In this document: positions 1-64,000 of the stretch, piece after piece
Position numbering within the stretch: the stretch's first letter is position 1
How the letters are laid out: each line of letters begins with the position of its first letter
Origin: Halobellus captivus
GTDB lineage: Archaea > Halobacteriota > Halobacteria > Halobacteriales > Haloferacaceae
Length of the DNA: 64,000 nucleotides
Direction: 5' to 3'
Assembly: GCF_003697845.1 (NCBI RefSeq)
Contig: NZ_RDQE01000004.1
Location: 124,001 to 188,000, forward strand
Notes under the pieces: model-generated
What the model was told of the DNA's origin: nothing
The model's database searches: none
Seen by the model: only the letters and a program-made list of their open reading frames with translations
Made by a program: the position numbers and the translations under genes

Positions 1-372
1 GACGAGTCCATCCCGGAACTCGTCGACGAGCTGTTCGCACGGAACGGCCCTCACGCGGGACCGAAGGAGACCGCCATGATCACCCACCTCGCGCCCGACC
101 TCGTCCACCCGGAGGAGTTCGAGGCCGCCCGCGACGGCGGGCTCGTCGACATCGACGACTCCGAGACGATGGTCCACGGCGCGCGCACCTTCTACGACGC
201 GGTCGACAACTCGGCGAACGGCGCGTTCGGCGATCCGACGGACGTCACGCCCGAGAAGGCCGAACGACTGTTCGAGGCTGCCGCGGACCAGCTCGTCCAG
301 CTGTTGGAGTGGCTCGACGCCCGCGAGTTCGAGTCGCTGATGCCGGATCCTCGGGTGCGATCGGCGGAGTAG
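1..372 (+). CDS. Creatininase-family amidohydrolase, C-terminal part
   Basis: The frame is open from the left edge, so the N-terminal half lies outside the window and 123 residues remain. The segment HAGPKETAM followed by HLAPDLV matches the part of creatininase-family metal hydrolases in which a His and a Glu help hold the two metal ions. The family includes creatininase, formamidopyrimidine deformylases and mycofactocin MftE-like proteins, and the fragment cannot separate these. The C-terminus (AAADQLVQLLEWL) is an ordinary helix. The gene converges on the regulator that follows, with 21 bp between the stops. Confidence 0.8.
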   Translation, partial: DESIPELVDELFARNGPHAGPKETAMITHLAPDLVHPEEFEAARDGGLVDIDDSETMVHGARTFYDAVDNSANGAFGDPTDVTPEKAERLFEAAADQLVQLLEWLDAREFESLMPDPRVRSAE

Positions 373-393
373 AGACGGGCGGTAGTCGAGCGC

Positions 394-933
394 TCACCGA
401 GAGAGCGGCATCGAGAGCCGGTAGGCGGTCCAGAGCTGGGCGATCGTCACGACCGCGAACGCCGCGAGCGCGCCGCTCGTCCACAGGAGGGGGTCGATCG
501 CGCCGACGACCGGGGCGCCGAGTTGGGCCGCAAGCACGAGACACAGCGTCACGACGCCGAGCAGCTGGTACAGCTCCGTCCAGGTGAAGCCGTAGCCGGC
601 GACGACGGTCATGTAGCGTTCCACGTCGCGCACCCCCCGACACGCGCGCACCTCCTTGCGCGTGCGGTCGTACTCGACGACGCCGAGGTCGTGAAGCCGC
701 GGCAGGTGCGTCTGGTGGAGGGAGGCGTACACGCTCTCGCGTACGCAACGCGGCGCGGGGTACTGCCCGGTCTCGTCGGCCGCGATGGCCTCCGAGAGCT
801 CCCGAACCGAGATCTCCCCGCCGCGCGTCCGCAGCTCGCGGAGGGCGTTCTTCCGGCGGCTGTTCGAGAGCACGTCGTGGATGACGGTCTCGGGAAGGGA
901 GTCGGATCGGATCTGTAGGGGAATGGGAAACAC
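394..933 (-). CDS. DUF7344-type regulator-like protein with two C-terminal membrane helices
   Basis: About 179 residues. Residues 10-110 resemble the haloarchaeal DUF7344 domain, a winged-helix-like fold: LSNSRRKNALRELR, then YASLHQTHLPRLHDLGVVEYD. Two hydrophobic stretches (LYQLLGVVTLCLVLAAQLG and LLWTSGALAAFAVVTIAQL) anchor it in the membrane. I chose the GTG at 933 because the conserved domain begins right after it and a TATA-like box (ACATATCC on the minus strand, around 970) lies at leaderless distance. Longer in-frame starts up to 1299 would add a basic, non-haloarchaeal extension. The target is unknown. It is transcribed away from the surface-protein locus, and regulation of that locus is only a guess. 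Confidence 0.65.
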   Translation of the reverse strand: MFPIPLQIRSDSLPETVIHDVLSNSRRKNALRELRTRGGEISVRELSEAIAADETGQYPAPRCVRESVYASLHQTHLPRLHDLGVVEYDRTRKEVRACRGVRDVERYMTVVAGYGFTWTELYQLLGVVTLCLVLAAQLGAPVVGAIDPLLWTSGALAAFAVVTIAQLWTAYRLSMPLSR

Positions 934-1298
934 CTCGTCTGGACATCTGAACGACGACCGAGGGGATATGTATGCGTCGCGTACTGGTGTGACACGTGTT
1001 CGCAATATTTGCTCCGGTTCGAGCCCGACCCACGGTAGGCGGTCCCACGTGATCCGGTAGGGTCTCTCAATGGAAGCGGTAGGCACACCGATGCGGACGG
1101 TATGGCCCTCCATCCGACCCTTCTGGACGTACCTGTCGAACCCGCCAGATCGTCCGAATTCGGTCGAACGACCCGTTATGACCGTCGATGGTGGGGTTCG
1201 TGAGGGCGATGGTGGCGTTCGGATCCGACGTGTCGAGTCGTAACTATCCCCCCTTCCGCTAAGGGAGGGGTACTGGCCGAAGACGCCAGGGATAACCA
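934..1298. promoter_or_regulatory. Divergent promoter region before the surface-protein locus
   Basis: No credible gene lies here. The left side carries the TATA-like box of the DUF7344 gene near 970. On the right, TAACTATCC at 1241-1249 is the likely TATA box of the first surface-protein gene. It overlaps a C-rich/G-rich hairpin (1248-1255 with 1261-1269, one bulged A). A second hairpin, CTGGC-CGAAGAC-GCCAG at 1273-1289, would sit at the 5' end of the mRNA just before the start codon at 1299. Confidence 0.5.
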
Positions 1299-2663
1299 AT
1301 GGACGACAACAACGACTTCGGACTCTCGCGGCGGCAGATGCTCGGCGGCCTCGGCATGATCGGCGTGGCCTCCGCGGGTGCGGGACTCGGAACGACGGCG
1401 TACTTCAGCGACGAGGAGAGCTTCACGGACAACACGCTCACGGCGGGTTCGCTCGACCTCTTCGTCCACGTGGACTACTCGGAAGATCAGGGAAGCTTCG
1501 GGGGGTATCAGACCCCGGCTGGGACGTACATCCAAGGCGGCGTGATCGGCCAGACCGTCGATGAGGACGGGATCGAGCTGACCGAGGGCGAGGAACTCCA
1601 GATCGAAGTCGAGGACCTGAAGCCCGGCGATTCGGGCGAGGGCGAGTTCTGTTTCTCCATCGTCGACAATCCTGCGTATCTGTGGATGTGTGGCGAGTTG
1701 ACCGCGAACGACGAGAACACCGTCACGGAGCCGGAGGCCGACGCCGACGGAGAGACCGACTCCGAGACGGATACCGAAATCGACGGCAACGGCGAGCTCG
1801 CCGACGCGATGCAGGTGACGGTCTCCTACTGTGCGCCCGACGGCGAGACAGGCGACACGATCGTCTCCGGTTCGCTGGCCGAGGTCATGGACGCGCTTTC
1901 CAACGGCGTCCCTCTGTCCGGTGACGGCGACGCCGACGCCCCGATCGCCAACCGTCCGCACTTCGACGGCGTCGACGCTCCGTTCGACGACGATGTACCG
2001 CAGATCGCCGACCAGTGCGTCTGCTTCACGTGGGAGGTTCCCGGCGAGGAGGTGGGTAACGAGATCCAGACCGACTCGGTCACCTTCGACTTCGAGTTCT
2101 ACGCCGAACAGGCCCGCCACAACGACGGGACGAACAACCCGTGCGTCGAGAGCGTCGCGGGCGAAGGCTTCCCCGAACTCGAGGACACGGTGTGGCACGT
2201 TCGTGGTATCTACGGTGACGGCGGCGGTGCGGCCAACCGCGAAATGGACATTCGACTGCCTAACGACACGGTGCTCACGCCCGACACCAACGTCTCCTGG
2301 CCCAACGGCGAAGCCGTCCCGTTCGAACTCTCCATCGAGAACGACAACGCGAAGTGGATCATTGACGGGACGCAAGTGTCCGTCGCGCCTGCGCCGCTAC
2401 CGACCGCGAACGCGGTCGTGGTCATGGCGAAGGCGTCAGCCGCGGATTCGAGCATTGAAGTCTCCGACGTCGCGTTCAATGGGACCTCGCCATCCGGCCC
2501 CGATGCCGTGTCTGCCGACGGAAACTCCCCTGGACAACAGAACATCACGCTGAACGGCGTCTCGTTCGGCGAGGGCGACGTGATCTCTGGAATGGTCGAA
2601 ATGTCGTGGCCCACCGGATCGCCGCCAAATCGCGAGGGACTCGGCTTCCGGATCGACGTATAA
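1299..2663 (+). CDS. Tat/SipW-type exported surface protein 1 (TasA-like)
   Basis: 454 residues. The N-terminus has a twin-arginine motif (SRR at 10-12), a hydrophobic stretch, then AYFSDEESFTDNTLTAG at about 34-50. That pattern is the SipW-dependent signal of TasA/CalY-type matrix proteins. A conserved core follows: DLKPGDSG near 105, DNPAYLWMCG near 125, and NEIQTDSVTFDFEFYAEQ near 254. A C-terminal extension of about 175 residues, absent from the two neighbours, looks like an extra beta-rich domain. Two more paralogues lie downstream in the same direction, each behind its own structured leader. Export and processing by the SipW-like peptidase at 8296 is inferred. A fibre or matrix subunit is the likeliest role. 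Confidence 0.75.
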   Translation: MDDNNDFGLSRRQMLGGLGMIGVASAGAGLGTTAYFSDEESFTDNTLTAGSLDLFVHVDYSEDQGSFGGYQTPAGTYIQGGVIGQTVDEDGIELTEGEELQIEVEDLKPGDSGEGEFCFSIVDNPAYLWMCGELTANDENTVTEPEADADGETDSETDTEIDGNGELADAMQVTVSYCAPDGETGDTIVSGSLAEVMDALSNGVPLSGDGDADAPIANRPHFDGVDAPFDDDVPQIADQCVCFTWEVPGEEVGNEIQTDSVTFDFEFYAEQARHNDGTNNPCVESVAGEGFPELEDTVWHVRGIYGDGGGAANREMDIRLPNDTVLTPDTNVSWPNGEAVPFELSIENDNAKWIIDGTQVSVAPAPLPTANAVVVMAKASAADSSIEVSDVAFNGTSPSGPDAVSADGNSPGQQNITLNGVSFGEGDVISGMVEMSWPTGSPPNREGLGFRIDV

Positions 2664-2675
2664 CCTGACAACCAC

Positions 2676-2692
2676 GAGCGACGCTGTCGCTC
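2676..2692 (+). terminator. Perfect hairpin after surface protein 1
   Basis: GAGCGAC, a 3-nt loop GCT, then GTCGCTC: a perfect 7-bp stem 12 bp after the stop codon. No T-run follows, so it may be a processing or stability structure in the next leader rather than a terminator. Confidence 0.35.
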
Positions 2693-2722
2693 ATCCCACC
2701 GGACCCACGTGGCTGGCCGAAA

Positions 2723-2771
2723 CGACGGTTCGACTCCGTCGGTGGGATTTCCCCCAGAGGGATGATACACA
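2723..2771 (+). promoter_or_regulatory. Leader with T-arm-like hairpin and alternative SD stems, copy A
   Basis: CGACGG-TTCGACT-CCGTCG (2723-2741) forms a 6-bp stem with a 7-nt loop that fits the tRNA T-loop consensus UUCRANY. GTGGGATTTCCCCC and CAGAGGGATGAT follow. The CCC run can pair with GGG on either side, so the second choice would cover the ribosome-binding region GAGGGATGAT that ends 5 nt before the start codon. The string GATGATACACAATGGA recurs in copy B. Compared with copies B and C, the second stem pair is A-U instead of G-C and pairing is kept. Confidence 0.6.
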
Positions 2772-4388
2772 ATGGATGACAATATCGGACTCTCACGGCG
2801 GCAGATTCTGGCCGGGCTCGGCGCGGTCGGCGTGGCTTCCGCGGGAGCAGGCCTCGGCACGACGGCGTACTTCAGCGACCAGGAATCGTTCGCGAACAAC
2901 ACGCTGACCGCGGGAGAGTTGGACCTCAAGGTCGACTGGCAACAGACCTACAACGGACCGATCCCGGGCACGGACGGCGGAGTCGGCGAACATCCCGTGA
3001 ACGCCTACCCGGACACCGCGGTCGACGGCGAGAGCTACGGCGACGGACTCCAGGACCTCAACGGGATCCGATACTCCGGTGCGGGCGAGACGGAACCGGT
3101 GTTCAACGCGGCAGAGGTCCCCGCGTGTTGTGACTGCGAGGACGACGAGTACTACGTCACGTACGGCGGTGAGTCGTACTGTATCGAGGCACTCAGCGGA
3201 GGCGACCCTGAGGACGCCTACCAACAGATCGGCGTCCGGTCGGAGGAGACGGACTTCCAAGACGAATCCCGAAGCACCGTCTTCCTGTGGAAGGACGAGG
3301 ACGACGGGGACGTCTACCTCTTCATCGTCAACGACCGGATCGATACGGAGACCGGAGGTACCGCGACCTACCGGATCGAGGGATCACCCGAGGCTCGCTG
3401 GGTGTCCAGCGACTGGGTCGTTCAGGACGACGATCCGAGTAGCGACGATTACTACGATGACCCGGACTCCTCCGATCAGGTCGCCGTCGGCAACTGGATC
3501 TGGAACGGTGAGAACACGGACGGCGGCGTCATCGGTCCGGTGAACAACAACGGGACACAGGGCGACTTCGCACTTCGTCTCACACCGGAGCTGAACCAGA
3601 TGGCCGAGCTACATGAGAATAACGCGGGAAGCTATCCCGGCTGGTTCGATGATAACAACTGGGCCCCGCTGACCCGCCTGACGGTGCTCGACGGAGATGC
3701 CAGTAACGCGATCACGCTGGAGGACGGGATCGACGCGTCCGGCGAGAGCGTCGGCCAGATCACCATCCACAGCTCCTGCGGCATCGACAGCGGTGCGGAG
3801 TTGGATACTCCGGCCGTCTTCCGGAGTCAGAACTACCCCGATCAGGAACACTTGGTCGAGCTCGACGACGTCAAACCGGGGGACACGGGCGAGATAACCT
3901 TCTCGCTCCACCTGTGTGATAACCCCGGCTACGTCTGGTTCACGGCCGGCAACTTCTCGCAGGACGGCGGGAGGCTGACCGAGCCGGAAGAGGCGGCGAT
4001 GGGAGACAGCGAGTCGGACGACGGAGAGCTCGCCGAGTACATCGACGTGACGCTCTGGTACGATGACGACTGTGACAACGTGTACGACGAGGACATTGAG
4101 ACGCCGATCTTCGAGGGGACGCTCGCAGATCTGATGGACGAGCTCGGCGTCGTGGAGGGTGCCGACGGGGAGTCCGACGACTTCGCGGGTATGCTCCAGT
4201 TGGACGCCGATCCGGATGACGGCGGCGATGTCGAGTGTTTCCCCGCCCAGGAGGGCTTCTGCGTCGGCTTCGAGTGGGAGGTTCCGATAGAAGTCGGCAA
4301 CGTCATCCAGGGGGATTCCGTCGGATTCGACCTCGGATTCTACACCGAACAGTGCCGCCACAACGACGGAAGCGGCCCGGACAACTGA
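2772..4388 (+). CDS. Tat/SipW-type exported surface protein 2 (TasA-like)
   Basis: 538 residues. It has a twin-arginine motif (SRR at 8-10) and the SipW-type signature AYFSDQESFANNTLTAG. The TasA-like core is split: the first part follows the signal, and the second (DDVKPGDTGEITFSLHLCDNPGYVW near 364-391, NVIQGDSVGFDLGFYTEQCRHNDG near 510-533) lies after an insert of about 250 residues. The insert contains a Cys cluster (ACCDC near 118, and YCIEA) and many Asp/Tyr pairs. It shares the C-terminal EQCRHNDG with the next gene. It probably acts outside the cell or attached to the S-layer. The function of the inserted region is unknown. Confidence 0.72.
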   Translation: MDDNIGLSRRQILAGLGAVGVASAGAGLGTTAYFSDQESFANNTLTAGELDLKVDWQQTYNGPIPGTDGGVGEHPVNAYPDTAVDGESYGDGLQDLNGIRYSGAGETEPVFNAAEVPACCDCEDDEYYVTYGGESYCIEALSGGDPEDAYQQIGVRSEETDFQDESRSTVFLWKDEDDGDVYLFIVNDRIDTETGGTATYRIEGSPEARWVSSDWVVQDDDPSSDDYYDDPDSSDQVAVGNWIWNGENTDGGVIGPVNNNGTQGDFALRLTPELNQMAELHENNAGSYPGWFDDNNWAPLTRLTVLDGDASNAITLEDGIDASGESVGQITIHSSCGIDSGAELDTPAVFRSQNYPDQEHLVELDDVKPGDTGEITFSLHLCDNPGYVWFTAGNFSQDGGRLTEPEEAAMGDSESDDGELAEYIDVTLWYDDDCDNVYDEDIETPIFEGTLADLMDELGVVEGADGESDDFAGMLQLDADPDDGGDVECFPAQEGFCVGFEWEVPIEVGNVIQGDSVGFDLGFYTEQCRHNDGSGPDN

Positions 4389-4471
4389 AACGACATGAAC
4401 CAGACGTCGGCGTAGCGGAACGCCGATACCTCACGTCGGCACACGGGCGGTCGGAACGACCGATCGCCCGG

Positions 4472-4521
4472 CGGCGGTTCGACTCCGCCGGTGGGGGTTC
4501 CCCTATGGGGGATGATACACA
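4472..4521 (+). promoter_or_regulatory. Leader with T-arm-like hairpin and alternative SD stems, copy B
   Basis: CGGCGG-TTCGACT-CCGCCG (4472-4490) is the same hairpin as copy A with G-C in place of A-U. It continues as GTGGGGGTTCCCC and CCCCTATGGGGGATGAT. Two exclusive stems are possible: GGGG-GTT-CCCC, which leaves the ribosome-binding G-run free, or CCCC-TAT-GGGG, which hides it. Upstream hairpins (CGGCGT...ACGCCG and GGTCG-GAA-CGACC) make this leader highly structured. It ends in the shared GATGATACACAATGGA. Confidence 0.6.
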
Positions 4522-6141
4522 ATGGACGACAAGAAAATCGGACTGTCGCGGCGAAAGATGCTTGCCGGTCTCGGCGCTGTCGGAGTTGCCTCCGCCGGAG
4601 CCGGTCTCGGGACGACGGCGTACTTCAGCGACGAGGAGAGCTTCGAGGGCAACACGCTCACCGCGGGCGAACTCGACCTCAAGATGGACTACCGCATGAC
4701 GTACCGAGGAGGTTCCGGCCGCCTCGCGGAACTTCAACAGAACTACCCGAACGCCACGTTCGTCGACGAGGACATGGAACCGACCGACGATGACACCGGC
4801 GTCTACCTCCTCGATCAGGTCCCTAGTCCCGAGAACTACCCGGGAGCAGAAGACTGGGTCATCGGTGCAAACGGCATTTTCGACCCCGAAACCGGTGAAG
4901 GGGAGGGATTCCAGCGCGACGAGCTGATCGATGCGGGTGATCTCGATGAAGCACTCATCCGGATCGGTGACGTGAAACCGGGCGACTACGGCGAGGTCAC
5001 GTTCAGTACGCACCTGTACGACAATCCCGGATACATGTGGATGGGTGGGATGCTCTCCAGTGAGAACCAGAACGGCTACACCGAACCTGAACTCGAAGCA
5101 CTCGAGGAGATGGGGGATCCAACAGACGACCCTGACGGTGACGGCCAGCTCGCGGACTCGATCCGGGCGAAGATCTGGTACGACGACAACTGTGATAACA
5201 TCCACCAAGGTGAGCGCGACGAGGAGACCGAAGGCGTCGATGTGATGCTCTCGATCGATAACTCCGGCTCCATGAATAGTGGTTCCGGAAGCAAGATGGA
5301 GCAGGCGAAGGAGGCAGCGTTGGAATTCGTCGAAAACCTCGGTCCGAACGACCGTGTCGGTCTCGTGACATTCGAATCGACCGGACAGCTTCGGCAGGGC
5401 CTCACGAGCACCCACTCGACAGTGGAGTCGTTCCTTCAGCCGGGGAATTCTGGGATCACGTCCGCCGGCCGCACCATGATGGACGCCGGCGTCGATCTGG
5501 CGGCTGACGAACTCAACGATAATGGCCGAAGTGGCGTCGACCAAGTCATCATTCTCCTTGGCGACGGCGAGCCGAACGAGTCGGATCGATCCGGTTCTGA
5601 CGATGTTCAGAACGCGAAGGACGCCGCAACGGATGCGAAAAACGACGGCATTATCGTGTTCACGATCGGACTGGGAGTGCTCAATGGAAGCACCGCTCAG
5701 ACAACGCTCATCGATATGGCGAGTTCGAGTAACGGTACCACGCTCTACTACGACTCACCGACTGGCTCGGATCTCGACGATATCTACTCGCAGATCTCCT
5801 CGGTCATCCTCACCGGCGAGGAGATCATCGCCGAAGGTACGCTACGTGAGGTAATGACCGCACTCGAAGCAGGCATCGAACTGGACGCGAACGTCCAGTC
5901 GGAGGAGCGCGTCTGTTTCACTAACTCCGTGACTCGTTGTTTCGGCTTCGAGTGGGAGCTCCCAACTGACGTCGGCAACGAGGTCCAGACCGACTCCGTG
6001 GAGTTCGCGATCGGCTTCGCCGCGGAACAGTGCCGCCACAATGACGGCGAAACGAACCCGTACGCCCCCGAAGACACCAACGAGACGAGCGACGGCAACA
6101 TGACCAACGGAGGGAATACGACTGGAGACGTTCCCGTCTGA
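4522..6141 (+). CDS. Tat/SipW-type exported protein with inserted von Willebrand A domain
   Basis: 539 residues. It has a twin-arginine motif (SRR at 9-11) and AYFSDEESFEGNTLTAG. The TasA-like core is interrupted after KIWYDDNCDN by a complete vWA domain at about 238-430. This shows the MIDAS motif DNSGS near 246, the TSAGRT loop near 313 and LLGDGEPNES near 347. The TasA-like fold resumes with EEIIAEGTLREVM and ends with NEVQTDSVEFAIGFAAEQCRHNDG. vWA domains with an intact MIDAS bind a divalent metal and often a protein ligand, so an adhesive or tip subunit of a fibre is plausible. Its leader is of the same type as that of the gene before. Confidence 0.78.
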   Translation: MDDKKIGLSRRKMLAGLGAVGVASAGAGLGTTAYFSDEESFEGNTLTAGELDLKMDYRMTYRGGSGRLAELQQNYPNATFVDEDMEPTDDDTGVYLLDQVPSPENYPGAEDWVIGANGIFDPETGEGEGFQRDELIDAGDLDEALIRIGDVKPGDYGEVTFSTHLYDNPGYMWMGGMLSSENQNGYTEPELEALEEMGDPTDDPDGDGQLADSIRAKIWYDDNCDNIHQGERDEETEGVDVMLSIDNSGSMNSGSGSKMEQAKEAALEFVENLGPNDRVGLVTFESTGQLRQGLTSTHSTVESFLQPGNSGITSAGRTMMDAGVDLAADELNDNGRSGVDQVIILLGDGEPNESDRSGSDDVQNAKDAATDAKNDGIIVFTIGLGVLNGSTAQTTLIDMASSSNGTTLYYDSPTGSDLDDIYSQISSVILTGEEIIAEGTLREVMTALEAGIELDANVQSEERVCFTNSVTRCFGFEWELPTDVGNEVQTDSVEFAIGFAAEQCRHNDGETNPYAPEDTNETSDGNMTNGGNTTGDVPV

Positions 6142-6440
6142 TCACGCACCACGAGTTCTCTGGACTCGAGTTTCTCTCCCACTCGAAGCCCCTCTCATTT
6201 TAGGGCGGTCGAGACGGCGGTTCGACTCCGCCGGTGGGACTCCCGACGCGGACGCAACGCGGCCGACGACGGGACCCGGGCGGAAAGCCGTCCGATAGGC
6301 ACCCCCTGCCATCGGTTCAATCACCCAATCAAGACGGTTCGGTGATCGAACCGTTCGGGTAGGGGGCCCATACATACGTACCGAGGAGGCGTGGAGGATA
6401 CCGACGAACCGGCCGTTCGGAGCCGACGACGAGGACACGA
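6142..6440. promoter_or_regulatory. Intergenic region with T-arm-like hairpin copy C and a perfect palindrome
   Basis: No gene is seen. The third T-arm-like hairpin, CGGCGG-TTCGACT-CCGCCG, lies at 6215-6233 followed by GTGGGACTCCC. Here the SD and ATG of copies A and B are missing and the next gene starts about 200 bp later. A CATTTTAGG stretch near 6196 could be a TATA box or a T-rich stop for the upstream gene. A perfect 8-bp hairpin (6334-6341 with 6347-6354, loop GTGAT) precedes the TATA-like CATACATA near 6370. Confidence 0.5.
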
Positions 6441-7229
6441 ATGACGAAACGAGACATACACCTAACCCGGCGGCAGGCGCTCGCGGGCGTCGGAGCCGTC
6501 GGCTTCGCGACGCTCGGGATGGCCGGCGGGCGATCGACGGGCACCCGGGACGAGACCGGCACCCGGAACGGCTATACCCGCTACACCTACGCACAGTCGG
6601 ACGTCCCGACCAGGCTCCGGGTCGGCTGGCGCAGCAGATACAACGACGAACCGGTCCGTGAGAGCCCCTCCGACGACGTCACCGACGTCGACGGCTCCGT
6701 TCGGCTCATCGACCAGGGGAACGTCCTCCCGGGCGATAAAGGCTCGACGAGCGTCGGCCTGCGGATCGACGACCCGGGAGAGACGGTCTCCGATGGAGTC
6801 CGCGTGTGGATGAAGATCGACCCGGACATCGGAGGCGATCAAGCGAGCCAGGCGCTCGCCGAGCGGATCGAGGTCTCCGCCCGCTACGACGAGGGATTCC
6901 TCGGCGTCGGCGGCTGTGCCGGCGCGGAGAACCTCGACGACGTCGGAAACTTCGGCAGCGGGATCTTCTCCGGTACCCTCGTGGATCTCGACGACGACGA
7001 CCTGACGGACGGGATCGAGGTCGACCCCGGAATCTTAGACAACGGGTGTCTGGAACCCGGAGAGAGCCGGTGTCTCGCGTTCAACTGGGCGTTCCCGGTC
7101 GGCGAGGGCGGCAACGCCGGGAAGGGCGGATCCGTCAACTTCGACGTGTCGTTCTACGCGGTCGACTGTGAGTGGGGCGGAAACCCGTTCACGGACCCGG
7201 TTCCGGAAGACGAGGGGGGATCACAATGA
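6441..7229 (+). CDS. Tat exported protein, first gene of the signal-peptidase operon
   Basis: 262 residues. A twin-arginine signal (TRR at 10-12, then QALAGVGAVGFATLGMAGG) is followed by an exported domain without the SipW-type AYFSDE signature. The core keeps TasA-like landmarks: VLPGDKGSTSVGLRIDDPG, IFSGTLVDL, RCLAFNWAFPVGEGG and VNFDVSFYAVDCEWG. It is shorter than the three upstream paralogues and may be a diverged accessory or minor subunit. Its ATGA stop/start overlap opens a run of five coupled genes reaching to 10512. I keep the ATG because the twin-arginine spacing is normal. Confidence 0.65.
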   Translation: MTKRDIHLTRRQALAGVGAVGFATLGMAGGRSTGTRDETGTRNGYTRYTYAQSDVPTRLRVGWRSRYNDEPVRESPSDDVTDVDGSVRLIDQGNVLPGDKGSTSVGLRIDDPGETVSDGVRVWMKIDPDIGGDQASQALAERIEVSARYDEGFLGVGGCAGAENLDDVGNFGSGIFSGTLVDLDDDDLTDGIEVDPGILDNGCLEPGESRCLAFNWAFPVGEGGNAGKGGSVNFDVSFYAVDCEWGGNPFTDPVPEDEGGSQ

Positions 7230-8299
7230 AAGACGACGTCGGCGGATCGGGCGGCGAACCGGCCGACCTCAGTCGTCGCCGTCTCCTCGCCGGACTCGGC
7301 GGGCTCGGCGCGATCGGGGCCGCGAGCGGCGCGGGCACGTTCGCGTACCTCTCGGACGAAGAGATGCTCCCGAACAACGCGATCGGTGCGGGCGAGGTCG
7401 AACTCGACGTGTCGTGCTCGGGCGACGGCGACTGCATCGTCTCGAACGGGATCGTGAACTTCACGCCCGACGGGCCGATCGATCGGGGCGACTCCGGGGA
7501 CGTGACCTTCGAAGTCTCCGTCCGGACTAACCCTGCGCGGCTCTGGTTTGCGACCGAGTGTCCGCCGATCCCCGACCACCTCGGCGACGCGCTGGAGGTC
7601 GATCTCACTATCGACGGCAAGGTTTTCTCGGGATCGTTCTCGGAACTCCGACGGGAGTTCGTCAAGGGACACCGGATCGACGACTCGTGTCTCGATCCGA
7701 GCGATTCCATCGACGTCGAACTCGCCTGGGAGCTTCCGGACGACGCACCCGCTGCGGTGGCAGGGCAGACGACCGGCTTCGAGTTCCATCTCTACACCGA
7801 GCAGTGCCGGCACGTCTCCGAAGACGACGCGGTGAACCCCTTCTCGGGGTCCGGGTCGTGCGACGAGCCACCGGAGTGTGCGATCTGTGACGAGGACGAC
7901 GAGGACGTGTATCGCTTCCTCGAGTTCAAGTACCTCGGGAGCGAGGCGGCATCCATCGTCGCACGAACCCAAGGGAAGGGAACGAACGGCGAGACCGCTT
8001 TCCACCAGGAAGAGAACGTCGATCCCGGCGAGACGTTCGTAGCCGACGGCGCGAACGTCAGTGGAAACTCGGGCGCACTGGGAGCCAACCTGTACCTCGA
8101 CGACGGGAGCGACGGGCAACCACAGGGGTCACAGGGGAGCGGAAGCGGACGCCCGGCCGGAGTGAAGGTCCACACGAGTTGCTCGGTGGACCTCTTCGTC
8201 GGCCAGGAGTTCGATATCGACGGAACCGCACGGTACCGCCTCGTCGGCGGGGAGATCTTCGGAAAGGGGCCGATATGCGGCTCGGAGGACCTACAATGA
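7226..8299 (+). CDS. Tat/SipW-type exported protein, operon gene 2
   Basis: 357 residues from the ATG that overlaps the previous stop (ATGA), with GGGGGGA 5 nt upstream. It has a twin-arginine motif (SRRR near 17-20) and a signature related to SipW substrates (FAYLSDEEMLPNNAIGAGEVELDV). The TasA-like core ends with GFEFHLYTEQCRHV near 195. About 145 more residues follow. They start with the Cys-rich CDEPPECAICDEDDE and contain a Gly/Ser-rich linker and KVHTSCSVDLFVGQEF, probably a second extracellular domain. Its place just before the signal peptidase suggests it is a dedicated substrate. Confidence 0.68.
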   Translation: MKDDVGGSGGEPADLSRRRLLAGLGGLGAIGAASGAGTFAYLSDEEMLPNNAIGAGEVELDVSCSGDGDCIVSNGIVNFTPDGPIDRGDSGDVTFEVSVRTNPARLWFATECPPIPDHLGDALEVDLTIDGKVFSGSFSELRREFVKGHRIDDSCLDPSDSIDVELAWELPDDAPAAVAGQTTGFEFHLYTEQCRHVSEDDAVNPFSGSGSCDEPPECAICDEDDEDVYRFLEFKYLGSEAASIVARTQGKGTNGETAFHQEENVDPGETFVADGANVSGNSGALGANLYLDDGSDGQPQGSQGSGSGRPAGVKVHTSCSVDLFVGQEFDIDGTARYRLVGGEIFGKGPICGSEDLQ

Positions 8300-9432
8300 A
8301 TTCACCTATCACGCTCAGACAAATAGCCAACCTGCTCGGGATCGCCCTGTTGATCGCGGTCGTCGCCCCCTTCGTGGTGTACGCGATGCCGGCGGTCGTC
8401 GGGGCGGAGTACAGCTTCGTCGTCCTGACGGCGAGCATGACGCCCGCGATCGCCCCCGGCGACGTGGTGATCGTCGACGATCGCGACCCGGCGACCATCG
8501 CCGAGGGCGACGTGATCACCTTCGTCCGCGGCGACAGCGAAACGCCGGTGACCCACCGCGTCATCGGCGTGGAGACCGCCGGCGGGGGGGTCGCCTTCGA
8601 GACGAAAGGCGACGCCAACGAGGGGCCGGATTCCGGGCTCGTGCCCGCCGCGAACGTTCTCGGTGCGGTGGCGTTCACGATCCCGTACATCGGGTACGTG
8701 GTCCAGTTCACGGACTCCTCGACGGGCTTCGTCCTGCTCGTCGTCGTGCCGTTCGCCCTCCTCGCGCTCTCCGAGGTCTGGGACCTCTACCGCTCCCGGA
8801 CCCGGGACGGCGAGGGCCCGGACGCGGTGAACGTGGACGAGGTGGACTCGGTCGACGTGGACGCGGAGGTGAATACGGATACGGCGGAAGCGGCGAGCGC
8901 GGAGAGCGAAGCGACGGACGCGGTCGCGGACGACTCCGCCGACGGCTCGGGATTCGTCGTGACGAACCGGACGGTGGAGGGGGCCGTCGGCGTTCTTCTG
9001 TTGTTCGTTCCGTACGCGGCGTACGTCGCGTACACGCTCCAGACCGCTCTCGCCATCGCGGTCGCGGTCGGCACCGGCATGACGCTTCTGATGGCGGTCG
9101 TGCTCCTCGTCACGGCCGGTGACGGGAGCGAGCCGTCCGATTCCGCATCCGACGCGGACGACGGCGACCACGGAGACGACGGCGACGCTATGGACGTGGA
9201 GCGGAACGACCGCGACGGAGAGGACGCCACGGTCGGAGAACGCGACCATACTGCCGGCGACGATCCCGAGGTCACTCACGGCCACGGCGACGATCCCGTC
9301 GACGAACCGAGAGGTACCGACGACGGAAATCCGATGGGGATCTTCGAGCGACCCGTGATCGCACCCGCCGCGGACGGTGGATCCGAGGCGGTCGACGGGA
9401 GCGTCGAGATCGCCGAGGAGGAGGGACGATGA
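8296..9432 (+). CDS. SipW-like (archaeal/ER-type) signal peptidase I
   Basis: 378 residues. It starts at the ATG overlapping the previous stop, with GGAGGA 6 nt before. It is a membrane serine protease that removes signal peptides. The catalytic Ser is S47 in TASMTP, after one N-terminal membrane helix. The general base is His (H87 in THRVIG), as in archaeal and ER enzymes. D106 and D112 are candidate Asp partners. A second helix lies near 135-160. An acidic linker, two further helices (about 225-275) and a long acidic tail are additions to the usual enzyme. Operon position points to the neighbouring exported proteins as substrates. Confidence 0.85.
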   Translation: MNSPITLRQIANLLGIALLIAVVAPFVVYAMPAVVGAEYSFVVLTASMTPAIAPGDVVIVDDRDPATIAEGDVITFVRGDSETPVTHRVIGVETAGGGVAFETKGDANEGPDSGLVPAANVLGAVAFTIPYIGYVVQFTDSSTGFVLLVVVPFALLALSEVWDLYRSRTRDGEGPDAVNVDEVDSVDVDAEVNTDTAEAASAESEATDAVADDSADGSGFVVTNRTVEGAVGVLLLFVPYAAYVAYTLQTALAIAVAVGTGMTLLMAVVLLVTAGDGSEPSDSASDADDGDHGDDGDAMDVERNDRDGEDATVGERDHTAGDDPEVTHGHGDDPVDEPRGTDDGNPMGIFERPVIAPAADGGSEAVDGSVEIAEEEGR

Positions 9433-10328
9433 ATCACCCGGCGTCGGTGCTGATCGTCGCGTTCCTCGTGTTGCTCTCCGGGTTCGGCGGGGGATTCGGG
9501 ACGCTCGCGGTGTTCTCCGACGAGGTCACCGTCCAAGGGAACTTCGCGAGCGTCGACGAGTTCGAGGAACTCGAATCCCAGGAGCGCGGTCTCCCAGTGA
9601 ACGACTCGAACTCCGGGAACGAGACGGACGGAACCGACGACGAAGGGGACGTCAGCGAGGGCAAGGAGAAGGGTGCCGGCGACGGAAACGGAAAGGCCGT
9701 CGGTAAAAACGAGGGTGCGGGTGTCGGCCAAGGTATCGGGATCACCCAAACCTCCCTCAACGGCGGGGAGAACGGGACGCCGGAGGCCGAAGACGAGGAC
9801 GGTTCCGAGACCGATGCCGAGGACGACGGATCGATGAACGGGACGGATCCCGGTCTGAATTCGACTCCCGACCAACCGACCGAGTCCGAAGACGGGACCG
9901 AGATCGACGACGAAAACGACGGGGACGTCGAGAACGACGATGAGACGACCGAAAACGACGGGGACGTCGGTGGAATCGATGGGACTGACGACGAAACGGA
10001 CGACGACGGGACCGGAGAGGGGTCCTCCTCGGCGGGAGATACGGAGAACGACGAGGACGGCGAGGATGGAGAGAGCGACGAGAACGAGACCCGATCGGCT
10101 CCCGAAGGAGATGATGCCGAAGACGACGACACCGGAGACGATGAGAACGAAGGCGACGGGAATAGCGGAGATGACGCCGTAGATGCCAGTGGCGATGATA
10201 TCGGAGACGGCGTAGAGGACGACGACGCTGGAGATGATGACGACGCCGGCGACGATGTCGATACTGATGACGATGACGCCGGAGACGACGACGCCGGAGA
10301 CGACGACGTAGAGGGCGACGATGAGTGA
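9429..10328 (+). CDS. Exported, extremely acidic low-complexity protein
   Basis: 299 residues, overlapping the signal peptidase gene by ATGA. An N-terminal hydrophobic signal (SVLIVAFLVLLSGFGGGFG) is followed by LAVFSDEVTVQGNFAS, a variant of the SipW cleavage signature. From about residue 45 onward nearly everything is Asp, Glu, Gly, Asn, Ser and Thr. The last third is repeats of DDDAGD type. There is no recognisable fold. Such a chain would be disordered and strongly negative, suited to binding Ca/Mg ions or cationic partners on the cell surface. The nucleotide sequence is repetitive and could recombine. Confidence 0.6.
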   Translation: MNHPASVLIVAFLVLLSGFGGGFGTLAVFSDEVTVQGNFASVDEFEELESQERGLPVNDSNSGNETDGTDDEGDVSEGKEKGAGDGNGKAVGKNEGAGVGQGIGITQTSLNGGENGTPEAEDEDGSETDAEDDGSMNGTDPGLNSTPDQPTESEDGTEIDDENDGDVENDDETTENDGDVGGIDGTDDETDDDGTGEGSSSAGDTENDEDGEDGESDENETRSAPEGDDAEDDDTGDDENEGDGNSGDDAVDASGDDIGDGVEDDDAGDDDDAGDDVDTDDDDAGDDDAGDDDVEGDDE

Positions 10329-10512
10329 CCGCGCTGAAAGGCAGTACGTGCCAGACGGGGGACGAAACGGATCGCGGAAACGGAACGGGCGCCGTTCGTC
10401 CGAGCGGTCGCGACCCGGGGCGCGACCGTGGATCACGAAACGGCGCGTGCTCATCGCGTTGTTCGCCGTGCTCCTGTCGATCTTCGGCTACGGAGTGCTC
10501 CTCAGAGCCTGA
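10321..10512 (+). CDS. Small basic membrane protein, last operon gene
   Basis: 63 residues, starting inside the end of the acidic gene (8-bp overlap). Residues 1-42 hold 14 Arg/Lys against 4 acidic residues, which is unusual in a salt-in haloarchaeon. One membrane helix (VLIALFAVLLSIFGYGVLL) ends the protein. The basic part would be cytoplasmic by the positive-inside rule, or extracellular if the topology is inverted. Translation coupling with the acidic protein suggests a partner or anchor role. I recognise no family. Confidence 0.55.
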   Translation: MSDRAERQYVPDGGRNGSRKRNGRRSSERSRPGARPWITKRRVLIALFAVLLSIFGYGVLLRA

Positions 10513-10539
10513 TCGATCCGCCGCGGTGCGGCCGCCGCC

Positions 10540-11244
10540 TCACTTCCCGAGAAGCGCCTCGAACTCCTTCCGTACCCGCTCCCGCCGACCGTCCAGCACG
10601 GCGAACCGCTCGCCACGACGACGCTCCAGCCAGCCGAGCAGGCGCGCGGCCCAGTCGAGCTTCCGTGCCTTCATCGGCCCGACGTCCGGGTCGTCGAAGT
10701 TCCAGCCCGGAAAGGTCAAGCGGCCGGCACCGACGTGGTCCGCCAGGAACGCGCCACGGTCGCCGTCCGTGAATCCGCCGAGGTTTCGAACCGGTCCGAC
10801 GGGAGCGGCCTGCGTGGTCGACAGAGCGTGATCCGCTTCGAACCGTGGGAGCCACTCGCGGACTGCAGGCAGGTTGTCGCCGTGGGCGTGTGCCGCGACC
10901 GGCACGCCGCGGGAAGTCAACTCGACGGCCGTCTCCGGGTTCTTGTCGAGGTCGGTCACCAGACAGTCCACGTCGACGCCCGCCTCGAGGAGGACGTCCG
11001 CCGCCGTCGACGCGGCGACGACGACGTCGGCCTCGCGGGCGACGTGGATCTCCGCCTCCTCGTGGAGACACGGCGCGCCTCCCGCCACGGCGACGGTTCG
11101 ACCGCTCCAGTCGTCGAACCGCGAGAGATCGAACGGCGTCGACAGCTCGGCCGCGACGTCGCGGGCGTGCTCGTCGGCGTCACGATCGAACCCGAAGTCG
11201 ACCAGTATCGCCTCGTATACCGGCTCGAACGTCTCGAAGTTCAC
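10540..11244 (-). CDS. mptE: 6-hydroxymethyl-7,8-dihydropterin pyrophosphokinase, MptE type
   Basis: 234 residues. MptE transfers pyrophosphate from ATP to 6-hydroxymethyl-dihydropterin in the archaeal folate/methanopterin branch. The family shows DUF115-like motifs: VAVAGGAPCLHEEA, VDCLVTDLDKNPE, AHAHGDNLP and TTQAAPVGPVRNLGGFTDGDRG. I chose the GTG start because GAGGTGATC, a near-perfect ribosome-binding site, sits 2 nt upstream. A longer reading from 11322 would add a Pro/Ser-rich stretch. The dihydropteroate synthase gene lies just upstream on the same strand, and the two catalyse consecutive steps. Confidence 0.85.
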   Translation of the reverse strand: MNFETFEPVYEAILVDFGFDRDADEHARDVAAELSTPFDLSRFDDWSGRTVAVAGGAPCLHEEAEIHVAREADVVVAASTAADVLLEAGVDVDCLVTDLDKNPETAVELTSRGVPVAAHAHGDNLPAVREWLPRFEADHALSTTQAAPVGPVRNLGGFTDGDRGAFLADHVGAGRLTFPGWNFDDPDVGPMKARKLDWAARLLGWLERRRGERFAVLDGRRERVRKEFEALLGK

Positions 11245-11246
11245 GG

Positions 11247-11255
11247 GATCACCTC
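11247..11255 (-). promoter_or_regulatory. Strong ribosome-binding site deciding the mptE start
   Basis: On the minus strand GAGGTGATC precedes the GTG codon by two bases. It matches the complement of the archaeal 16S 3' end over nine bases, whereas most neighbours look leaderless. Confidence 0.6.
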
Positions 11256-11400
11256 GCCACCTCGACGGGACGGACGGCGCCGCCGCTGGCGGGGACGAAT
11301 ATGGTATGGGCCGAAGTGGCACAGAGTACCCCTACCCGCATGCCCCTTCGGCGTCCGGTTGGATCGTTGTCCACACGGCGGCATAAACTTTCTCTTACTT

Positions 11401-12582
11401 CTAGGTGTCGCCGATCGTCCGGAGAGCGGCATCGAGCGCGTTTGAAACGCCGGAAGCGGCCGATCGGGCCGTCGATAGCTCGGCGGCCGTGCCGACGAGG
11501 ACGCCACGCCTTCGTTCCCCGTGAGCGTCGTCGCCGTCATCGCGCTCCCGGCCGACCGCGAAGGCGGCGTCGCACTCGGTCGCGGCCGCCTCGAGCGCGC
11601 CGACGGCCTCCGCCGACAGTCCCGACAGCTCGTACGTGTGAACGACCGCCGCGTCGGCGGCTTCCCGGGAACCCTCGCGGGAGGTTCCGAGCCGGTCGAG
11701 ATGTCGCTCAGCCTCCCGGACCGTGGTCACGTCGAGCTCCTCGAGTTCCACCGTGCCGTCGCGGCGGGTGCGCTCTCGGGAGAACTCCTCGCCGATAAGC
11801 GCCGCGTCCCGGGTTTCTGCCACGTCGTGGGTGCGGATCACATGTGCGCCGCGCTCGACCGCCATCGAGGTGGCCGCGAGCGACACCGGGAGCGCCTCCT
11901 CGGTCGACCGGCCGGCGATCGTCTTGAGGAAGCTCTTGCGGTTGATCGAGACGAGAAGCGGCCGACCGTAGCCGCGGAACTCGCGGAGTCGACGGAACGT
12001 CTCGCGGTCGTCCTCGTGCGTCTTGGCCGCCGACCAACCGCCGAAGGCGGGGTCGAGGAGCGTCTTCTCCGTGAACCCGTTCCGCGAGAGTGCCTCGTAG
12101 ATCTCATCCACGTCCTCGATCGCGCCCGGCCGCTCGAGGTCCGGCGGGGACGCCATCTTCGAGACGGCGGCATCGTGTTCGGCACACACCCGCGGCATCT
12201 CCGGATCGGCGAACCCGCAGACGTCGTTGACCATGTCGAACCCGCGCGAGAGGGCCGCGTCCGCGACCTCGTGGTACCGCGTCTCGATCGACCAGACCGC
12301 GTCGCCGGAGGTCGACTCGATCGTCTCGACGGCGGTGTCGAGCCGCTCCAGCTCCTCCTCGGCCGAGAGCACGTCGAGGTCCTTGTTGGCCGACTCGAGC
12401 CCGACGTCGACGACGTCCGCGCCCTCGTCGATCAGTTCCTCGTCGACGTAGCGGGCCGCCTCGCCCGGATCGTCGTACACGCTCGGGTCGTACGGCGACT
12501 CCGCGGAGACGTTCAACACGCCCATGATCCGGGGTGGATGATCGTCGCCGATCCCGAGGCCCGCGGCGTCCACGTTTCGCAT
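11401..12582 (-). CDS. folP: Dihydropteroate synthase (haloarchaeal type)
   Basis: 393 residues from the ATG giving MRNVDAAGLG. The enzyme joins the pterin pyrophosphate to an aminobenzoate-type acceptor. The TIM-barrel landmarks are IMGVLNVSAESPYDPSVY, EGADVVDVGLESANK, NDVCGFADPEMP, LLDPAFGGWSA, LLVSINRKSFLKTIAG and GAHVIRTHDVAETRDA. About 110 C-terminal residues (VTTVREAERHL onward) form an extra domain not found in bacterial FolP, seemingly usual in haloarchaea. The TATA-like CTTTAAGAG (minus strand, near 12607) lies 25 bp upstream, so the mRNA is leaderless. mptE follows downstream after 156 bp. Confidence 0.85.
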   Translation of the reverse strand: MRNVDAAGLGIGDDHPPRIMGVLNVSAESPYDPSVYDDPGEAARYVDEELIDEGADVVDVGLESANKDLDVLSAEEELERLDTAVETIESTSGDAVWSIETRYHEVADAALSRGFDMVNDVCGFADPEMPRVCAEHDAAVSKMASPPDLERPGAIEDVDEIYEALSRNGFTEKTLLDPAFGGWSAAKTHEDDRETFRRLREFRGYGRPLLVSINRKSFLKTIAGRSTEEALPVSLAATSMAVERGAHVIRTHDVAETRDAALIGEEFSRERTRRDGTVELEELDVTTVREAERHLDRLGTSREGSREAADAAVVHTYELSGLSAEAVGALEAAATECDAAFAVGRERDDGDDAHGERRRGVLVGTAAELSTARSAASGVSNALDAALRTIGDT

Positions 12583-12652
12583 ACCGGATCGAGGGTCGCG
12601 ACTCTTAAAGCGGACCCGGAACCGGCGGGCGAGGCGACGGACGATCCATCGC

Positions 12653-12908
12653 GCGGTGGCGTGCGCCGGTGAGCGCCCGCCACGGGCGCGAACCGCCCGC
12701 GCGAGGGAGGGCGAGGTGACCCGCCGGCGGTTCCGGCGGGTCACCGAGACCGAGGCTGGGGAGGGGTGAGGTGCGGGGCCGTGTGGTTCGGGTGGGATCC
12801 AAAGGGGCAGCCGGCTCGGTCCCGCCCGGATGACGCAAGCACCGCAGCGAGCACCGCGAGCGAGGAGCACAGCGAATCCCGGCGGGTCGAGCCGGCTGGG
12901 GCTTTGGA
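12653..12908. repeat. Structured intergenic element, copy 1
   Basis: It shares three blocks with the copy at 39823. Block I starts with GCGGTGGCGTGCGCC. Block II runs from CGAGGCTGGGGAGG to GGTGGGATCCAAAGGGGCAG. Block III is CTGGGGCTTTGGA. Between I and II lies a perfect 13-bp hairpin (12715-12727 with 12733-12745, loop CGGTT). Blocks II and III close a long stem: 12798-12804 with 12902-12908, then a symmetric GGG/GGG internal loop, then 12808-12818 with 12888-12898. The stem sequences differ from copy 2 but pairing holds. The interior shares GAGGAGCACAGCGA-like sequence. Short open frames here are not credible genes. Confidence 0.75.
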
Positions 12909-12988
12909 AACGGTCACCGCACCAGAGACGGGATCTGCCCCCAGAACCGACGGTACCGTTTTGTCAGTCTCCGCCGAACCACGACCGT

Positions 12989-13363
12989 ATGACCGACTCG
13001 TCCCCGGTCGACCGCGCGAAGGCGAACGCGACCGAGATCGCCTCGACCGTGGTCACCGGCGTCTGGCTGGCCGCGCTCCTCCTCGATTTCGGCTGGTGGC
13101 TCCCGCTCATGCTGTTCGGCTACGTCGTGGTCGTCCCGGTCGTCTCGATGCTGTTCGACGAGGAGGAGGAGTCGGCGGACGAGGCCGACGAAATCAACGC
13201 GGACGCGCTCGATCGATTGCGGAGTCGATACGATAGGGGCGAGCTCACTGATGAACAATTCGAACGACTCGAGGACAAACTGCTCGAGACCGAGACGCCG
13301 GAGGACGCGGCGGAGTGGCGGAAACGGGGGCGAGAACGATCCCTCGACCGCGACCGCCCGTAA
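12989..13363 (+). CDS. SHOCT-domain membrane protein
   Basis: 124 residues. Two hydrophobic segments ([20 protein letters not shown] and [19 protein letters not shown]) precede a C-terminal SHOCT motif ([26 protein letters not shown]), a short helical module often found at the ends of membrane proteins. The function is unknown. The start follows a TATA-like TTTTGTC 27 bp upstream, giving a leaderless mRNA. The gene begins directly after the intergenic element, so its promoter lies just outside the repeat. Confidence 0.75.
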
Positions 13364-13428
13364 GGTCGGTACCGGAACCGCAGGCCCGGAAGGACGCGCT
13401 TTTATCCGCGCCGCGAGAACCCGTGGAC

Positions 13429-14040
13429 ATGGCGAAAGTGAGCATCGGCCTCCGCGGTTGGCGGTTCGACGAGGAGGAGATCATCTCCGAGGACGGGGAG
13501 TTGAAACCCCTCGACGAGATCCCCGAGGAGCCCAGAGAGCGGCTCGTCAGGCTCGTGGGGCTCGTCGAGGAGCCGTGTGACGTCTGTTATCTCGAGTACG
13601 GCGACGCCGAGGTTCACCGGTGTAAGGAGGCCGAGATCGTGTACGGCGAGCCGGGCGGGGAGGTCCTGCTCTGTCCCGAACACGAGCCCGACTTCATCTA
13701 CTGGTTCCGCGAGGCCGGCGGCAGCGAGCACAAGGGCGAGCAGGCGTTCGGCGACCGCTTCCACGAGTGGGTCGCCGCCGGCAACGAGGCCCCCGACGGC
13801 TACGCGTCCGTCGAGCACGTCGAGGAGGACCCCGACGGGCTTCCCGACCTCCCCGACCAACACGAGGTCCAGAAGCGCCTCGAGGAGGACTTCGAGGGCG
13901 ACCGGATCGACATCCGAGCGCTCGCCGGCGAGAAGTCGTCCGACGAGGGTGACGGCGACGGGACGGACGACCGACTCAGCGAGGAGGAACTCGCCGACGC
14001 CGACGTCGACCTCTCGACGGAGTATCCATCGAACCGATGA
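13429..14040 (+). CDS. Uncharacterised haloarchaeal protein with Cys-rich zinc-ribbon-like core
   Basis: 203 residues, leaderless behind CTTTTATCC. The first 55 residues are compact ([18 protein letters not shown]). Then come [16 protein letters not shown] and [14 protein letters not shown], giving Cys/Cys...Cys...Cys/His spacing like a metal-binding ribbon. The C-terminal 60 residues are acidic and probably disordered. The stop overlaps the start of the tRNA methyltransferase gene by 4 bp (ATGA), so the two are co-translated and the protein may act with RNA modification. I do not recognise a named family. Confidence 0.6.
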
Positions 14041-14900
14041 GCGAGGGAGACGTGAACGACGGAGAGGACGCGAGAGACGCGGACGACGCGGACGACGGAG
14101 GGGACGCGGGAGAGTCCGCCGGCAACTCGACGCGCCGCAAGCCGGTGGTGGTCGTCGTGGAGCCGGAGACGCCGGGCAACGTCGGCACCATCGCACGGGC
14201 GATGAAGAACTTCGGACTCTCGGACCTCAAGTTGGTCGACCCGCCGGAACTGGACGAGGACGGCGAGGCGTACGGCTTCGCCGGCCACGCCCGCGAGGAC
14301 GTCCTGCCGAACGCCGACGAGGTGACCTTCGACGAGGTCGTCGAGAGCTACCACACCGTCGGCACCACCGCGATCACCGGGGAGGACGACCGGAGCCACG
14401 AGCGGTGGCCGTTCAAGACCCCGGTCGAGCTGCGGGAGTCGTTGGCCGACGTCGACGCGCCGACCGCGATCGTCTTCGGCCGGGAGGGCCGCGGACTCAA
14501 CAACGACGAGCTCTCGCGGCTCGACGAGGTGTGTTCGATCCCCGCCGCCGACGACTACCCGGTGCTCAACCTCGGGCAGGCGGCGACGGTGATCCTGTAC
14601 GAGCTCCGCGATCTCACCGTCGAGGAGACGCAGCTCCCGGACACCGCGGTCACCCGCGCGCCGGAGACCGACGTGGAGCGGCTCCACGAACTCTTCGGCG
14701 ACTTCCTCGAGGCGACCGGCCAGCGCGAACACCGCCGCGAGAAGAACGCGCTGTTGTTGCGCCGGCTTCTCGGCCGCGCGCATCCGACCGAACGCGAGGT
14801 CCACTCGCTCCTCGGAACGGTTCGGAAGGCGACGACGAAGCTCGAACACGCCGACTACCTCGCGGCCAAACACGACGAGCCGGCCTACCCCCGCGAATGA
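14037..14900 (+). CDS. trmJ: SpoU/TrmH-superfamily RNA 2'-O-methyltransferase, TrmJ-like
   Basis: 287 residues. It uses S-adenosylmethionine to methylate a ribose 2'-OH, most likely in tRNA. After an acidic N-terminal 35 residues come the three SPOUT motifs: [17 protein letters not shown] near 43-60, [15 protein letters not shown] near 142-157, and [17 protein letters not shown] near 174-190, which form the trefoil knot. The C-terminal helical region ([27 protein letters not shown]) is typical of TrmJ-type proteins. It overlaps its neighbours on both sides by ATGA. The exact target nucleotide cannot be told from sequence. Confidence 0.8.
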
Positions 14901-15592
14901 CCCGCATGAACGGAAGCGTCCTCCACGAGGACCTGGTGGCCGGCGTGCGGGACGTGATCCCGCTGATGCTCGGGATCGTTCCGTTCGCGCTCGTCGCCGG
15001 GATCGCCGCCGTCGACGCCGGGCTCACGCTGGCGGAGGCGGTCGGGCTGTCCGTGATCGTGTTCGCGGGCGCGTCCCAACTCGCCGCGATCGACCTCCTC
15101 GGGTCGAACGCGCCGCTCGCGGTCGTGATCGGCACCGCGGCCGTGATCAACCTCCGGATGGTGATGTACTCCGCGTCGATCGCGCCGCACTTCGCCGACT
15201 ACGCCCGGCGGACGCGGGCCGCCCTCGCGTACCTGCTCACCGACCAGGCGTACGCGCTCTCGGTCGCCGAGTACGAACGGAACGACGGCCGCAGTCGATG
15301 GCACTACTACCTCGGGGCGGCAGCGTCGTTGTGGGTGGTCTGGCAGATCGGGACCGTCGTCGGCGTCGTCGTGGGTGCCGGCGTTCCCGACGCGTGGGGG
15401 CTCACGTTCGCGGTGCCGCTCGTGTTCCTCGCGCTCCTGGTTCCCGCGATGAAGGACCGGCCGACCACCGCGGCGGGTCTCGCCGGCGGCGCGGTCGCGG
15501 TCGCCGCCGCCGGGCTCCCCCTCAACCTCGGTCTCCTCGTCGGGGCCGTCTCGGGGATCGTCGTCGGGCTGTTGACGGAGGCCAGGGAGTGA
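14897..15592 (+). CDS. azlC: AzlC-family branched-chain amino acid exporter, large subunit
   Basis: 231 residues, 6-7 membrane helices. The family motif region PLMLGIVPFALVAGIAAV and the segment SVIVFAGASQLAAIDLL are typical of AzlC, which with the small AzlD protein exports branched-chain or other hydrophobic amino acids. INLRMVMYSASIAPHF and LLTDQAYALSVAEY are further AzlC landmarks. The start overlaps the methyltransferase stop (ATGA); a second ATG three codons on is equally possible. azlD follows with a 1-bp overlap. Confidence 0.85.
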   Translation: MTRMNGSVLHEDLVAGVRDVIPLMLGIVPFALVAGIAAVDAGLTLAEAVGLSVIVFAGASQLAAIDLLGSNAPLAVVIGTAAVINLRMVMYSASIAPHFADYARRTRAALAYLLTDQAYALSVAEYERNDGRSRWHYYLGAAASLWVVWQIGTVVGVVVGAGVPDAWGLTFAVPLVFLALLVPAMKDRPTTAAGLAGGAVAVAAAGLPLNLGLLVGAVSGIVVGLLTEARE

Positions 15593-15981
15593 TGACGGGG
15601 ATCTCAGATCTCGCCGGTCTCTCCGTGCTCTCCGCCCTTCCCGGCCTCGTCAGTTCCCCGCGCGTCTGGGTCGCGATCGTCGTCATCGGGATCGCCACGT
15701 ACTCGTTTCGGCTCTCCTTCATCCACCTCTTCGGGCGGATCGACGAGGTCCCCGAACGGATCCGTCGCCCGCTCAAGTACGTGCCGCCGGCGGTGCTCGC
15801 GGCGCTCGTGTTCCCGGACCTGGTGACGGTCCGCCCCGGCGTCGTCGCGACGCTCGCCGACGAGCGGCTGATCGCCGGCGTCGCCGCGGGAGCCGTCGCC
15901 TGGCGCACCGAGAACGTGTTCGCGACCATCACGGTCGGCATGGTCGTCCTCTGGCTGTTCCGGTTCGTCGTCTTCGCGTGA
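15592..15981 (+). CDS. azlD: AzlD-family exporter, small subunit
   Basis: 129 residues with four hydrophobic helices. ATYSFRLSFIHLFGRI and LKYVPPAVLAALVFPDLV are the AzlD signature. It pairs with the AzlC gene before it, and the stop and start share one base (TGATG). A GTG one codon upstream could also serve as start. It is the last gene of the four-gene run that begins at 13429. The next gene is convergent. Confidence 0.85.
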   Translation: MTGISDLAGLSVLSALPGLVSSPRVWVAIVVIGIATYSFRLSFIHLFGRIDEVPERIRRPLKYVPPAVLAALVFPDLVTVRPGVVATLADERLIAGVAAGAVAWRTENVFATITVGMVVLWLFRFVVFA

Positions 15982-15992
15982 ACGTCGACGGT

Positions 15993-16364
15993 TCACCGTG
16001 AGAACCGCTCGGGATTCAGCCGAACGAACGCGAAGACGGCGACGCCGCAGACGGCCGCGAACCCGAGCGCGCTCCACACACTCACGAACCGACGAGCCGG
16101 CGGAACGGCGTACGACGCCGCGGCCGCGACCAGCAGCGCGTACCCGACCGCCGATCCGCCGAGGAGGACGGGCCGGAGGGCGGGACGACTCCAGAGGCGA
16201 ACCCACGTCGCGATGCCCGCGATCACGCCGGCGACGACGCCGATCGGGAGCGCGACGATCGCCGAGAAGGCGATCCGGGCGGAAAGCAGTTCGGTGACGA
16301 GCACGGCGACGACGAGGAACGTCGTCAGCGCGGTTCCCGCCGCCGCAATCGGTCGACCGTTCAT
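15993..16364 (-). CDS. Hypothetical four-helix membrane protein
   Basis: 123 residues with four membrane segments (ALTTFLVVAVLVTELL, FSAIVALPIGVVAGVIAGI, VLLGGSAVGYALLVAAAASYAV, SALGFAAVCGVAVFAFV). No family is recognised. The start codon is 26 bp after a clear TATA box (GTTTATATGCG on the minus strand, near 16390), so the mRNA is leaderless. It converges on azlD with 11 bp between stops. Confidence 0.6.
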   Translation of the reverse strand: MNGRPIAAAGTALTTFLVVAVLVTELLSARIAFSAIVALPIGVVAGVIAGIATWVRLWSRPALRPVLLGGSAVGYALLVAAAASYAVPPARRFVSVWSALGFAAVCGVAVFAFVRLNPERFSR

Positions 16365-16411
16365 GACGGGCGATCCGCCGTGATCGCATATAAACTGACC
16401 TGCCGGACTGG

Positions 16412-16756
16412 CTACCGCTCGCGCTCCGTGAGACGGGTCGAACCCGTCGATTCCGACGCCTCACGGTCAGTGGCGTCGCGATCATCGCGAGCGCCCCGAT
16501 CGGCGGACTCCTCGCCGACCTCGCGTTCCTTCGCATCGGCGATCCGCTGGGCCCCGTCGGCGACCGAATCGAGAACGGCGAACAGTCGGTAGGAGAGGTA
16601 CGGGCCGATCGAGAGGCCGACGACGACGATGACGCCGAGCAGGACCTGCCCGACGATCAGGAGCGAATAGATGAAGACCAGGAGACTCACAGTGCCGAGA
16701 ACCGCCCCGGAACGCGTACGCAGCGCTTCGGATGGGGAGAGCGGGTCGTGGACCAT
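16412..16756 (-). CDS. Hypothetical membrane protein with hydrophilic tail
   Basis: 114 residues. Two adjoining hydrophobic segments (GAVLGTVSLLVFIYSLLIVGQ and LLGVIVVVGLSIGPYLSYRLF) are followed by about 45 mostly charged residues (RIADAKEREVGEES onward), probably cytoplasmic and disordered. TATA-like GTTTTTAAG lies about 30 bp upstream. It is transcribed in the same direction as the gene at 15993, but each has its own promoter. No function is assigned. Confidence 0.6.
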   Translation of the reverse strand: MVHDPLSPSEALRTRSGAVLGTVSLLVFIYSLLIVGQVLLGVIVVVGLSIGPYLSYRLFAVLDSVADGAQRIADAKEREVGEESADRGARDDRDATDREASESTGSTRLTERER

Positions 16757-16825
16757 ACCCGGAGCTACCGCGGCGGGTCACTTAAAAACTGAAGACGGGT
16801 GGAACGTCCGGCGACGGTCGTCGGA

Positions 16826-18766
16826 TCAGTCGTCGGCGGGCGCCGCGGAGTCGCCGGCGGAGACGCCGGTACCGGGGCCGACCTCGATCCCGAGCTCGTC
16901 GAGCTTCTCGTCGGGGACGACGCCGTCGACCCAGCCGCGGTGCTCGTAGTACTCCTCCTTCATGAGGTCGAGCTCCGCGAGCTCGCCCTCGCTCGCGCCC
17001 TGGCCGGGGATCGCGTCGGGGTGTCCCTCCACGAACCGTCCGGGGAGGCTGTCGTCCTCGCCGTCGAAGCCGGCGAGGTTGTTGAAGTAGCGCTCGAGGT
17101 TGTAGATCCGCTCGCCGGCCTCGAACAGCTCGTCCTCGGTAACCTCGCGGCCGGTCATCCCGCTGTACTGGAGGACGTACTCCTCGATCCCCTCCGCGAA
17201 CGCGTTGAACTTGCAGATGTCGAACGAGTCCGAGATCGCGTGGAGGTCCTGGAACGTGGCGGTGAGCTCGCCCTTGCCCTCCCACTCGTAGGGATCGACC
17301 TTCTCCGGGATCCCGAGGATCTCCGCCGCGGGCGTGTACCCGCGCAGGTGACACGCGCCGCGGTTCGAGGTGGCGAACGCGATCGCCATCCCCTTCATAC
17401 AGCGCGGGTCGTACGCCGCGATGCTCTGGCCCTTGACCGAGAGCTTGTTGTCGTGTGCGTCCTTTCGCTCGCCGATCCGATCCGGACCCTCCGCGAGCAG
17501 GTCGCCGAGATCCGTCGAGCGGTTGCCGATCTCGTCGATGAGGTCGATCATCCGCTCCGAGTCGCCCCAGTCGATGCCGACGTCGAGTTTGCCCTGCTCG
17601 GTCATCTCCATCGCCATCGCCATCGTGTTGCCGACCTCGATCGTGTCGACGCCCACGTCGTTACAGCGCTCGAGCATCAAGGCGATCTCGTCGCGGTCGG
17701 TGTGTCCCGAGTTCGGGCCGAGCGCCCACGCGGACTCGTACTCGTACGACTCCGTGCGGACGTTCATGTCCTGGCCCTTGTGATGGAGCTGTACCTCGAC
17801 CTCCTTCTTACACGCGACCGGACAGGAGTGACACGTCGGCTCGTCCACGAGGATGTTCTCGCGGACGTTCTCGCCGGAGACGCGCTCGGCGTCGACGTCG
17901 ATCCCCTCGGTGCCGTTGTACGCCTCCGTGGAGGTGTACTTCGCGTTCTTCGTCGGCAGCCCGTCCATCTCCTCGGTCGCGTTCATCAGGACGTTGGTGC
18001 CGTACATCGAGAGCCCGCCCTCGTTGGGCGCGGTGACGTCCGACTCCCGGATGACCTCCATCGCCTGCTGGTAGCCCTTCTTGAACGTCTCCGGGTCCGC
18101 CGGCTTCGGCATGTCGGTGCCGCTCTTGACGACGACCGCCTTCACCTTTTTCGAGCCCATCACGGCGCCGGTACCGCCGCGGCCCGAGGCGCGGTCGTCC
18201 TCGTTCATCACGCAGGCGTAGCGGACGCCGTTCTCGCCGCCCTGTCCGATCGCCATCACCGAGAGGTTCTTGCCGACCGACCCCTCGACCTCCTCGCCGA
18301 GCTCGTCGATGGTGTCGTGGACGCCCTTGCCCCAGACGTGGGAGGCGTCGCGGACCTCCACGTCCCCGTCCTCGACGACGAGGTAGACGGGGTCGTCGCT
18401 CGCGCCGTCGAGCAGGATGCCGTCGAGTCCGGCCCACTTGAGCCGCGCGCCGGACCAGCCGCCGTGGTGTGAGTCGGTGACGGTCCCCGTCAGCGGGGAC
18501 TTGGTCACCAGCGCGATCCGACCGCTCATCACGGTCTGGGTCCCGGTGAGCGGCCCGGTCATGAACGCCAGCCGGTTGTCCGGTCCCATCGGGTCGACGT
18601 CGGGGCCGGCGTCGAAGACGTACTTGACGCCCAGCCCGCGCGCGCCGATGTACTTCTCCGCGTCCTCGTCGTCGATCCCGCGGTACTCGACCGCTCCCTC
18701 GCCGAGATCGACCTGTGCAACTCGGTCTCTGTAGCCACCCATTTCAGTCATGTAATGCTCGTTCAT
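16826..18766 (-). CDS. aor: Aldehyde ferredoxin oxidoreductase (tungsten-type)
   Basis: 646 residues. This cytoplasmic enzyme family uses a tungstopterin and a 4Fe-4S cluster to oxidise aldehydes to acids with ferredoxin as acceptor. The three N-terminal cluster ligands form CHSCPVAC (C312, C315, C319); the fourth is likely C518 in FDICKFN. Early landmarks are YIGARGLGVKYVF, MTGPLTGT, SGRIALVTKSPLTG and SHHGGWSGARLKWAG. Start choice is uncertain: MNEHYMTEMGG at 18766 is used, with ATGs at 18751 and 18742 possible. A TATA-like stretch lies near 18815. Pterin supply may involve the MoaA encoded at 38747. Confidence 0.88.
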   Translation of the reverse strand: MNEHYMTEMGGYRDRVAQVDLGEGAVEYRGIDDEDAEKYIGARGLGVKYVFDAGPDVDPMGPDNRLAFMTGPLTGTQTVMSGRIALVTKSPLTGTVTDSHHGGWSGARLKWAGLDGILLDGASDDPVYLVVEDGDVEVRDASHVWGKGVHDTIDELGEEVEGSVGKNLSVMAIGQGGENGVRYACVMNEDDRASGRGGTGAVMGSKKVKAVVVKSGTDMPKPADPETFKKGYQQAMEVIRESDVTAPNEGGLSMYGTNVLMNATEEMDGLPTKNAKYTSTEAYNGTEGIDVDAERVSGENVRENILVDEPTCHSCPVACKKEVEVQLHHKGQDMNVRTESYEYESAWALGPNSGHTDRDEIALMLERCNDVGVDTIEVGNTMAMAMEMTEQGKLDVGIDWGDSERMIDLIDEIGNRSTDLGDLLAEGPDRIGERKDAHDNKLSVKGQSIAAYDPRCMKGMAIAFATSNRGACHLRGYTPAAEILGIPEKVDPYEWEGKGELTATFQDLHAISDSFDICKFNAFAEGIEEYVLQYSGMTGREVTEDELFEAGERIYNLERYFNNLAGFDGEDDSLPGRFVEGHPDAIPGQGASEGELAELDLMKEEYYEHRGWVDGVVPDEKLDELGIEVGPGTGVSAGDSAAPADD

Positions 18767-19046
18767 TATAGACGGACCACAGCGTGTTAGGTCTTCACGT
18801 CTGGACGAAACCGATATCAATTACACCCATCCGAGACCTTCGAGGACCGCTCCGGGAACGAGAGAACGCACCGACTCGAACGGTTGTCCCGGAGCGGCGG
18901 TTCGTTCGCGGGAGAGACCGGGGGGTTCCGAACGTTCCCGCGGGCGGTTTCGCCGACGGATCGGCGCCACGAGCGGCGTGACGCCGATAGCCGCACGTCG
19001 CCCCGCTCGCCGAAGAGCTAACCGCCCTCCGTCGGAAGACGTCCCC
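18767..19046. other. Intergenic region between divergent aor and vanZ-like genes
   Basis: Apart from promoter-like sequence for aor (near 18815, minus strand) and a weak CTAAC box near 19020 for the next gene, I see nothing here. Open frames in this stretch are antisense or out-of-frame and Arg/Pro-rich, so I do not call them genes. Confidence 0.4.
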
Positions 19047-19481
19047 GTGAGCGACTCGAACTGCGACGGACCGACGGAGGGCGAGCGCGTGTCGACCGCG
19101 GCGACCCTCCGGAAACGCTGGAGTCCCGCGGGCGCGTTCGCCGTCATCGTCCTCGTCGCATCGGTCGTCCCCGTTCCGGAGGCCGGTGGCGGCGGCGTCG
19201 TCGCCGTCTCGGTCTCCCCGACCGACCCGTTCCACCTCGTCGGCTACGCGGTGCTCGCCGCACTGGTGGCGCGTGTGACGGGCCGCGGCGGTCGCGGCCT
19301 CGTCGTCGCCGCCGCGGTCGCGGTGGGGTTCGGGTTCGGCGTGGAGCTCCTCCAGATCGGGATCCCGTGGCGGACGTTCGCGTGGCGCGACTCGTTCGTC
19401 AACGCGATCGGGGCGACCGGGGGGACCCTCGTGGTCTCCGCCCGGGCCGGTCGGGCCGCTCCGGAGGATCCGCCTCCGTGA
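19047..19481 (+). CDS. VanZ-like membrane protein
   Basis: 144 residues from a GTG. It has a VanZ-type arrangement: an N-terminal helix (GAFAVIVLVASVVPVP), DPFHLVGYAVLAALVARV, a third helix (LVVAAAVAVGFGFGVELLQI) and the characteristic RTFAWRDSFVNAIGATGG. VanZ-like proteins are small, often polar membrane proteins of poorly known role; glycopeptide tolerance applies to some bacterial members only. A weak TATA-like box lies 27 bp before the GTG. Confidence 0.7.
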   Translation: MSDSNCDGPTEGERVSTAATLRKRWSPAGAFAVIVLVASVVPVPEAGGGGVVAVSVSPTDPFHLVGYAVLAALVARVTGRGGRGLVVAAAVAVGFGFGVELLQIGIPWRTFAWRDSFVNAIGATGGTLVVSARAGRAAPEDPPP

Positions 19482-19521
19482 AGAGTGGCTTATTTGAGGC
19501 GGGCGGATGACGCACCGCCAC

Positions 19522-19980
19522 ATGGTCCCCATCGAGTTGACGGTCGTCTCCGCGTTCGCCGCGGTGGTGCTTCTCGGCTGGTCGCCGCTACTGGCGGTCG
19601 AACGGCTCCGCGCGCTGTTCGTCTGGCCGACCCGAACCCTGCTCGCGAACTACCTCGTCGTCGGGGCGGTCGTGGTCGTCGGACAGGTCCTGTCGTACCT
19701 CGGCACGGTCCTCCTCGTCGCCGGAACCGGTCCGGTCGCGGGCGGGGAGGCGGCCGGGATCGTCGCCGGCGTCGTCGCCGCGAACCTCCTCGTACCGGGC
19801 GCGGCCGCGGTCGCCTGCCTCCGCCTCCTCCCCGCTCGCGGCACGTGGTCTCCCGGCGCCGGGTCCGGGCTCGACGGACGGATCGCGCTGGCGGTCGGCG
19901 TGGGTTGGTACGCCGTCGTCGCGTCCGCCGCGTTCGTCGTCTTCGCGCTCGGAGTCATGTTCGCCAATCTCCCCACGTGA
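19522..19980 (+). CDS. Hypothetical membrane protein, four helices
   Basis: 152 residues. The ATG at 19522 is preferred over the one at 19507 because CTTATTTG lies 29 bp before it. Four hydrophobic stretches are present (VVSAFAAVVLLGWSPLLAV, LVVGAVVVVGQVLSYLGTVLL, EAAGIVAGVVAANLLVPGAA, GWYAVVASAAFVVFALGVMF). No catalytic or binding motif stands out. It lies between the VanZ-like gene and RaSEA without overlap. Confidence 0.55.
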   Translation: MVPIELTVVSAFAAVVLLGWSPLLAVERLRALFVWPTRTLLANYLVVGAVVVVGQVLSYLGTVLLVAGTGPVAGGEAAGIVAGVVAANLLVPGAAAVACLRLLPARGTWSPGAGSGLDGRIALAVGVGWYAVVASAAFVVFALGVMFANLPT

Positions 19981-20054
19981 GGGTTCTCCACGTGACGACT
20001 GACGATTCCTCGCGTGACGACACGGCTTTACGCGCGCGGCCGCTCTCCCCGACA

Positions 20055-21149
20055 ATGAGCCAACCGAGCCCCGAAGCGTACGAGCAGGGGCGCGGCATGG
20101 ACGCGCACAACGCCGTCATGCGCGACATCCGCGCCGAGCGCTCGGAGACGTACGACCCGACGCAGCCGACCCGGGTCTGGATCGACGAGGACAACACCCC
20201 GGACGGGGTGGTGAACTCGCTCACGATCATCCTGAACACCGGCGGCTGTCGCTGGGCCCGCGCCGGCGGCTGTACCATGTGTGGCTACGTCGCCGAGTCC
20301 GTCGAGGGCGGCAGCGTGAGCCACGAGGACCTCACCACCCAGATCGAGGCGTGTCTCGACCACGAGCGCGAGAACGCCGAGGAGCCCGCCGAGCTGATCA
20401 AGATCTACACCTCCGGGTCCTTCCTCGACGAGCGCGAGGTCCCCGCGAAGACCCGGCGAGCGATCGCCGAGACGTTCGCCGACCGCGACCGGATCGTCGT
20501 CGAGTCGCTGCCGGACTTCGTCGACCGCGGGAAGGTCGGCGACTTCGCCGAACACGGGATCGCGACCGACGTGGCCGTCGGACTGGAGACCGCGACCGAC
20601 CGGGTCCGCCGCGACTGCGTGAACAAGTACTTCGACTTCGCCGACTTCGAGGACGCCTGTGGCGAGGCGGCGGCCGCGGACGCCACGTTCGACGCCGACG
20701 TGGGTGTCAAGGCGTACCTGCTCCTGAAGCCGCCGTTCCTCGCGGAGCCGGAGGCCGCCGCGGACATGGTCGACTCGATCCGGCGGTGTGCCGCCGTCGA
20801 GGGGTGTCACACCGTCTCGATGAACCCGACCAACGTCCAGCGGTACACCATGGTCGACGAGCTGTTCTTCGAGGGCGGCTACCGCCCGCCGTGGCTCTGG
20901 ACCGTCGCGCACGTGCTCGAGGAGACCGCCGACGTCGACGCCATCGTCGTCTCCGATCCGGTCGGGCACGGCTCCGATCGGGGCGCACACAACTGCGGCG
21001 AGTGCGACGACCGGGTTCAGACCGCGATCAAGGACTTCGACCGCCGGCAGGACCCGAGCGTCTTCGATCAGGTCTCCTGCGAGTGTGAGGACACCTGGAA
21101 GGTCGTCATGGCGGAGGAGACGAGCTACAACATGCCGCTGGCGCGGTAG
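20055..21149 (+). CDS. raSEA: Archaeosine biosynthesis radical SAM enzyme RaSEA
   Basis: 364 residues. RaSEA works with ArcS to convert preQ0-lysine at position 15 of tRNA to archaeosine. The cluster-binding Cys are C65, C73 and C76 (CRWARAGGCTMC), an unusual CX7CX2C spacing typical of this family. Other landmarks are IKIYTSGSFLDEREVP, VESLPDFV, VGLETATDRVRRDCVNKYF and the Cys-rich end HNCGECDDRVQ with VSCECEDTWK. The mRNA is leaderless behind GGCTTTACG. arcS is not in the window. The downstream MFS gene is convergent. Confidence 0.88.
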   Translation: MSQPSPEAYEQGRGMDAHNAVMRDIRAERSETYDPTQPTRVWIDEDNTPDGVVNSLTIILNTGGCRWARAGGCTMCGYVAESVEGGSVSHEDLTTQIEACLDHERENAEEPAELIKIYTSGSFLDEREVPAKTRRAIAETFADRDRIVVESLPDFVDRGKVGDFAEHGIATDVAVGLETATDRVRRDCVNKYFDFADFEDACGEAAAADATFDADVGVKAYLLLKPPFLAEPEAAADMVDSIRRCAAVEGCHTVSMNPTNVQRYTMVDELFFEGGYRPPWLWTVAHVLEETADVDAIVVSDPVGHGSDRGAHNCGECDDRVQTAIKDFDRRQDPSVFDQVSCECEDTWKVVMAEETSYNMPLAR

Positions 21150-21152
21150 CGG

Positions 21153-22529
21153 TCACGAGTCGTCCGTCGGCGTCCGGGACGTCTCGGAGGACGATCCCTC
21201 GGTCGCGGAGGGTGATCCCGTGGTCGGGTCGGCCGCGTTCGCCGTCGGTTTCGCGTTCCGACGCACCCGCCGCCCGAGCAGGTGGACGAGTGCCGCGCCG
21301 ACGAGCACCAGCGCGCCGGCGGCGGCGAATCCCAGCTCGTAGCTCGTCGCGGCGATCCGTCCCCCGATCACGCTCCCGATCGCTCCGGCGAGCGCGCTCA
21401 ACGCGGCGTACACGCCGAGCGCCTCGCCGCGGACGGAGAGCGGCGCGAGCCGGGTCACGAGCGTCCCGGCGGTGACCGCGATCACCGCCCAGGTGAGCCC
21501 GATCAGCCCGAAGACGACGGCAATCCCGAGGTAGCCGAGCGCCGACACGCCGAGTGCCGCTCCGACGACGAAGACCAGCGGGAACGCGATCCCCCGTGCG
21601 GAGAGCCCCAGAACCTGGATCGACATCGGGTCGCGTCGACCGGAGACCTCCCCGACCCGCTCGAAGAAGACCGCCGAGGCGACGCTGCTGACCAGGTAGA
21701 GGGCGAACACGCCCTCCGAGCCGACGCCGACGTCGGTGAGGTACGCCGGCAGGGGCGCGAAGAAGGCGGCGAAGCCGGTGAAAAAGAGGGTGACCGCGCC
21801 GAAGTAGAGCGCGAGCGTCGGGGTGAACCGCTCGGCCAGCCGCCCGGGGTGGAGCCGCCGGAAGTCCGCGCGTCCGACCGCGAACGGGAACGTCGCCGCC
21901 CGGACGCTGAAACGGTTCGCCCGCCGGAGGGCCCGCTGGAGCCGTCGGGGCGAGACCTCGGTCGACTCGGCGTCGGCCGGGAGCCACCGGACCGAGGCGA
22001 GGAGTCCGACGCCCGCGAGGGCGGCGAGCGCGAGGAGCAGGCTCCCGATCCCGCTCGTCCCGCCGAGGCGTGCCGCGGCTCCGGTCCACACCGTGCCGAG
22101 CAGGAGCCCGAGCGCCCAGCCGATCCCCCCGTACTCGTTCAACTCGCCGATCCGCGCGCTCCACTCGTTCTCCGGCGCGCCGGCGACCGCGAGCAGGGTG
22201 ACGACCGGCGTGGCGGCCGCGAACGCGAACCAGACGGCACCGTTGGCGACGATCACGGCGGGGATCGACTCGAGGAGGGGGAGGGGCGCGAGCGAGACGA
22301 CGAGCAGCGCGAGCGCGCCGAGCACGAACACTCGCCGTCGCCCCGTGCGATCGGCGAGCCGACCGAAGACGAGCGCGCCGGGGACGCCGACGGCGGCGGC
22401 GACCGCGGCGAGCGTGCCGAGGGTGGCCGCCGATCCGCCGAGTTCGACGACGTACAGCGGGACGACGAGGGACGCACCCCCGAACGCCACCGATGCGAGC
22501 CCCCAGGCGTACAGCCACGACTTCGACAT
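21153..22529 (-). CDS. MFS transporter
   Basis: 458 residues with 12 predicted membrane helices in two halves. The loop 2-3 motif GRLADRTGRRRVFVLG is clear, and a long cytoplasmic loop (RRLQRALRRANRFSVRAA...) separates the halves. The last 35 residues are Ser/Thr-rich and probably disordered. The substrate is unknown; an efflux role is common for this subgroup. The ATG at 22529 is used because TATTATG on the minus strand lies about 29 bp upstream, giving a leaderless message. Confidence 0.8.
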   Translation of the reverse strand: MSKSWLYAWGLASVAFGGASLVVPLYVVELGGSAATLGTLAAVAAAVGVPGALVFGRLADRTGRRRVFVLGALALLVVSLAPLPLLESIPAVIVANGAVWFAFAAATPVVTLLAVAGAPENEWSARIGELNEYGGIGWALGLLLGTVWTGAAARLGGTSGIGSLLLALAALAGVGLLASVRWLPADAESTEVSPRRLQRALRRANRFSVRAATFPFAVGRADFRRLHPGRLAERFTPTLALYFGAVTLFFTGFAAFFAPLPAYLTDVGVGSEGVFALYLVSSVASAVFFERVGEVSGRRDPMSIQVLGLSARGIAFPLVFVVGAALGVSALGYLGIAVVFGLIGLTWAVIAVTAGTLVTRLAPLSVRGEALGVYAALSALAGAIGSVIGGRIAATSYELGFAAAGALVLVGAALVHLLGRRVRRNAKPTANAADPTTGSPSATEGSSSETSRTPTDDS

Positions 22530-22667
22530 ACGGACGACCACTCGCCCGCGGACACATAATACGGACGGAGAGGGGGACCGTCAACGGAGAGGGACCGTCG
22601 ACGGAGAGGGACCGCCGGCGGATGGATGGGCCGTCCACGGACGACGATCCGGTCGCTCCGAGCGGGA

Positions 22668-22676
22668 AATTCAAGC
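22668..22676 (+). promoter_or_regulatory. TATA-like box for a leaderless start at 22698
   Basis: AATTCAAGC is centred about 27 bp before the ATG at 22698. That ATG opens a frame that stops after 19 codons, one base out of register with the conserved protein that follows (see the next gene). Confidence 0.4.
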
Positions 22677-22697
22677 CGAAGGGGGATCTACGGACCG

Positions 22698-23125
22698 TAT
22701 GGTTCGAACGCGTACGGAGGACGCCCGTACAACCGAGGTGGACGGCGCCCGTCCCTGAGGTCGTCGGCGTGGACATCAGCGGCCGCCACGAGGAGGACGG
22801 CGAGTACCTGATGGTCGCGGCCGCGGTCCACGCCAGCGTCGGCTCCAGCCGGATCCGCTCGGTCGAGGGGATCGGGTTCGCCAGCGTGCGCGAGGGGCCG
22901 ACCCTCGAGGCGACGGTCGACCTCGTCGCCGAGGCCGTCGGGAACCTCCCGGAGCCGCCGGGGTGTCCGATCGTCTCCGAACACGGCGAGTTCTACGAGG
23001 AGCCCGCCGACCGGATCGGATTGAGCTTCCAGCCCGACTTTAAATACGTCGAGAGCATAGGCGAACGCGAAACCGTGCAGGCCGCACATCACGCCGCGTA
23101 CGCCGCCCGGGGGTTGCTCCTGTGA
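22698..23125 (+). pseudogene. DUF2209-like protein, possible frameshift near its start
   Basis: The conserved body (VVGVDISGRHEEDGEYLMVAAAVHA to [12 protein letters not shown]) resembles the archaeal DUF2209 family of unknown function. It has no start codon with promoter support in its own frame; the nearest ATG (22622) would add a basic, atypical extension. The ATG at 22698, behind a TATA-like box, reads an acidic haloarchaeal-looking segment (EDARTTEVDGARP) and then stops at 22755-22757. Removing one C from CCC at 22748-22750 or 22753-22755 joins the two frames as GARPEVVGVD. A sequencing error, real mutation or programmed shift are all possible. The 3' end overlaps hflX (GTGA). Confidence 0.55.
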
Positions 23126-24492
23126 GGGGCGACGCCGGCGGGACGGGACGGACGGGGCCGACGGATCGAGGAGCCGACGGCGGGGCGACCGGCGACCGCC
23201 GGGCGATCGTCGCCAAGCGCGTCGACGCCGGCGACGCCGACCTGACCGAGATCACCCGGCTCGCGGAGGCCGCGGGATACGAGGTCGTCGGCGGACTCAC
23301 CCAGACCCGCACCGAGGACGCCGCGTTCATGTTCGGGGAGGGAAAGGTCGCGGAGCTTCGCGACCTCGTCCGCGAGCGCGAGGCCGACTGCGTCGTGATC
23401 GACAACGACGTCGGACCGTACCAGACGTTCAACGTCGGCGGGAAGCTCCCCGAGGGCGTCGAGGTTATCGACCGGTTCACGCTCATCCTAGAGATCTTCG
23501 GCCAGCGCGCGAACACCCGGAAGGCGCAGCTCCAGGTCGAACTCGCCGAGCTGCGGTACGAGCTGCCGCGCGCGGAGGCGAAGGCCAGTCTGGCGAAACG
23601 CGACGAGCGCCCGGGGTTCATGGGGCTCGGCGAGTACGACGAGAGCGTCGAGCGCGACATCAAACGCCAGATCTCGGAGATCAGAGACGAGCTGGAATCG
23701 ATCGCCGAGAAGGAGCAGGCCCGCCGCGAGCAGCGCCGCGACTCCGGGTTCGACCTCGTCGCGCTCGCGGGCTACACCAACGCGGGGAAGTCGACGCTGA
23801 TGCGGCAGTTGGCCGCCGAGCTCGACGTCGACGAGAACGAGGACCGCCACCCGGACCTCGCGACGACCGCCGAGTCGGAGGACATGCTGTTCACCACGCT
23901 CGGGACGACGACCCGCCGGGCGGAGATGGACAAACGCGACGTGCTGCTCACGGACACGGTCGGGTTCATCGCGGACCTTCCCCACTGGCTCGTCGAGTCG
24001 TTCGAGTCGACGCTGGACTCGGTGTACCGCGCGGACCTCGTGTTGCTCGTAGTGGACGCGAGCGAGCCGGTGCCCGAGATGCGCGAGAAGCTCGTGACGA
24101 GCCACGACACGCTCTACGAGCGCAACGAGGCCCCCATCGTCACCGTCTTCAACAAGGTCGACCGGCTCGACCCCGGCGAGCTGGCGGACAAGCGCGCCGC
24201 GCTCTCGGGGCTCGCGCCGGACCCGGTCGCCGTCTCGGCGCGGACGGGCGCGGGCATCGCGGAGCTCCGCGACCGCGTGGAGGCCGAGCTCCCGGAGTGG
24301 GAGCGCGAGCGGCTGATGTTGCCCGTCTCCGACGACGCGATGAGCCTCGTCTCGTGGATCCACGACCACGCGCACGTCGACGAGGAGACCTACGCCGACG
24401 AGCAGGTCACGCTCGCCTTCGAGGCCAAGCCCTCCGTCGTGTCGCGCGCGCGCTCGAAGGCGGCGGAGCTGGCTCCGGCGAGCTCGACGTAG
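23122..24492 (+). CDS. hflX: HflX-family GTPase
   Basis: 456 residues from a GTG that overlaps the upstream stop. HflX binds ribosomes and splits stalled ones in bacteria; the archaeal role is less clear. The N-terminal HflX domain includes [22 protein letters not shown] and [14 protein letters not shown] helical coiled region follows (RTNKAQLQ-type segment [14 protein letters not shown]). The G domain has G1 GYTNAGKST near 217, G3 DTVGF ([10 protein letters not shown]) and G4 NKVD. A C-terminal domain ends near [13 protein letters not shown]. The first 25 residues are Gly/Arg/Asp-rich and dispensable-looking. Confidence 0.88.
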
Positions 24493-24507
24493 CCGCCGTC
24501 TCGATCG

Positions 24508-24516
24508 TTTAATATC
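24508..24516 (+). promoter_or_regulatory. TATA box of fen1
   Basis: TTTAATATC is centred 27 bp before the fen1 ATG, so the transcript should start at or next to the start codon. Confidence 0.6.
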
Positions 24517-24538
24517 CCGGAGGGCGATCGGACGGGTA

Positions 24539-25516
24539 ATGGGAAACGCGGACCTGCGCGACCTCGCGTCGATACGGGAGGTCGCCTTCGAGGAGCTGGA
24601 GGGGAGCGTCGTCGCCGTCGACGCGCACAACTGGCTGTACCGGTACCTCACGACGACGGTGAAGTGGACGAACGACGACGCCTACACGACCGACGAGGGG
24701 GTCGAGGTCGCCAACCTGCTCGGGATCGTCCAGGGCCTCCCGAAGTTCTTCGAACACGACCTGACTCCCGTGATGGTGTTCGACGGCGAAGTGACCGACC
24801 TGAAGGCCGACGAGGTGGCGGAGCGCAGGGAGAAACGCGAACGGGCCGAGAGGCGGCAGGCGGCCGCGGCCGAGCGCGGCGACGCCGTCGAGGCCGCTCG
24901 TCTCTCCGCGCGGACGCAGCGGCTCACCGACACCATCCAGGAGACGACTCGCGAACTCCTCGACCTGCTCGACGTGCCGATCGTGGAGGCCCCCGCGGAG
25001 GGGGAGGCACAGTGTGCGCACATGGCCGCGACGGGGAGCGTCGACCACGCGGGCAGCGAGGACTACGACACCCTGCTCTTCGGCGCGCCGACGACGCTCC
25101 GCCAGCTGACGAGCAAGGGCGACCCGGAGCTGATGGACCTCGCGGCGACCCTCGAGACGCTCGAACTCGACCGCGAGGGACTCGTCGACGTCGCCATGCT
25201 GTGTGGCACCGACTTCAACGAGGGCGTTCGCGGTATCGGGCCGAAGACGGCGGTGTCGGCGGTGCGCGAGCACGGCGACCTGTGGGCCGTCCTCGAGGCA
25301 CGCGACGCGTCGATCCCGAACGCGGAGACGGTTCGGGAGTTCTTCCTCGACCCGCCGGTCACGGACGTCGACTTCGACGGGACGATCGAACCCGACGTCG
25401 AGGCCGCGCGGGCGTACGTGGTGGACGAGTGGGGCGTCGACGGCGACGAGGTCGCTCGCGGGTTCGAGCGCATTCGGGAGTCGCAGGTCCAGACCGGCCT
25501 CGATCGGTGGACGTGA
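24539..25516 (+). CDS. fen1: Flap endonuclease 1
   Basis: 325 residues. FEN1 removes 5' flaps during Okazaki-fragment maturation and base-excision repair. The acidic metal ligands are visible: [49 protein letters not shown] and [17 protein letters not shown] with the helix-hairpin-helix. The extreme C-terminus QTGLDRWT fits a PCNA-binding PIP box (Q..L..W-aromatic-like). The length is normal. It is a single, leaderless gene. Confidence 0.92.
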
Positions 25517-25684
25517 GGTCGGGACTCGTGCCCCCGTGACCGCCTCCGACGACCGTCCTTCGAGCCATGCCTCCGGCGGCCGCTGAACCCGCCACACCGC
25601 CGATCATGGTTCCCGTTGACATGTGTCATCCACGCGTCTGACGCCGCGGTAGGTTTACATTCGTTCCTCGACAATCATGGGGAT

Positions 25685-26581
25685 ATGAAGGTCCTGGTAG
25701 CCGGCGGAACCGGTTTCATCGGGTCGTACCTCTGTCGCGCGCTCGCCGAGGACGACCACGAGGTGACCGCGATGTCGCGGTCGCCCGCGGAGACGCCCGA
25801 GGGGGTCGACTCCGCCGTCGGCGACGTCACGGCGTACGACTCCGTCGCGCCCGCGGTCGAGGGTCACGACGCGGTGGTCAACCTGGTCGCGCTCTCGCCG
25901 CTCTTCGAGCCGAAGGGCGGCAACGTCATGCACGACCGGATCCACCGCGGCGGGACCGAGAACCTCGTCCGGGCGGCCGAGGAGGCCGGCACCGATCGGT
26001 TCCTTCAGATGAGCGCGCTCGGAGCCGACCCCGACGGCGACACCGCCTACATCCGGTCGAAGGGACAGGCCGAGGAGATCGTCCGCGGGAGCGACCTCGA
26101 CTGGACGGTGTTCCGGCCCTCGGTCGTCTTCGGCGAGGGCGGCGAGTTCGTCTCCTTCACGAAGCGGCTCAAGGGGATGTTCGCGCCGGGCGTCCCCCTG
26201 TACCCGCTCCCCGGCGGCGGCAGGACGCGCTTCCAGCCGATCCACGTCGAGGACCTCGTTCCGATGCTCGCGGCCGCCCTGGAGTCCGACGAACACGTCG
26301 GCGAGGTCTACGAGGTGGGGGGTCCCGAGACGCTGACGCTGCGGGAGGTGACGAACCTCGTCTACGAGGCCGAACGCAAGGGCGTGCGGATCGTCCCGCT
26401 GCCGATGCCGCTGGCGCGGATCGGGCTCACGGTGCTCGGGGTCGTCCCCGGGTTCCCGATGGGCGGAGACCAGTACCGGTCGTTGAAGTTCGACAACACG
26501 ACCGCCGACAACGACGCCGGCGCGTTCGGCGTCGACGAGTCGGAGATGACGACTCTCGGGGCGTATCTGGGGGTCGAGTGA
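25685..26581 (+). CDS. NDUFA9-like NAD(P)-binding SDR (complex I 39-kDa type)
   Basis: 298 residues. The Rossmann start is VLVAGGTGFIGSYLC. Features of the atypical extended SDR group related to NDUFA9/NmrA are VVNLVALSPLF, RFLQMSALGADPDG, YIRSKGQAEEIVRGSDLDWTVFRPSVVFGEGG and FQPIHVEDL. The catalytic Tyr-x3-Lys is represented by YIRSK. It could be a reductase in lipid or quinone metabolism, or a structural NADPH-binding protein. The ATG is 29 bp after GGTTTACATT, supporting a leaderless start. Confidence 0.8.
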   Translation: MKVLVAGGTGFIGSYLCRALAEDDHEVTAMSRSPAETPEGVDSAVGDVTAYDSVAPAVEGHDAVVNLVALSPLFEPKGGNVMHDRIHRGGTENLVRAAEEAGTDRFLQMSALGADPDGDTAYIRSKGQAEEIVRGSDLDWTVFRPSVVFGEGGEFVSFTKRLKGMFAPGVPLYPLPGGGRTRFQPIHVEDLVPMLAAALESDEHVGEVYEVGGPETLTLREVTNLVYEAERKGVRIVPLPMPLARIGLTVLGVVPGFPMGGDQYRSLKFDNTTADNDAGAFGVDESEMTTLGAYLGVE

Positions 26582-26742
26582 CCGTGGATCGCGCCCGAAA
26601 CGTGGACGCCGGATCGGTGCCGATATCGCGGAGATCGACCGACCCGATCGGGGCGAACGCCGGGACGGACCGAGTGTGGATCTCAGGACTGGTAACGCCA
26701 TCCGAAGGCTTATGGTCCACATCCCACTCTGGTCGTTTCAAA

Positions 26743-26753
26743 GGCGGAGGGAG
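26743..26753 (+). promoter_or_regulatory. Ribosome-binding site of cetZ
   Basis: GGCGGAGGGAG lies 7 nt before the ATG. A TATA-like GGCTTATGG at 26707-26715 places transcription start near 26737, so unlike most neighbours this mRNA has a short leader with a Shine-Dalgarno sequence. Confidence 0.55.
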
Positions 26754-26759
26754 TTCAAT

Positions 26760-27938
26760 ATGAAACTGGCAATGATCGGATTCGGACAGGCGGGTGGGAA
26801 AGTCGTCGACAAGTTCCTGGAGTACGACAAACGGACCGGCTCGGAGATCGTGCGCGCCGCCGCGGCGGTGAACACGGCCAAGGCCGACCTCATGGGACTC
26901 GAACACATCCCGGAGGGACAGCGCGTACTCATCGGCCAGTCCAGGGTGAAGGGCCACGGGGTCGGCGCGGACAACGAGCTCGGCGCGGAGATCGCCGAGG
27001 AGGACATCGACGAGGTACAGGGCGCGATCGACTCGATCCCGGTCCACGAGGTGGACGCGTTCCTCGTCGTGGCGGGACTCGGCGGCGGCACCGGCTCCGG
27101 GGGAGCGCCGGTGCTGGCCAAACACCTCAAGCGGATCTACACGGAGCCCGTCTACGGGCTCGGCGTGCTGCCGGGCAGCGACGAGGGCGGAATCTACACC
27201 CTGAACGCGGCCCGGTCGTTCCAGACGTTCGTCCGCGAGGTGGACAACCTGATGGTGTTCGACAACGACGCCTGGCGGAAGACGGGCGAGTCCGTCCAGG
27301 GCGGCTACGAGGAGATCAACGAGGAGATCGTCCGACGCTTCGGGATCCTGTTCGGCGCGGGGGAGATCCAGCAGGGCCAGGAGGTCGCCGAGAGCGTCGT
27401 CGACTCCTCGGAGATCATCAACACGCTCTCCGGCGGCGGCGTCTCCACGGTCGGCTACGCCGAGGAGGAGGTCGAGGAGCGAAGCTCCGGTGGCCTGCTC
27501 TCGCGGCTCCGCAACGACGACGGCGGCGACGAACTCGACAGCGCACACACCACCAACCGGATCACGAGCCTCGTCCGAAAGGCGGCGCTCGGTCGACTCA
27601 CGCTCCCCTGTGAGATCGAGGGCGCGGAGCGGGCGCTGCTCGTGCTCGCGGGACCGCCGGAGTACCTCAACCGGAAGGGTATCGAGCGCGGCCGCAAGTG
27701 GCTCGAGGAGCAGACCGGCTCGATGGAGGTCCGCGGCGGCGACTATCCGTACCGCGGCGCGGGCTTCGTCGCCACCGTGATCCTGCTGGCGGGCGTCACG
27801 AACGTCCCCCGGATCAAGGAGCTCCAGGAGGTCGCCATCGAGGCACAGGACAACCTCGACGAGATCCGCGAGGAGAGCGACGAGAACCTCGACAGCCTCG
27901 TCAGCGACGACGGCGACGAGCTCGAGTCGCTGTTCTAG
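26760..27938 (+). CDS. cetZ: CetZ tubulin-like cytoskeletal GTPase
   Basis: 392 residues. CetZ proteins polymerise at the cell envelope and control haloarchaeal cell shape and motility; CetZ1 is the best-studied member. The N-terminal nucleotide-binding segment is KLAMIGFGQAGGKVVDKF, and the tubulin signature GLGGGTGSGG lies near 105-114. NTAKADLMGLEHI and LPGSDEGGIYTLNAARS are CetZ-type loops. The acidic tail (ESDENLDSLVSDDGDELESLF) resembles the C-terminal peptides of this family. The order cetZ-cofC-cofG suggests the CetZ1 orthologue. Confidence 0.9.
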   Translation: MKLAMIGFGQAGGKVVDKFLEYDKRTGSEIVRAAAAVNTAKADLMGLEHIPEGQRVLIGQSRVKGHGVGADNELGAEIAEEDIDEVQGAIDSIPVHEVDAFLVVAGLGGGTGSGGAPVLAKHLKRIYTEPVYGLGVLPGSDEGGIYTLNAARSFQTFVREVDNLMVFDNDAWRKTGESVQGGYEEINEEIVRRFGILFGAGEIQQGQEVAESVVDSSEIINTLSGGGVSTVGYAEEEVEERSSGGLLSRLRNDDGGDELDSAHTTNRITSLVRKAALGRLTLPCEIEGAERALLVLAGPPEYLNRKGIERGRKWLEEQTGSMEVRGGDYPYRGAGFVATVILLAGVTNVPRIKELQEVAIEAQDNLDEIREESDENLDSLVSDDGDELESLF

Positions 27939-27949
27939 GCGGCCGTCGA

Positions 27950-28669
27950 ATGGAGGTCCTCGTTCCTTTCTCCACCCATCGTCCGAAATCGCGGCTCGCC
28001 GACGCCCTCTCTCCCTCCGAGCGGGCCGCGTTCGCGCGGACCATGCTCGCCGACGTGCTGGCGGCGATCGACGACGCCGGCGGGACCCCGCGAGTTCTCG
28101 CGACCGACGAGATCGGTTCGATCGACGAGTTCGAGATGGGCGCCGGGATCGACCCGACCGCCCGCCCGACCCTCCCGATCGATCCGCCGGTCACCGTCGA
28201 CGATCGACCGCTCAGCGACGCGGTGAACGCGATCCTCGAGGAGCGTCGACCCGGCGAGGAGGTCGAGGCGGTCGCCGTCGTGATGGCCGATCTCGCGCTC
28301 GCGACTCCCGAGGCGCTCGAGCGGCTGTTCGGCGGGGTCGACCAGGATGGTCGTGGTACGGAGACCGGTCCGGCCGACGTGACGATCGCCCCCGGCCGTG
28401 GCGGCGGCACCAACGCCCTCGTCGTCTCCCATCCGCGCTTCCGCGTCGACTACCACGGGGCGTCCTTCCTCGATCACCGTCGGATCGCGGCCGAGGTCGG
28501 TGCATCGGTCCGGACGGTCGACTCCCATCGGCTCGCGACGGACATCGACGAGCGCGCGGACCTCGCGGAGCTTCTGGTCCACGGGGACGGCGCGGCCGCG
28601 ACGTGGCTCCGGGAGGCCGGGTTCACCCTCGTCGCCGACGGCGGGCGCGTCGGCGTCGTCCGCGAGTGA
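27950..28669 (+). CDS. cofC: 2-phospho-L-lactate guanylyltransferase
   Basis: 239 residues. CofC activates 2-phospholactate (or phosphoenolpyruvate) with GTP for coenzyme F420 assembly. The nucleotidyltransferase core is VLVPFSTHRPKSRLADALSPSERAAFARTML, VAVVMADLALATPEALERL and VTIAPGRGGGTNALVV, with FRVDYHGASFLDH later. It starts 11 bp after the cetZ stop and its own stop overlaps the cofG GTG, so the last two are translationally coupled. Confidence 0.88.
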   Translation: MEVLVPFSTHRPKSRLADALSPSERAAFARTMLADVLAAIDDAGGTPRVLATDEIGSIDEFEMGAGIDPTARPTLPIDPPVTVDDRPLSDAVNAILEERRPGEEVEAVAVVMADLALATPEALERLFGGVDQDGRGTETGPADVTIAPGRGGGTNALVVSHPRFRVDYHGASFLDHRRIAAEVGASVRTVDSHRLATDIDERADLAELLVHGDGAAATWLREAGFTLVADGGRVGVVRE

Positions 28670-29934
28670 GCGCGGTGACCTCCCTCTACGGAGCCGCCGG
28701 CGAACTCAGGTGCGGATCCGCGACCGCGACGCTTTTTGAACTCGACCGCGGAGAACGGCTCGTGTTCGCGGACGCGGCGGAGTACGGGATCGACATCGAC
28801 GTCGACGATCGGGCGGTCGAGCGGCTGCTCTCCGTGACCCCCGCCGACGTCGACACGGCGGAGGGGCTCACCTTCTCGCGGAACGTCTTCGTGCCGCTGA
28901 CGACCGCCTGCCGGTACACCTGTACGTACTGTACCTACTACGACGTGCCGGGCGAGGCGTCGCTGCTCTCGCCCGAGGAGGTGAGAGAGCGGTGTCGGGT
29001 CGGCGCGGACGCGGGGTGTACGGAGGCGTTGTTCACCTTCGGCGACGAGCCGGACGACCGGTACACGCGTATCCACGAGCGGCTCGACGAGTGGGGGTTC
29101 GACTCGATCCACGACTACCTCTACCGGGCGTGTGAGATCGCCCTGGAGGAGGGACTGCTCCCGCACTCGAACCCGGGCGACCTCACGGAGGCGGCGTTTC
29201 GCGACCTGCGCGAGGTGAACGCCTCGATGGGCGTGATGCTGGAGACGACCGCCGACGTCGACGCCCACGGCGGAGGGCGACGAAAGACGCCCGGACAGCG
29301 GCTGAACACGATCCGCGCGGCGGGTCGTCAGGGCGTCCCGTTCACGACCGGGATCCTCGTCGGGATCGGCGAGGACTGGCGTGACCGCGCGGAGAGCCTG
29401 CTCGCGATCCGCGACCTCCACGAGCGATACGGCCACGTCCAGGAGGTGATCGTCCAGAACGTCGTCCCGAACGAGCGGTCGGACTTCGCGAAGCCCGACC
29501 TCGAGACGATGCGACGGGTCGTCGCGATGGCGCGGGCCGCGTTGCCGCCGGCGGTGTCGGTTCAGGTGCCGCCGAACCTCTCGCCGGCGGCGGAGCTCGT
29601 CGACTGCGGGATAGACGACCTCGGGGGCGTCTCGCCCGTGACCGACGACTACGTCAACCCCGCGTACGCGTGGCCCGACCTCGACGGCCTCCGATCGGTC
29701 GCCGACGCGGGCGGGATCCCCCTTCGCGAGCGACTCCCCACCTACGCCCGGTTCCTCCCGGCCGACCTCCGTCCCGCAGGCGTGGACTCGGCCGTGGAGC
29801 CGCAAAACCGCGAGACATGGCTCCCGCCGGCGGTCCGCGACCGGATCCGCGACGACGACGCACACGGTCGGCGGCTGAGGGGCGTCGCCCGCGGCGAGGG
29901 ACCGCTCGACCCGCGGCCGGCACACGGCGACTGA
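28666..29934 (+). CDS. cofG: 7,8-didemethyl-8-hydroxy-5-deazariboflavin synthase subunit CofG
   Basis: 422 residues. This radical SAM enzyme makes the deazaflavin ring Fo of F420 together with CofH, which is not in the window. The cluster Cys are C82, C86 and C89 in CRYTCTYC. FTFGDEPDDRY, LLPHSNPGDLT, GVMLETTADVDAHGGGRRKTPGQR and TTGILVGIGEDWRDR are CofG landmarks. The GTG start overlaps the cofC stop (GTGA); a second GTG three codons on is possible. A Gly/Arg-rich C-terminus extends past the barrel. Confidence 0.9.
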   Translation: MSAVTSLYGAAGELRCGSATATLFELDRGERLVFADAAEYGIDIDVDDRAVERLLSVTPADVDTAEGLTFSRNVFVPLTTACRYTCTYCTYYDVPGEASLLSPEEVRERCRVGADAGCTEALFTFGDEPDDRYTRIHERLDEWGFDSIHDYLYRACEIALEEGLLPHSNPGDLTEAAFRDLREVNASMGVMLETTADVDAHGGGRRKTPGQRLNTIRAAGRQGVPFTTGILVGIGEDWRDRAESLLAIRDLHERYGHVQEVIVQNVVPNERSDFAKPDLETMRRVVAMARAALPPAVSVQVPPNLSPAAELVDCGIDDLGGVSPVTDDYVNPAYAWPDLDGLRSVADAGGIPLRERLPTYARFLPADLRPAGVDSAVEPQNRETWLPPAVRDRIRDDDAHGRRLRGVARGEGPLDPRPAHGD

Positions 29935-30015
29935 GGCGAGGGATGGGCGGCGACCGAGCGCGGTGTCGAACGTAACGACCGAGCGGGAATAAACAACTGC
30001 GCTGCCAGTACCTTC

Positions 30016-30023
30016 TTTAAATA
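30016..30023 (+). promoter_or_regulatory. TATA box of the MscS gene
   Basis: TTTAAATA is one of the strongest promoter matches in the window. It lies 25 bp before the ATG at 30044, so the message is leaderless. Confidence 0.65.
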
Positions 30024-30043
30024 TCACTCCGAACTGGTGGACG

Positions 30044-30904
30044 ATGGTACCACTACAGTTCGGGTTGACTGGGATCGCGGCGACGGTCGCGGTGTTCTTA
30101 TTCACCGTGTTCAAGTTCGTCGCCGGCTTCGTCGGCGTGTTGTTGCTCGGGAAGGTCCTCTTCGTGCCCGGCGTGGAGCGGACGATCGAGTCCCGGGGGT
30201 TGGACGAGGCCGTCAAGAGCCTCGGATCGAGCGTCGCGAACGCGGTCGTCTGGGTCGCGGCGATCGCGATCGGGTTCACGCTCGCCGGGTACGGCGCGTT
30301 CCTCTCGGCGTTCGCCGTCTTCGGCGGCGCGATCGCGCTGGCGGTCGGGTTCGCCGCCCAGGACCTGCTCGGGAACTTCGTCGCCGGGATCTTCATCCTG
30401 AAGGACAAGCCGTTCGAGGTCGGCGACTGGATCGAGTGGGAGGACAACGCGGGCCGCGTCGAGGACATCGACCTGCGGGTCTCGCGGGTGCGGACCTTCG
30501 ACAACGAGCGGATCACGGTGCCGAACGGCGATCTCGCGAACAACGCGGTGACGAACCCGGTCGCCTACGAGACCCTCCGCCAGAAGTTCGTCTTCGGCAT
30601 CGGCTACGATGACGACATCGCGCAGGCGACCGACATCATCGTCGAGAAGGCGGAGGCACACGAGGACATCCTCGACGATCCCGCGCCGTCGGTTCGGCTC
30701 GTCGAGCTCGGCGATTCCGACGTGGGGCTCCAGTCCCGCTGGTGGATCGCCGACCCCGACCGCGGCGACTTCGTCCGCGTGCGCTCGGAGTACGTCACCG
30801 AGGTGAAGGAGGCGTTCGACGAGGCCGGGATCGACATCCCGTACGTCCACCGGCAGCTCACCGGCAGCGTCGAGGTCATCGAGTCCGTCGCGGCCGACGA
30901 GTAG
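30044..30904 (+). CDS. Small-conductance mechanosensitive channel, MscS family
   Basis: 286 residues. Three N-terminal membrane helices (last: AFLSAFAVFGGAIALAVGFAAQDLLGNFVAG, the Gly/Ala-rich pore helix TM3) lead into the cytoplasmic MscS beta domain. That domain shows FEVGDWIEWEDNAGRVEDIDLRVSRVRTFDNERITVPNGDL, followed by the alpha/beta domain. It would open under membrane tension to release osmolytes after a drop in salinity. The length is that of minimal MscS. It is transcribed alone. Confidence 0.88.
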   Translation: MVPLQFGLTGIAATVAVFLFTVFKFVAGFVGVLLLGKVLFVPGVERTIESRGLDEAVKSLGSSVANAVVWVAAIAIGFTLAGYGAFLSAFAVFGGAIALAVGFAAQDLLGNFVAGIFILKDKPFEVGDWIEWEDNAGRVEDIDLRVSRVRTFDNERITVPNGDLANNAVTNPVAYETLRQKFVFGIGYDDDIAQATDIIVEKAEAHEDILDDPAPSVRLVELGDSDVGLQSRWWIADPDRGDFVRVRSEYVTEVKEAFDEAGIDIPYVHRQLTGSVEVIESVAADE

Positions 30905-31007
30905 GACCGTCGCGGTCCCCGCTTCTCTCCTTCCCTGCGCGCGGCTTCCCGTTCTCCCGATCCGGCTCCCGTAACCGTTTTACTGCGACCACCGGAACGT
31001 ACTACTC

Positions 31008-31685
31008 ATGAATACGTCGTCGGATCCGTCGTCGTGGCGGACGTATCTCGTGACGGGGGCGGAGTACTCGGCGGGCAGGGAGACGCCGCGGATCGTCGCC
31101 GACGCGCTCACAGCCGGCGTCGACGTCGTCCAACTCCGCGAGAAGGCGACCGACGCGCGGAGGCGATATCACCTCGGGCTTCGACTCCGCGAGCTGACCG
31201 CGGAGGCGGGCGTGCCCCTGATCGTCAACGACCGGGTCGACCTCGCGGCGGCGGTCGACGCCGACGGCGTCCACCTCGGCCAGTCGGACCTGCCGATCGG
31301 GGTCGCCCGCGACCGTCTGGGTTCCGACGCGATCGTCGGGGCCTCGGCGTCGTCGGTCGCGGAGGCGACGGAGGCGGTCGACGCCGGCGCGGACTACCTC
31401 GGCGTCGGGGCCGTCTACGGGACGGACTCGAAGGACGTCTCCGGCGACCGTGACGGGATCGGTCCGGAGCGAGTCGGGACGGTCGCCGACGCGGTCGACG
31501 TGCCCGCCGTCGGGATCGGCGGCATCGACGCCGGAAACGCCGCCGCGGTCGTCGAGGCGGGCGCGAGCGGCGTGGCGGTCGTCTCCGCGATCACGGCCGC
31601 CGAGGACCCGCGTGCGGCGGCGGAGACGCTCCGGGAGGCAGTCACGTCGGGACTCGAGCGGCGAGCGGAGGAGGGGGAATCGTAG
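31008..31685 (+). CDS. thiE: Thiamine-phosphate synthase
   Basis: 225 residues. ThiE couples the pyrimidine pyrophosphate and thiazole phosphate halves of thiamine. The TIM-barrel motifs are GVDVVQLREKATD, VPLIVNDRVDLAAAVDADGVHLGQSDLP, DYLGVGAVYGTDSKDVSG and VPAVGIGGIDAGNAAAVVEAGASGVAVVSAI. Leaderless behind GTTTTACTGC. No other thiamine gene adjoins it, although a TenA-type gene lies 6 kb away. I see no TPP riboswitch. Confidence 0.9.
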   Translation: MNTSSDPSSWRTYLVTGAEYSAGRETPRIVADALTAGVDVVQLREKATDARRRYHLGLRLRELTAEAGVPLIVNDRVDLAAAVDADGVHLGQSDLPIGVARDRLGSDAIVGASASSVAEATEAVDAGADYLGVGAVYGTDSKDVSGDRDGIGPERVGTVADAVDVPAVGIGGIDAGNAAAVVEAGASGVAVVSAITAAEDPRAAAETLREAVTSGLERRAEEGES

Positions 31686-31724
31686 GAGGGGAAGCGTAGG
31701 GAGCGGAGGTTACGCGTTCCCGAG

Positions 31725-32483
31725 TCACCGCGTCGCCTGCTTCCACTCACGGAGCCCGATCCGGGAGCCGTTCAGGTCCTCGGCGGGGGCCTCCGTGGCC
31801 GCCCAGACGAAGAGCGGGGCGACGCTCTCCGGATCGCGGGCGCGCTCCATCCCCGTGAGGTCGGTGGCGACGAGTCCGGGGTCGACGACGCCGACGGTCG
31901 CGTCGACGTCGGCCGCAAAGCCGCGGGCGACCCCCTCCGCGGCCGCCTTCGAGACCGCGTACGCGCCCATTCCTTCGTTCGATTCGTGGGCGACGGAGCC
32001 GGAGGGGACGATCACCCGAGCGTCCTCGGCGAGGTGCGGGATCGCCTCGCGTATCGTGGCGAACGTGCCGCGCGCGTTCGTCCGCATGGTGTCATCGAAC
32101 GCCCGGTAACTCACTCCGTCGGTCGGCACGTCGCCGGGGGTTCCGTGGAAGACGGCCGCGTTGGCGAGGACGACGTCGACGGGGCCGGCCTCGCGAGCGA
32201 CGCGCTCGAAGAACCGCTCGAGGTCGAACTCGTCGCGGACGTCGACGCGGGCTCCCCACGCGGTTCCGGGGGACTTCACGGGGTCCACGGCGTCGTCTCC
32301 TTCGCCGGCGGCGGCACCCTCGCCCTCGCCCGTCGACTCCCCGTTCAGCTCCGCGACGGTCCGGTCGACGGCGCTCCCGTCGCGACCGGAGACGGCGACG
32401 AACGCGCCGGCCTCGACGAACGCCCTCGCCACCGCCCGCCCGATCCCGCTCGTTGCTCCGGTGATCGCGACCGTCTGATCCAT
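31725..32483 (-). CDS. Short-chain dehydrogenase/reductase
   Basis: 252 residues. It has the classical NAD(P) motif (ITGATSGIGRAVARAF), the NAAV element (LANAAVFHG), a catalytic Ser in VPSGSVAHES and YAVSK as Tyr-x3-Lys. A Glu/Gly-rich insert (ESTGEGEGAAAGEGDDAVD) after beta-3 is unusual. PGLVATDLTGM is the region after the active site. The substrate is unknown. TATA-like CACTAAGTC lies about 27 bp upstream. It converges on thiE and is divergent from the carotenoid genes. Confidence 0.8.
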   Translation of the reverse strand: MDQTVAITGATSGIGRAVARAFVEAGAFVAVSGRDGSAVDRTVAELNGESTGEGEGAAAGEGDDAVDPVKSPGTAWGARVDVRDEFDLERFFERVAREAGPVDVVLANAAVFHGTPGDVPTDGVSYRAFDDTMRTNARGTFATIREAIPHLAEDARVIVPSGSVAHESNEGMGAYAVSKAAAEGVARGFAADVDATVGVVDPGLVATDLTGMERARDPESVAPLFVWAATEAPAEDLNGSRIGLREWKQATR

Positions 32484-32571
32484 CGGCGATCGATACGGGC
32501 GTCGACGACTTAGTGGTACCCACCGCGGCCGTCGTGGTGGTATTTATACCGATCCCGTCCAAGGATCGGAT

Positions 32572-34071
32572 ATGGACGCGGCCCCCGACATCGACGCCGT
32601 GGCCGGCGAGTCCGTCGTCGTGATCGGCGGCGGGTTCGGCGGCCTCTCGACGGCCTGTTACCTCGCCGACGCCGGCGCGGACGTCACCCTCCTCGAGAAG
32701 AACGAGCAGCTCGGCGGGCGCGCGAGCCGCCTCGAGGCCGACGGGTTCCGCTTCGACATGGGCCCGTCGTGGTACCTCATGCCCGACGTGTTCGAGCGCT
32801 TCTTCGGGCACTTCGACCGCTCGCCGGAGGAGTACTACACGCTCACGCACCTCGACCCGCACTACCGCGTGTTCTGGAAGGACGGCGACCGGGTCGACGT
32901 GCTCCCCGACATGGAGCACAACCGCGAGCTGTTCGAGGCGTACGAGCCCGGCGCGGGCGACGCGCTCGACGCGTACCTCGAGGAGGCCGAACGCACCTAC
33001 GAGATCGGGATGGAACACTTCGTCTACGAGGACCGCCCCCGCCTCCGCGACTACGTCGACCGCGACGTGCTCCGGTACTCCTGGGGGCTCTCGCTGCTCG
33101 GCAAGATGCAGGGCCACGTCGAGGGGTACTTCGATCACCCCAAGCTCCAGCAGCTGATGCAGTACACGCTGGTCTTCCTCGGCGGGTCGCCGACCAACAC
33201 GCCCGCGCTGTACAACCTGATGAGCCACGTCGACTTCAACATGGGCGTCTACTACCCCGACGGCGGGCTCGGCGCGGTCGTCGACGGGATCGTCGAGCTC
33301 GCCGAGGAGCTCGGCGTCGAGTTCGTCACCGACGCGGAGGTGACGGGTATCGAGGGGAGATACGGCGCGTTCGCGGTCGACACCGCCGGCGGCGACCGCT
33401 ACCTCGCGGACGTCGTCGTCTCGAACGCGGACTACGCCCACACCGAACGGGAGCTGTTGCCCGAACGGAAGCGCCAGTACACCGAGGAGTACTGGGAGTC
33501 GCGGACGTACGCGCCCTCGGCGTTCCTCCTGTATCTCGGCGTCGAGGGCGACGTCGAGGAGCTGGCCCACCACACCCTGGTGTTGCCGACGCGGTGGGAG
33601 GAGCACTTCGCGCAGATCTTCGACGATCCGGCCTGGCCGGACGACCCCGCCTACTACCTCTGTGTCCCCTCGGAGACGGACGAGACGGTCGCCCCCGAAG
33701 GTCACAGCAACCTCTTCGCGCTCGTTCCCATCGCCCCGGGCCTGGAGGACACGCCGGAGCTGCGCGCCGAGTACCGCGACCTCGTGCTCGACGACATCGC
33801 CGAGAACACCGGCACGGAGCTTCGCGACCGGATCGTCTTCGAGGAGACGTTCTGCGTCGCGGACTTCGCGGACCGGTACAACAGCTACGACGGGAGCGCG
33901 CTCGGGCTCGCACACACGCTCCGACAGACGTCGCTGTTCCGGCCGCCACACCGCTCGTCGGCGGTCGACGGGCTCTACTTCACCGGCGCGACCACGACGC
34001 CCGGGATCGGCGTCCCGATGTGTCTGATAAGCGGGGGACTGACCGCGGAACGGGTCGCGGACACGATCTGA
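32572..34071 (+). CDS. crtD: Carotenoid 3,4-desaturase (bacterioruberin pathway)
   Basis: 499 residues. This FAD-dependent CrtI-family enzyme introduces the 3,4 double bond while lycopene is converted to bacterioruberin. The dinucleotide motif is VVVIGGGFGGLSTACYLADAGADVTLLEKNEQLGGRAS-like near 15-50. GFRFDMGPSWYLMPDVFERFF and the C-terminal LYFTGATTTPGIGVPMCLISGGL close the FAD site. Assignment to CrtD rather than CrtI phytoene desaturase rests on the lyeJ and cruF genes that follow. Leaderless behind GTATTTATACC. Confidence 0.85.
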   Translation: MDAAPDIDAVAGESVVVIGGGFGGLSTACYLADAGADVTLLEKNEQLGGRASRLEADGFRFDMGPSWYLMPDVFERFFGHFDRSPEEYYTLTHLDPHYRVFWKDGDRVDVLPDMEHNRELFEAYEPGAGDALDAYLEEAERTYEIGMEHFVYEDRPRLRDYVDRDVLRYSWGLSLLGKMQGHVEGYFDHPKLQQLMQYTLVFLGGSPTNTPALYNLMSHVDFNMGVYYPDGGLGAVVDGIVELAEELGVEFVTDAEVTGIEGRYGAFAVDTAGGDRYLADVVVSNADYAHTERELLPERKRQYTEEYWESRTYAPSAFLLYLGVEGDVEELAHHTLVLPTRWEEHFAQIFDDPAWPDDPAYYLCVPSETDETVAPEGHSNLFALVPIAPGLEDTPELRAEYRDLVLDDIAENTGTELRDRIVFEETFCVADFADRYNSYDGSALGLAHTLRQTSLFRPPHRSSAVDGLYFTGATTTPGIGVPMCLISGGLTAERVADTI

Positions 34072-34075
34072 GGCC

Positions 34076-34960
34076 GTGACCGGACCCCACAGCGAGGAGG
34101 AGCGGTCCGCCGCCGACCACCTCCGCTACCTGGTCGTGCTCTCGCGGCCGCGCTTCTGGCTCTACCTCGCCGGCCCCGTCGCGGTCGGCGTCACCTACGG
34201 GATCGACGACCTCGGCGGGCTGTTCACCCCGACGACGGTCGCGCTCGCGGGCTACTTCCTCGTTCCGGCGAACGTCTTCCTCTACGGCGTCAACGACGTC
34301 TTCGACGCGGACGTCGACGAACACAACCCCAAGAAGGACGACCGGGAGGCACGGTGGCGGGGAAACCGGATCGCCCTGCTGGCGGTGGTCGTCGCCGCCG
34401 CCCTCGGAGTCGGAACGTTCGCGCTCACGCCGCGGGTCGCGTGGCCGTACCTCGCGGGGTTCTTCGTCCTCGCCGCGGGGTACAGCGCGCCGCCCCTGCG
34501 GTTCAAGACGATCCCGTTCGCGGACTCGGCCTCGAACGGGCTCTACGTCCTCCCCGGGGCCGCCGCGTACGCCACGGTCGCGGGGTCGAGCCCGCCGCTC
34601 GCCGCGCTTGCGGGCGCGTGGCTGTGGACGATGGGGATGCACACGTTCTCCGCGATCCCGGACATCGAGCCCGACCGCGAGGCGGGGATCCGGACGACCG
34701 CCACGCTGCTCGGAGAGCCGCGGACCTACGCGTACTGTCTCGCCTGCTGGGTCGTCGCCGCGGTCGCGTTCGCCGCGGTCGACGTTCGGCTCGGCACGCT
34801 GCTCGGCGTCTACCCCGTCTTCGTGACGTGGGTCGCGACCTCGTCGGTCGACGTCGACCGCGCCTACTGGTGGTTCCCCGCGCTCAACACCGTCGTCGGA
34901 ACCCTGCTCGCGATGGGCGGGCTCTGGCGGGTCTATCCCGTCTGGGAGGCCCTCGGATGA
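34076..34960 (+). CDS. lyeJ: Lycopene elongase/hydratase (UbiA family)
   Basis: 294 residues from a GTG 4 bp after crtD. LyeJ adds dimethylallyl units to lycopene to give C45/C50 carotenoids. It is a UbiA-type membrane prenyltransferase with about eight helices and two Asp-rich metal/diphosphate sites: GVNDVFDADVD near 75 and DIEPDREAG near 198. YSAPPLRFKTIPFADSASNG is the conserved loop between them. It is coupled to cruF by an ATGA overlap. Confidence 0.88.
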   Translation: MTGPHSEEERSAADHLRYLVVLSRPRFWLYLAGPVAVGVTYGIDDLGGLFTPTTVALAGYFLVPANVFLYGVNDVFDADVDEHNPKKDDREARWRGNRIALLAVVVAAALGVGTFALTPRVAWPYLAGFFVLAAGYSAPPLRFKTIPFADSASNGLYVLPGAAAYATVAGSSPPLAALAGAWLWTMGMHTFSAIPDIEPDREAGIRTTATLLGEPRTYAYCLACWVVAAVAFAAVDVRLGTLLGVYPVFVTWVATSSVDVDRAYWWFPALNTVVGTLLAMGGLWRVYPVWEALG

Positions 34961-35835
34961 GCGACGACGGCCCGTCGACGACGTCCGCCGGATCCCGTCA
35001 GGGGAGCTTCCGCGACCGCCTCCCGAACACCCGCGAGGGCGTCGAGGCCCTCGTCGACGGGCTCGTCCGCGAGAACCGCTTCACGATCGCCGTGCTCTTC
35101 CCGGCGATCGGCGCGGTCACGCTCGTCGGGAGCGCCGAGGGATGGGTCCCCGAGCCGTTCGCCTTTCATCCCTGGTTCGTGCTGTTCGGCGTGTGCGTGA
35201 TGCGGTCCCCGCTCGTGGCCGGGGTCCTCCCGCTCCTCGACCGCCGAGCCGCAGGCTGGCTGGCCGTCCTCGTCTCGTACACCTACCTCATCGAGAGCGT
35301 CGGCGTTCGGACCGGCTGGCCGTACGGCAGCTTCGAGTACGCGATCGACCTCGGCCCGATGCTCGGCGGGGTGCCGCTCGCGCTCCCGGTGTTCTTCATC
35401 CCGCTCGTGGTCAACGCCTATCTGCTCTGCCTGCTGCTCCTCGGCGGACGGGCCTCGAACGGGTGGACCCGACTGCTCGCCGTGAGCGCGACCGTGGTCG
35501 CGATGGACGTGGTGTTGGATCCCGGCGCGGTCGCCGTCGGCTTCTGGACGTTCGGCGGCGGCGCGTTCTACGGGGTCCCGTTGTCGAACTACGCGGGGTG
35601 GGTGTTGTCGGCGGTCGTCGCGGTGGTCACGCTGGATCGGGCGTTCGACACGGACGCGGTCCGCGAGCGGCTGGCGACGTGCGAGTTCATGCTCGACGAC
35701 ATGGTGAGTTTCGTGATCCTCTGGGGCGGGATCAACGTCTGGTTCGGGAACTCCCTCCCCGCGCTCGTCGCGCTCGCGTTCGGACTCGGACTCCTCGGGA
35801 CCGATCGGTTCGACGCCGGCCTCCTGCGTCCGTAG
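34957..35835 (+). CDS. cruF: Bisanhydrobacterioruberin hydratase
   Basis: 292 residues, with 7-8 membrane helices after a 45-residue hydrophilic start. CruF adds water across the terminal double bonds to give bacterioruberin. CruF-family landmarks are FGVCVMRSPLVAGVLPLL, YTYLIESVGVRTGWPYGSFEY, VPLALPVFFIPLVVNAYLL, AMDVVLDPGAVAVGFWTF and FYGVPLSNYAGW. It is the last gene of the three-gene carotenoid operon and overlaps lyeJ by 4 bp. Confidence 0.88.
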   Translation: MSDDGPSTTSAGSRQGSFRDRLPNTREGVEALVDGLVRENRFTIAVLFPAIGAVTLVGSAEGWVPEPFAFHPWFVLFGVCVMRSPLVAGVLPLLDRRAAGWLAVLVSYTYLIESVGVRTGWPYGSFEYAIDLGPMLGGVPLALPVFFIPLVVNAYLLCLLLLGGRASNGWTRLLAVSATVVAMDVVLDPGAVAVGFWTFGGGAFYGVPLSNYAGWVLSAVVAVVTLDRAFDTDAVRERLATCEFMLDDMVSFVILWGGINVWFGNSLPALVALAFGLGLLGTDRFDAGLLRP

Positions 35836-35883
35836 TCCGCCGGGAAGTGAGTGCGGCCGACCGCGGGTCCGACTCGAAACCCC

Positions 35884-35957
35884 TTATATACGGGGCGCCC
35901 GTCGTTCGGGTATGGAGACGAGCGTCGCCGACGAGGCGGGTCGCGAACGGGGGGGAG
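35884..35957 (+). promoter_or_regulatory. dacZ promoter, 17-codon upstream frame and G7 tract
   Basis: TTATATA (35884-35890) is a strong TATA box 25 bp before an ATG at 35912. That ATG reads METSVADEAGRERGGDE and stops across the dacZ start (ATGAGTAG). Seven G at 35949-35955 separate the two frames: with six G the short frame would run directly into dacZ. So either the real start lies in the leader region, or a short leader peptide is made first. The G-run can also act as ribosome-binding site for the ATG at 35958. Confidence 0.5.
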
Positions 35958-36515
35958 ATGAGTAGCCTCGCGATCGAGTACGGGTCCCACGAGCGCGTTC
36001 GGGAACTGATCGACCGCCTGCGCTTCTGTGCGGAACACGTGAGCCTCGATTTCGACGGCTGGGAGGAGTCGCACGTGAAGGGGCCGGGACTGTACTTCGC
36101 GGTCGTCGCAGACCGCGAGTACGGGTCGTACGCGGACCCCATGGGCGACAACCGATGGCCGCGGGACCGCTGTCGGTCCGTCTTCGACGAGGAGGCGTTC
36201 GTCGAGACGACGGAGGCGGTGGCCCTCGAGGGGGACGGCGGCGTCGTCGTCGCGGTCGACGGCGAGATCGAGTCGCAGATGGTCCGGTTCCGTGACCTCG
36301 GGACCGGGAGCGACGAGGCCGACCTCACCGACGACGTCGCCTACGAGCCGTGGATGGGCTCGCGACACATGAGCGCGCTCGAGACGTCGGTCCGACCCGA
36401 GGTCGTCGCCACGGTCACCCTGAGCGAGGAGACGGGTCGCGTGAGCGTCTTCCGGGGCGGCGAGGCGAACTCGTCGACGCGGTCGGAGATCGGCGGTTCC
36501 TGGCGCGCGGAGTGA
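35958..36515 (+). CDS. dacZ: Diadenylate cyclase, DacZ-like (DisA_N domain)
   Basis: 185 residues. DAC-domain proteins make the second messenger cyclic di-AMP from two ATP; in haloarchaea DacZ affects cell volume under osmotic change. The domain is recognisable from VKGPGLYFAVV, VVAVDGEIESQMVRF (the DGA motif reads DGE) and SRHMSALETSVRPEVVATVTLSEETGRVSVFRGGE (the RHR motif reads RHM). These substitutions are at catalytic motifs, so activity should be tested. The start is uncertain because of the G7 tract just upstream. Confidence 0.7.
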   Translation: MSSLAIEYGSHERVRELIDRLRFCAEHVSLDFDGWEESHVKGPGLYFAVVADREYGSYADPMGDNRWPRDRCRSVFDEEAFVETTEAVALEGDGGVVVAVDGEIESQMVRFRDLGTGSDEADLTDDVAYEPWMGSRHMSALETSVRPEVVATVTLSEETGRVSVFRGGEANSSTRSEIGGSWRAE

Positions 36516-36597
36516 ACTCCCGCGGGAGCCCGTACGGGACCCCGTCCGATGGGGATCCGACCCCATTCTTATCCCAGTCCCGCGCGAACGGTCGCAC

Positions 36598-37023
36598 ATG
36601 TACGACGACGTGCTGATTCCGACCGACGGCAGCGAGGCGGTCGACCGAGCGCTCGATCACGCGATCCCGTTGGCGAGCGACCACGGCGCGACCGTCCACG
36701 CGCTGTACGTCGTGGACCGTCGCGTGGCGAACGCGAGTTCCGGCGATCTCCACGACGAGGTCGTCAGCGACCTCGAATCACAGGGAGAGTCGGCCGTCGC
36801 CTCCGTCGCGGAGCGGGCCGAGGCAGCCGGCCTCGACGTCGAGACTCACGTGCGCCACGGCACGCCCGATACCGAGATCGTCGCGTACGCGGAAGCGGAG
36901 GGGATCGACGTGATCGTGATGAGTCCGGAGGGGAAGTCGCCGCGCGAACGGATCCGGTCGCTCGGGAGCGTCTCCGACCGCGTCACCGACGACGCGACGG
37001 TGCCCGTGTTCCTGATCAAGTAG
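36598..37023 (+). CDS. Universal stress protein A family
   Basis: 141 residues, a single USP domain. It begins YDDVLIPTDGSEAVDRAL with the nucleotide-contact Asp, has VHALYVVD, and ends IVMSPEGKSPRERIRSLGSVSDRVTDDATVPVFLIK. The ATP-binding signature G-x2-G-x9-G-S/T is only partly kept (EGKSPRERIRSLGSVS), so nucleotide binding is uncertain. Leaderless behind TTCTTATCC. Transcribed alone. Confidence 0.85.
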   Translation: MYDDVLIPTDGSEAVDRALDHAIPLASDHGATVHALYVVDRRVANASSGDLHDEVVSDLESQGESAVASVAERAEAAGLDVETHVRHGTPDTEIVAYAEAEGIDVIVMSPEGKSPRERIRSLGSVSDRVTDDATVPVFLIK

Positions 37024-37047
37024 CGCCGTCGCACGCGCGGTCGGCGT

Positions 37048-37094
37048 GGCCGTCGGTTTCACGGCTGTCGGCGGCCGGCCGTCGGTTTCACGGC
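37048..37094. repeat. Two direct 18-bp repeats
   Basis: GGCCGTCGGTTTCACGGC occurs at 37048-37065 and again at 37077-37094. Each contains GCCGTCGGTTTCACGGC-type partial dyad symmetry. They lie between the USP stop and the promoter of the next gene (AACTTACT near 37120), and could be an operator pair or a slipped duplication. Confidence 0.45.
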
Positions 37095-37147
37095 CGACGG
37101 CGTCGGCGGTCCTCAACTTACTTGGACGCAGCCGGACAGGGTCCCGC

Positions 37148-37930
37148 ATGGAACTCACCGTCCTCGGCAGCGGAAGCGCGATGCCGGTCCCCGAACGAGT
37201 CCAGGCGGGGTATCTCCTCGAGGACCACGGGGACGATACCGACAGGTCGCTGCTCGTCGACTGCGGAAGCGGCGTGCTGCATCGGCTCGCCGACACCGAC
37301 ACCGGGTACGAGGGCGTCTCGACCGTCCTGCTCACGCATCACCACCTCGACCACGTCGCCGCGCTGCTCCCACTCGTGAAGGCACGGTGGCTGGCCGGTG
37401 AGGAGCACCTGGAGGTCGTCGGCCCGACCGGGACCAAGGCGCTCGTCGACGGCCTGTTCGACGTCCACGACTACCTCGACGGGCGGATCGACGTCGCGAT
37501 CCGGGAGGTCCCGGCGGGGCGGGCGTTCACCGCGGGCGGGTTCGACGTCGTCGGCCGCGACACGCGTCACTCGATGCCGGGTCTGGCGTATCGGTTCTCG
37601 CCGCCGAGCCGCGAGGGCGAGCCCGCCGAGGGGCCGCTCACGCTGTCCGGCGACTCCGAGGCGTTCGCGGGGCTCGCCCGGTTCGCGGACGGCAGCGACG
37701 TGCTCGTCCACGACTGCTCGTTTCCCGACGGAACCGACGTCTCGAACCATCCGACGCCCACGTCGCTCGGGGAGTCGCTCTCCGACGTCGACGTCGGGAC
37801 GCTGCTGCTCTCACACCTGTATCCACACACCGGCGGCCGCGAGGCGGAGATGGCGGCGAGCGTCCGGGAAGCGGGCTTCGACGGCGACGTTCGGGTCGCC
37901 GCCGACGGACTCCGAGTCCGTATTCCGTGA
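37148..37930 (+). CDS. MBL-fold metallo-hydrolase, RNase Z-like
   Basis: 260 residues. The metallo-beta-lactamase motifs are present: LLTHHHLDHVA (HxHLDH), a His near RDTRHSMPG, SGDSEA, and LLLSHLYPHTGG. The start MELTVLGSGSAMPVPERVQAGYLL resembles RNase Z and arylsulfatase-like members. No long RNase Z arm is seen, so tRNA 3' processing is unlikely. The substrate is unknown. TATA-like AACTTACT lies 27 bp upstream. Confidence 0.8.
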   Translation: MELTVLGSGSAMPVPERVQAGYLLEDHGDDTDRSLLVDCGSGVLHRLADTDTGYEGVSTVLLTHHHLDHVAALLPLVKARWLAGEEHLEVVGPTGTKALVDGLFDVHDYLDGRIDVAIREVPAGRAFTAGGFDVVGRDTRHSMPGLAYRFSPPSREGEPAEGPLTLSGDSEAFAGLARFADGSDVLVHDCSFPDGTDVSNHPTPTSLGESLSDVDVGTLLLSHLYPHTGGREAEMAASVREAGFDGDVRVAADGLRVRIP

Positions 37931-37981
37931 GACTACTCGATAATACAACAAAGTTATAATCGCGCGGCGGGAGGCGGTCCC

Positions 37982-38674
37982 ATGGCCTTCACGGACGACC
38001 TCCTTGACGCGGGGTCGACGATCTGGGCGGCACAGCTCGACCATCCGTTCGTTCGCGAATTGGCCGCCGGCGACCTCCCGGACGCGGCGTTCCGCCGGTG
38101 GCTCGAACAGGACTACCTGTACCTCTTCGAATACGCCAGAACGTACGCGGTCGCGGGCGCGAAGGCCCGCGAGGAGTCCGCGATGGCGACGCTGCTCGGC
38201 GGCGCGGACGCCGTGTTGAACGAGGAGCTCGACCTCCATCGGTCGTTCGCGAGCGAGTACGGGATCGGTGAAACCGGCCTCGAGGAGGCGACGAAGCTGC
38301 CGACCTGCGAGGCGTACACGAGCTTCCTCGTTCGAACCGCCTACGACCGGCCGGTTCCGGTCACGGTCGCGGCGTTGTTCCCGTGTATGCGGGGATATCT
38401 CGACGTGGCCGACTACATGGCGGAACTCGCCGACGAGGAACATCGGTACACGCCGTTCATCGAGACGTACACGGGAGCGGAGTTCCGGGCGGAGACCGCC
38501 TCGCTCCGTGAGATCGTCGACGACTACGCGGCGTCGTATCCCGGCCACCGGGACGCGATGCGCGAGGCGTTCCTGGCGAGCGCCCGGCTCGAACTCGCCT
38601 TCTGGGAGATGGCGTACGCGGGCGAGGAGTGGGGCGCACGCGCGTCGCCGGCTCCCGGAACCGAACGGGGTTGA
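37982..38674 (+). CDS. tenA: TenA-family protein (thiaminase II-like)
   Basis: 230 residues, all-helical. TenA enzymes hydrolyse aminopyrimidines for thiamine salvage. Landmarks are HPFVRELAAGDLPDAAFRRWLEQDYLYLFEYARTYAV, LPTCEAYTSFL, VAALFPCMRGYLDV (the Cys of the family's active site) and IETYTGAEF, with a helical end rich in aromatic residues. Leaderless behind AAGTTATAATCG. The last 15 residues (WGARASPAPGTERG) are extra. It may feed pyrimidine to the ThiE encoded at 31008. Confidence 0.85.
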   Translation: MAFTDDLLDAGSTIWAAQLDHPFVRELAAGDLPDAAFRRWLEQDYLYLFEYARTYAVAGAKAREESAMATLLGGADAVLNEELDLHRSFASEYGIGETGLEEATKLPTCEAYTSFLVRTAYDRPVPVTVAALFPCMRGYLDVADYMAELADEEHRYTPFIETYTGAEFRAETASLREIVDDYAASYPGHRDAMREAFLASARLELAFWEMAYAGEEWGARASPAPGTERG

Positions 38675-38746
38675 CGTAACTTCTCGAAGTTACGTTCCGG
38701 CCGTATCCACCCGGATGTTTAAACGTTCGTGCGGGTATCACACGGT

Positions 38747-39751
38747 ATGGCCGAGCCGCTCGCGGACGATTTCGGACGGGAGGTGACGGGCGTGCGGATC
38801 TCGCTCACCGACCGGTGTAACTTCGACTGTATCTACTGTCACAACGAGGGCCTCGGCGACACGCGCGGACCGATGGAGCCGAGCCCGGACGAGATGAGCG
38901 CCGACGACGTGGTCCGCTTTCTGGAGGTCGTCGAGGGGTACGGCGTCGACTCGGTGAAGTTCACCGGCGGCGAGCCCATGCTCCGGCAGGACTTGGAGGA
39001 GATCATCGAACGCACCCCCGACTCGATGGAGGTGTCGATGACGACGAACGGGACCTTCCTCCCGGGGCGCGCCGAGGACCTGAAGGCGGCGGGGCTCGAC
39101 CGCGTCAACGTCTCACAGGACGCGCTCGACCCCGACGACTTCGCCGAGGTGACGAAGTCTGGCGCGTACGAGCAGGTCCTCGAGGGCGTCCGAGCCGCCG
39201 TCGACGCCGGGCTCGACCCCGTGAAGCTCAACATGGTGGTGTTCACGCACACCGCGGGCTACGTCGAGGAGATGGTCGACCACGTCGCCGAAAACGAGGG
39301 GCTCCAGCTCCAGCTCATCGAGTACATGCCGGAGCTCACCGGCAAGCCCGAGTGGAACGTCGACATCGGGCGCGTCCACGACTGGCTCGCCGAGGAGGCG
39401 GATCGGGTCGAACACCGCGAGATGCACGACCGCAAGCGGTACTTCGTCGGCGAGGACGCGTCCGGCGAGGGCGGCGGGATGGTCGAGATCGTCGACCCCG
39501 TCGAGAACGAGGAGTTCTGTGCCAACTGCGGCCGCGTCCGCGTCACCCACGAGGGCTACCTGAAGGGCTGTCTCAACCGCAACGACGACCTCCGGTCAAT
39601 GGGCGAGATGAGCCGCGAGGAGATCGCCGAGACGTTCGAGGCGGTCGTCGAGAACCGGGTCCCCTACTACGGCGAGTACCTGGTCGAGAACGACGAGGGC
39701 GAGTACGAGTTCAACGAGAAGTACCTCGGGACGCCCTCGACGGCCGACTGA
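38747..39751 (+). CDS. moaA: GTP 3',8-cyclase MoaA
   Basis: 334 residues. MoaA is the radical SAM enzyme of molybdenum/tungsten cofactor synthesis. The N-terminal cluster Cys are C24, C28 and C31 (CNFDCIYC). The C-terminal cluster uses C258, C261 and C275 ([19 protein letters not shown]). The protein ends STAD and lacks the C-terminal Gly-Gly that most MoaA proteins insert into the active site. GTTTAAACG 26 bp upstream supports the ATG giving MAEPLADD. The cofactor would also serve the aldehyde ferredoxin oxidoreductase. Confidence 0.88.
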
Positions 39752-39761
39752 GACTTTTTCG
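39752..39761 (+). terminator. T-rich stretch after moaA
   Basis: GACTTTTTCG follows the stop codon directly. A run of five T is the usual archaeal termination signal. No stem precedes it. Confidence 0.4.
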
Positions 39762-39766
39762 ACAGA

Positions 39767-39814
39767 GATCGGTTCCGCCACGGATCGGTTCCGCCACGGA
39801 TCGGTTCCGCCGCG
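39767..39814. repeat. Three tandem 16-bp units
   Basis: GATCGGTTCCGCCACG is repeated three times head to tail at 39767, 39783 and 39799, the last ending CGCG. It lies just before the left end of the structured intergenic element. Confidence 0.7.
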
Positions 39815-39822
39815 AGACTGAT

Positions 39823-40174
39823 GCGGTGGCGTGCGCCTGCGAGCGTCCGACAGGGCGCGAGCCAGCACGCGCGAGGGAGTCGGCCGCGACGAGGGCGACC
39901 GAAGGGAGCCCGACGGACGCGGCCGACGAGGCTGGGGAGGCATGAGGTGCGGAGCCGTTGCGGTGCGGTGTGGTTCGGGTGGGATTCAAAGGGGCAGTCG
40001 CGAGGGCGACGGCGCGCGACGCTTTCGTGAGCGAAGTGAACGAAAGTCAGGGAGTCGCAGCCGGCGAGCACTGCGAGCCGGACCGTCTCCCACGACAAGG
40101 ACCGCAGGAGCGAACGAAGTGAGCGACGAGGACCACAGCGAGCGCACCGAGCCCTCGCGACTGGGGCTTTGGAT
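39823..40174. repeat. Structured intergenic element, copy 2
   Basis: It has the same blocks as the copy at 12653. GCGGTGGCGTGCGCC opens it. The first stem (39879-39888 with 39918-39927) has a wholly different sequence from copy 1 but equal place. Block II runs CGAGGCTGGGGAGG to GGGATTCAAAGGGGCAG, and block III is CTGGGGCTTTGGA. The closing stem is 39984-39991 with 40167-40174, a GGG/GGG internal loop, then 39995-40007 with 40151-40163 (13 bp). The interior is longer than in copy 1 and holds a further hairpin near 40018-40048 and conserved GAGGACCACAGCGA. No convincing gene lies in it. Confidence 0.75.
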
Positions 40175-40214
40175 GTGTTCTCCGTGATCACGTCTCCGAC
40201 TCCGTACGGACGAG

Positions 40215-40242
40215 CGGCTGGGGCTTTAGAGACGGTCACTGC
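40215..40242. repeat. Solitary 3' tail of the structured element
   Basis: CGGCTGGGGCTTTAGAGACG then GTCACTGC matches the end of copy 1 (CGGCTGGGGCTTTGGAAACG then GTCACCGC) at 25 of 28 bases. No left half with matching stem lies nearby, so this is a leftover or duplicated tail, 40 bp behind copy 2. Confidence 0.65.
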
Positions 40243-40327
40243 GCCGGCAACGACGCGTTTCGACCGAGGACTCACGAAGCCGACGACCCGTGAGCCGTAC
40301 TCGTTCTCCTACATCGACGACGTAAGC

Positions 40328-41032
40328 CTACATCGACGACGTGATCCCGCCGTCGACGCGGAGGTTCTGGCCGGTGACGTAGCTCGATTCGTCCGAGAGT
40401 AGGTACGCGACCGCGTCGGCGATCTCCTCGGTCCGTGCGGGCCGCCCCATCGGGATCTCCGCTCTCGTCTCCTCGTCGACGTCGTAGCTGTCGACGAATC
40501 CGGGCTGGACCGTGTTCATGCGGATCCCGTCCGCCGCGTATCGGTCGGCGTAGAGCTTGGTGTAGCTCCCGAGGGCGGCCCGCAGCACCGACGACACGGG
40601 GAAGTCGCTCGACGGCTCGAACGCCGAGAACGTCGAGATGTTGACGATCGCCCCGCCTCCCCGTTCCTCCATGATCGGCGTGACGAGCCGCGCCATCCGG
40701 ATCGTGTTCATCAACACGAGGTCCATTCCCTCGTACCACTCCTCGTCGGAGATCTCGATCAGGTCGCCCGAGGGCGGATGCCCGGTGTTGTTCACCACGG
40801 CGTCGACGCGGCCGTACCGCTCGTGGGTCGTCTCGACGAGCGCCGCGAGGTCGTCGGGATCGGTCACCGACCCTTCGAACCCGTCGCCGCCGAGGTCGTT
40901 GGCGACGTCGACCGCGCTGCCCGACGGCGACAGCAACACCGGCACGTACCCGTCGGCGCTCAGTCGCCGAGCGCAGGCCTCCCCGATGCCGCTTCCCGCC
41001 GCCGTCACGATCGCGACCCGAGTGTCGTCCAT
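40328..41032 (-). CDS. SDR-fold protein lacking the usual catalytic Tyr-x3-Lys
   Basis: 234 residues from the ATG giving MDDTRVAIVTAAGSGIGEAC, which lies about 28 bp after GGTATTATG on the minus strand. The NAD(P)-binding start, NNTG element (VVNNTGHPPSG) and Ser region (VNISTFSAFEPSS) are normal for FabG-like SDRs. Where Tyr-x3-Lys is expected the sequence reads SDFPVSSVLRAALGSYTKLYADRYA, so Phe and Ser replace Tyr and Lys. A related atypical SDR group has similar SN/SS-LR sequence. It ends with the common GQNLRVDGGITSSM. Function and cofactor use are unknown. Confidence 0.75.
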   Translation of the reverse strand: MDDTRVAIVTAAGSGIGEACARRLSADGYVPVLLSPSGSAVDVANDLGGDGFEGSVTDPDDLAALVETTHERYGRVDAVVNNTGHPPSGDLIEISDEEWYEGMDLVLMNTIRMARLVTPIMEERGGGAIVNISTFSAFEPSSDFPVSSVLRAALGSYTKLYADRYAADGIRMNTVQPGFVDSYDVDEETRAEIPMGRPARTEEIADAVAYLLSDESSYVTGQNLRVDGGITSSM

Positions 41033-41219
41033 ACGAGCGATCTCGGGAGGGTGGACATAATACCACCGGGGCACCTGGTTCGAAGACACCGGCCGCTCCG
41101 ATCCTCATCCCTCCCGATGACGAGCACGACGGGATTCGAACTCGATGGCGAGACTCGCTTCGCTCGTCTCGCGTAGTTCGAATCCCTGTATCGCTACTGC
41201 TCGCTTCGCTCGCAGATAG
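41033..41219. repeat. tRNA 3'-end duplication and nested inverted repeats
   Basis: GAGCACGACGGGATTCGAAC (41122-41141) matches the 3' end of the tRNA gene at 41221 in 19 of 20 bases. Its GGGATTCGAACT (41131-41142) pairs with AGTTCGAATCCC (41175-41186). Inside, GCGAGAC pairs with GTCTCGC around the loop TCGCTTCGCTC. A second hairpin (41191-41200 with 41212-41222, one bulge) has the same 11-nt loop and its right arm enters the tRNA 3' end. The rest of the stretch is the promoter of the SDR gene. Confidence 0.6.
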
Positions 41220-41294
41220 CGAGCACGATGGGATTCGAACCCACGACCATCGGATTAGAAGTCCGACGCTCTATCCTGGCTGAGCTACGTGCCC
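41220..41294 (-). tRNA. tRNA-Arg (anticodon TCT)
   Basis: Read on the minus strand, GGGCACG pairs with CGTGCTC (one G-U) as acceptor stem. TAGCTCAGCCAGGATAGAGC is the D-arm region, TCGGA-CTTCTAA-TCCGA is the anticodon arm with TCT, and GTGGG-TTCGAAT-CCCAT is the T arm. The discriminator is G and CCA is not encoded. No intron. A TATA-like GTTTTTACCC lies about 30 bp upstream. It reads AGA (and AGG by wobble). Confidence 0.93.
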
Positions 41295-41320
41295 TCGGAT
41301 CGGTCATCCGGGCGGGCGGG

Positions 41321-41331
41321 TAAAAACCGTC
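41321..41331 (-). promoter_or_regulatory. TATA box of tRNA-Arg
   Basis: GTTTTTACCC on the minus strand is the only promoter-like stretch upstream of the tRNA and lies at the expected distance for a short precursor leader. Confidence 0.5.
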
Positions 41332-41406
41332 GTGGTTCGTGCCGCCGCGCCCCGTGTGCGGACGCCAACGGCAAGCCTAAGTCCACGACACCGGTAGCCC
41401 CCGGTA

Positions 41407-42012
41407 ATGAACGTCATCGGTACCGTCGGCCTCCCGGGAAGCGGCAAGGGTGAGGCGGCGAACGTCGCCGAGGCGGCCGGCGTCCCGGTCGTCGTCATGG
41501 GCGACGTGATCCGCGAGGAGTGTCGCGCTCGGGGCCTCGATCCGGCCGAACACCACGGACGGATGGCCGGCCTCCTCCGCGAGGAGGAGGGTGACGACGC
41601 CATCGCCGCCCGAACGATCCCGCGTATCCGCGAGGCAGCCGACGACGCCGAGGCGGAGACGGTCCTCGTCGACGGCCTCCGCTCCACCGTCGAACTCGAG
41701 GCCTTCCGCGAGGCCTTCGGCGACGAGTTCACGCTCGTGGCGATCCACGCCCCCTTCGAGCTTCGCGCCGAGCGGCTCGGCGAGCGCGGCCGCGACGACT
41801 CCGACTCCGACCTCGAGGCCCTCCGCGAGCGCGACGAGCGCGAGATCGACCTCGGGCTGGGCGAGACCCTCGAGCGCGCCGACGTCGAGATCGACAACAC
41901 CGGGACGCTCGAGGCGTTCCGCGAGCGGGTCCGCGAGGTACTCGGCGTTGCGGCCGAGAGCGACCTCCACACAACCGGACCTGCCGACGCACAAGGGGGA
42001 GAGAGCCCGTGA
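41407..42012 (+). CDS. UPF0200 nucleoside/dephospho-CoA kinase-like ATPase
   Basis: 201 residues. The P-loop is GLPGSGKG at about 8-15. VVMGDVIREECRARGLDP and VLVDGLRSTVELEAFREAFG fit the UPF0200 group of small kinases related to dephospho-CoA and adenylate kinases. RERDEREIDLGLGETLERADVEIDNTGTLEAFRERV is its C-terminal signature. The substrate is not established. It overlaps the UPF0201 gene by GTGA, a conserved archaeal pair. TATA-like AGCCTAAG lies 28 bp upstream. Confidence 0.82.
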   Translation: MNVIGTVGLPGSGKGEAANVAEAAGVPVVVMGDVIREECRARGLDPAEHHGRMAGLLREEEGDDAIAARTIPRIREAADDAEAETVLVDGLRSTVELEAFREAFGDEFTLVAIHAPFELRAERLGERGRDDSDSDLEALRERDEREIDLGLGETLERADVEIDNTGTLEAFRERVREVLGVAAESDLHTTGPADAQGGESP

Positions 42013-42458
42013 TATACAGCGTCGACGTCCGGATCGTCGCGCCGGTCAACGACACCGAGGTGACGGACCGGGTCGCCGACGCGGTCCGGAACGTGTTCCC
42101 CGACGCCGATCCGGTCCACGAGGACGGCCGCCTCGTCGCGGAGGCACACACCCTCGACGCGTTCTCCGACGTGCTCCACGAACAGGAGATCCTCGACACC
42201 GCGCGGCGGGTGTTCCTGCGAAACTCGACCGACGACGGCTTTTCGTTCGCTTTGAAGAAGCAGGCGGCCTTCGAGGGCGTCGTCAACTTCGCGGTGGGCG
42301 ATCCGGACGAGCTCGGCGACATCGACGTCGACGTTCGCGTTCGCGAGCCGGACGTCGAGTCGTTCATCGACTACGTCGCACCCGAGACCGACGAGGGGCG
42401 GCCCGTCGACCCGGTTCGAGAGTACGGCGACCGGTTCGATCCCGAGAACGGGTACTGA
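42009..42458 (+). CDS. UPF0201 family protein (RNA-binding-like fold)
   Basis: 149 residues from a GTG overlapping the previous stop. It shows MIYSVDVRIVAPVNDTEVTDRVADAVRNVFPDAD-type alternation, LHEQEILDTARRVFLRN, GFSFALKKQAAFEGVVNFAV and the C-terminal PVREYGDRFDPENGY. It is thought to have a ribosomal-protein-L5-like or RNA-binding fold. The role is unknown. Pairing with UPF0200 suggests a shared pathway. Confidence 0.8.
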   Translation: MIYSVDVRIVAPVNDTEVTDRVADAVRNVFPDADPVHEDGRLVAEAHTLDAFSDVLHEQEILDTARRVFLRNSTDDGFSFALKKQAAFEGVVNFAVGDPDELGDIDVDVRVREPDVESFIDYVAPETDEGRPVDPVREYGDRFDPENGY

Positions 42459-42514
42459 CGCACCGGCGACGCCCACAGACTCACGCCCGATCCGGTTCTC
42501 GGTTCCCCCTTCCT

Positions 42515-43096
42515 CTATTCGTCCGTGAGAAACGTCGCGGCCGCGCCGCCGAGCGCGCCGAAGCCGGCGGGGTAGACGATTCCCGCGAGCAGGCCGGCCG
42601 TCGGGAGGATCGGGGCGATCGTCCCGTCGCCGATCGAGTAACCGAAGACGACGACCCCGAACAGCGCGAGCGGCAGGTACCCGACGGCGACGAGGCTCCC
42701 GGCGAGAGCGCCCTCGGTCGGCTCAGCGGTCGACGCGAGCCGCCCCGCGAGGAGGCCGGCGGCGAGCAGGAGAACCGGCGGAACGAGGTACATCGCCGTC
42801 AGCGACCCGGCGTCCGCCTCGGCGACGAAGTTCACCACTCGGGTTCCGCCGAGCGGGGCCGGCACCTCCGTGGCGACGAGGTGTGCGTTGTAGAACACCC
42901 ACCCGACCGCCTTCCACGCAGGGATCGGGTCGCCGCCGAAGAGGTCGGCGAAGACGTTGAAACCCCGGAGCTGCTCGCCGACGCGGCCCCGCTGGGTCGC
43001 GTACACGACCAGGTAGCCGAGGACGTACGCCGCGAGTCCGCTCGCCGCACCGACGAGGAGACGCCGCATCGTATCCGAACGCTCGGTGGTGGACAT
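42515..43096 (-). CDS. Uncharacterised haloarchaeal membrane protein
   Basis: 193 residues with five hydrophobic helices (LVGAASGLAAYVLGYLVVYA, LTAMYLVPPVLLLAAGLLAG, GALAGSLVAVGYLPLALFGVVVFGYSI, IAPILPTAGLLAGIVYPAGFGAL and a weaker one). It may belong to the DUF7978 group, but I am not certain. An ATG at residue 10 is an alternative start. A weak TATA-like CACTTACC lies about 28 bp upstream. No operon partner. Confidence 0.6.
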   Translation of the reverse strand: MSTTERSDTMRRLLVGAASGLAAYVLGYLVVYATQRGRVGEQLRGFNVFADLFGGDPIPAWKAVGWVFYNAHLVATEVPAPLGGTRVVNFVAEADAGSLTAMYLVPPVLLLAAGLLAGRLASTAEPTEGALAGSLVAVGYLPLALFGVVVFGYSIGDGTIAPILPTAGLLAGIVYPAGFGALGGAAATFLTDE

Positions 43097-43201
43097 GGTC
43101 GCGAGTCGTCGCGGACGCGGTAAGTGCTTGGTGGACCGACGGCGTCGATGACCGGGATCAGTGACGTCGGCGACCGGGGTCGGCGTCGTCGACGAGCGAG
43201 G

Positions 43202-44014
43202 TCAGTCGCCGGTCGCCACCGTCTCCGAGGGGTCGACGACGGAGCCGCCGAACTCGTCGACGCCCACCCGGTCGCACAGGTCGTACAGCGGACACGCCTC
43301 CGGGTCGTCGAGACAGGCGGGATCGCGCGCGGAGCAGTACTCCCGGCCGAACTGGATCATCGCGGTGTGTCCGAAGCCACACTTCTCCGGTGGCACCTCG
43401 GCCTCGATGGCCTCGCGGACCGCCTCGTGGTCGGCGTCGGGCGGGGCCAACCCCATCCGTCGGGCGATCCGGTGAACGTGAGTGTCGACGGGAAAGACGC
43501 CGCCGCGGCCGCCCGCGAAGAGCAGGACGCAGTCGGCCGTCTTCGGGCCGACCCCGTCGACGGACAGCAGCGTCTCACGCACCTCGCCCGGGTCACCCTC
43601 GGCGACGAACCGGTCGAACGATCCGGTGGAGTCGAACTCCCGGAGCACCCACGCGGCCGCCTCCCCGATGACCGTCGACTTCCGGTTGTACAGTCCGGCG
43701 GACGCGATCGTCTCGGCGAGCTCGTCCCGGTCGGCGTCCGCGAGCGTCCCGGCCAGCCGCTCGGCGGGACCGTACCGTTCCATCAGCGAGTCGTGTGCGG
43801 GCTGGCTCGCCTTGTCGGACGTATTCTGTGAGAGGATCGTCCGGACGAGACACTCGAACCCGTCACGGCCGCCGTACGCCTTCCGCCAGTACAGCTCGCC
43901 GAGTTCGTCGACGACGGCCTCGGCACGGGAGTCGCCGTCGCCGGGCTCGAACTCGTCTATCTCGCCCCCGCCGCCCGGGCCGCCGCTGATGTTCTCGACC
44001 GGTTCGTCGGGCAT
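43202..44014 (-). CDS. nth: Endonuclease III (DNA glycosylase/AP lyase)
   Basis: 270 residues. It removes oxidised pyrimidines and nicks the strand. The helix-hairpin-helix is LLSVDGVGPKTADCVLLF with the catalytic Lys; the catalytic Asp is in FPVDTHVHRIARRMG. The 4Fe-4S loop reads CSARDPACLDDPEACPLYDLC, spacing C-x6-C-x6-C-x5-C, where the usual pattern is C-x6-C-x2-C-x5-C. About 40 acidic/Gly residues extend the N-terminus. CCTTTTGCC 30 bp upstream supports the ATG chosen. Confidence 0.88.
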   Translation of the reverse strand: MPDEPVENISGGPGGGGEIDEFEPGDGDSRAEAVVDELGELYWRKAYGGRDGFECLVRTILSQNTSDKASQPAHDSLMERYGPAERLAGTLADADRDELAETIASAGLYNRKSTVIGEAAAWVLREFDSTGSFDRFVAEGDPGEVRETLLSVDGVGPKTADCVLLFAGGRGGVFPVDTHVHRIARRMGLAPPDADHEAVREAIEAEVPPEKCGFGHTAMIQFGREYCSARDPACLDDPEACPLYDLCDRVGVDEFGGSVVDPSETVATGD

Positions 44015-44158
44015 GGTCGTCGGTTGTGCGTGATCGGGCAAAAGGCTCGCGTCCGTGCCGGACCGGAGATCCGGGATCCGTCCCGGGCTCCGATTCAGGA
44101 TCCGGCTCGCGATCCGCCCCTCCGGCAGGTTGAAACCGATCGCCCCGTAACGGAAACC

Positions 44159-44533
44159 ATGAGCGTCGAACAGGCCCCCATCGAGGAGCTCGGACGAGAA
44201 CTCGGCGAGCGGATCGCGGCGACCCCCGAGTACGAGCGCTTCGAGGAGGCACGCGAGGCGGTCCAGCACGACGAGGACGTCCAGGAACGGATCGACGAGT
44301 TCGAGCGGATCCGCGCCGAGTTCATGCAGGCGCGCCAGACCGGTGACGCGACGCAGTCCGACCTCCACCGCGTCCAGAACACCCAGGAGGAGCTCCACTC
44401 GATGCCCGCGATGAGCGAGTTCCTCGACGCACAGGACGACCTCTCCGACCGGCTCGAGTCGGTCAACGAGGCGATCTCGGAGCCGCTCGCCGTCGACTTC
44501 GGCGGCGAGGCCGGCGGCTGCTGTCAGGACTAG
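44159..44533 (+). CDS. YlbF/YmcA-family protein
   Basis: 124 residues, almost wholly helical: ELGERIAATPEYERFEEAREAVQHDEDVQERIDEFERIRAEF and LHSMPAMSEFLDAQDDLSDRLESVNEAI are the family's two coiled segments. In Bacillus the YlbF-YmcA-YaaT complex carries Fe-S clusters and controls RNase Y and biofilm/competence. The archaeal role is unknown. The C-terminus GGCCQD offers two Cys. Leaderless behind GTTGAAACC. Confidence 0.82.
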   Translation: MSVEQAPIEELGRELGERIAATPEYERFEEAREAVQHDEDVQERIDEFERIRAEFMQARQTGDATQSDLHRVQNTQEELHSMPAMSEFLDAQDDLSDRLESVNEAISEPLAVDFGGEAGGCCQD

Positions 44534-44594
44534 CCTCCCGGCCGACCGCTTCTCCGACCGTCCCTTTATCTCCCATAGCGACCCAGCCCGTCGC

Positions 44595-45344
44595 GTGATA
44601 GCCGTCGCCGGCGGAAAGGGTGGAAGCGGAAAGACGACGACGACCGTGGGACTCGCGCGGGCGTTCTCGCGACGCGGCGCTCCGGTGGTCGCCGCGGACG
44701 CCGACTGGGACCTCCCGAACCTCGCGGAGCTGGCGGACGAGACCGGAACGCCGGTCGCGACGCCGGAGTCTGCTCGTTCCGGAGCGGTCGAGTCCGAAAC
44801 GCTCGAGGCGGAGCCCGTCGGGAGGGAACCGGTCGGGTCGGGGAAACACCTGACGGTCACGCGGGTCGCCCGCGGGAAGCGGCCGGTCCCGGTCGATCGT
44901 CGCGAACCGGTCGTGCTCGACGCACCGGATCGGCCGCGGGAGCACGACGCGGCCGTCGTCCTCGCCGATCTCGACGACGTGGTTCCCGAGGACGCCCCGC
45001 TCCTCCTCGACTGTCCGGCGGGAGCGTCACCGGACGTGGCGGCACCGCTGCGCGCGGCCGACCGGTGCGTGCTGGTGACGCCGCTTCGCCGGCCCGCGCT
45101 TCGGGACGCCGCGAAGACCGCGGCGATAGCTCGACGGCTCGAGTGTCCGCCCCTCGGGATCGTCGTCACCCGTACGCGATCGGTCCCGGACGCGGTCTCG
45201 GAGCTGTTCCGCTGTCCGGTTCTCGGCCGGATCCCGGCGAAGTCGCCCGTACCGCTCGAGGACGCGGCGGTCGAGGCGGCGTACGACTCGGCCGCGGAGA
45301 CGCTCGTCGAGACGTACGGTCGCGACCGGTGGCGGATAGCGTGA
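44595..45344 (+). CDS. ParA/MinD-family ATPase
   Basis: 249 residues from a GTG. It has the deviant Walker A (AGGKGGSGKTTTTVGL) and VVAADADWDLPNL as the switch I region. LLLDCPAGASPDVAAPLRAADRCVLVTP is Walker B and after. It lacks the long amphipathic MinD C-terminal helix and is short in the middle. MinD/ParA-like ATPases position other structures in haloarchaea. The RecA-like gene downstream (83 bp) in the same direction may be its partner. CCCTTTATC lies 27 bp upstream. Confidence 0.8.
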   Translation: MIAVAGGKGGSGKTTTTVGLARAFSRRGAPVVAADADWDLPNLAELADETGTPVATPESARSGAVESETLEAEPVGREPVGSGKHLTVTRVARGKRPVPVDRREPVVLDAPDRPREHDAAVVLADLDDVVPEDAPLLLDCPAGASPDVAAPLRAADRCVLVTPLRRPALRDAAKTAAIARRLECPPLGIVVTRTRSVPDAVSELFRCPVLGRIPAKSPVPLEDAAVEAAYDSAAETLVETYGRDRWRIA

Positions 45345-45427
45345 ACCGACGGCGGAGCGTCGAGTCGGGTCGTCGTCGGGTCCGGGTCACCGACAGAGCC
45401 AAACGTCCGGGCGAGTCAGTTGCGCGC

Positions 45428-46054
45428 ATGGAGCGGCTGCCGACCGGGATCCCGGTCCTGGACAGGGAACTCGACGGCGGGCTCCCCGCCGGGAGCGTGG
45501 TGACGTTGAAGGCCGACCCGGCCAGCCAGTCCGAGCTGTTCTTGAACACCTTCGCGGGCGTCCGGGAGAGCCTGTATCTGACGACCGTCCGGTCGGCCGG
45601 GGCGGTCGAGAGCGGCCTCTCCGCGTCGTCCGTCGAGACCGGCGACCCGGTCGTCGAGACCGTCGACGGCGAGGATCCGATCGAGAGCGTGCGCACGTAC
45701 CTGCCGTCGATCCCGGACGACGGAACGGTGATCGTCGACTCCACGGAGCCGCTCGAGAACGCGGACCCGGTCCGGTATCGGTCGCTACTGACGGACCTCG
45801 GTGATCGAGTGGTCGAGACGGAGGCGACGGCCGTACTCCACGCGCTCAAGAGGGGCGGCGAACGGTCTCGAAACCGGCTCGCGACCGAACAGGTCGCGGA
45901 CGTCGTCTTCGACCTCCGGACGGTCGTCACGGGGACCGCCATCGAGAACCGCCTCGCGGTGCCGAAGTTCCGTGGCGGGGCGGCACTCGAGGAACCGGTC
46001 AAACTCAAGCTCACCGACACGGTCTCCGTCGACACGAGCCGCGACATCGCCTGA
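45428..46054 (+). CDS. RecA/KaiC-fold protein with degenerate P-loop
   Basis: 208 residues. It opens like KaiC/RadA-family proteins (ERLPTGIPVLDRELDGGLPAGSVVTLKADPASQSELFLNTF), but the Walker A GxxGxGKT is replaced by KADPASQSE. GTVIVDSTEPLENADP matches the Walker B strand with Asp. LHALKRGGERSRNRLATEQVADVVFDL is the C-terminal strand region. ATP binding is doubtful. It may be a partner of the upstream MinD-like ATPase, as a sensor or adaptor. The ATG lies 10 bp after a purine-poor stretch, so a leaderless or coupled start is open. Confidence 0.65.
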   Translation: MERLPTGIPVLDRELDGGLPAGSVVTLKADPASQSELFLNTFAGVRESLYLTTVRSAGAVESGLSASSVETGDPVVETVDGEDPIESVRTYLPSIPDDGTVIVDSTEPLENADPVRYRSLLTDLGDRVVETEATAVLHALKRGGERSRNRLATEQVADVVFDLRTVVTGTAIENRLAVPKFRGGAALEEPVKLKLTDTVSVDTSRDIA

Positions 46055-46099
46055 GCGACCGGTGGGGACGGGGACGAGGGACGGCCGCGCGGTCGATCT

Positions 46100-46357
46100 C
46101 TACAGAAGGCCGACCACGAGCACGACGACCCCGACGCCGAGTGCGGCCGCCGCCCAGTTGCGCGGTGTGTCCCCCGGCCCGTACGGCCCGCCCTTCCGCG
46201 AGAAGAGGTACGCGGCGTACACTCCGAGCGGCGCGAGCGACGGTAGCGTGCCGACCGCTATCCCCGACACGACGCTCGAGAGGACGGCGACGACGATCGT
46301 CGCGGCACCCGCGGCGGCGGCGACGACGAGGTCCTCGCGTGCCCGTTCGATCTCCAT
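46100..46357 (-). CDS. Small hypothetical membrane protein
   Basis: 85 residues with three hydrophobic helices (LVVAAAAGAATIVVAVLSSVVSG, LPSLAPLGVYAAYLFS, WAAAALGVGVVVLVVGLL) and the loop RKGGPYGPGDTPRN. No known family. TATA-like TCCTTTTGG lies about 29 bp upstream on the minus strand. It converges with the RecA-like gene. Confidence 0.6.
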   Translation of the reverse strand: MEIERAREDLVVAAAAGAATIVVAVLSSVVSGIAVGTLPSLAPLGVYAAYLFSRKGGPYGPGDTPRNWAAAALGVGVVVLVVGLL

Positions 46358-46427
46358 ACTCGCGAGTGACGGTCAGGGTACCCAAAAGGATCGGTTCGAT
46401 TCGACGAGCGCGCGACTCGGCGGACGC

Positions 46428-47387
46428 TTACTCTTCGTCGAGTTCGTCGTCCAGTTCCTCGGCGATCTCGTCGGCGTCGACGTCGATGTCCTCCAACGCC
46501 TCCTCGATGTCGCCGGCACCGGCGCCGCCCATGCCGCCCATCATGCCGCCGAGGCCGCCCATGCCGCCGCCCTCGATGACCTCCTCGACGACGACGCGGT
46601 CGAGGTCGAGACGGCCCATGAGGTCCTGGGCGATCTGCTGTTTCTGGAACATCCACTGCTGGTTCATCTGCATCGCCTGGGTCGCCGTGACGTAGAGCAC
46701 GTCCTTTTCGACCTCCTCGGTCTCGACGACCTCCTCGCCGTCGTCGTCCTCGGTGACGGTCTCTTCCTCCTCGGTAACGGTCTCGATCCGGACCTCGGGG
46801 GCGTCCTGGAGGTACATCCCGAGCATGCCGGCGGCCTTCTCCTCGCGGTCCTCGATGACCTCGAGCACCTCGTACTCGTACTCGAGGTCCTCGCCGGCCA
46901 GCGGGTGGTTGAAGTCGACGCGGGCGCGGCCGCCGATGATCGTCTCGAGGTGGCCCTGGCGGTTGTCGATCTGGACCTGCGCGCCGGGGTATCGGCTGTC
47001 CTCCGGGATCTTGTCCGCCTTGACCGTCTCGACCTCGTCGGGGTCGTACTCGCCGAAGGCGTCCTCGGCGGGCACGTCGACGGTCCCCTCGTCGCCGACG
47101 GACTTGCCGATCAGTTCCTCCTCGACGGACGGGAAGACGTGGCCGGCACCGAGCGCGACGATTCGAGGCTCGAAGTCGTACTCGTCGGTGTCGATCTCGG
47201 CCTCCTCGGCGACGTCCTCGTCGGTCGTGTCGATGACGTCGCCGTCGTCGGCCGTCCGGATGGTGTAGGCGAGTCGGACGAAGTCGCCGTCGGCGAGTCC
47301 GGCGTCCTCGGTCTCCGGTTCGGCGTCCGATTCGGCGTCGGCCTCTTCGGCGCTCTCGGCCGCGTCCGCCTGCTCCTGATCGCTCAT
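46428..47387 (-). CDS. FKBP-type peptidyl-prolyl isomerase, long archaeal type
   Basis: 319 residues. It is a cis-trans prolyl isomerase/chaperone of the SlyD-like group. The FKBP core is VRLAYTIRTADDGDVIDTT, VALGAGHVFPSVEEELIGKSVGDEGTVDVPAEDAFGEYD (with the IF insert) and GRARVDFNHPLAGEDLEYEYEVLEV. Long archaeal FKBPs carry a further C-terminal domain, here VLYVTATQAMQMNQQWMFQKQQIAQDLMGRL. A Met/Gly-rich segment (GGGMGGLGGMMGGMGGAG) and an acidic tail end it. Both termini are very acidic. CCTTAAGAG lies 27 bp upstream. Confidence 0.88.
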   Translation of the reverse strand: MSDQEQADAAESAEEADAESDAEPETEDAGLADGDFVRLAYTIRTADDGDVIDTTDEDVAEEAEIDTDEYDFEPRIVALGAGHVFPSVEEELIGKSVGDEGTVDVPAEDAFGEYDPDEVETVKADKIPEDSRYPGAQVQIDNRQGHLETIIGGRARVDFNHPLAGEDLEYEYEVLEVIEDREEKAAGMLGMYLQDAPEVRIETVTEEEETVTEDDDGEEVVETEEVEKDVLYVTATQAMQMNQQWMFQKQQIAQDLMGRLDLDRVVVEEVIEGGGMGGLGGMMGGMGGAGAGDIEEALEDIDVDADEIAEELDDELDEE

Positions 47388-47478
47388 AGCGGAACATCAC
47401 CCGTTACACTCTTAAGGCGCACGGTTCGGGTCGGAACCGTCCCGTCGACCTTTTCACGGCCCCCGGCGACGCGGACGT

Positions 47479-48054
47479 ATGTACGAGGTCGAGATCAAGG
47501 TCCCGGCGTCCCTCGAAACCGTCCGGGACCGGCTCCGCGAGGTCGACGCCGACCCCGTCGAGATCCGCCGGCAGCGGGACGTCTACTACGACGCGCCCCA
47601 CCGCGACTTCGCCGAGACCGACGAGGCGCTACGGATCCGACGGGAGACGGCTCTCGAGGGACGGAACGGAACGGGTGAGGGATCCGGCGGCGGGGAGTCC
47701 GTCCGTCTCACCTACAAGGGGCCGTTGGTGGACGACGGGTCGAAGACCCGATCGGAACACGAGACCGGAGTCGACGACGGCGAGGAGCTCGCGGGCGTCC
47801 TCGACGGGCTCGGATTCGAGCCCGCGGCGACCGTCGAGAAGCGCCGTGAGTACTGGCGCTTCCGGGGGTTCACCGTCGCGCTCGATTCCGTCGAGCGGGT
47901 CGGCGAGTTCGTGGAGATCGAACGGGAGGTCGAGGCCGCGGACGCCATCGATCCGACTCGGGAGGCCGCGGTAGAGACACTTTCGACGCTCGGACTCGAC
48001 GCGGAAGACCAGGTCCGGACCTCGTACCTCGGGCTGCTGCTCGCGGAAGACTAG
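47479..48054 (+). CDS. cyaB: CYTH-domain protein (class IV adenylate cyclase/ThTPase-like)
   Basis: 191 residues. The ExExK motif (EVEIK at 3-7) opens the triphosphate tunnel. RRQRDVYYDAPHRDF, ALRIRRE, VRLTYKGP and VEKRREYWRF provide the basic residues, and EFVEIERE the acidic strand. CYTH proteins hydrolyse or cyclise nucleoside or inorganic triphosphates; which one cannot be told. A Gly/Glu-rich loop (EGRNGTGEGSGGGES) is an insertion. Leaderless behind CCTTTTCACGG. The stop overlaps the stop of the convergent MaoC gene. Confidence 0.82.
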   Translation: MYEVEIKVPASLETVRDRLREVDADPVEIRRQRDVYYDAPHRDFAETDEALRIRRETALEGRNGTGEGSGGGESVRLTYKGPLVDDGSKTRSEHETGVDDGEELAGVLDGLGFEPAATVEKRREYWRFRGFTVALDSVERVGEFVEIEREVEAADAIDPTREAAVETLSTLGLDAEDQVRTSYLGLLLAED

Positions 48055-48566
48055 GCGCCCGCCTCGTCGTCCTCGGGTCGCTTCAGCGAGAGGGCGGTCC
48101 GCTCGAACGAACAGACGAGTACGTCGTCGTCGTCTCCACCGTCGTCCTCGACGTCGCCGTCGTCGCCAGCGTTTGCGACTTTGAACGCCTCGACGCGCAT
48201 GGTGACGATCCCACGGTCGCCGTCGCTCGTCTCGCGTTTGTCGGTCACCGTCGATCGCGCCCGGATCGTGTCGCCGTGGAAGACGGGGTTCGGGTGTTCG
48301 ACGTCGTCGTACGAGAGGTTGGCGACGATCGTTCCGTCCGTCGTCTCGGGGATCGAGACGCCGACCGCGAGCGACATGGTGTAGAGGCCGTTGACGAGCC
48401 GTTCGCCGAACTGCGTGTCGGCCGCGAACGCCGCGTCGAGATGGAGCGGCTGCTGGTTCATCGTCATGTCACAGAACCGCTGGTTGTCGGCCTCGCTCAC
48501 CGTCCGCCGCCGTCGGTGTTCGATCGTCTCGCCGACCTCGAACTCCTCGTAGTAGCGTCCCGTCAT
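48051..48566 (-). CDS. MaoC-like hot-dog dehydratase
   Basis: 171 residues. GRYYEEFEVGETIEHRRRRTVSEADNQRFCDMTMNQQPLHLDAAFAADTQFGERLVNGLYTMSL is the MaoC signature, although the hydratase motif Asp...His reads as NQQPLHLD. It could hydrate an enoyl-CoA such as mesaconyl-CoA, but it is about half the length of the two-domain mesaconyl-CoA hydratase. An Asp-rich loop (DDGDVEDDGGDDDD) near the end is unusual. The ATG at 48566 is supported by GATATGTG about 28 bp upstream. The divergent neighbour is a CitE-like lyase. Confidence 0.78.
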   Translation of the reverse strand: MTGRYYEEFEVGETIEHRRRRTVSEADNQRFCDMTMNQQPLHLDAAFAADTQFGERLVNGLYTMSLAVGVSIPETTDGTIVANLSYDDVEHPNPVFHGDTIRARSTVTDKRETSDGDRGIVTMRVEAFKVANAGDDGDVEDDGGDDDDVLVCSFERTALSLKRPEDDEAGA

Positions 48567-48684
48567 ACCGAATTCCTCCACGGGCGGTCACATATCGCTG
48601 TCGACCGCGCCGGTCGTCTACCATCGAATCGGTGACCGCCGGTCCCGCGATCGATTTATTGTCCGACCGTGAGGAGGCACCGAC

Positions 48685-49608
48685 ATGTCTCGACGGAGTC
48701 TCCTGTTCTCGCCGGGCGACCGACCGGATCTGATGCGGAAGGCCCCCGAAACGGACGCGGACGTGCTGTGTTTCGACCTGGAGGACGCGGTCGCGCCAGC
48801 GCGCAAGGACGACGCCCGCGAGGCGGTCCGCTCGGTCCTCTCGGATCCCGCCTTCGATCCCGACGCGGAGGTATGCGTGCGTCTGAGCGCGGGCGAGCCC
48901 GACACCGATCTCGACGCGCTCGTCGATCCGAACGGGACGGACGGCGGGAGCGGTCGGGACGGCGGGGGCGGCGGCTCCGAGACGGGGGACGATCTCCGAC
49001 TCGACGCGGTCATGCTCCCGAAGGTCGAGGCCGCCGCGGCGGTCGATCGGGTCGCCGATTCGTGTGCCGACCGCGGGATCGATCCCGTCGTCTTCGCGCT
49101 CGTCGAGACCGCGGAGGGAGTCCTCGCCGCCGGAGACATCGCGAGTGCCGCGGCGACGACGGCCCTCGTCTTCGGCGCCGAGGACCTCGCCGCCGACCTC
49201 GGCGCGACGCGGACCGCGGAGGGAACGGAGATGCTCTACGCCCGCGAACACGTCGTCCTCGCGGCCAGCGCCGGGGACGTCGACGCGCTCGACACCGTTC
49301 ACACCGACTTCACCGACGAGGCGGGGCTCCGCGAGGAGGCCGAGTTCGCGGCCACGCTCGGATACGACGGCAAACTGGCGATCCATCCGGACCAGATCGA
49401 CCCGATCAACGGGGCGTTCACGCCGTCCCCCGATGAGATCGCGTGGGCCGAGGCGGTCCTCGACGCCCGAGACGCCGCGGACCGGGCGGATCGGGGGGTG
49501 TTCGCGGTCGACGGCGAGATGATCGACGCGCCCCTCGTCGTCCAGGCGGAGCGCGTGCTCGAGCGCGCCGCAGCCGCCGGGATCCGAGGGGACGACGGGG
49601 ATGGGTGA
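48685..49608 (+). CDS. citE: HpcH/HpaI-CitE family lyase (malyl-CoA/methylmalyl-CoA lyase-like)
   Basis: 307 residues. A TIM-barrel CoA-ester lyase: RRSLLFSPGDRPDLMRKAP, DVLCFDLEDAVAPARKDDAR with the metal-binding residues, VMLPKVEAA, VFALVETAEGVLAAGDIA and VFGAEDLAADLG. It also has GYDGKLAIHPDQIDPIN. A Gly/Ser-rich insert (NGTDGGSGRDGGGGGSETGDD) sits before VMLPKVE. In haloarchaea such enzymes cleave beta-methylmalyl-CoA to glyoxylate and propionyl-CoA in the methylaspartate cycle. The MaoC-like and glutamate dehydrogenase neighbours fit that setting. GATTTATTG lies 27 bp upstream. Confidence 0.82.
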   Translation: MSRRSLLFSPGDRPDLMRKAPETDADVLCFDLEDAVAPARKDDAREAVRSVLSDPAFDPDAEVCVRLSAGEPDTDLDALVDPNGTDGGSGRDGGGGGSETGDDLRLDAVMLPKVEAAAAVDRVADSCADRGIDPVVFALVETAEGVLAAGDIASAAATTALVFGAEDLAADLGATRTAEGTEMLYAREHVVLAASAGDVDALDTVHTDFTDEAGLREEAEFAATLGYDGKLAIHPDQIDPINGAFTPSPDEIAWAEAVLDARDAADRADRGVFAVDGEMIDAPLVVQAERVLERAAAAGIRGDDGDG

Positions 49609-49673
49609 CGGACCGTGATCGGGGCGGCGTCCGCAGCCGCCACCGTTAACTCACGCGGTTGGGATGGTCCGGT

Positions 49674-50927
49674 ATGAGCGAGGAGGCGAACCCGTACGAG
49701 AGCCTGAAAGAACAGATCGATGACGCCGCGGCGTACCTCGACGCCGACGAGGGTGTCATCGAGCGGCTGAAGAACCCCGAACGGGTGCTGGAGACCAACC
49801 TGACGTTCGAACACGACGACGGCTCGCTGGAGACGGTCCGTGCGTACCGCTCGCAGTTCAACGGCGACCGCGGCCCCTACAAGGGCGGGATCCGGTATCA
49901 CCCCGGCGTCACCCGCGACGAGGTGAAGGCGCTCTCCGGCTGGATGGTGTACAAGTGCGCGGTCGTCGACGTCCCGTACGGCGGCGGGAAGGGCGGGATC
50001 GCGATCGACCCGGCCGACTACTCGACCGACGAGCTCGAGCGGCTCACGCGGAGCTTCGCGACGGAGCTCCGGCCGCTGATCGGCGAGGACCGTGACGTCC
50101 CCGCACCGGACGTGAACACCGGCCAGCGGGAGATGAACTGGATCAAGGACACCTACGAGACGTTGGAGAACACGACCGCGCCGGGCGTGATCACCGGGAA
50201 GGCGCTCGATTCGGGCGGAAGCGAGGGACGGGTCGAGGCGACCGGTCGGTCGACGATGCTCGCGGCCCGCGAGACGTTCGACTGGCTCGACCGCGACATC
50301 GAGAACGCGACCGTCGCGGTTCAGGGATACGGCAACGCCGGCTCGGTCGCGGCCGCCCTCATCGAGGACCTCGGCGCGACCGTGGTCGCCGTCTCGGACT
50401 CGAGCGGCGGGATCTACGACGCCGACGGCCTCGACGCACGCGGGGTCAAAGACCACAAGGCCGAGACGGGGTCGGTCTCGGGGTACGGCGACGCCGAGCC
50501 GATCACCAACGAGGAGCTGTTGACGCTCGACGTCGACGTCCTCGTGCCCGCCGCCCTGGAGAACGCCGTCGACGCCGACCTCGCGACGGACCTCGAGGCG
50601 GACGTCGTCGTCGAGGCGGCGAACGGACCCCTCACGCCCGGCGCGGACGACGTGCTCACCGAGCGCGGGACCTGGGTCGTCCCCGACGTGTTCGCGAACG
50701 CGGGCGGCGTCACAGTCTCGTACTTCGAGTGGGTTCAGAACCGACAACGGTTCCACTGGACCGAGTCGCGCGTCAACGAGGAACTCGAGCGCACCATCAC
50801 CGATGCGTTCGACGGGATCGTCGAGGCCTACGAGCGTGAGGAACTCCCGAACCTCCGGACCGCCGCGTACGTCGTCGCGCTCCGGCGGGTCGTGAACGCC
50901 TACGAGCAGGGCGGCAACTGGCCCTGA
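49674..50927 (+). CDS. gdhB: Glutamate dehydrogenase
   Basis: 417 residues. It interconverts glutamate with 2-oxoglutarate and ammonia. The substrate site is [42 protein letters not shown], with the catalytic Lys in [24 protein letters not shown] and [20 protein letters not shown] follow. The nucleotide-binding start is [14 protein letters not shown], and [19 protein letters not shown] is the C-terminal signature. The length is normal. The ATG at 49674 follows CCGTTAACTC by about 27 bp. Confidence 0.92.
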
Positions 50928-50957
50928 TCCGGACGCCGGACGCGCCGCAGCGTTCGC

Positions 50958-51425
50958 TCAGACGTCGAACAGCCGCTCGGCGTCCGCCGACTGGCGGCGG
51001 TAGATACCCCGTCCCTTCAGCCTGGGGACCGGGTGCGTGTGGAGTTCCTCGGCGTTCGTGTCGTATACCAGCGGGAACACGTTCGTCCGCCGCTCGGCGA
51101 CGGTGTACGACGTCGCCGTCGACACGACCGCGTCGTCGGGGGAGCCGACGGCGAAGGCGACGTAGCCGATCGGGGTGGTGCCGTCCCGTTCGCCGAGCCG
51201 GGAGAGGATCTCGTCCCGGAATCGGTCGGCCACCTCGACGACGTCGTCGGGGTCGTAGTCGTCCGCGTCCGCGACGGCCGCGAAAAGGGAGACGCTCCCG
51301 ACCGTCGGGTCCTCCTCGCGCGTTCGCCAGAGTCCGTCGAGCCCGGAGACGTCGCCGTCGATGAGGTCGAACCCGTGTTTCCGTCGGTTCGCAGCGACCG
51401 CCTCACGGTACCGATCGAAGTCCAT
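50958..51425 (-). CDS. Uncharacterised haloarchaeal protein
   Basis: 155 residues, soluble. It begins DFDRYREAVAANRRKHGFDL and continues with alternating strands and helices (VSLFAAVADADDYDPDDVVEVADRFRDEILSRL, YVAFAVGSPDDAVVSTATSYTVAERRTNVFPLVYDTN) and HTHPVPRLKGRGIYRRQSADAERLF. The pattern suggests an alpha/beta fold. I recognise no family. GTTTTTTACC lies about 25-28 bp upstream, supporting the ATG. Convergent with gdhB. Confidence 0.6.
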   Translation of the reverse strand: MDFDRYREAVAANRRKHGFDLIDGDVSGLDGLWRTREEDPTVGSVSLFAAVADADDYDPDDVVEVADRFRDEILSRLGERDGTTPIGYVAFAVGSPDDAVVSTATSYTVAERRTNVFPLVYDTNAEELHTHPVPRLKGRGIYRRQSADAERLFDV

Positions 51426-51516
51426 GTCACCGACGAAGGGCCTACGTGGTAAAAAACGACATACATGGTGGCAGGACTCCCGTGTCGGAGTCGTGTGACC
51501 CGCGGCCGGTGTCCGG

Positions 51517-52233
51517 TCAGACCAGCTCGGCGTCCGTCACCTCGACGTGGCCGCGGTCGCCCTCCCAGACCGTCCGGTACGAGAGGTCGATCCGGCGGTT
51601 CATGTGGGGTCCGCCGACCACGAACGTCTCGAACTCCCCGCCCTCGCCGAGCGGATGGACGCCGTACTCCTCTCGAAGGTCGAGCAGCTCGTCGAGGGCG
51701 TCGGCGTCGTAACGCCGCCCGAGCCACGACTCGTCGAGGCCGTAGGCCGCCACCTGGACGATCCGGATCTCGAAGCCCGCCTCGAACATCGCCTCGGCGA
51801 GCGCGACGGGGTCTTTCCCCCAGAGCGGCGCGAAGAGGTCGATCCCGAGCCGGTCACACATCGCGCGGATCCGGCTGGTCTGGAACTCGCTCTCGACGGC
51901 CCCGGCGGTGACGCCCGCCAGACCGAACCCGTCGGTCGCGGCCAGCTCGCGGAGGGCGACCTCCATCGGCTCCAGCTCGGCGTCGCCCTGGGCGCCCGCG
52001 TCGTCGACGTCGTCGGCTCCGAAGTCGTCCGGTTCGACCTCCACGAGGTCGATCCCGACGCTCTCGGCGGCGAGTTCGGCCAGGTGCGTCGCCGGCGTGT
52101 GGTACATGTAGGAGTCGCCGGCGGGGTGAACGGTGAGGAGTCGCGAGACGTTCAGTCCCTCCTCGAGCGCTCGATACAGCGCCCACGAGGAGTCCTTTCC
52201 GCCCGAAAAGAGGCTCACCCAATGGTCGGTCAT
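51517..52233 (-). CDS. dph6: Diphthine-ammonia ligase (Dph6-like)
   Basis: 238 residues. It amidates diphthine on elongation factor 2 using ATP. The PP-loop SGGKDSSWALYRALEEG lies near 10-26. LLTVHPAGDSYMYHTPATHLAELAAESVGI, AGVTAGAVESEFQTSRIRAMCDRLGIDLFAPLWGKDPVALAEAMFEAGFEI and EGGEFETFVVGGPHM are the ATP_bind_4 family blocks. The length is normal for archaeal members. GTTTTAAGCG lies 26-28 bp upstream on the minus strand. Confidence 0.88.
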   Translation of the reverse strand: MTDHWVSLFSGGKDSSWALYRALEEGLNVSRLLTVHPAGDSYMYHTPATHLAELAAESVGIDLVEVEPDDFGADDVDDAGAQGDAELEPMEVALRELAATDGFGLAGVTAGAVESEFQTSRIRAMCDRLGIDLFAPLWGKDPVALAEAMFEAGFEIRIVQVAAYGLDESWLGRRYDADALDELLDLREEYGVHPLGEGGEFETFVVGGPHMNRRIDLSYRTVWEGDRGHVEVTDAELV

Positions 52234-52348
52234 ACCGTCGGTAGGGCGGGCGACGCTTAAAACGTCGAGGAAACGCGAGCACGCGGGCAGAACGGACGAG
52301 ATACACGAGAGAACGGACGAGAAAACCGAACGCGGGAGACGGCTCGCC

Positions 52349-53638
52349 TCAGTCGGCCGGCCGTGGCGTGTCGCCGCCCCAGACGCCCGCGGTGAAGTCG
52401 ACCGCGCCGTTCCACTTCGCGACGACCGTCGTCACCGCGAGGTCGCCGGAGATGTTCGTCATCGTCCGCAGCCGGTCGAGGATCGGGTCGACGCCGGCGA
52501 CGAAGCCGACGACCTCGAGCGGGAGTCCGAGCTGGGTCAACACGAGCGTCAGCATGATGAGCCCCGTGCCGGGAACGCCGGCCGACCCGATGCTCGCGAG
52601 AACGGCGATGAGGACCACGGTCAACTGCTCGACGAGCCCGAGCTGGACGCCGACCAGGTTCGCGGCGAACACCGCGACGACGCCCTGGTACAGCGCGGTC
52701 CCGTCCATGTTCACCGTCGCGCCGAGCGGCAGCGAGAAGCTGTAGACGCTCTCGTCGATCTTCAGGTACTCGTCGGCGTTCGACATCGTCACCGGGAGCG
52801 TCCCGCTCGACGACCGGATGCTCAACGCGGTCACGAGCGCGTCACGACCGCCGACGAGGAAGTCGACCGGCGACTGCCGGGAGAGGAGGACGATCAGGAT
52901 CCCGAGATGTACCACCGCGATGTGGATCGCGACGGCGAGCACCAGCGTGAGGATCAACAGCGCGAAGGGGACGATCGCGTCGACGCCCGCCTGGCCGAAG
53001 ACCGCGGCCATCAGCGCGAACACGCCGAGAACCCCGAACTCGAGGACGCCCCAGACGATCTTGAACATCGCCTCCGCGCCCGCCTCCGCGAGGTTGAAGA
53101 AGGACTCGACGCCCTCGGCAACGTTCTCGCTCACGTCCGACTCCTGGACGACCGCGAGCGCGTACGCGAACACGATGACGAAGAAGATCAGCGGGAGGAT
53201 GTTCCCCTCGGCCATGGCGGCGAAGGGGTTCTCCGGAACGATCCCGAGGATCACTTCGACGGGGTCCGGCGCGTCGGCCGGGTCCACCTCGGCGTCGCCC
53301 AGCGTCAGGCCCGTGCCCGGATCGATCAGGTTCGACACCGCGAGCCCGATGAACACGGACAGCGTCGACGTGAGAGCGAAGAGCCCGACGGTCTGTCCGC
53401 CGACCCGTCCGAGCTTGCTCGGCGTGAGCCGGCGGGCACCCATCAGCAGGGTGAACACCACGATGGGAACGATGAGCATGCTCAACAGTCTGACGAAGAG
53501 ATCGCCGAGAGGACGAAGCGCCGTCGCCGGCTCGCCGAGACCCAGCCCCAAGAGCGAGCCGAGAAGGAACGCGACTCCGATCCGATACACGATCGGGACC
53601 GACCGGTACCTCGACCACGCGTCCGAAACGAGACTCAT
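52349..53638 (-). CDS. Dicarboxylate/amino acid:cation symporter (GltP/DAACS family)
   Basis: 429 residues. It resembles the archaeal aspartate transporter GltPh: eight helices plus two re-entrant hairpins. HP1 carries RSSSGTLPVT. TM7 has NMDGTALYQG, where the Na+ and substrate bind, and HP2 shows ASIGSAGVPGTGLI. TM8 carries VDPILDRLRTMTNISGD with the conserved Asp, Arg and Asn. The cosubstrate is probably Na+. An extra acidic stretch (GDAEVDPADAPDP) in loop 2-3 faces outside. TTTATTATCC on the minus strand lies about 27 bp upstream. Confidence 0.9.
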   Translation of the reverse strand: MSLVSDAWSRYRSVPIVYRIGVAFLLGSLLGLGLGEPATALRPLGDLFVRLLSMLIVPIVVFTLLMGARRLTPSKLGRVGGQTVGLFALTSTLSVFIGLAVSNLIDPGTGLTLGDAEVDPADAPDPVEVILGIVPENPFAAMAEGNILPLIFFVIVFAYALAVVQESDVSENVAEGVESFFNLAEAGAEAMFKIVWGVLEFGVLGVFALMAAVFGQAGVDAIVPFALLILTLVLAVAIHIAVVHLGILIVLLSRQSPVDFLVGGRDALVTALSIRSSSGTLPVTMSNADEYLKIDESVYSFSLPLGATVNMDGTALYQGVVAVFAANLVGVQLGLVEQLTVVLIAVLASIGSAGVPGTGLIMLTLVLTQLGLPLEVVGFVAGVDPILDRLRTMTNISGDLAVTTVVAKWNGAVDFTAGVWGGDTPRPAD

Positions 53639-53734
53639 TTCGTCGGTACTCCGAGAAGGGGATAATAAAGTCTGTTCGTGTGGCGTCGGGAGGAAAACAG
53701 CGCGCCGTCGCGTCGTCTCGATCGCGTCGTGGAC

Positions 53735-54304
53735 TCAGTCCGAGATGAACTCGTTGTCGCGCCAGTTCACGCCGCCGTCGCCGTCGCCAGCGCCCTGCGG
53801 GCTCTCGACGACCTCGATGCTCGCGGGGCGGGACTCGCCCTCGACGATCCGGGTCGCCTCGAGATCGCCGTCGGCCTCCGTGATGGCCGTGAGCGTCCCC
53901 TTCTCCGCGCGGGTGGCGATCTCACGGAGCACGAGGAACATCGGGTACTGGAGCGCGGTGTTCTGGAGGACGGTCTCGCGGTCACCCTTGAAACACGCGA
54001 ACTCGACGAGCTCGGAGGGGATCTCCTCCTCCTCGTCGTCCATCCACTGGGGGCCGCCCGCTCGCGGGGGCTCCTCCTCGTACACCCGGGTCTCCGTGAC
54101 CGACGCCTTCAGCTGGGCCGTCGGGGTGTACTTGCTGATGCTCTCGTCGTCGGACAGGGCCTTGATGATGAGGGTGTTGTTTCGACGCGTGATGTCGATG
54201 TCGTCGATCTCCGCGGGGAGGTCGGGGTCTTCGTCGAAGTACGCCTCTACGTCTTCGAGTGGCAGTTCGAGCGTCGAATGAAGTCGGAACACGCGGCCTG
54301 TCAT
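53735..54304 (-). CDS. Uncharacterised haloarchaeal protein
   Basis: 189 residues, soluble and acidic. MTGRVFRLHSTLELPLEDVEAYFDEDPDLPAEIDDIDI-type start, then RRNNTLIIKALSDDESISKYTPTAQLKASVTETRVYEEE, ELVEFACFKGDRETVLQNTALQYPMFLVLREIA and an acidic/Gly tail. The two halves look like a small beta domain and a helical domain. It may belong to the haloarchaeal DUF7110 group, but I am unsure. The likely TATA (CATATAAGC near 54388, minus strand) gives a leader of about 55 nt, unlike the leaderless neighbours. Confidence 0.6.
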   Translation of the reverse strand: MTGRVFRLHSTLELPLEDVEAYFDEDPDLPAEIDDIDITRRNNTLIIKALSDDESISKYTPTAQLKASVTETRVYEEEPPRAGGPQWMDDEEEEIPSELVEFACFKGDRETVLQNTALQYPMFLVLREIATRAEKGTLTAITEADGDLEATRIVEGESRPASIEVVESPQGAGDGDGGVNWRDNEFISD

Positions 54305-54448
54305 TGTTTGGGTGGGTGTGGGTCGGACCGGTCGTCGCGACGCGGGCGGTAAGCGACTGCACCTACTCCGCCTAGGTGACGTAGGCTTATATGGGCTACT
54401 CTTCGGGTGGCACGGACGAGGCCGGGTCGGTTTCGACCGACAGCGCGG

Positions 54449-54793
54449 CTACTCGGCTCCGAGCTCGGCGGCCAGCTCGCCGCGCTCCTCGAGCTCCGCG
54501 AGCACGTCGCTGCCGCCGACGAACTCCCCGTCGACGAACGTCTGTGGGATCGTCTCCCACCCGCTGTGGTCCGCGAGCGCCTCGCGGTAGGCCGGCAGCG
54601 CGGGCAGCACGTCGACCGTCTCGAACTCCTCGACGTGCCCGCTTATCAGCTCGATGGCACGCTGTGAGTAGCCACACTGCGGCATCAGCCGGTTCCCCTT
54701 CATGAAGAGCACCACGTCGTTGTCGGCTATCGCCTCGTCGACGCGCTCGCGCACCGCGTCCTCGTCGATGTCGCTTTCGGGCTGGAACGTCAT
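54449..54793 (-). CDS. Glutaredoxin, monothiol-type
   Basis: 114 residues from the ATG giving MTFQPESDIDED. The active site reads LMPQCGYSQRA, like the CGFS monothiol glutaredoxins that carry Fe-S clusters. WETIPQTFVDGEFVGGSDVLAEL holds the cis-Pro and GG glutathione-binding part. VVLFMKGNRL is the first strand. In haloarchaea gamma-glutamylcysteine replaces glutathione, so that is the likely thiol. CCTTTGCC lies about 25 bp upstream. Confidence 0.88.
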   Translation of the reverse strand: MTFQPESDIDEDAVRERVDEAIADNDVVLFMKGNRLMPQCGYSQRAIELISGHVEEFETVDVLPALPAYREALADHSGWETIPQTFVDGEFVGGSDVLAELEERGELAAELGAE

Positions 54794-54833
54794 GAGGACC
54801 GTTAGGCGGCGACGAGGCAAAGGGGTTCCGGCC

Positions 54834-54877
54834 GTCCACCGCGAGGGCGACTCGCTCGCGACTCCCCCGCGGTGGAC
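54834..54877. repeat. Inverted repeat upstream of the glutaredoxin gene
   Basis: GTCCACCGCG (54834-54843) and CGCGGTGGAC (54868-54877) form a perfect 10-bp stem around a 24-nt loop rich in GACTCGCTCGC. It lies between the glutaredoxin promoter and the gfcR stop. It could end transcription of gfcR or be an operator. Confidence 0.45.
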
Positions 54878-54928
54878 TGGCTCACTCCCCCGCTCACGGC
54901 TCGCTCACTTCCTCCACCTGCGGTTCAC

Positions 54929-55561
54929 TCACTCGCGGTCGACGCTGACGACGTCGACCAGCGAGTGGACCGGAACGCCGTCGAGCTCGTCGTAGCCGAC
55001 CTTGTCGACGAGCACGACGCACGCGACCGGCTCGCCGCCGTGTTCGCGGATCGCGTCGATCGATTCGCGCATCGTCGTCCCCGAAGTGACGATGTCGTCG
55101 ACGACGTAGCAGTCGCGGTCGCGGATCGCGGCGAAGTTTCTGGAGAATCCCCCGCCGTGGTCGGCGATGTCACCCTCCTCCCACTGGTGTTTCGCCGGGG
55201 CGTACGTCCCGAGATCGGTGTCGAGCTCGCGAGCGACCGCGGTCGCGAGGGGCGCGCCGGCCTTCTCGATGCCGACGGTGAGGTCGACGGACTCGCCCTC
55301 CTTCGTGAGGAGGTCGGCCATCGCCCTCGCGGCGTAGGTGAGCCGCGTGGAGTCGCGGCCGAGCGCCGACCAGTCCACGTGGATGTCGGCGGTCGTTCCC
55401 GCGTCCGTCTCCGGTGCCCCCCCGTCGTTTCCGCCGGCGCGCTCGACGAGCCAGCTCGCCGTCTCCCGCGAGACGTTCAGCTCGTCGGCGATCTCGCCCT
55501 TCGAAAGCCCGTGTTCGGCGAGCTCGGCCGCGCTGTCGATCAGGTCGTCAACGTTCTTCAT
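54929..55561 (-). CDS. gfcR: GfcR, sugar-catabolism regulator with phosphoribosyltransferase-like domain
   Basis: 210 residues. An N-terminal helix-turn-helix (LSKGEIADELNVSRETASWLV near 20-40) is joined to an orotate-phosphoribosyltransferase-like domain with the PRPP loop CYVVDDIVTSGTTM near 150. GfcR in Haloferax activates glucose and fructose degradation genes. Its start lies inside the glucose dehydrogenase gene (14-bp overlap) and a TATA-like ATTAAAAC near 55587 is embedded in that gene, so both read-through and own transcription are possible. Confidence 0.85.
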   Translation of the reverse strand: MKNVDDLIDSAAELAEHGLSKGEIADELNVSRETASWLVERAGGNDGGAPETDAGTTADIHVDWSALGRDSTRLTYAARAMADLLTKEGESVDLTVGIEKAGAPLATAVARELDTDLGTYAPAKHQWEEGDIADHGGGFSRNFAAIRDRDCYVVDDIVTSGTTMRESIDAIREHGGEPVACVVLVDKVGYDELDGVPVHSLVDVVSVDRE

Positions 55562-56618
55562 ATGCGGCGAATTCGACCGCCGTTTTAATAGTCGTGTCGT
55601 CATCCACGAAGGCCGCCTCGAACGACTCGAGCGGGTGGACCCCGGTGACCAGATCCGAGAGAAACGGCTCCGAGAGCCCCGAGAGCGACTCGACGGCGGC
55701 CTCGAAGTGTTCGTATCCGGAGTTGACGCTGCCCACGAGCGCCTTGTTGTGTAAGACGAGCTCACGGTGGAGCCGGCCGCCGTCGACCTCGAACGTCCAG
55801 TCGTCGGGCACGCCGAGCAGCGCCGCGACCCCGTTCGGCGCGAGCGCCTCGATCGTCTCGAAGGCGTGGGGCGCGTACCCCGTCGCCTCGTAGACGAGGT
55901 CCATCGGCTCGTGGACGTCCGGAACGTCCGGGACCGACGTGTCGTTCGAGTTCACGTACGTCGCCCCGAGCGACTCGATCACGTCGATCGTCGGGTCGGG
56001 ACGCTCCCGGCGGCCGAGACAGTAGACCCGGTCGAGGTCCGCGTCCAGCATCGCGACGGTGAGCAGTCCGAGCGACCCGTTCCCCAACACGAGCGCCGAG
56101 TCGGGCTCCCAGTGGAACGCGGACCGGCTCGCGAACGCGTGTTCGAGCGCCTTCTCCGTGATCGACGCGGGCTCGACGAGGAAGCCCCACTCGGCGAGTT
56201 CGGGCGGGATCTCGACGAGGAACTCCGCGGGGCTCGTGAAGTACTCGGCCATGAAGCCGTGCGCGCCCACGATCCCCCGCTCGTGGTACTCGCCGTCGGG
56301 GGCCATGTCCGGCTCGCCGCGCGCGAAGTACTCGTTCGCGCCGTTCGGGGGCCGGCGGACCGTCGGGACGACCACGTCGCCGACCTCGAACGGCGTGTCG
56401 TTCGGCTCCTCGACGACCCCGACCGCCTCGTGACCGAGGACGAGATGGTCCTCGCCTTCGGGCTGGCCGCCGTGGCTGCCGGCGATGACCTCGTGGTCGG
56501 TCCCGTCGACGCCGACGCGCAGCGTGCGGACCAGCGCCTCACCGGCCTCGGGCTCCGGACGTGGTTTCTCGATCACGACCGGCTCGGTTCCGTCCTCGTA
56601 CACGGCGATCGCTTTCAT
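55548..56618 (-). CDS. gdh: Glucose 1-dehydrogenase
   Basis: 356 residues. It oxidises glucose to gluconolactone, the first step of the semi-phosphorylated Entner-Doudoroff pathway. It is a zinc-type alcohol dehydrogenase relative of the archaeal glucose dehydrogenase group: MKAIAVYEDGTEP, VGVDGTDHEVIAGSHGG, LVLGHEAVGVVEEP, MAEYFTSPAEFLVEIP and the coenzyme fold ALVLGNGSLGLLTVAML. GRRERPDPTIDVIE after the second strand favours NADP. It is followed by the regulator gfcR in the same transcript, as in Haloferax. Confidence 0.88.
   Translation of the reverse strand: MKAIAVYEDGTEPVVIEKPRPEPEAGEALVRTLRVGVDGTDHEVIAGSHGGQPEGEDHLVLGHEAVGVVEEPNDTPFEVGDVVVPTVRRPPNGANEYFARGEPDMAPDGEYHERGIVGAHGFMAEYFTSPAEFLVEIPPELAEWGFLVEPASITEKALEHAFASRSAFHWEPDSALVLGNGSLGLLTVAMLDADLDRVYCLGRRERPDPTIDVIESLGATYVNSNDTSVPDVPDVHEPMDLVYEATGYAPHAFETIEALAPNGVAALLGVPDDWTFEVDGGRLHRELVLHNKALVGSVNSGYEHFEAAVESLSGLSEPFLSDLVTGVHPLESFEAAFVDDDTTIKTAVEFAAYEER
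55583..55592 (-). promoter_or_regulatory. Internal promoter of gfcR
   Basis: CTATTAAAAC on the minus strand lies about 27 bp before the gfcR ATG and within the 3' end of gdh. Confidence 0.5.
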
Positions 56619-56732
56619 ACTCGGACCGAGAACCCCAGTGAACAAAAGATTTCTTTTATCGCGAGTAAACGTATGTTCCCGGCGGGCCGCGTCGGCGTCG
56701 GCCTTTTCACCCGGCCCGCCCCACTCGGAATC

Positions 56733-57506
56733 GTGTGCACGCTCACGCTCGCCTGGCGGGTCTTCCCGGAGGTCCCGGTGGCGCTGGCCGCCAACCGCGA
56801 CGAGTCGCTCGGGCGCGCCTCGGAGCCTCCTTCCGTCCGGGGAGACGACCGGCGGTTCATCGCGCCGCGCGACGCCGAGGCCGGCGGCACCTGGATCGGA
56901 ACCAACGACGCCGGCGTCGTCGTCGCCGTCACGAACCGCTGGCTCGAGGTCGACCGCGAGGGAGACCGCTCGCGGGGGCTGCTCGTCGAGGACTGCATGC
57001 GGGAGCCGTCCGCGGAGTCGGCGGTTCGAGCGGTCGAACGGGAGGTCGCCGACCGCGACTACGACGGTTTCAACCTCGTCCTCGCCGACGGCGCGGCGGC
57101 CTTCCTCTGCTCGTACGACGGCGGGCTGGCGGTTACCCGCCTCGATCCGGGAGTTCACGTCGTCGGCAACGTCGGCGGCGTGTTGAACGGCGAGGCCCGG
57201 TTCGCGATACCCGATCGTCGCGAGGAGGTCGGCAGGGAGCGCGCGGAGAGCGTCCGCCGGATCACGGACGCGCTCGTCCCGGAACCGGGGGAGTCCGGCG
57301 AGGCGTGGCTCGATCGCGCGAGCGACGTCCTCGCCGACCACGCGTACGGCGCGTGTATCCACGGCGACGGCTATGGAACGCGCTCGTTCACCCGGATCCG
57401 GACTGGCCCCGAGCCGGCGATGGCGTTCGCCGACGGTCCCCCCTGTGAGACGGCGGCCGAACCGATCGCGATTCCGGCGGGCTTCCGGACGGAAAGCCAG
57501 TTTTAA
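56733..57506 (+). CDS. NRDE-family protein (TANGO2-like)
   Basis: 257 residues from a GTG coding CTLTLAWRVFPEVPVALAANRDESLGRASEPP, with the family NRDE motif and the N-terminal Cys. GGTWIGTNDAGVVVAVTNRW and HVVGNVGG follow. The family includes eukaryotic TANGO2, linked to heme or lipid handling; the archaeal role is unknown. The GTG is supported by CCTTTTCACC 27 bp upstream. The stop codon lies inside the TATA box of the next gene. Confidence 0.82.
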   Translation: MCTLTLAWRVFPEVPVALAANRDESLGRASEPPSVRGDDRRFIAPRDAEAGGTWIGTNDAGVVVAVTNRWLEVDREGDRSRGLLVEDCMREPSAESAVRAVEREVADRDYDGFNLVLADGAAAFLCSYDGGLAVTRLDPGVHVVGNVGGVLNGEARFAIPDRREEVGRERAESVRRITDALVPEPGESGEAWLDRASDVLADHAYGACIHGDGYGTRSFTRIRTGPEPAMAFADGPPCETAAEPIAIPAGFRTESQF

Positions 57507-57509
57507 GCG
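57500..57509 (+). promoter_or_regulatory. TATA box overlapping the previous stop
   Basis: GTTTTAAGCG spans the stop codon of the NRDE gene and lies 27 bp before the next ATG, so the two genes are packed with no spare intergenic space. Confidence 0.55.
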
Positions 57510-57531
57510 ACTCGCCGGCGGCTGTGTGGGT

Positions 57532-57885
57532 ATGAGCGTTTCCGAACTCGAGTCCGAGCTGTCGGCGGACGAGCTCGCCGGCCTCGAGCTCATCCGCGAG
57601 ACCGGCGGGATCCACCAGAGCGACTTCTGGAAGGAACTCGACGTCTCCTCGCGAAAGGGGAGCCGAATCGCGGAGGCCTTACAGGAGTCCGGGCTGATCC
57701 AGCGCGAGAACACGGTGTACGACGGCCACAACACCTACTACCTGGAGCCGGCCCCACGCGACCTCGACTTCTCGCTGCTGATGGCCGGAGACATGCTCTC
57801 GCCGTTCATCGGCGAGGAGGAGATCGACCCGCAGTCCGACGCGTTCTCGCAGTGGCTGATGAACCTCGCGTACGAGGAGTACTGA
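57532..57885 (+). CDS. Winged-helix DNA-binding protein
   Basis: 117 residues. ADELAGLELIRETGGIHQSDFWKELDVSSRKGSRIAEALQESGLIQRENTVYDGHNTYYLEP-like sequence is a winged helix (recognition helix SSRKGSRIAEALQ, wing ending NTYYL). The C-terminal 40 residues (LMAGDMLSPFIGEEEIDPQSDAFSQWL) may bind a partner or dimerise. The target is unknown. Confidence 0.75.
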   Translation: MSVSELESELSADELAGLELIRETGGIHQSDFWKELDVSSRKGSRIAEALQESGLIQRENTVYDGHNTYYLEPAPRDLDFSLLMAGDMLSPFIGEEEIDPQSDAFSQWLMNLAYEEY

Positions 57886-57921
57886 GCCGATCCTTCCGAG
57901 ACCACTGAGCCGATCCCTCCG
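57881..57921. repeat. Direct 18-bp repeat at the end of the winged-helix gene
   Basis: ACTGAGCCGATCCTTCCG (57881-57898, including the stop codon) is followed by ACTGAGCCGATCCCTCCG (57904-57921). One mismatch. This looks like a short duplication. Confidence 0.5.
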
Positions 57922-57977
57922 GCTGCGTCGTTTCTCTCCCGCATTCGGGCCCGTTCCCCCGACCCCTCGCTCCGGGT

Positions 57978-58841
57978 CTATCCTCGCCGATCGTCGACGA
58001 TCGCCCGCGCGACCCGCACGGCGTTCGCGAGCCCGACCTCCACTCCCGTCTCGGTGAGCGACGTCTCGAACGACTCGCGCGAGGAGGTTCCCGGCTCCGG
58101 CCGGTCGTGGTTCGAGACGCCGCGGACGCTGAGGTACCGGTCCCCGAGGCCGAACCGTCGGAGCGCCGCGGCCGTGCCGTAATCCTCCATCTCGGTCGCC
58201 CGGTACGGCCCCCGTCCGACCGCCTCGACGAACCACGACACGTGCTCGGCGACGGTCCGGCCGTGCCACAGCTCGTCCGCACAGACGTTGGTCCCGACGA
58301 CGACGGTCGGATCGCTCCCCTCCGCGGCGTCCTCGAGGTCGGCGTGGGTCGTCAGATCGACCGCGTCGTCCGCCGCTTCGGTCGCAGTCGAGACGAGGTC
58401 GGGATCGAGATCGAAGACCCCCTGCCCCTCCGTGTAGGGGTCCGGCGCGACCGGCACGCCGCCGGTCCCGTCCTCGTCGTCCGGATCGAACCGGCACTTG
58501 TCGTCCCAGTCGACTATCGCGTCCGCGATCACGACCGATCCGACCGGGAGGTCGGGTGGCGCGCCGGCGATCCCGACCGAGAGGACGAGCGCGTCCGTCA
58601 GGTCGACCGCGTCGCCGGCGCGGAGTGCGGCGGTCGTCGTCGCCGCCGCGGTCTTGCCGATCCCCGTCGGGACGACCCCGAGTCCGTCGCCGTCGTGACG
58701 CAACGGGGCGGGAACCCCCGGGACGTCGATCCGCTCCGTGAGGTCGTAGGCGTCCTCCCACGGACCAACCTCGCCCGCCGACGGCAGCGGGTCGAGCTCC
58801 TCGAACGCCGGCAACACGAGCGCGTCCAGCGCGACCGACAT
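57978..58841 (-). CDS. Nucleoside phosphorylase-superfamily protein
   Basis: 287 residues. The pattern GVVPTGIGKTAAATTTAALRAG, ALVLSVGIAGAPPDLPVGSVVIADAIVDWDD and TEMEDYGTAAALRRFGLGDRYLSVRGVSNH fits the purine nucleoside phosphorylase/MTA nucleosidase fold. The phosphate loop and the Glu of the ribose site (TEMEDYG) are in the right order. An Asp/Gly-rich loop (DDEDGTGGVPVAPDP) is inserted. Substrate, and cleavage by phosphate or water, cannot be decided. The start is 10 bp before the stop of the antiporter gene upstream on the same strand, so it may be the last gene of that transcript. Confidence 0.72.
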   Translation of the reverse strand: MSVALDALVLPAFEELDPLPSAGEVGPWEDAYDLTERIDVPGVPAPLRHDGDGLGVVPTGIGKTAAATTTAALRAGDAVDLTDALVLSVGIAGAPPDLPVGSVVIADAIVDWDDKCRFDPDDEDGTGGVPVAPDPYTEGQGVFDLDPDLVSTATEAADDAVDLTTHADLEDAAEGSDPTVVVGTNVCADELWHGRTVAEHVSWFVEAVGRGPYRATEMEDYGTAAALRRFGLGDRYLSVRGVSNHDRPEPGTSSRESFETSLTETGVEVGLANAVRVARAIVDDRRG

Positions 58842-58851
58842 GCGAATCCGG

Positions 58852-60630
58852 TCACCCCAGAAGCAACGCGAAGAGCGTGACGGCCGCCGTGAGCGTCAAG
58901 AACAGCACGCTCCGGCCGATCCCGGCTCGAATCTCGGCGTCGACGCCGGCGTTCGCGAGCAGCTGCCGCGGGTTCATCGCGACCCACTTCGCGCCCGCGA
59001 CGAACCGCATCGTCGCGCGGTCGACGGCGGCCCATCCCTCGGTCACGCCCCACACCGACCACCGCCCGGCGTAGAAGGCGGCCGGGAACAGGACGGCGTC
59101 GACGTCGCGCATGTGGTGGGCGAGCCACCCCAGCGGCCGCTTCAGCGCGAAGAAGCCGACGAAGCCGGCGACGAGCAGCGCGGCGCTCTCGGTCAGGTGG
59201 CTCGTGCTGTACGGGTTGAAGTAGACCTCGTCGCTGCGGATGATCTCGGTGAACGGCATCAGCTCGATCAGCTGTCCGTAGAAGACGCCGAAGAAGACGC
59301 ACGCCCCCGCGGCCAGCAGCATGCCGGCGGTCTGGAAAGCGGTGGCGTCGTCCGGCGACAGCGTCGCCGACCCGTGGAAGAACACGTAGTAGCCGAGCTT
59401 GATGAACGACATGAACGTGCCGACGCCGCCGAGGACGAGCAGCCACCAGAGCAGCCCGCCGTCCAGGAGGAGCACGTAGTTGTGCACCTCGTGGGCGGAG
59501 TCGAGCACCATCCCCTTCGAGATGAACCCGTTGAACCCGGGAACGGCGGTGATCGAGGCCGCCCCGACGACGTACACGAGGAAGGTGACCGGCATCACCC
59601 GCCAGAGCCCGCCCATCTCCCTGATGTCCTCGAGGCCCGTCCGATAGATCACGACGCCGACCGCCATGAACAGCAGGCTCTTGTAGAGCACGTTGTTGAA
59701 CAGGTGCGCGAAGCCGCCGGTGACGGCGAACTCGCCGACGGCGGTCGCGAGCCCGAGCCCCGCGAGCATGTAGCCGACCTGCGCCTGGATGTGGTACGAC
59801 AGCAGGCGTCGCGGGTCGTACTGGAGCAGCGCGAAGAACGCGCCGTAGACCGCCATGAAGCCGCCGAGGTACGCGAGCCACATGCCCCCCTCGGGGAACG
59901 CGCGGTACATCACGTACACCGCGGTCTTCGTCGTGAACACGGAGAGGAACACCGACGCCGCCACGTGCGGGCGCGGGTAGGTGTCGGGCAGCCAGGAGTG
60001 GAGGAAGATGAACCCGCAGTTGATCCCGATCCCGATCGCGGCCAGGAGGGTCGCGGCCGGGTGGATCCCGGTCGTCGCCGAGAACAGGAACGTCCCGGCG
60101 TTCGCGAAGTGGACGACGACCGCGGCGAGCAGGACCGTCCCGCCCGTGCCGTGAAAGAGCGCGTAGCGGTAGCCGGCCCGCACCGCCGCGCCGCCGTACT
60201 GCCACACGAGGAGCGTGCTGGTGACCGCCATCAGCTCCCAGAAGAAGATCAAGGTGAGCCAGTCGCCGGCGTAGATCGTCCCGATCGTGGTGGCGACGTA
60301 GATCAGCGCCAGCGACGTGACCCACTTCGGCGCGTCGCTGCCGTAGGCGTACAGCACCGCCGCCGTCGCGAGGAAGCCGACGACGACGCCCATCAGGAGC
60401 GAGAACGGGTCGACGTTGAAGAGGACCACGTCGAAGCCGAGGAACTCCGTCGCCAGGTGCGCGCCCGTTCCGCCGTCGCCGAGCAGGACCGCCTGTGCGA
60501 AGACGAACGCGGTCGCCAGCGCGCCGAGGCCGTGCCCGACCGCGCGCGGGAGCGCGAGCACGAGCAGCGAGGCCACGGCGACGACGAGATACGGCGGGAT
60601 CGCGGTCAACGCGGCGGTCGCGCCCGTCAT
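58852..60630 (-). CDS. Mrp/Nuo-type cation-proton antiporter subunit (D/L family)
   Basis: 592 residues with about 14-16 membrane helices. The Proton_antipo_M core includes FFWELMAVTSTLLVW, ALFHGTGGTVLLAAV, FLHSWLPDTYPRPH, FTTKTAVYVMYRAFP (Lys in TM7-like), SYHIQAQVGYMLAGLGLA, HLFNNVLYKSLLFMAVG and GFNGFISKGMVLDSA. The C-terminal 100 residues add two or more helices. It overlaps the next antiporter gene by ATGA. It probably works with the neighbouring subunits as a multisubunit Na+/H+ antiporter. Confidence 0.82.
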   Translation of the reverse strand: MTGATAALTAIPPYLVVAVASLLVLALPRAVGHGLGALATAFVFAQAVLLGDGGTGAHLATEFLGFDVVLFNVDPFSLLMGVVVGFLATAAVLYAYGSDAPKWVTSLALIYVATTIGTIYAGDWLTLIFFWELMAVTSTLLVWQYGGAAVRAGYRYALFHGTGGTVLLAAVVVHFANAGTFLFSATTGIHPAATLLAAIGIGINCGFIFLHSWLPDTYPRPHVAASVFLSVFTTKTAVYVMYRAFPEGGMWLAYLGGFMAVYGAFFALLQYDPRRLLSYHIQAQVGYMLAGLGLATAVGEFAVTGGFAHLFNNVLYKSLLFMAVGVVIYRTGLEDIREMGGLWRVMPVTFLVYVVGAASITAVPGFNGFISKGMVLDSAHEVHNYVLLLDGGLLWWLLVLGGVGTFMSFIKLGYYVFFHGSATLSPDDATAFQTAGMLLAAGACVFFGVFYGQLIELMPFTEIIRSDEVYFNPYSTSHLTESAALLVAGFVGFFALKRPLGWLAHHMRDVDAVLFPAAFYAGRWSVWGVTEGWAAVDRATMRFVAGAKWVAMNPRQLLANAGVDAEIRAGIGRSVLFLTLTAAVTLFALLLG

Positions 60631-62771
60631 GGGCGAGCCACCTCCTCGGGGAGCCGCGTGTCGACGATGAGCTCGATCAGCTCCAGGAAGCCCATCTCGT
60701 AGGGGATCACGCCGAGCAGGACGGCGAGCGTCATCGCCGTGAGGATCGGCGCGAGCGTGAACCACGTGGACTCGCGGCCCCGGAGGGCCTCGAGCCCGCG
60801 CAGGTGCTCCCAGCCGCCCGGCGGCGGACCGCCGTGGTGGCCGTCGTGGTCGTCGTGATGGTCCTCGTCGTGGTGTACGTCATCGTGGTGCTCGTCGTCG
60901 TGATCGTCTCCGCCGGCGTCGACCACGTGGTCGTCGTCGGCCGTGTGATCGTCGTCGCCGTCGGCGGCGTCAGCGTCCGGGCCCTCCCGACCGACGCCGA
61001 ACGGGACGTCGACGTCCGAGGGACGCTGGTCGACCGCGTAATCGCCGGTGTCGACCCGGTCGGCGGGCTCCGAGAAGTCGCGTTCGCTCGTGTTGAAGTC
61101 CGGTCGGACGACGCCCTCCTCGTCGGTCGGGAGATCGTCCATCTCCGCGTCCGGGATCGCGGACTCGTCCGTACCCTCGGCGGTCCCGGCGTCGACCTCG
61201 CCGTCGGATCCGTCGGCGTCCTCGACGATATCGTCGACGTCGACCGCGTCCTCGTCGGATGCGTCGTCATCGTCCTCGGGACGGCCCCCGTCGGTCGCGA
61301 CGTCGTCGCCTGCGCCGCGACCAGCGGTCGTCGCCAGCGTCGACCGCCGCTCCCCGCCCATTCGGAAGTCGACGAGCGGCTTCGCGTCGTGGTCGTCCTC
61401 CGCCTCGAAGAAGGCGGTGTAGATCACCGGCCAGAAGTACGCGACGTTGAGGACGCCGGAGAGGAGCAGCGCGCCGACGAGGTAGTAGGCGACGGGGGTC
61501 AGTTCCATCCCCATCCGGACCCCGCCGATCAGCATGTAGTACTTGCTCACGAAGCCGGCGAGAAGCGGGATCCCGGCCATCCCGAGCGAGGCGACGGTGA
61601 ACGCGCCCATCGTCAGCGGCATCCGCTTTCCGATCCCCGCCATCTCCGAGATGTAGTCGGTGTGCGTCGAGACGTGGAGGTTCCCGGCACAGAAGAACAG
61701 GGTGAGCTTCATGAACGCGTGCGCCGGGATGTGGAGCAGCGCCCCGACGAGCCCGTACCAGCCGAACAGGCCGAGCCCGAGCACGATGTAGCTCAGCTGG
61801 CTCACCGTCGAGTAGGCGAGCCGCTGTTTCAGGTGGTCCTTCCGCAGGGCGATGAGCGAGGCCGCAGTCAGCGTGATCGCGCCGATCGTCGAGAGCATCA
61901 GCCCGGCGGAGAAGCCGAACGGCAGCGAGAGGTCGAAGACGAGCTCCGGACCGAACACGTCGAGGACGACCCGCGAGACGCCGAACGCGCCGGACTTGAC
62001 GACCGCGACCGCGTGGAGCAGTCCGGAGACGGGCGTCGGGGCGACCATCGCCTCGGGGAGCCACTGGTGCAGCGGCATGATCCCGGCCTTCACGCCGAAG
62101 CCGACCGCGAGCAGGAAGAAGGCGAGCATCGCCAACCCGGGGTCGGCGTTCGCCAGCTCCTCGATGCCGCCGGCGGTGAACGCGACGGTCCCCGTCAGCC
62201 AGTACACCATGACGGTCCCGGCGAGCACTAACACGCCGCCGCCGAACATCGTGTACGCGAGGTACTTCCGGCCGGCGGAGCGCGCCTCGGGCGTCTCGTC
62301 GTGAGCGACGAGCGGGTACGTCGCGATCGACAGCAGCTCGTAGAAGACGAAGATCGTCACGAGGTTGCCCGCGAACGCGATCCCCATCGTCGCCGACAGC
62401 GACACGGCGAAGGCGGCGAAGTACCGGGTCTGGTTCGCCTCGTCGAGGCCGCGCATGTACCCGATGCTGTAAAACGAGGTGACGATCCAGAGGCCGGACG
62501 CGAGGAACGCGAACAGCATCCCGAGCGCGTCCGCGCGGAGCACGAACGCGATGTCGGGAAGGAGCTCGACGACGGTCCACTCGAAGACGGCTCCCTCGAG
62601 CACGCGCGGGAGCATCGAGGCGACGATCCCGAACTTCGCGACCGCCGCGAGGATCGTCCACCCCTCGCGGACGTTCGGCGAGCGGTACGACGCGACGACG
62701 AGGACGGCCGCGACGAGCGAGACGAGGACGGCGAGCAGTGGACGTGGGTCCTGTACGATGGCTTCTGTCAT
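60627..62771 (-). CDS. MrpD-like antiporter subunit with large acidic/His-rich insert
   Basis: 714 residues, against about 500 for MrpD. The 14-helix core has FVFYELLSIATYPLVAH, MPLHQWLPEAMVAPTPVSGLLHAVAVVKSGAFGV, STVSQLSYIVLGLGLFG, HAFMKLTLFFCAGN and GIPLLAGFVSKYYM. After the helix ending YFWPVIYTAFFEAE, residues about 455-648 form an Asp/Glu/Gly-rich insert that ends in a His/Asp run (DHDDEHHDDVHHDEDHH). One or two more helices (LAPILTAMTLAVLLGVIPYE) close the protein. ATGA overlaps couple it on both sides. Confidence 0.82.
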   Translation of the reverse strand: MTEAIVQDPRPLLAVLVSLVAAVLVVASYRSPNVREGWTILAAVAKFGIVASMLPRVLEGAVFEWTVVELLPDIAFVLRADALGMLFAFLASGLWIVTSFYSIGYMRGLDEANQTRYFAAFAVSLSATMGIAFAGNLVTIFVFYELLSIATYPLVAHDETPEARSAGRKYLAYTMFGGGVLVLAGTVMVYWLTGTVAFTAGGIEELANADPGLAMLAFFLLAVGFGVKAGIMPLHQWLPEAMVAPTPVSGLLHAVAVVKSGAFGVSRVVLDVFGPELVFDLSLPFGFSAGLMLSTIGAITLTAASLIALRKDHLKQRLAYSTVSQLSYIVLGLGLFGWYGLVGALLHIPAHAFMKLTLFFCAGNLHVSTHTDYISEMAGIGKRMPLTMGAFTVASLGMAGIPLLAGFVSKYYMLIGGVRMGMELTPVAYYLVGALLLSGVLNVAYFWPVIYTAFFEAEDDHDAKPLVDFRMGGERRSTLATTAGRGAGDDVATDGGRPEDDDDASDEDAVDVDDIVEDADGSDGEVDAGTAEGTDESAIPDAEMDDLPTDEEGVVRPDFNTSERDFSEPADRVDTGDYAVDQRPSDVDVPFGVGREGPDADAADGDDDHTADDDHVVDAGGDDHDDEHHDDVHHDEDHHDDHDGHHGGPPPGGWEHLRGLEALRGRESTWFTLAPILTAMTLAVLLGVIPYEMGFLELIELIVDTRLPEEVARP

Positions 62772-64000
62772 GCGAACACCTCCGAGAGGTACGGGTCGAG
62801 GAGCGTCTCGAACCCGGCCCCCGCGAAGCCGAGTCCGACCGTGACGAGCGCGGCGACGACGAGCACGACGAGCGGCGCGGTCGGAACCGTTCCGGGAACC
62901 GCGGCGTCCACGCCGTCTCCGGCGTTTCCGCCGTCTCCCCCGTCGGCGACCGCGCTGCCGGCGTCACGGTCCGTTCCGTCGCCGGGACCGCCACGGTCGC
63001 CGGGGGCGGTCACACCGTGTGCCGCGGCCTCGCGGTCGACGCCCGCGAAGTACAGCTGTTCTATCACCCGGGCGACGTACGCCAGCGTGAACAGCGTGCT
63101 GGCGAGGATCACCGCCGCGAGCCCGATCCCGACGACCCCGCCGGTCGCGCCGGCGGAGCGGACCGCCCCGAGCGCGATGTACCACTTGCCGAGGAACCCG
63201 ACCGACGGGGGGATCCCGACCAACGAGAGGCCGAGGACGGCGAGCGCGCCGGCGGCGAACGGGGCGTCACGCGCGAGGCTCGCGAGGTCCTCGACGCGGC
63301 GCGCGCCGTAGCCCGCGGCGAGGAGGGCGAGCCCACAGAAGAGCCCGAACTTCATCAGGCCGTGGCCGACCAGGTGAACGACCCCCCCCAGTAACGCCGT
63401 CTCGTCGGCGATCCCGACGGCGGCGGCGATCATCCCGAACTGCGCGACCGAGGAGTACGCGAACATCCGTTTGAGGTCCGACTGCATGACCGCGAGCGCG
63501 GATCCCGCGAGTATCGAGACGCCGGAGACGACGAGGATCCCCGTCGTGATCGCGTCGTTGGCGGCGAGGAAGTCGACGGTGAACACGGAGTAGCTCACCC
63601 GTATCAGCGCGTAGGCGCTGACCGTCGACACGAGCGCGGCGACGAGCGTCGTCACCGCGTCTGGCGCGCGCTGGTAGGCGTCCGGCTGCCAGGAGTGGAC
63701 CGGGAACAGCGCGATCTTCAGCGCGAAGCCGACCACGATGAAGGCGTACCCCGCCCGGATCAGCGGGTCGGTATAGCTCGCCTGTTCGACGATCTGGGTG
63801 CTCACGTCGGCCATGTTCAGCGTCCCCGTCGCGAGGAAGACGTAGCCGACGCCGACGAGGTACAGCGACGCGCCGACGGTGCCCACGACGAGGTACTTCA
63901 GGGAGGCGTACGCGCTCGCGCCCGAGCGGTCGGCCGCGATGAGCGCGTACGTGGTGAGCCCGACGATCTCGAGGAAGACGAACAGGTTGAACAGGTCGCC
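62768..64000 (-). CDS. MrpD-like antiporter subunit, 5' end beyond window
   Basis: The frame stays open to the right edge, so the N-terminus is missing; 410 residues are visible. GDLFNLFVFLEIVGLTTYALI at the edge is the family's helix-5 glutamate motif. HSWQPDAYQRAPDAVTTLVAALVSTVSAYALIR, YSSVAQFGMI, HLVGHGLMKFGLFCGL and SLVGIPPSVGFLGKWY follow. A Gly/Asp-rich loop (DRGGPGDGTDRDAG) near the end is an insertion before the last helix. The stop overlaps the next gene (ATGA). Further mrp genes are expected to the right. Confidence 0.85.
   Translation of the reverse strand, partial: GDLFNLFVFLEIVGLTTYALIAADRSGASAYASLKYLVVGTVGASLYLVGVGYVFLATGTLNMADVSTQIVEQASYTDPLIRAGYAFIVVGFALKIALFPVHSWQPDAYQRAPDAVTTLVAALVSTVSAYALIRVSYSVFTVDFLAANDAITTGILVVSGVSILAGSALAVMQSDLKRMFAYSSVAQFGMIAAAVGIADETALLGGVVHLVGHGLMKFGLFCGLALLAAGYGARRVEDLASLARDAPFAAGALAVLGLSLVGIPPSVGFLGKWYIALGAVRSAGATGGVVGIGLAAVILASTLFTLAYVARVIEQLYFAGVDREAAAHGVTAPGDRGGPGDGTDRDAGSAVADGGDGGNAGDGVDAAVPGTVPTAPLVVLVVAALVTVGLGFAGAGFETLLDPYLSEVFA

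Follow-up and report, generated by a model that had tools for sequence, protein, structure and literature searches.

The window analysed here is a stretch of 64,000 nucleotides. Within it, folP, on the minus strand with its ATG near 12582, and a divergent gene of SHOCT type (12989-13363, plus strand) are separated by a spacer holding a long-form copy of a structured element (copy 1; 12653-12908, plus strand), whose first letters are GCGGTGG at 12653. Three hairpins, all read on the plus strand, were located in this copy. Hairpin 1 (12660-12703), found by folding and with arms that covary across copies, consists of an outer stem (12660-12665/12698-12703), an inner stem of CGGT (12667-12670) and ACCG (12692-12695), a tandem GA step (GA at 12671-12672 opposite GA at 12690-12691) and an upper stem (12673-12679/12683-12689) capped by a CCA triloop. 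The conserved junction GCGAGGGA (12701-12708, plus strand) connects it to hairpin 2 (12709-12751), which contains 13 perfect base pairs (12715-12727/12733-12745). Next come a G-rich core, GAGGCTGGGGAGGGGTGAGGTGCGG (12752-12776, plus strand), counted across the family and conserved in copies found by blast, and a variable G-rich linker ending in GGGTGGGA (12777-12797, plus strand). Hairpin 3 (12798-12908) is closed by 7 bp (TCCAAAG, 12798-12804; CTTTGGA, 12902-12908), followed by an internal loop of GGG (12805-12807) opposite GGG (12899-12901), a further 11 bp (CAGCCGGCTCG, 12808-12818; CGAGCCGGCTG, 12888-12898) and an upper stem with GA loops. The initial annotation had described a layout of two stems, i.e. 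the 13-bp hairpin and the closing stem of 7 bp, GGG/GGG and 11 bp; both were confirmed at their coordinates, but hairpin 1 with its tandem GA/GA had been missed. Both folded parts of copy 1 were more stable than 200 of 200 dinucleotide shuffles, with z-scores against these shuffles of -4.0 and -6.0 as DNA and -3.4 and -6.3 as RNA.

A second copy (copy 2; 39823-40174, plus strand), a long form with an inserted module, lies in a convergent spacer. Its G-rich core is at 39928-39952 and its hairpin 3 at 39984-40174 (both plus strand), the latter having a ATTCAAAG/CTTTGGAT closing stem and the GGG/GGG loop. Both copies share one order of parts, i.e. hairpin 1, GCGAGGGA, hairpin 2, the core GAGGYTGGGGAGGYRTGAGGYGCGG, linker and hairpin 3. 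Hairpin 1 has a symmetric tandem GA/GA internal loop, hairpin 2 keeps its location among copies while its sequence is swapped out, and the linker between core and hairpin 3 is variable and G-rich. Hairpin 3 (~110 nt) combines a CAAAG/CTTTG closing, the unpaired GGG/GGG, CAG..CTG and a long stem interrupted by GA loops. In its short form, the element stops after the G-rich core. In the upper part of hairpin 3 (alignment A1), steps of two base pairs were seen to alternate, as far as a GAA triloop, with GA/GA steps that do not vary; this purine zipper (GAGCGAACGAAGTGAGC) was present in many haloarchaeal spacers.

Two-hairpin modules of about 45-75 nt, confined to these elements, were nested in L067, L086, L117, L129, L151, L154, L174, L176 and other copies. 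Two types (TCGCCGGC..GCCGGCTGCCAG..CGCTG and TCRCCGG..AAGCGAGAGC..GCCCT) occur in either orientation and at a few fixed junctions. The third (GGRAGTCGCAG..CCGTCTYCC) is represented in hairpin 3 of copy 2 by a module of GGGAGTCGCAG..GACCGTCTCCC type (40022-40095, plus strand, limits approximate); eight modules of this type were found, each at most 380 nt from a core. Tail units (TTTATAAGCGAGCGGCTGGGGCTTTGG..) stand in tandem on the 3' side of many copies (e.g. L081, L126 and L309) with a spacing of 51, 57 or 69 bases. Copy 2 is followed by a second tail unit, CTGGGGCTTTAG (40218-40229, plus strand), and tail units in other copies recur at 51-72 nt. Covariation was not supported for the tail hairpin.

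The three blocks reported earlier as common to copy 1 and 39823-40174 are real and part of a multi-copy family, with 44 places by blast and 71 cores in the source genome. Cores were counted with a 25-base pattern allowing at most two mismatches and numbered 3-157 per genome in all 52 Halorubrum genomes, where the reversed pattern, used as a control, gave no match. The 25-base core was also kept in copies found by blast, independently of the core pattern. Across the class, 63 of 391 haloarchaeal genomes had core matches, some of them in genera belonging to other families, and the distribution outside Halorubrum was patchy; a 20-base core occurred at 95 places in one such genome, some of them as inverted pairs 135-160 bases apart. 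Tail-to-tail inverted core pairs, about 135-210 bases apart and resembling bacterial BIMEs, were observed in a genome of another family (G196; e.g. C19:36773 plus and C19:36916 minus) and at L019 of the source genome. Nearly all named records with the element were from Halorubrum, and partial matches were present on six haloarchaeal plasmids. Viral contigs and phage records yielded no match to the element, and no autonomous version enclosing the core was found in genomes G000 or G021.

Conservation of the fold was assessed by comparing pairing within and across copies. The end arms of hairpin 2, with 50 distinct 5' arms, were paired at 6.6 of 8 positions within copies as compared to 4.1 of 8 across copies (maximum 4.4), and those of hairpin 3 at 8.5 of 9 as compared to 7.1 (maximum 7.3). 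The arms of hairpin 1 gave 3.34 of 4 within and 2.48 across copies, and also 3.73 versus 2.87. The stems of hairpins 2 and 3 thus differ between copies yet pair, as had been proposed from two copies, and the stems of other copies do so too. Covariation was counted on an equal-length set of 33 aligned hairpin 3 sequences, because the whole element is long and hairpin 2 is variable in length. In this set, 97.1% of 1252 cells were paired and 24 of 38 pairs were changed on both sides. Double changes (154 versus 42.8, sd 5.1, when shuffled) and the covariation score (0.390 versus 0.151) exceeded the shuffles, none of 500 matching the real value on any measure, with the reservation that these shuffles ignore kinship and that the structure was taken from the same sequences. 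Moving the partner by 1-3 columns lowered pairing to 28-43%, and this slide control, with the many separate loci, makes an origin of the covariation by chance untenable. The unpaired GGG/GGG and GA steps were invariant or nearly so in the 33 sequences. Together with the doubly changed pairs, these fixed GGG/GGG and GA/GA positions support selection on the structure, as judged from the alignment, in agreement with the earlier argument from compensatory change. The non-Watson-Crick cells of hairpin 3 comprised 37 G-T versus 12 A-C, indicating that the plus strand is the one that folds.

Stems also changed in a manner absent from the initial annotation, which had recognised compensatory pairs only. 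At the folP-SHOCT site the flanks are alike between genomes while entire hairpins are exchanged, indicating that, besides paired point changes, stems are renewed by the replacement of whole cassettes; copies moreover appear mosaic. Both the whole-hairpin swaps among orthologous copies and the mosaic appearance would be expected of neutral repeats in which template-switch repair of imperfect palindromes, along with gene conversion, keeps the arms complementary with no selection on structure. Such repair would, however, also remove the GA/GA and GGG/GGG mismatches that are retained in the 33 sequences, and a preference for G-T over A-C is not expected in unselected inverted repeats, so that this explanation is very unlikely.

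The genomic placement of about 100 copies was examined with a codon-score gene model made for this analysis. None of these copies was inside a predicted gene, which argues against a reading frame conserved across copies, an outcome that the initial annotation had named as contrary to its proposal. The neighbouring genes were convergent in 39 cases, divergent in 19 and tandem in 18 and 24, indicating no orientation bias. Long convergent spacers that lacked the element were few. The folP-SHOCT site was occupied in seven genomes and empty in G003, and a tRNA site was empty in G031 and elsewhere occupied by an element in either orientation; the empty orthologous sites could in part be losses by deletion. 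The 39 of 100 copies in convergent spacers and the retention of one site in 7 species might be taken to indicate a domesticated DNA signal, e.g. a transcription insulator or a topoisomerase site like bacterial BIMEs. Convergent placement is, however, also expected from tolerance of insertions, copy number is 50-fold different among sister species and both of the sites analysed lack a copy in some relatives; a signal of this kind is accordingly unlikely. High copy number, dispersal, intergenic location, both orientations and presence or absence at given sites, together with the covariation of the hairpins and the IS5-type ends of some copies (below), are the basis for considering the element to be, probably, a non-autonomous and transposase-free mobile repeat (i.e. 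MITE/REP-like) with a folded core kept by selection.

Triloops closed 76 of 113 distinct hairpin 2 sequences, mostly as C(GAA)G, C(GGA)G or other GNA forms; the listed hairpin 2 loops included no GNRA tetraloop. GNA triloops such as GCGAAGC form hyperstable DNA mini-hairpins, and RNA prefers GNRA or UUCG tetraloops. On this comparison the balance leans towards DNA rather than RNA as the folding molecule, perhaps as single-stranded DNA of one strand. An alternative is that the copies are trans-acting structured RNA genes, each transcribed, acting with a protein partner and spread by duplication. Covariation with strand-specific wobble, tandem GA loops and an elaborate architecture would be in keeping with such genes, as would a TATA-like TTATAA that precedes the element by 11-16 nt in many of the copies from other species. 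This box is, however, rare in the source genome and too close to the element for an RNA start that includes the complete outer stem. Rfam 15 at gathering scores matched only one tRNA in the window and gave no match at E<1 in 12560-12990. The absence of an orientation bias toward genes and the dominance of C(GNA)G triloops likewise speak against RNA genes, and 3-157 copies with differing stems would be odd for a single RNA gene. We consider this alternative improbable.

Sequence signs of mobility were found in a part of the family. Some copies in copy-rich genomes are framed by GGCTCTGTTGAAAYCC inverted repeats, and at least 11 lie between inverted repeats of ISH1 type (IS5 family). These IS5-framed elements measure about 420-830 bp, which is too short for a transposase, and their core is non-coding. 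Where both ends were present (ten copies), the 8-mers on either side of the element agreed at 5.8 of 8 positions versus 2.5 when shuffled (maximum 4.4 in 5000); target duplications were 7/8 in four of these copies, and L322 had 8/8. Such an end pair was present at none of 2209 random positions. Elements of 1.3-1.4 kb (L375, L378, L379 and L384) that code a transposase of 273 residues (once 304) are framed by these same ends, with 8/8 target duplications at L378 and L379. The 273-304-aa transposase matches DDE_Tnp_1 and the NCBI IS5 family model and is near ISHxa2 and ISHla2 in plasmid records; the designation ISH1-type is our own classification, made from these matches and the 8-bp duplication. 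As the terminal repeats flank these transposase elements, their owner is of the IS5 family and not IS6/IS240, which had been guessed from GGCTCTGTTG ends and whose loci have other ends.

Ends of IS5 type were present in 50 of the 52 genomes. Among about 240 copies with flanks long enough for the test, both ends were detected by similarity in only 9, and in the source genome in none of 26; L039 and L042 of that genome have decayed ends and 5/8 duplications. The shared terminal repeats and 8-bp duplication of ISH1-type MITEs hence characterise a subset only, and neither IS5-type ends nor a target duplication was seen for copies 1 and 2 of the window. From the terminal repeats and duplications we infer that part of the family are MITEs, a subset of copies having probably been moved in trans. 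The same ends also surround lipoprotein-like genes without a transposase at L343:1016-1649 and at L072:4105-5407 (= L373); the one at the latter locus has inserted next to a structured element and shows a target duplication of 7/8. In about half of the IS5-framed copies the interior has the opposite orientation with respect to the two types of end (L299, L311 and L317 versus L318, L325 and L331), as if flipped across the inner inverted repeats CGGGAGTGAGTATCGCAG / TACTCCCG.

Several known systems share features with the element. MITEs, PATEs and SMR-A small mobile repeats have been described, with Haloquadratum as a host (PMC3119063). The subset of copies with IS5-type terminal repeats, 8-bp duplications and no transposase is similar to haloarchaeal MITEs (PMC3119063); described MITEs are, however, defined by their ends, whereas most copies of the element lack ends and the interior is a large covarying fold. 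Like the PATEs of Haloquadratum (PMC3119063), the element is short, transposase-free, palindromic, heterogeneous, high in copy number and mostly without terminal repeats. PATEs relate to IS605-type ends, whereas the element has no such link: an IS605/PATE origin was rejected as the core or hairpin 3 was near none of 30 TnpB and none of 30 Y1 loci, and blast gave no match. Bacterial REP/BIME sequences with RAYT are similar in being scattered extragenic hairpins, with the inverted pairs of G196 as a further likeness, but the element is a longer unit of three hairpins. Dependence on a REP/RAYT system was also rejected, since Y1 was present in 41 of 52 genomes and missing from 11, including G001 (125 copies) and G014 (98 copies). 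The nested two-hairpin modules (~50 nt) resemble SMR-A (PMC3119063) in being inserted, in either orientation, into a larger palindromic element, but SMR-A is about 110 bp and the modules were seen only within this family. SMR-A is marked by terminal inverted repeats, a lack of target duplication and palindromic targets; the ends of the nested modules could be placed only roughly. The open-access literature gave these haloarchaeal MITEs, PATEs and SMRs (PMC3119063) and no description of the element; with the Rfam result, this is in keeping with the initial view that no described family has this layout. The element is real and structure-conserved and is, apparently, undescribed.

For the mobile repeat with a selected core, the IS5-ended copies would have been moved in trans by the ISH1-type DDE transposase, and the remaining copies would have spread in shells since lost to decay or in some other way. 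The core would fold as one strand, presumably of DNA that becomes single-stranded during replication or transcription, and less likely of RNA; a putative host or transposon protein may read the folded core, so that the structure is kept, and stems may be exchanged between copies by gene conversion. The IS5 vehicle leaves the fold unexplained, because a double-strand DDE transposase needs no internal fold. A more speculative and rather unlikely reading is that the element moves or acts through its own folded single strand, read by a putative enzyme, and that the IS5 shell is a later vehicle. What is read would be the hairpins with GNA triloops and tandem GA plus the conserved G-tracts, the latter possibly as a G-quadruplex stabilised by molar potassium. 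If true, this would place the element in a new class, either of mobile DNA recognised by its structure or of multi-copy RNA. A fold is here retained amid sequence turnover, at a level usual for essential RNAs, in a dispersed and partly mobile repeat. What reads folded DNA or RNA at the molar potassium of these cells could be tested naturally on this family, and knowledge of the element would improve the annotation and comparison of haloarchaeal spacers.
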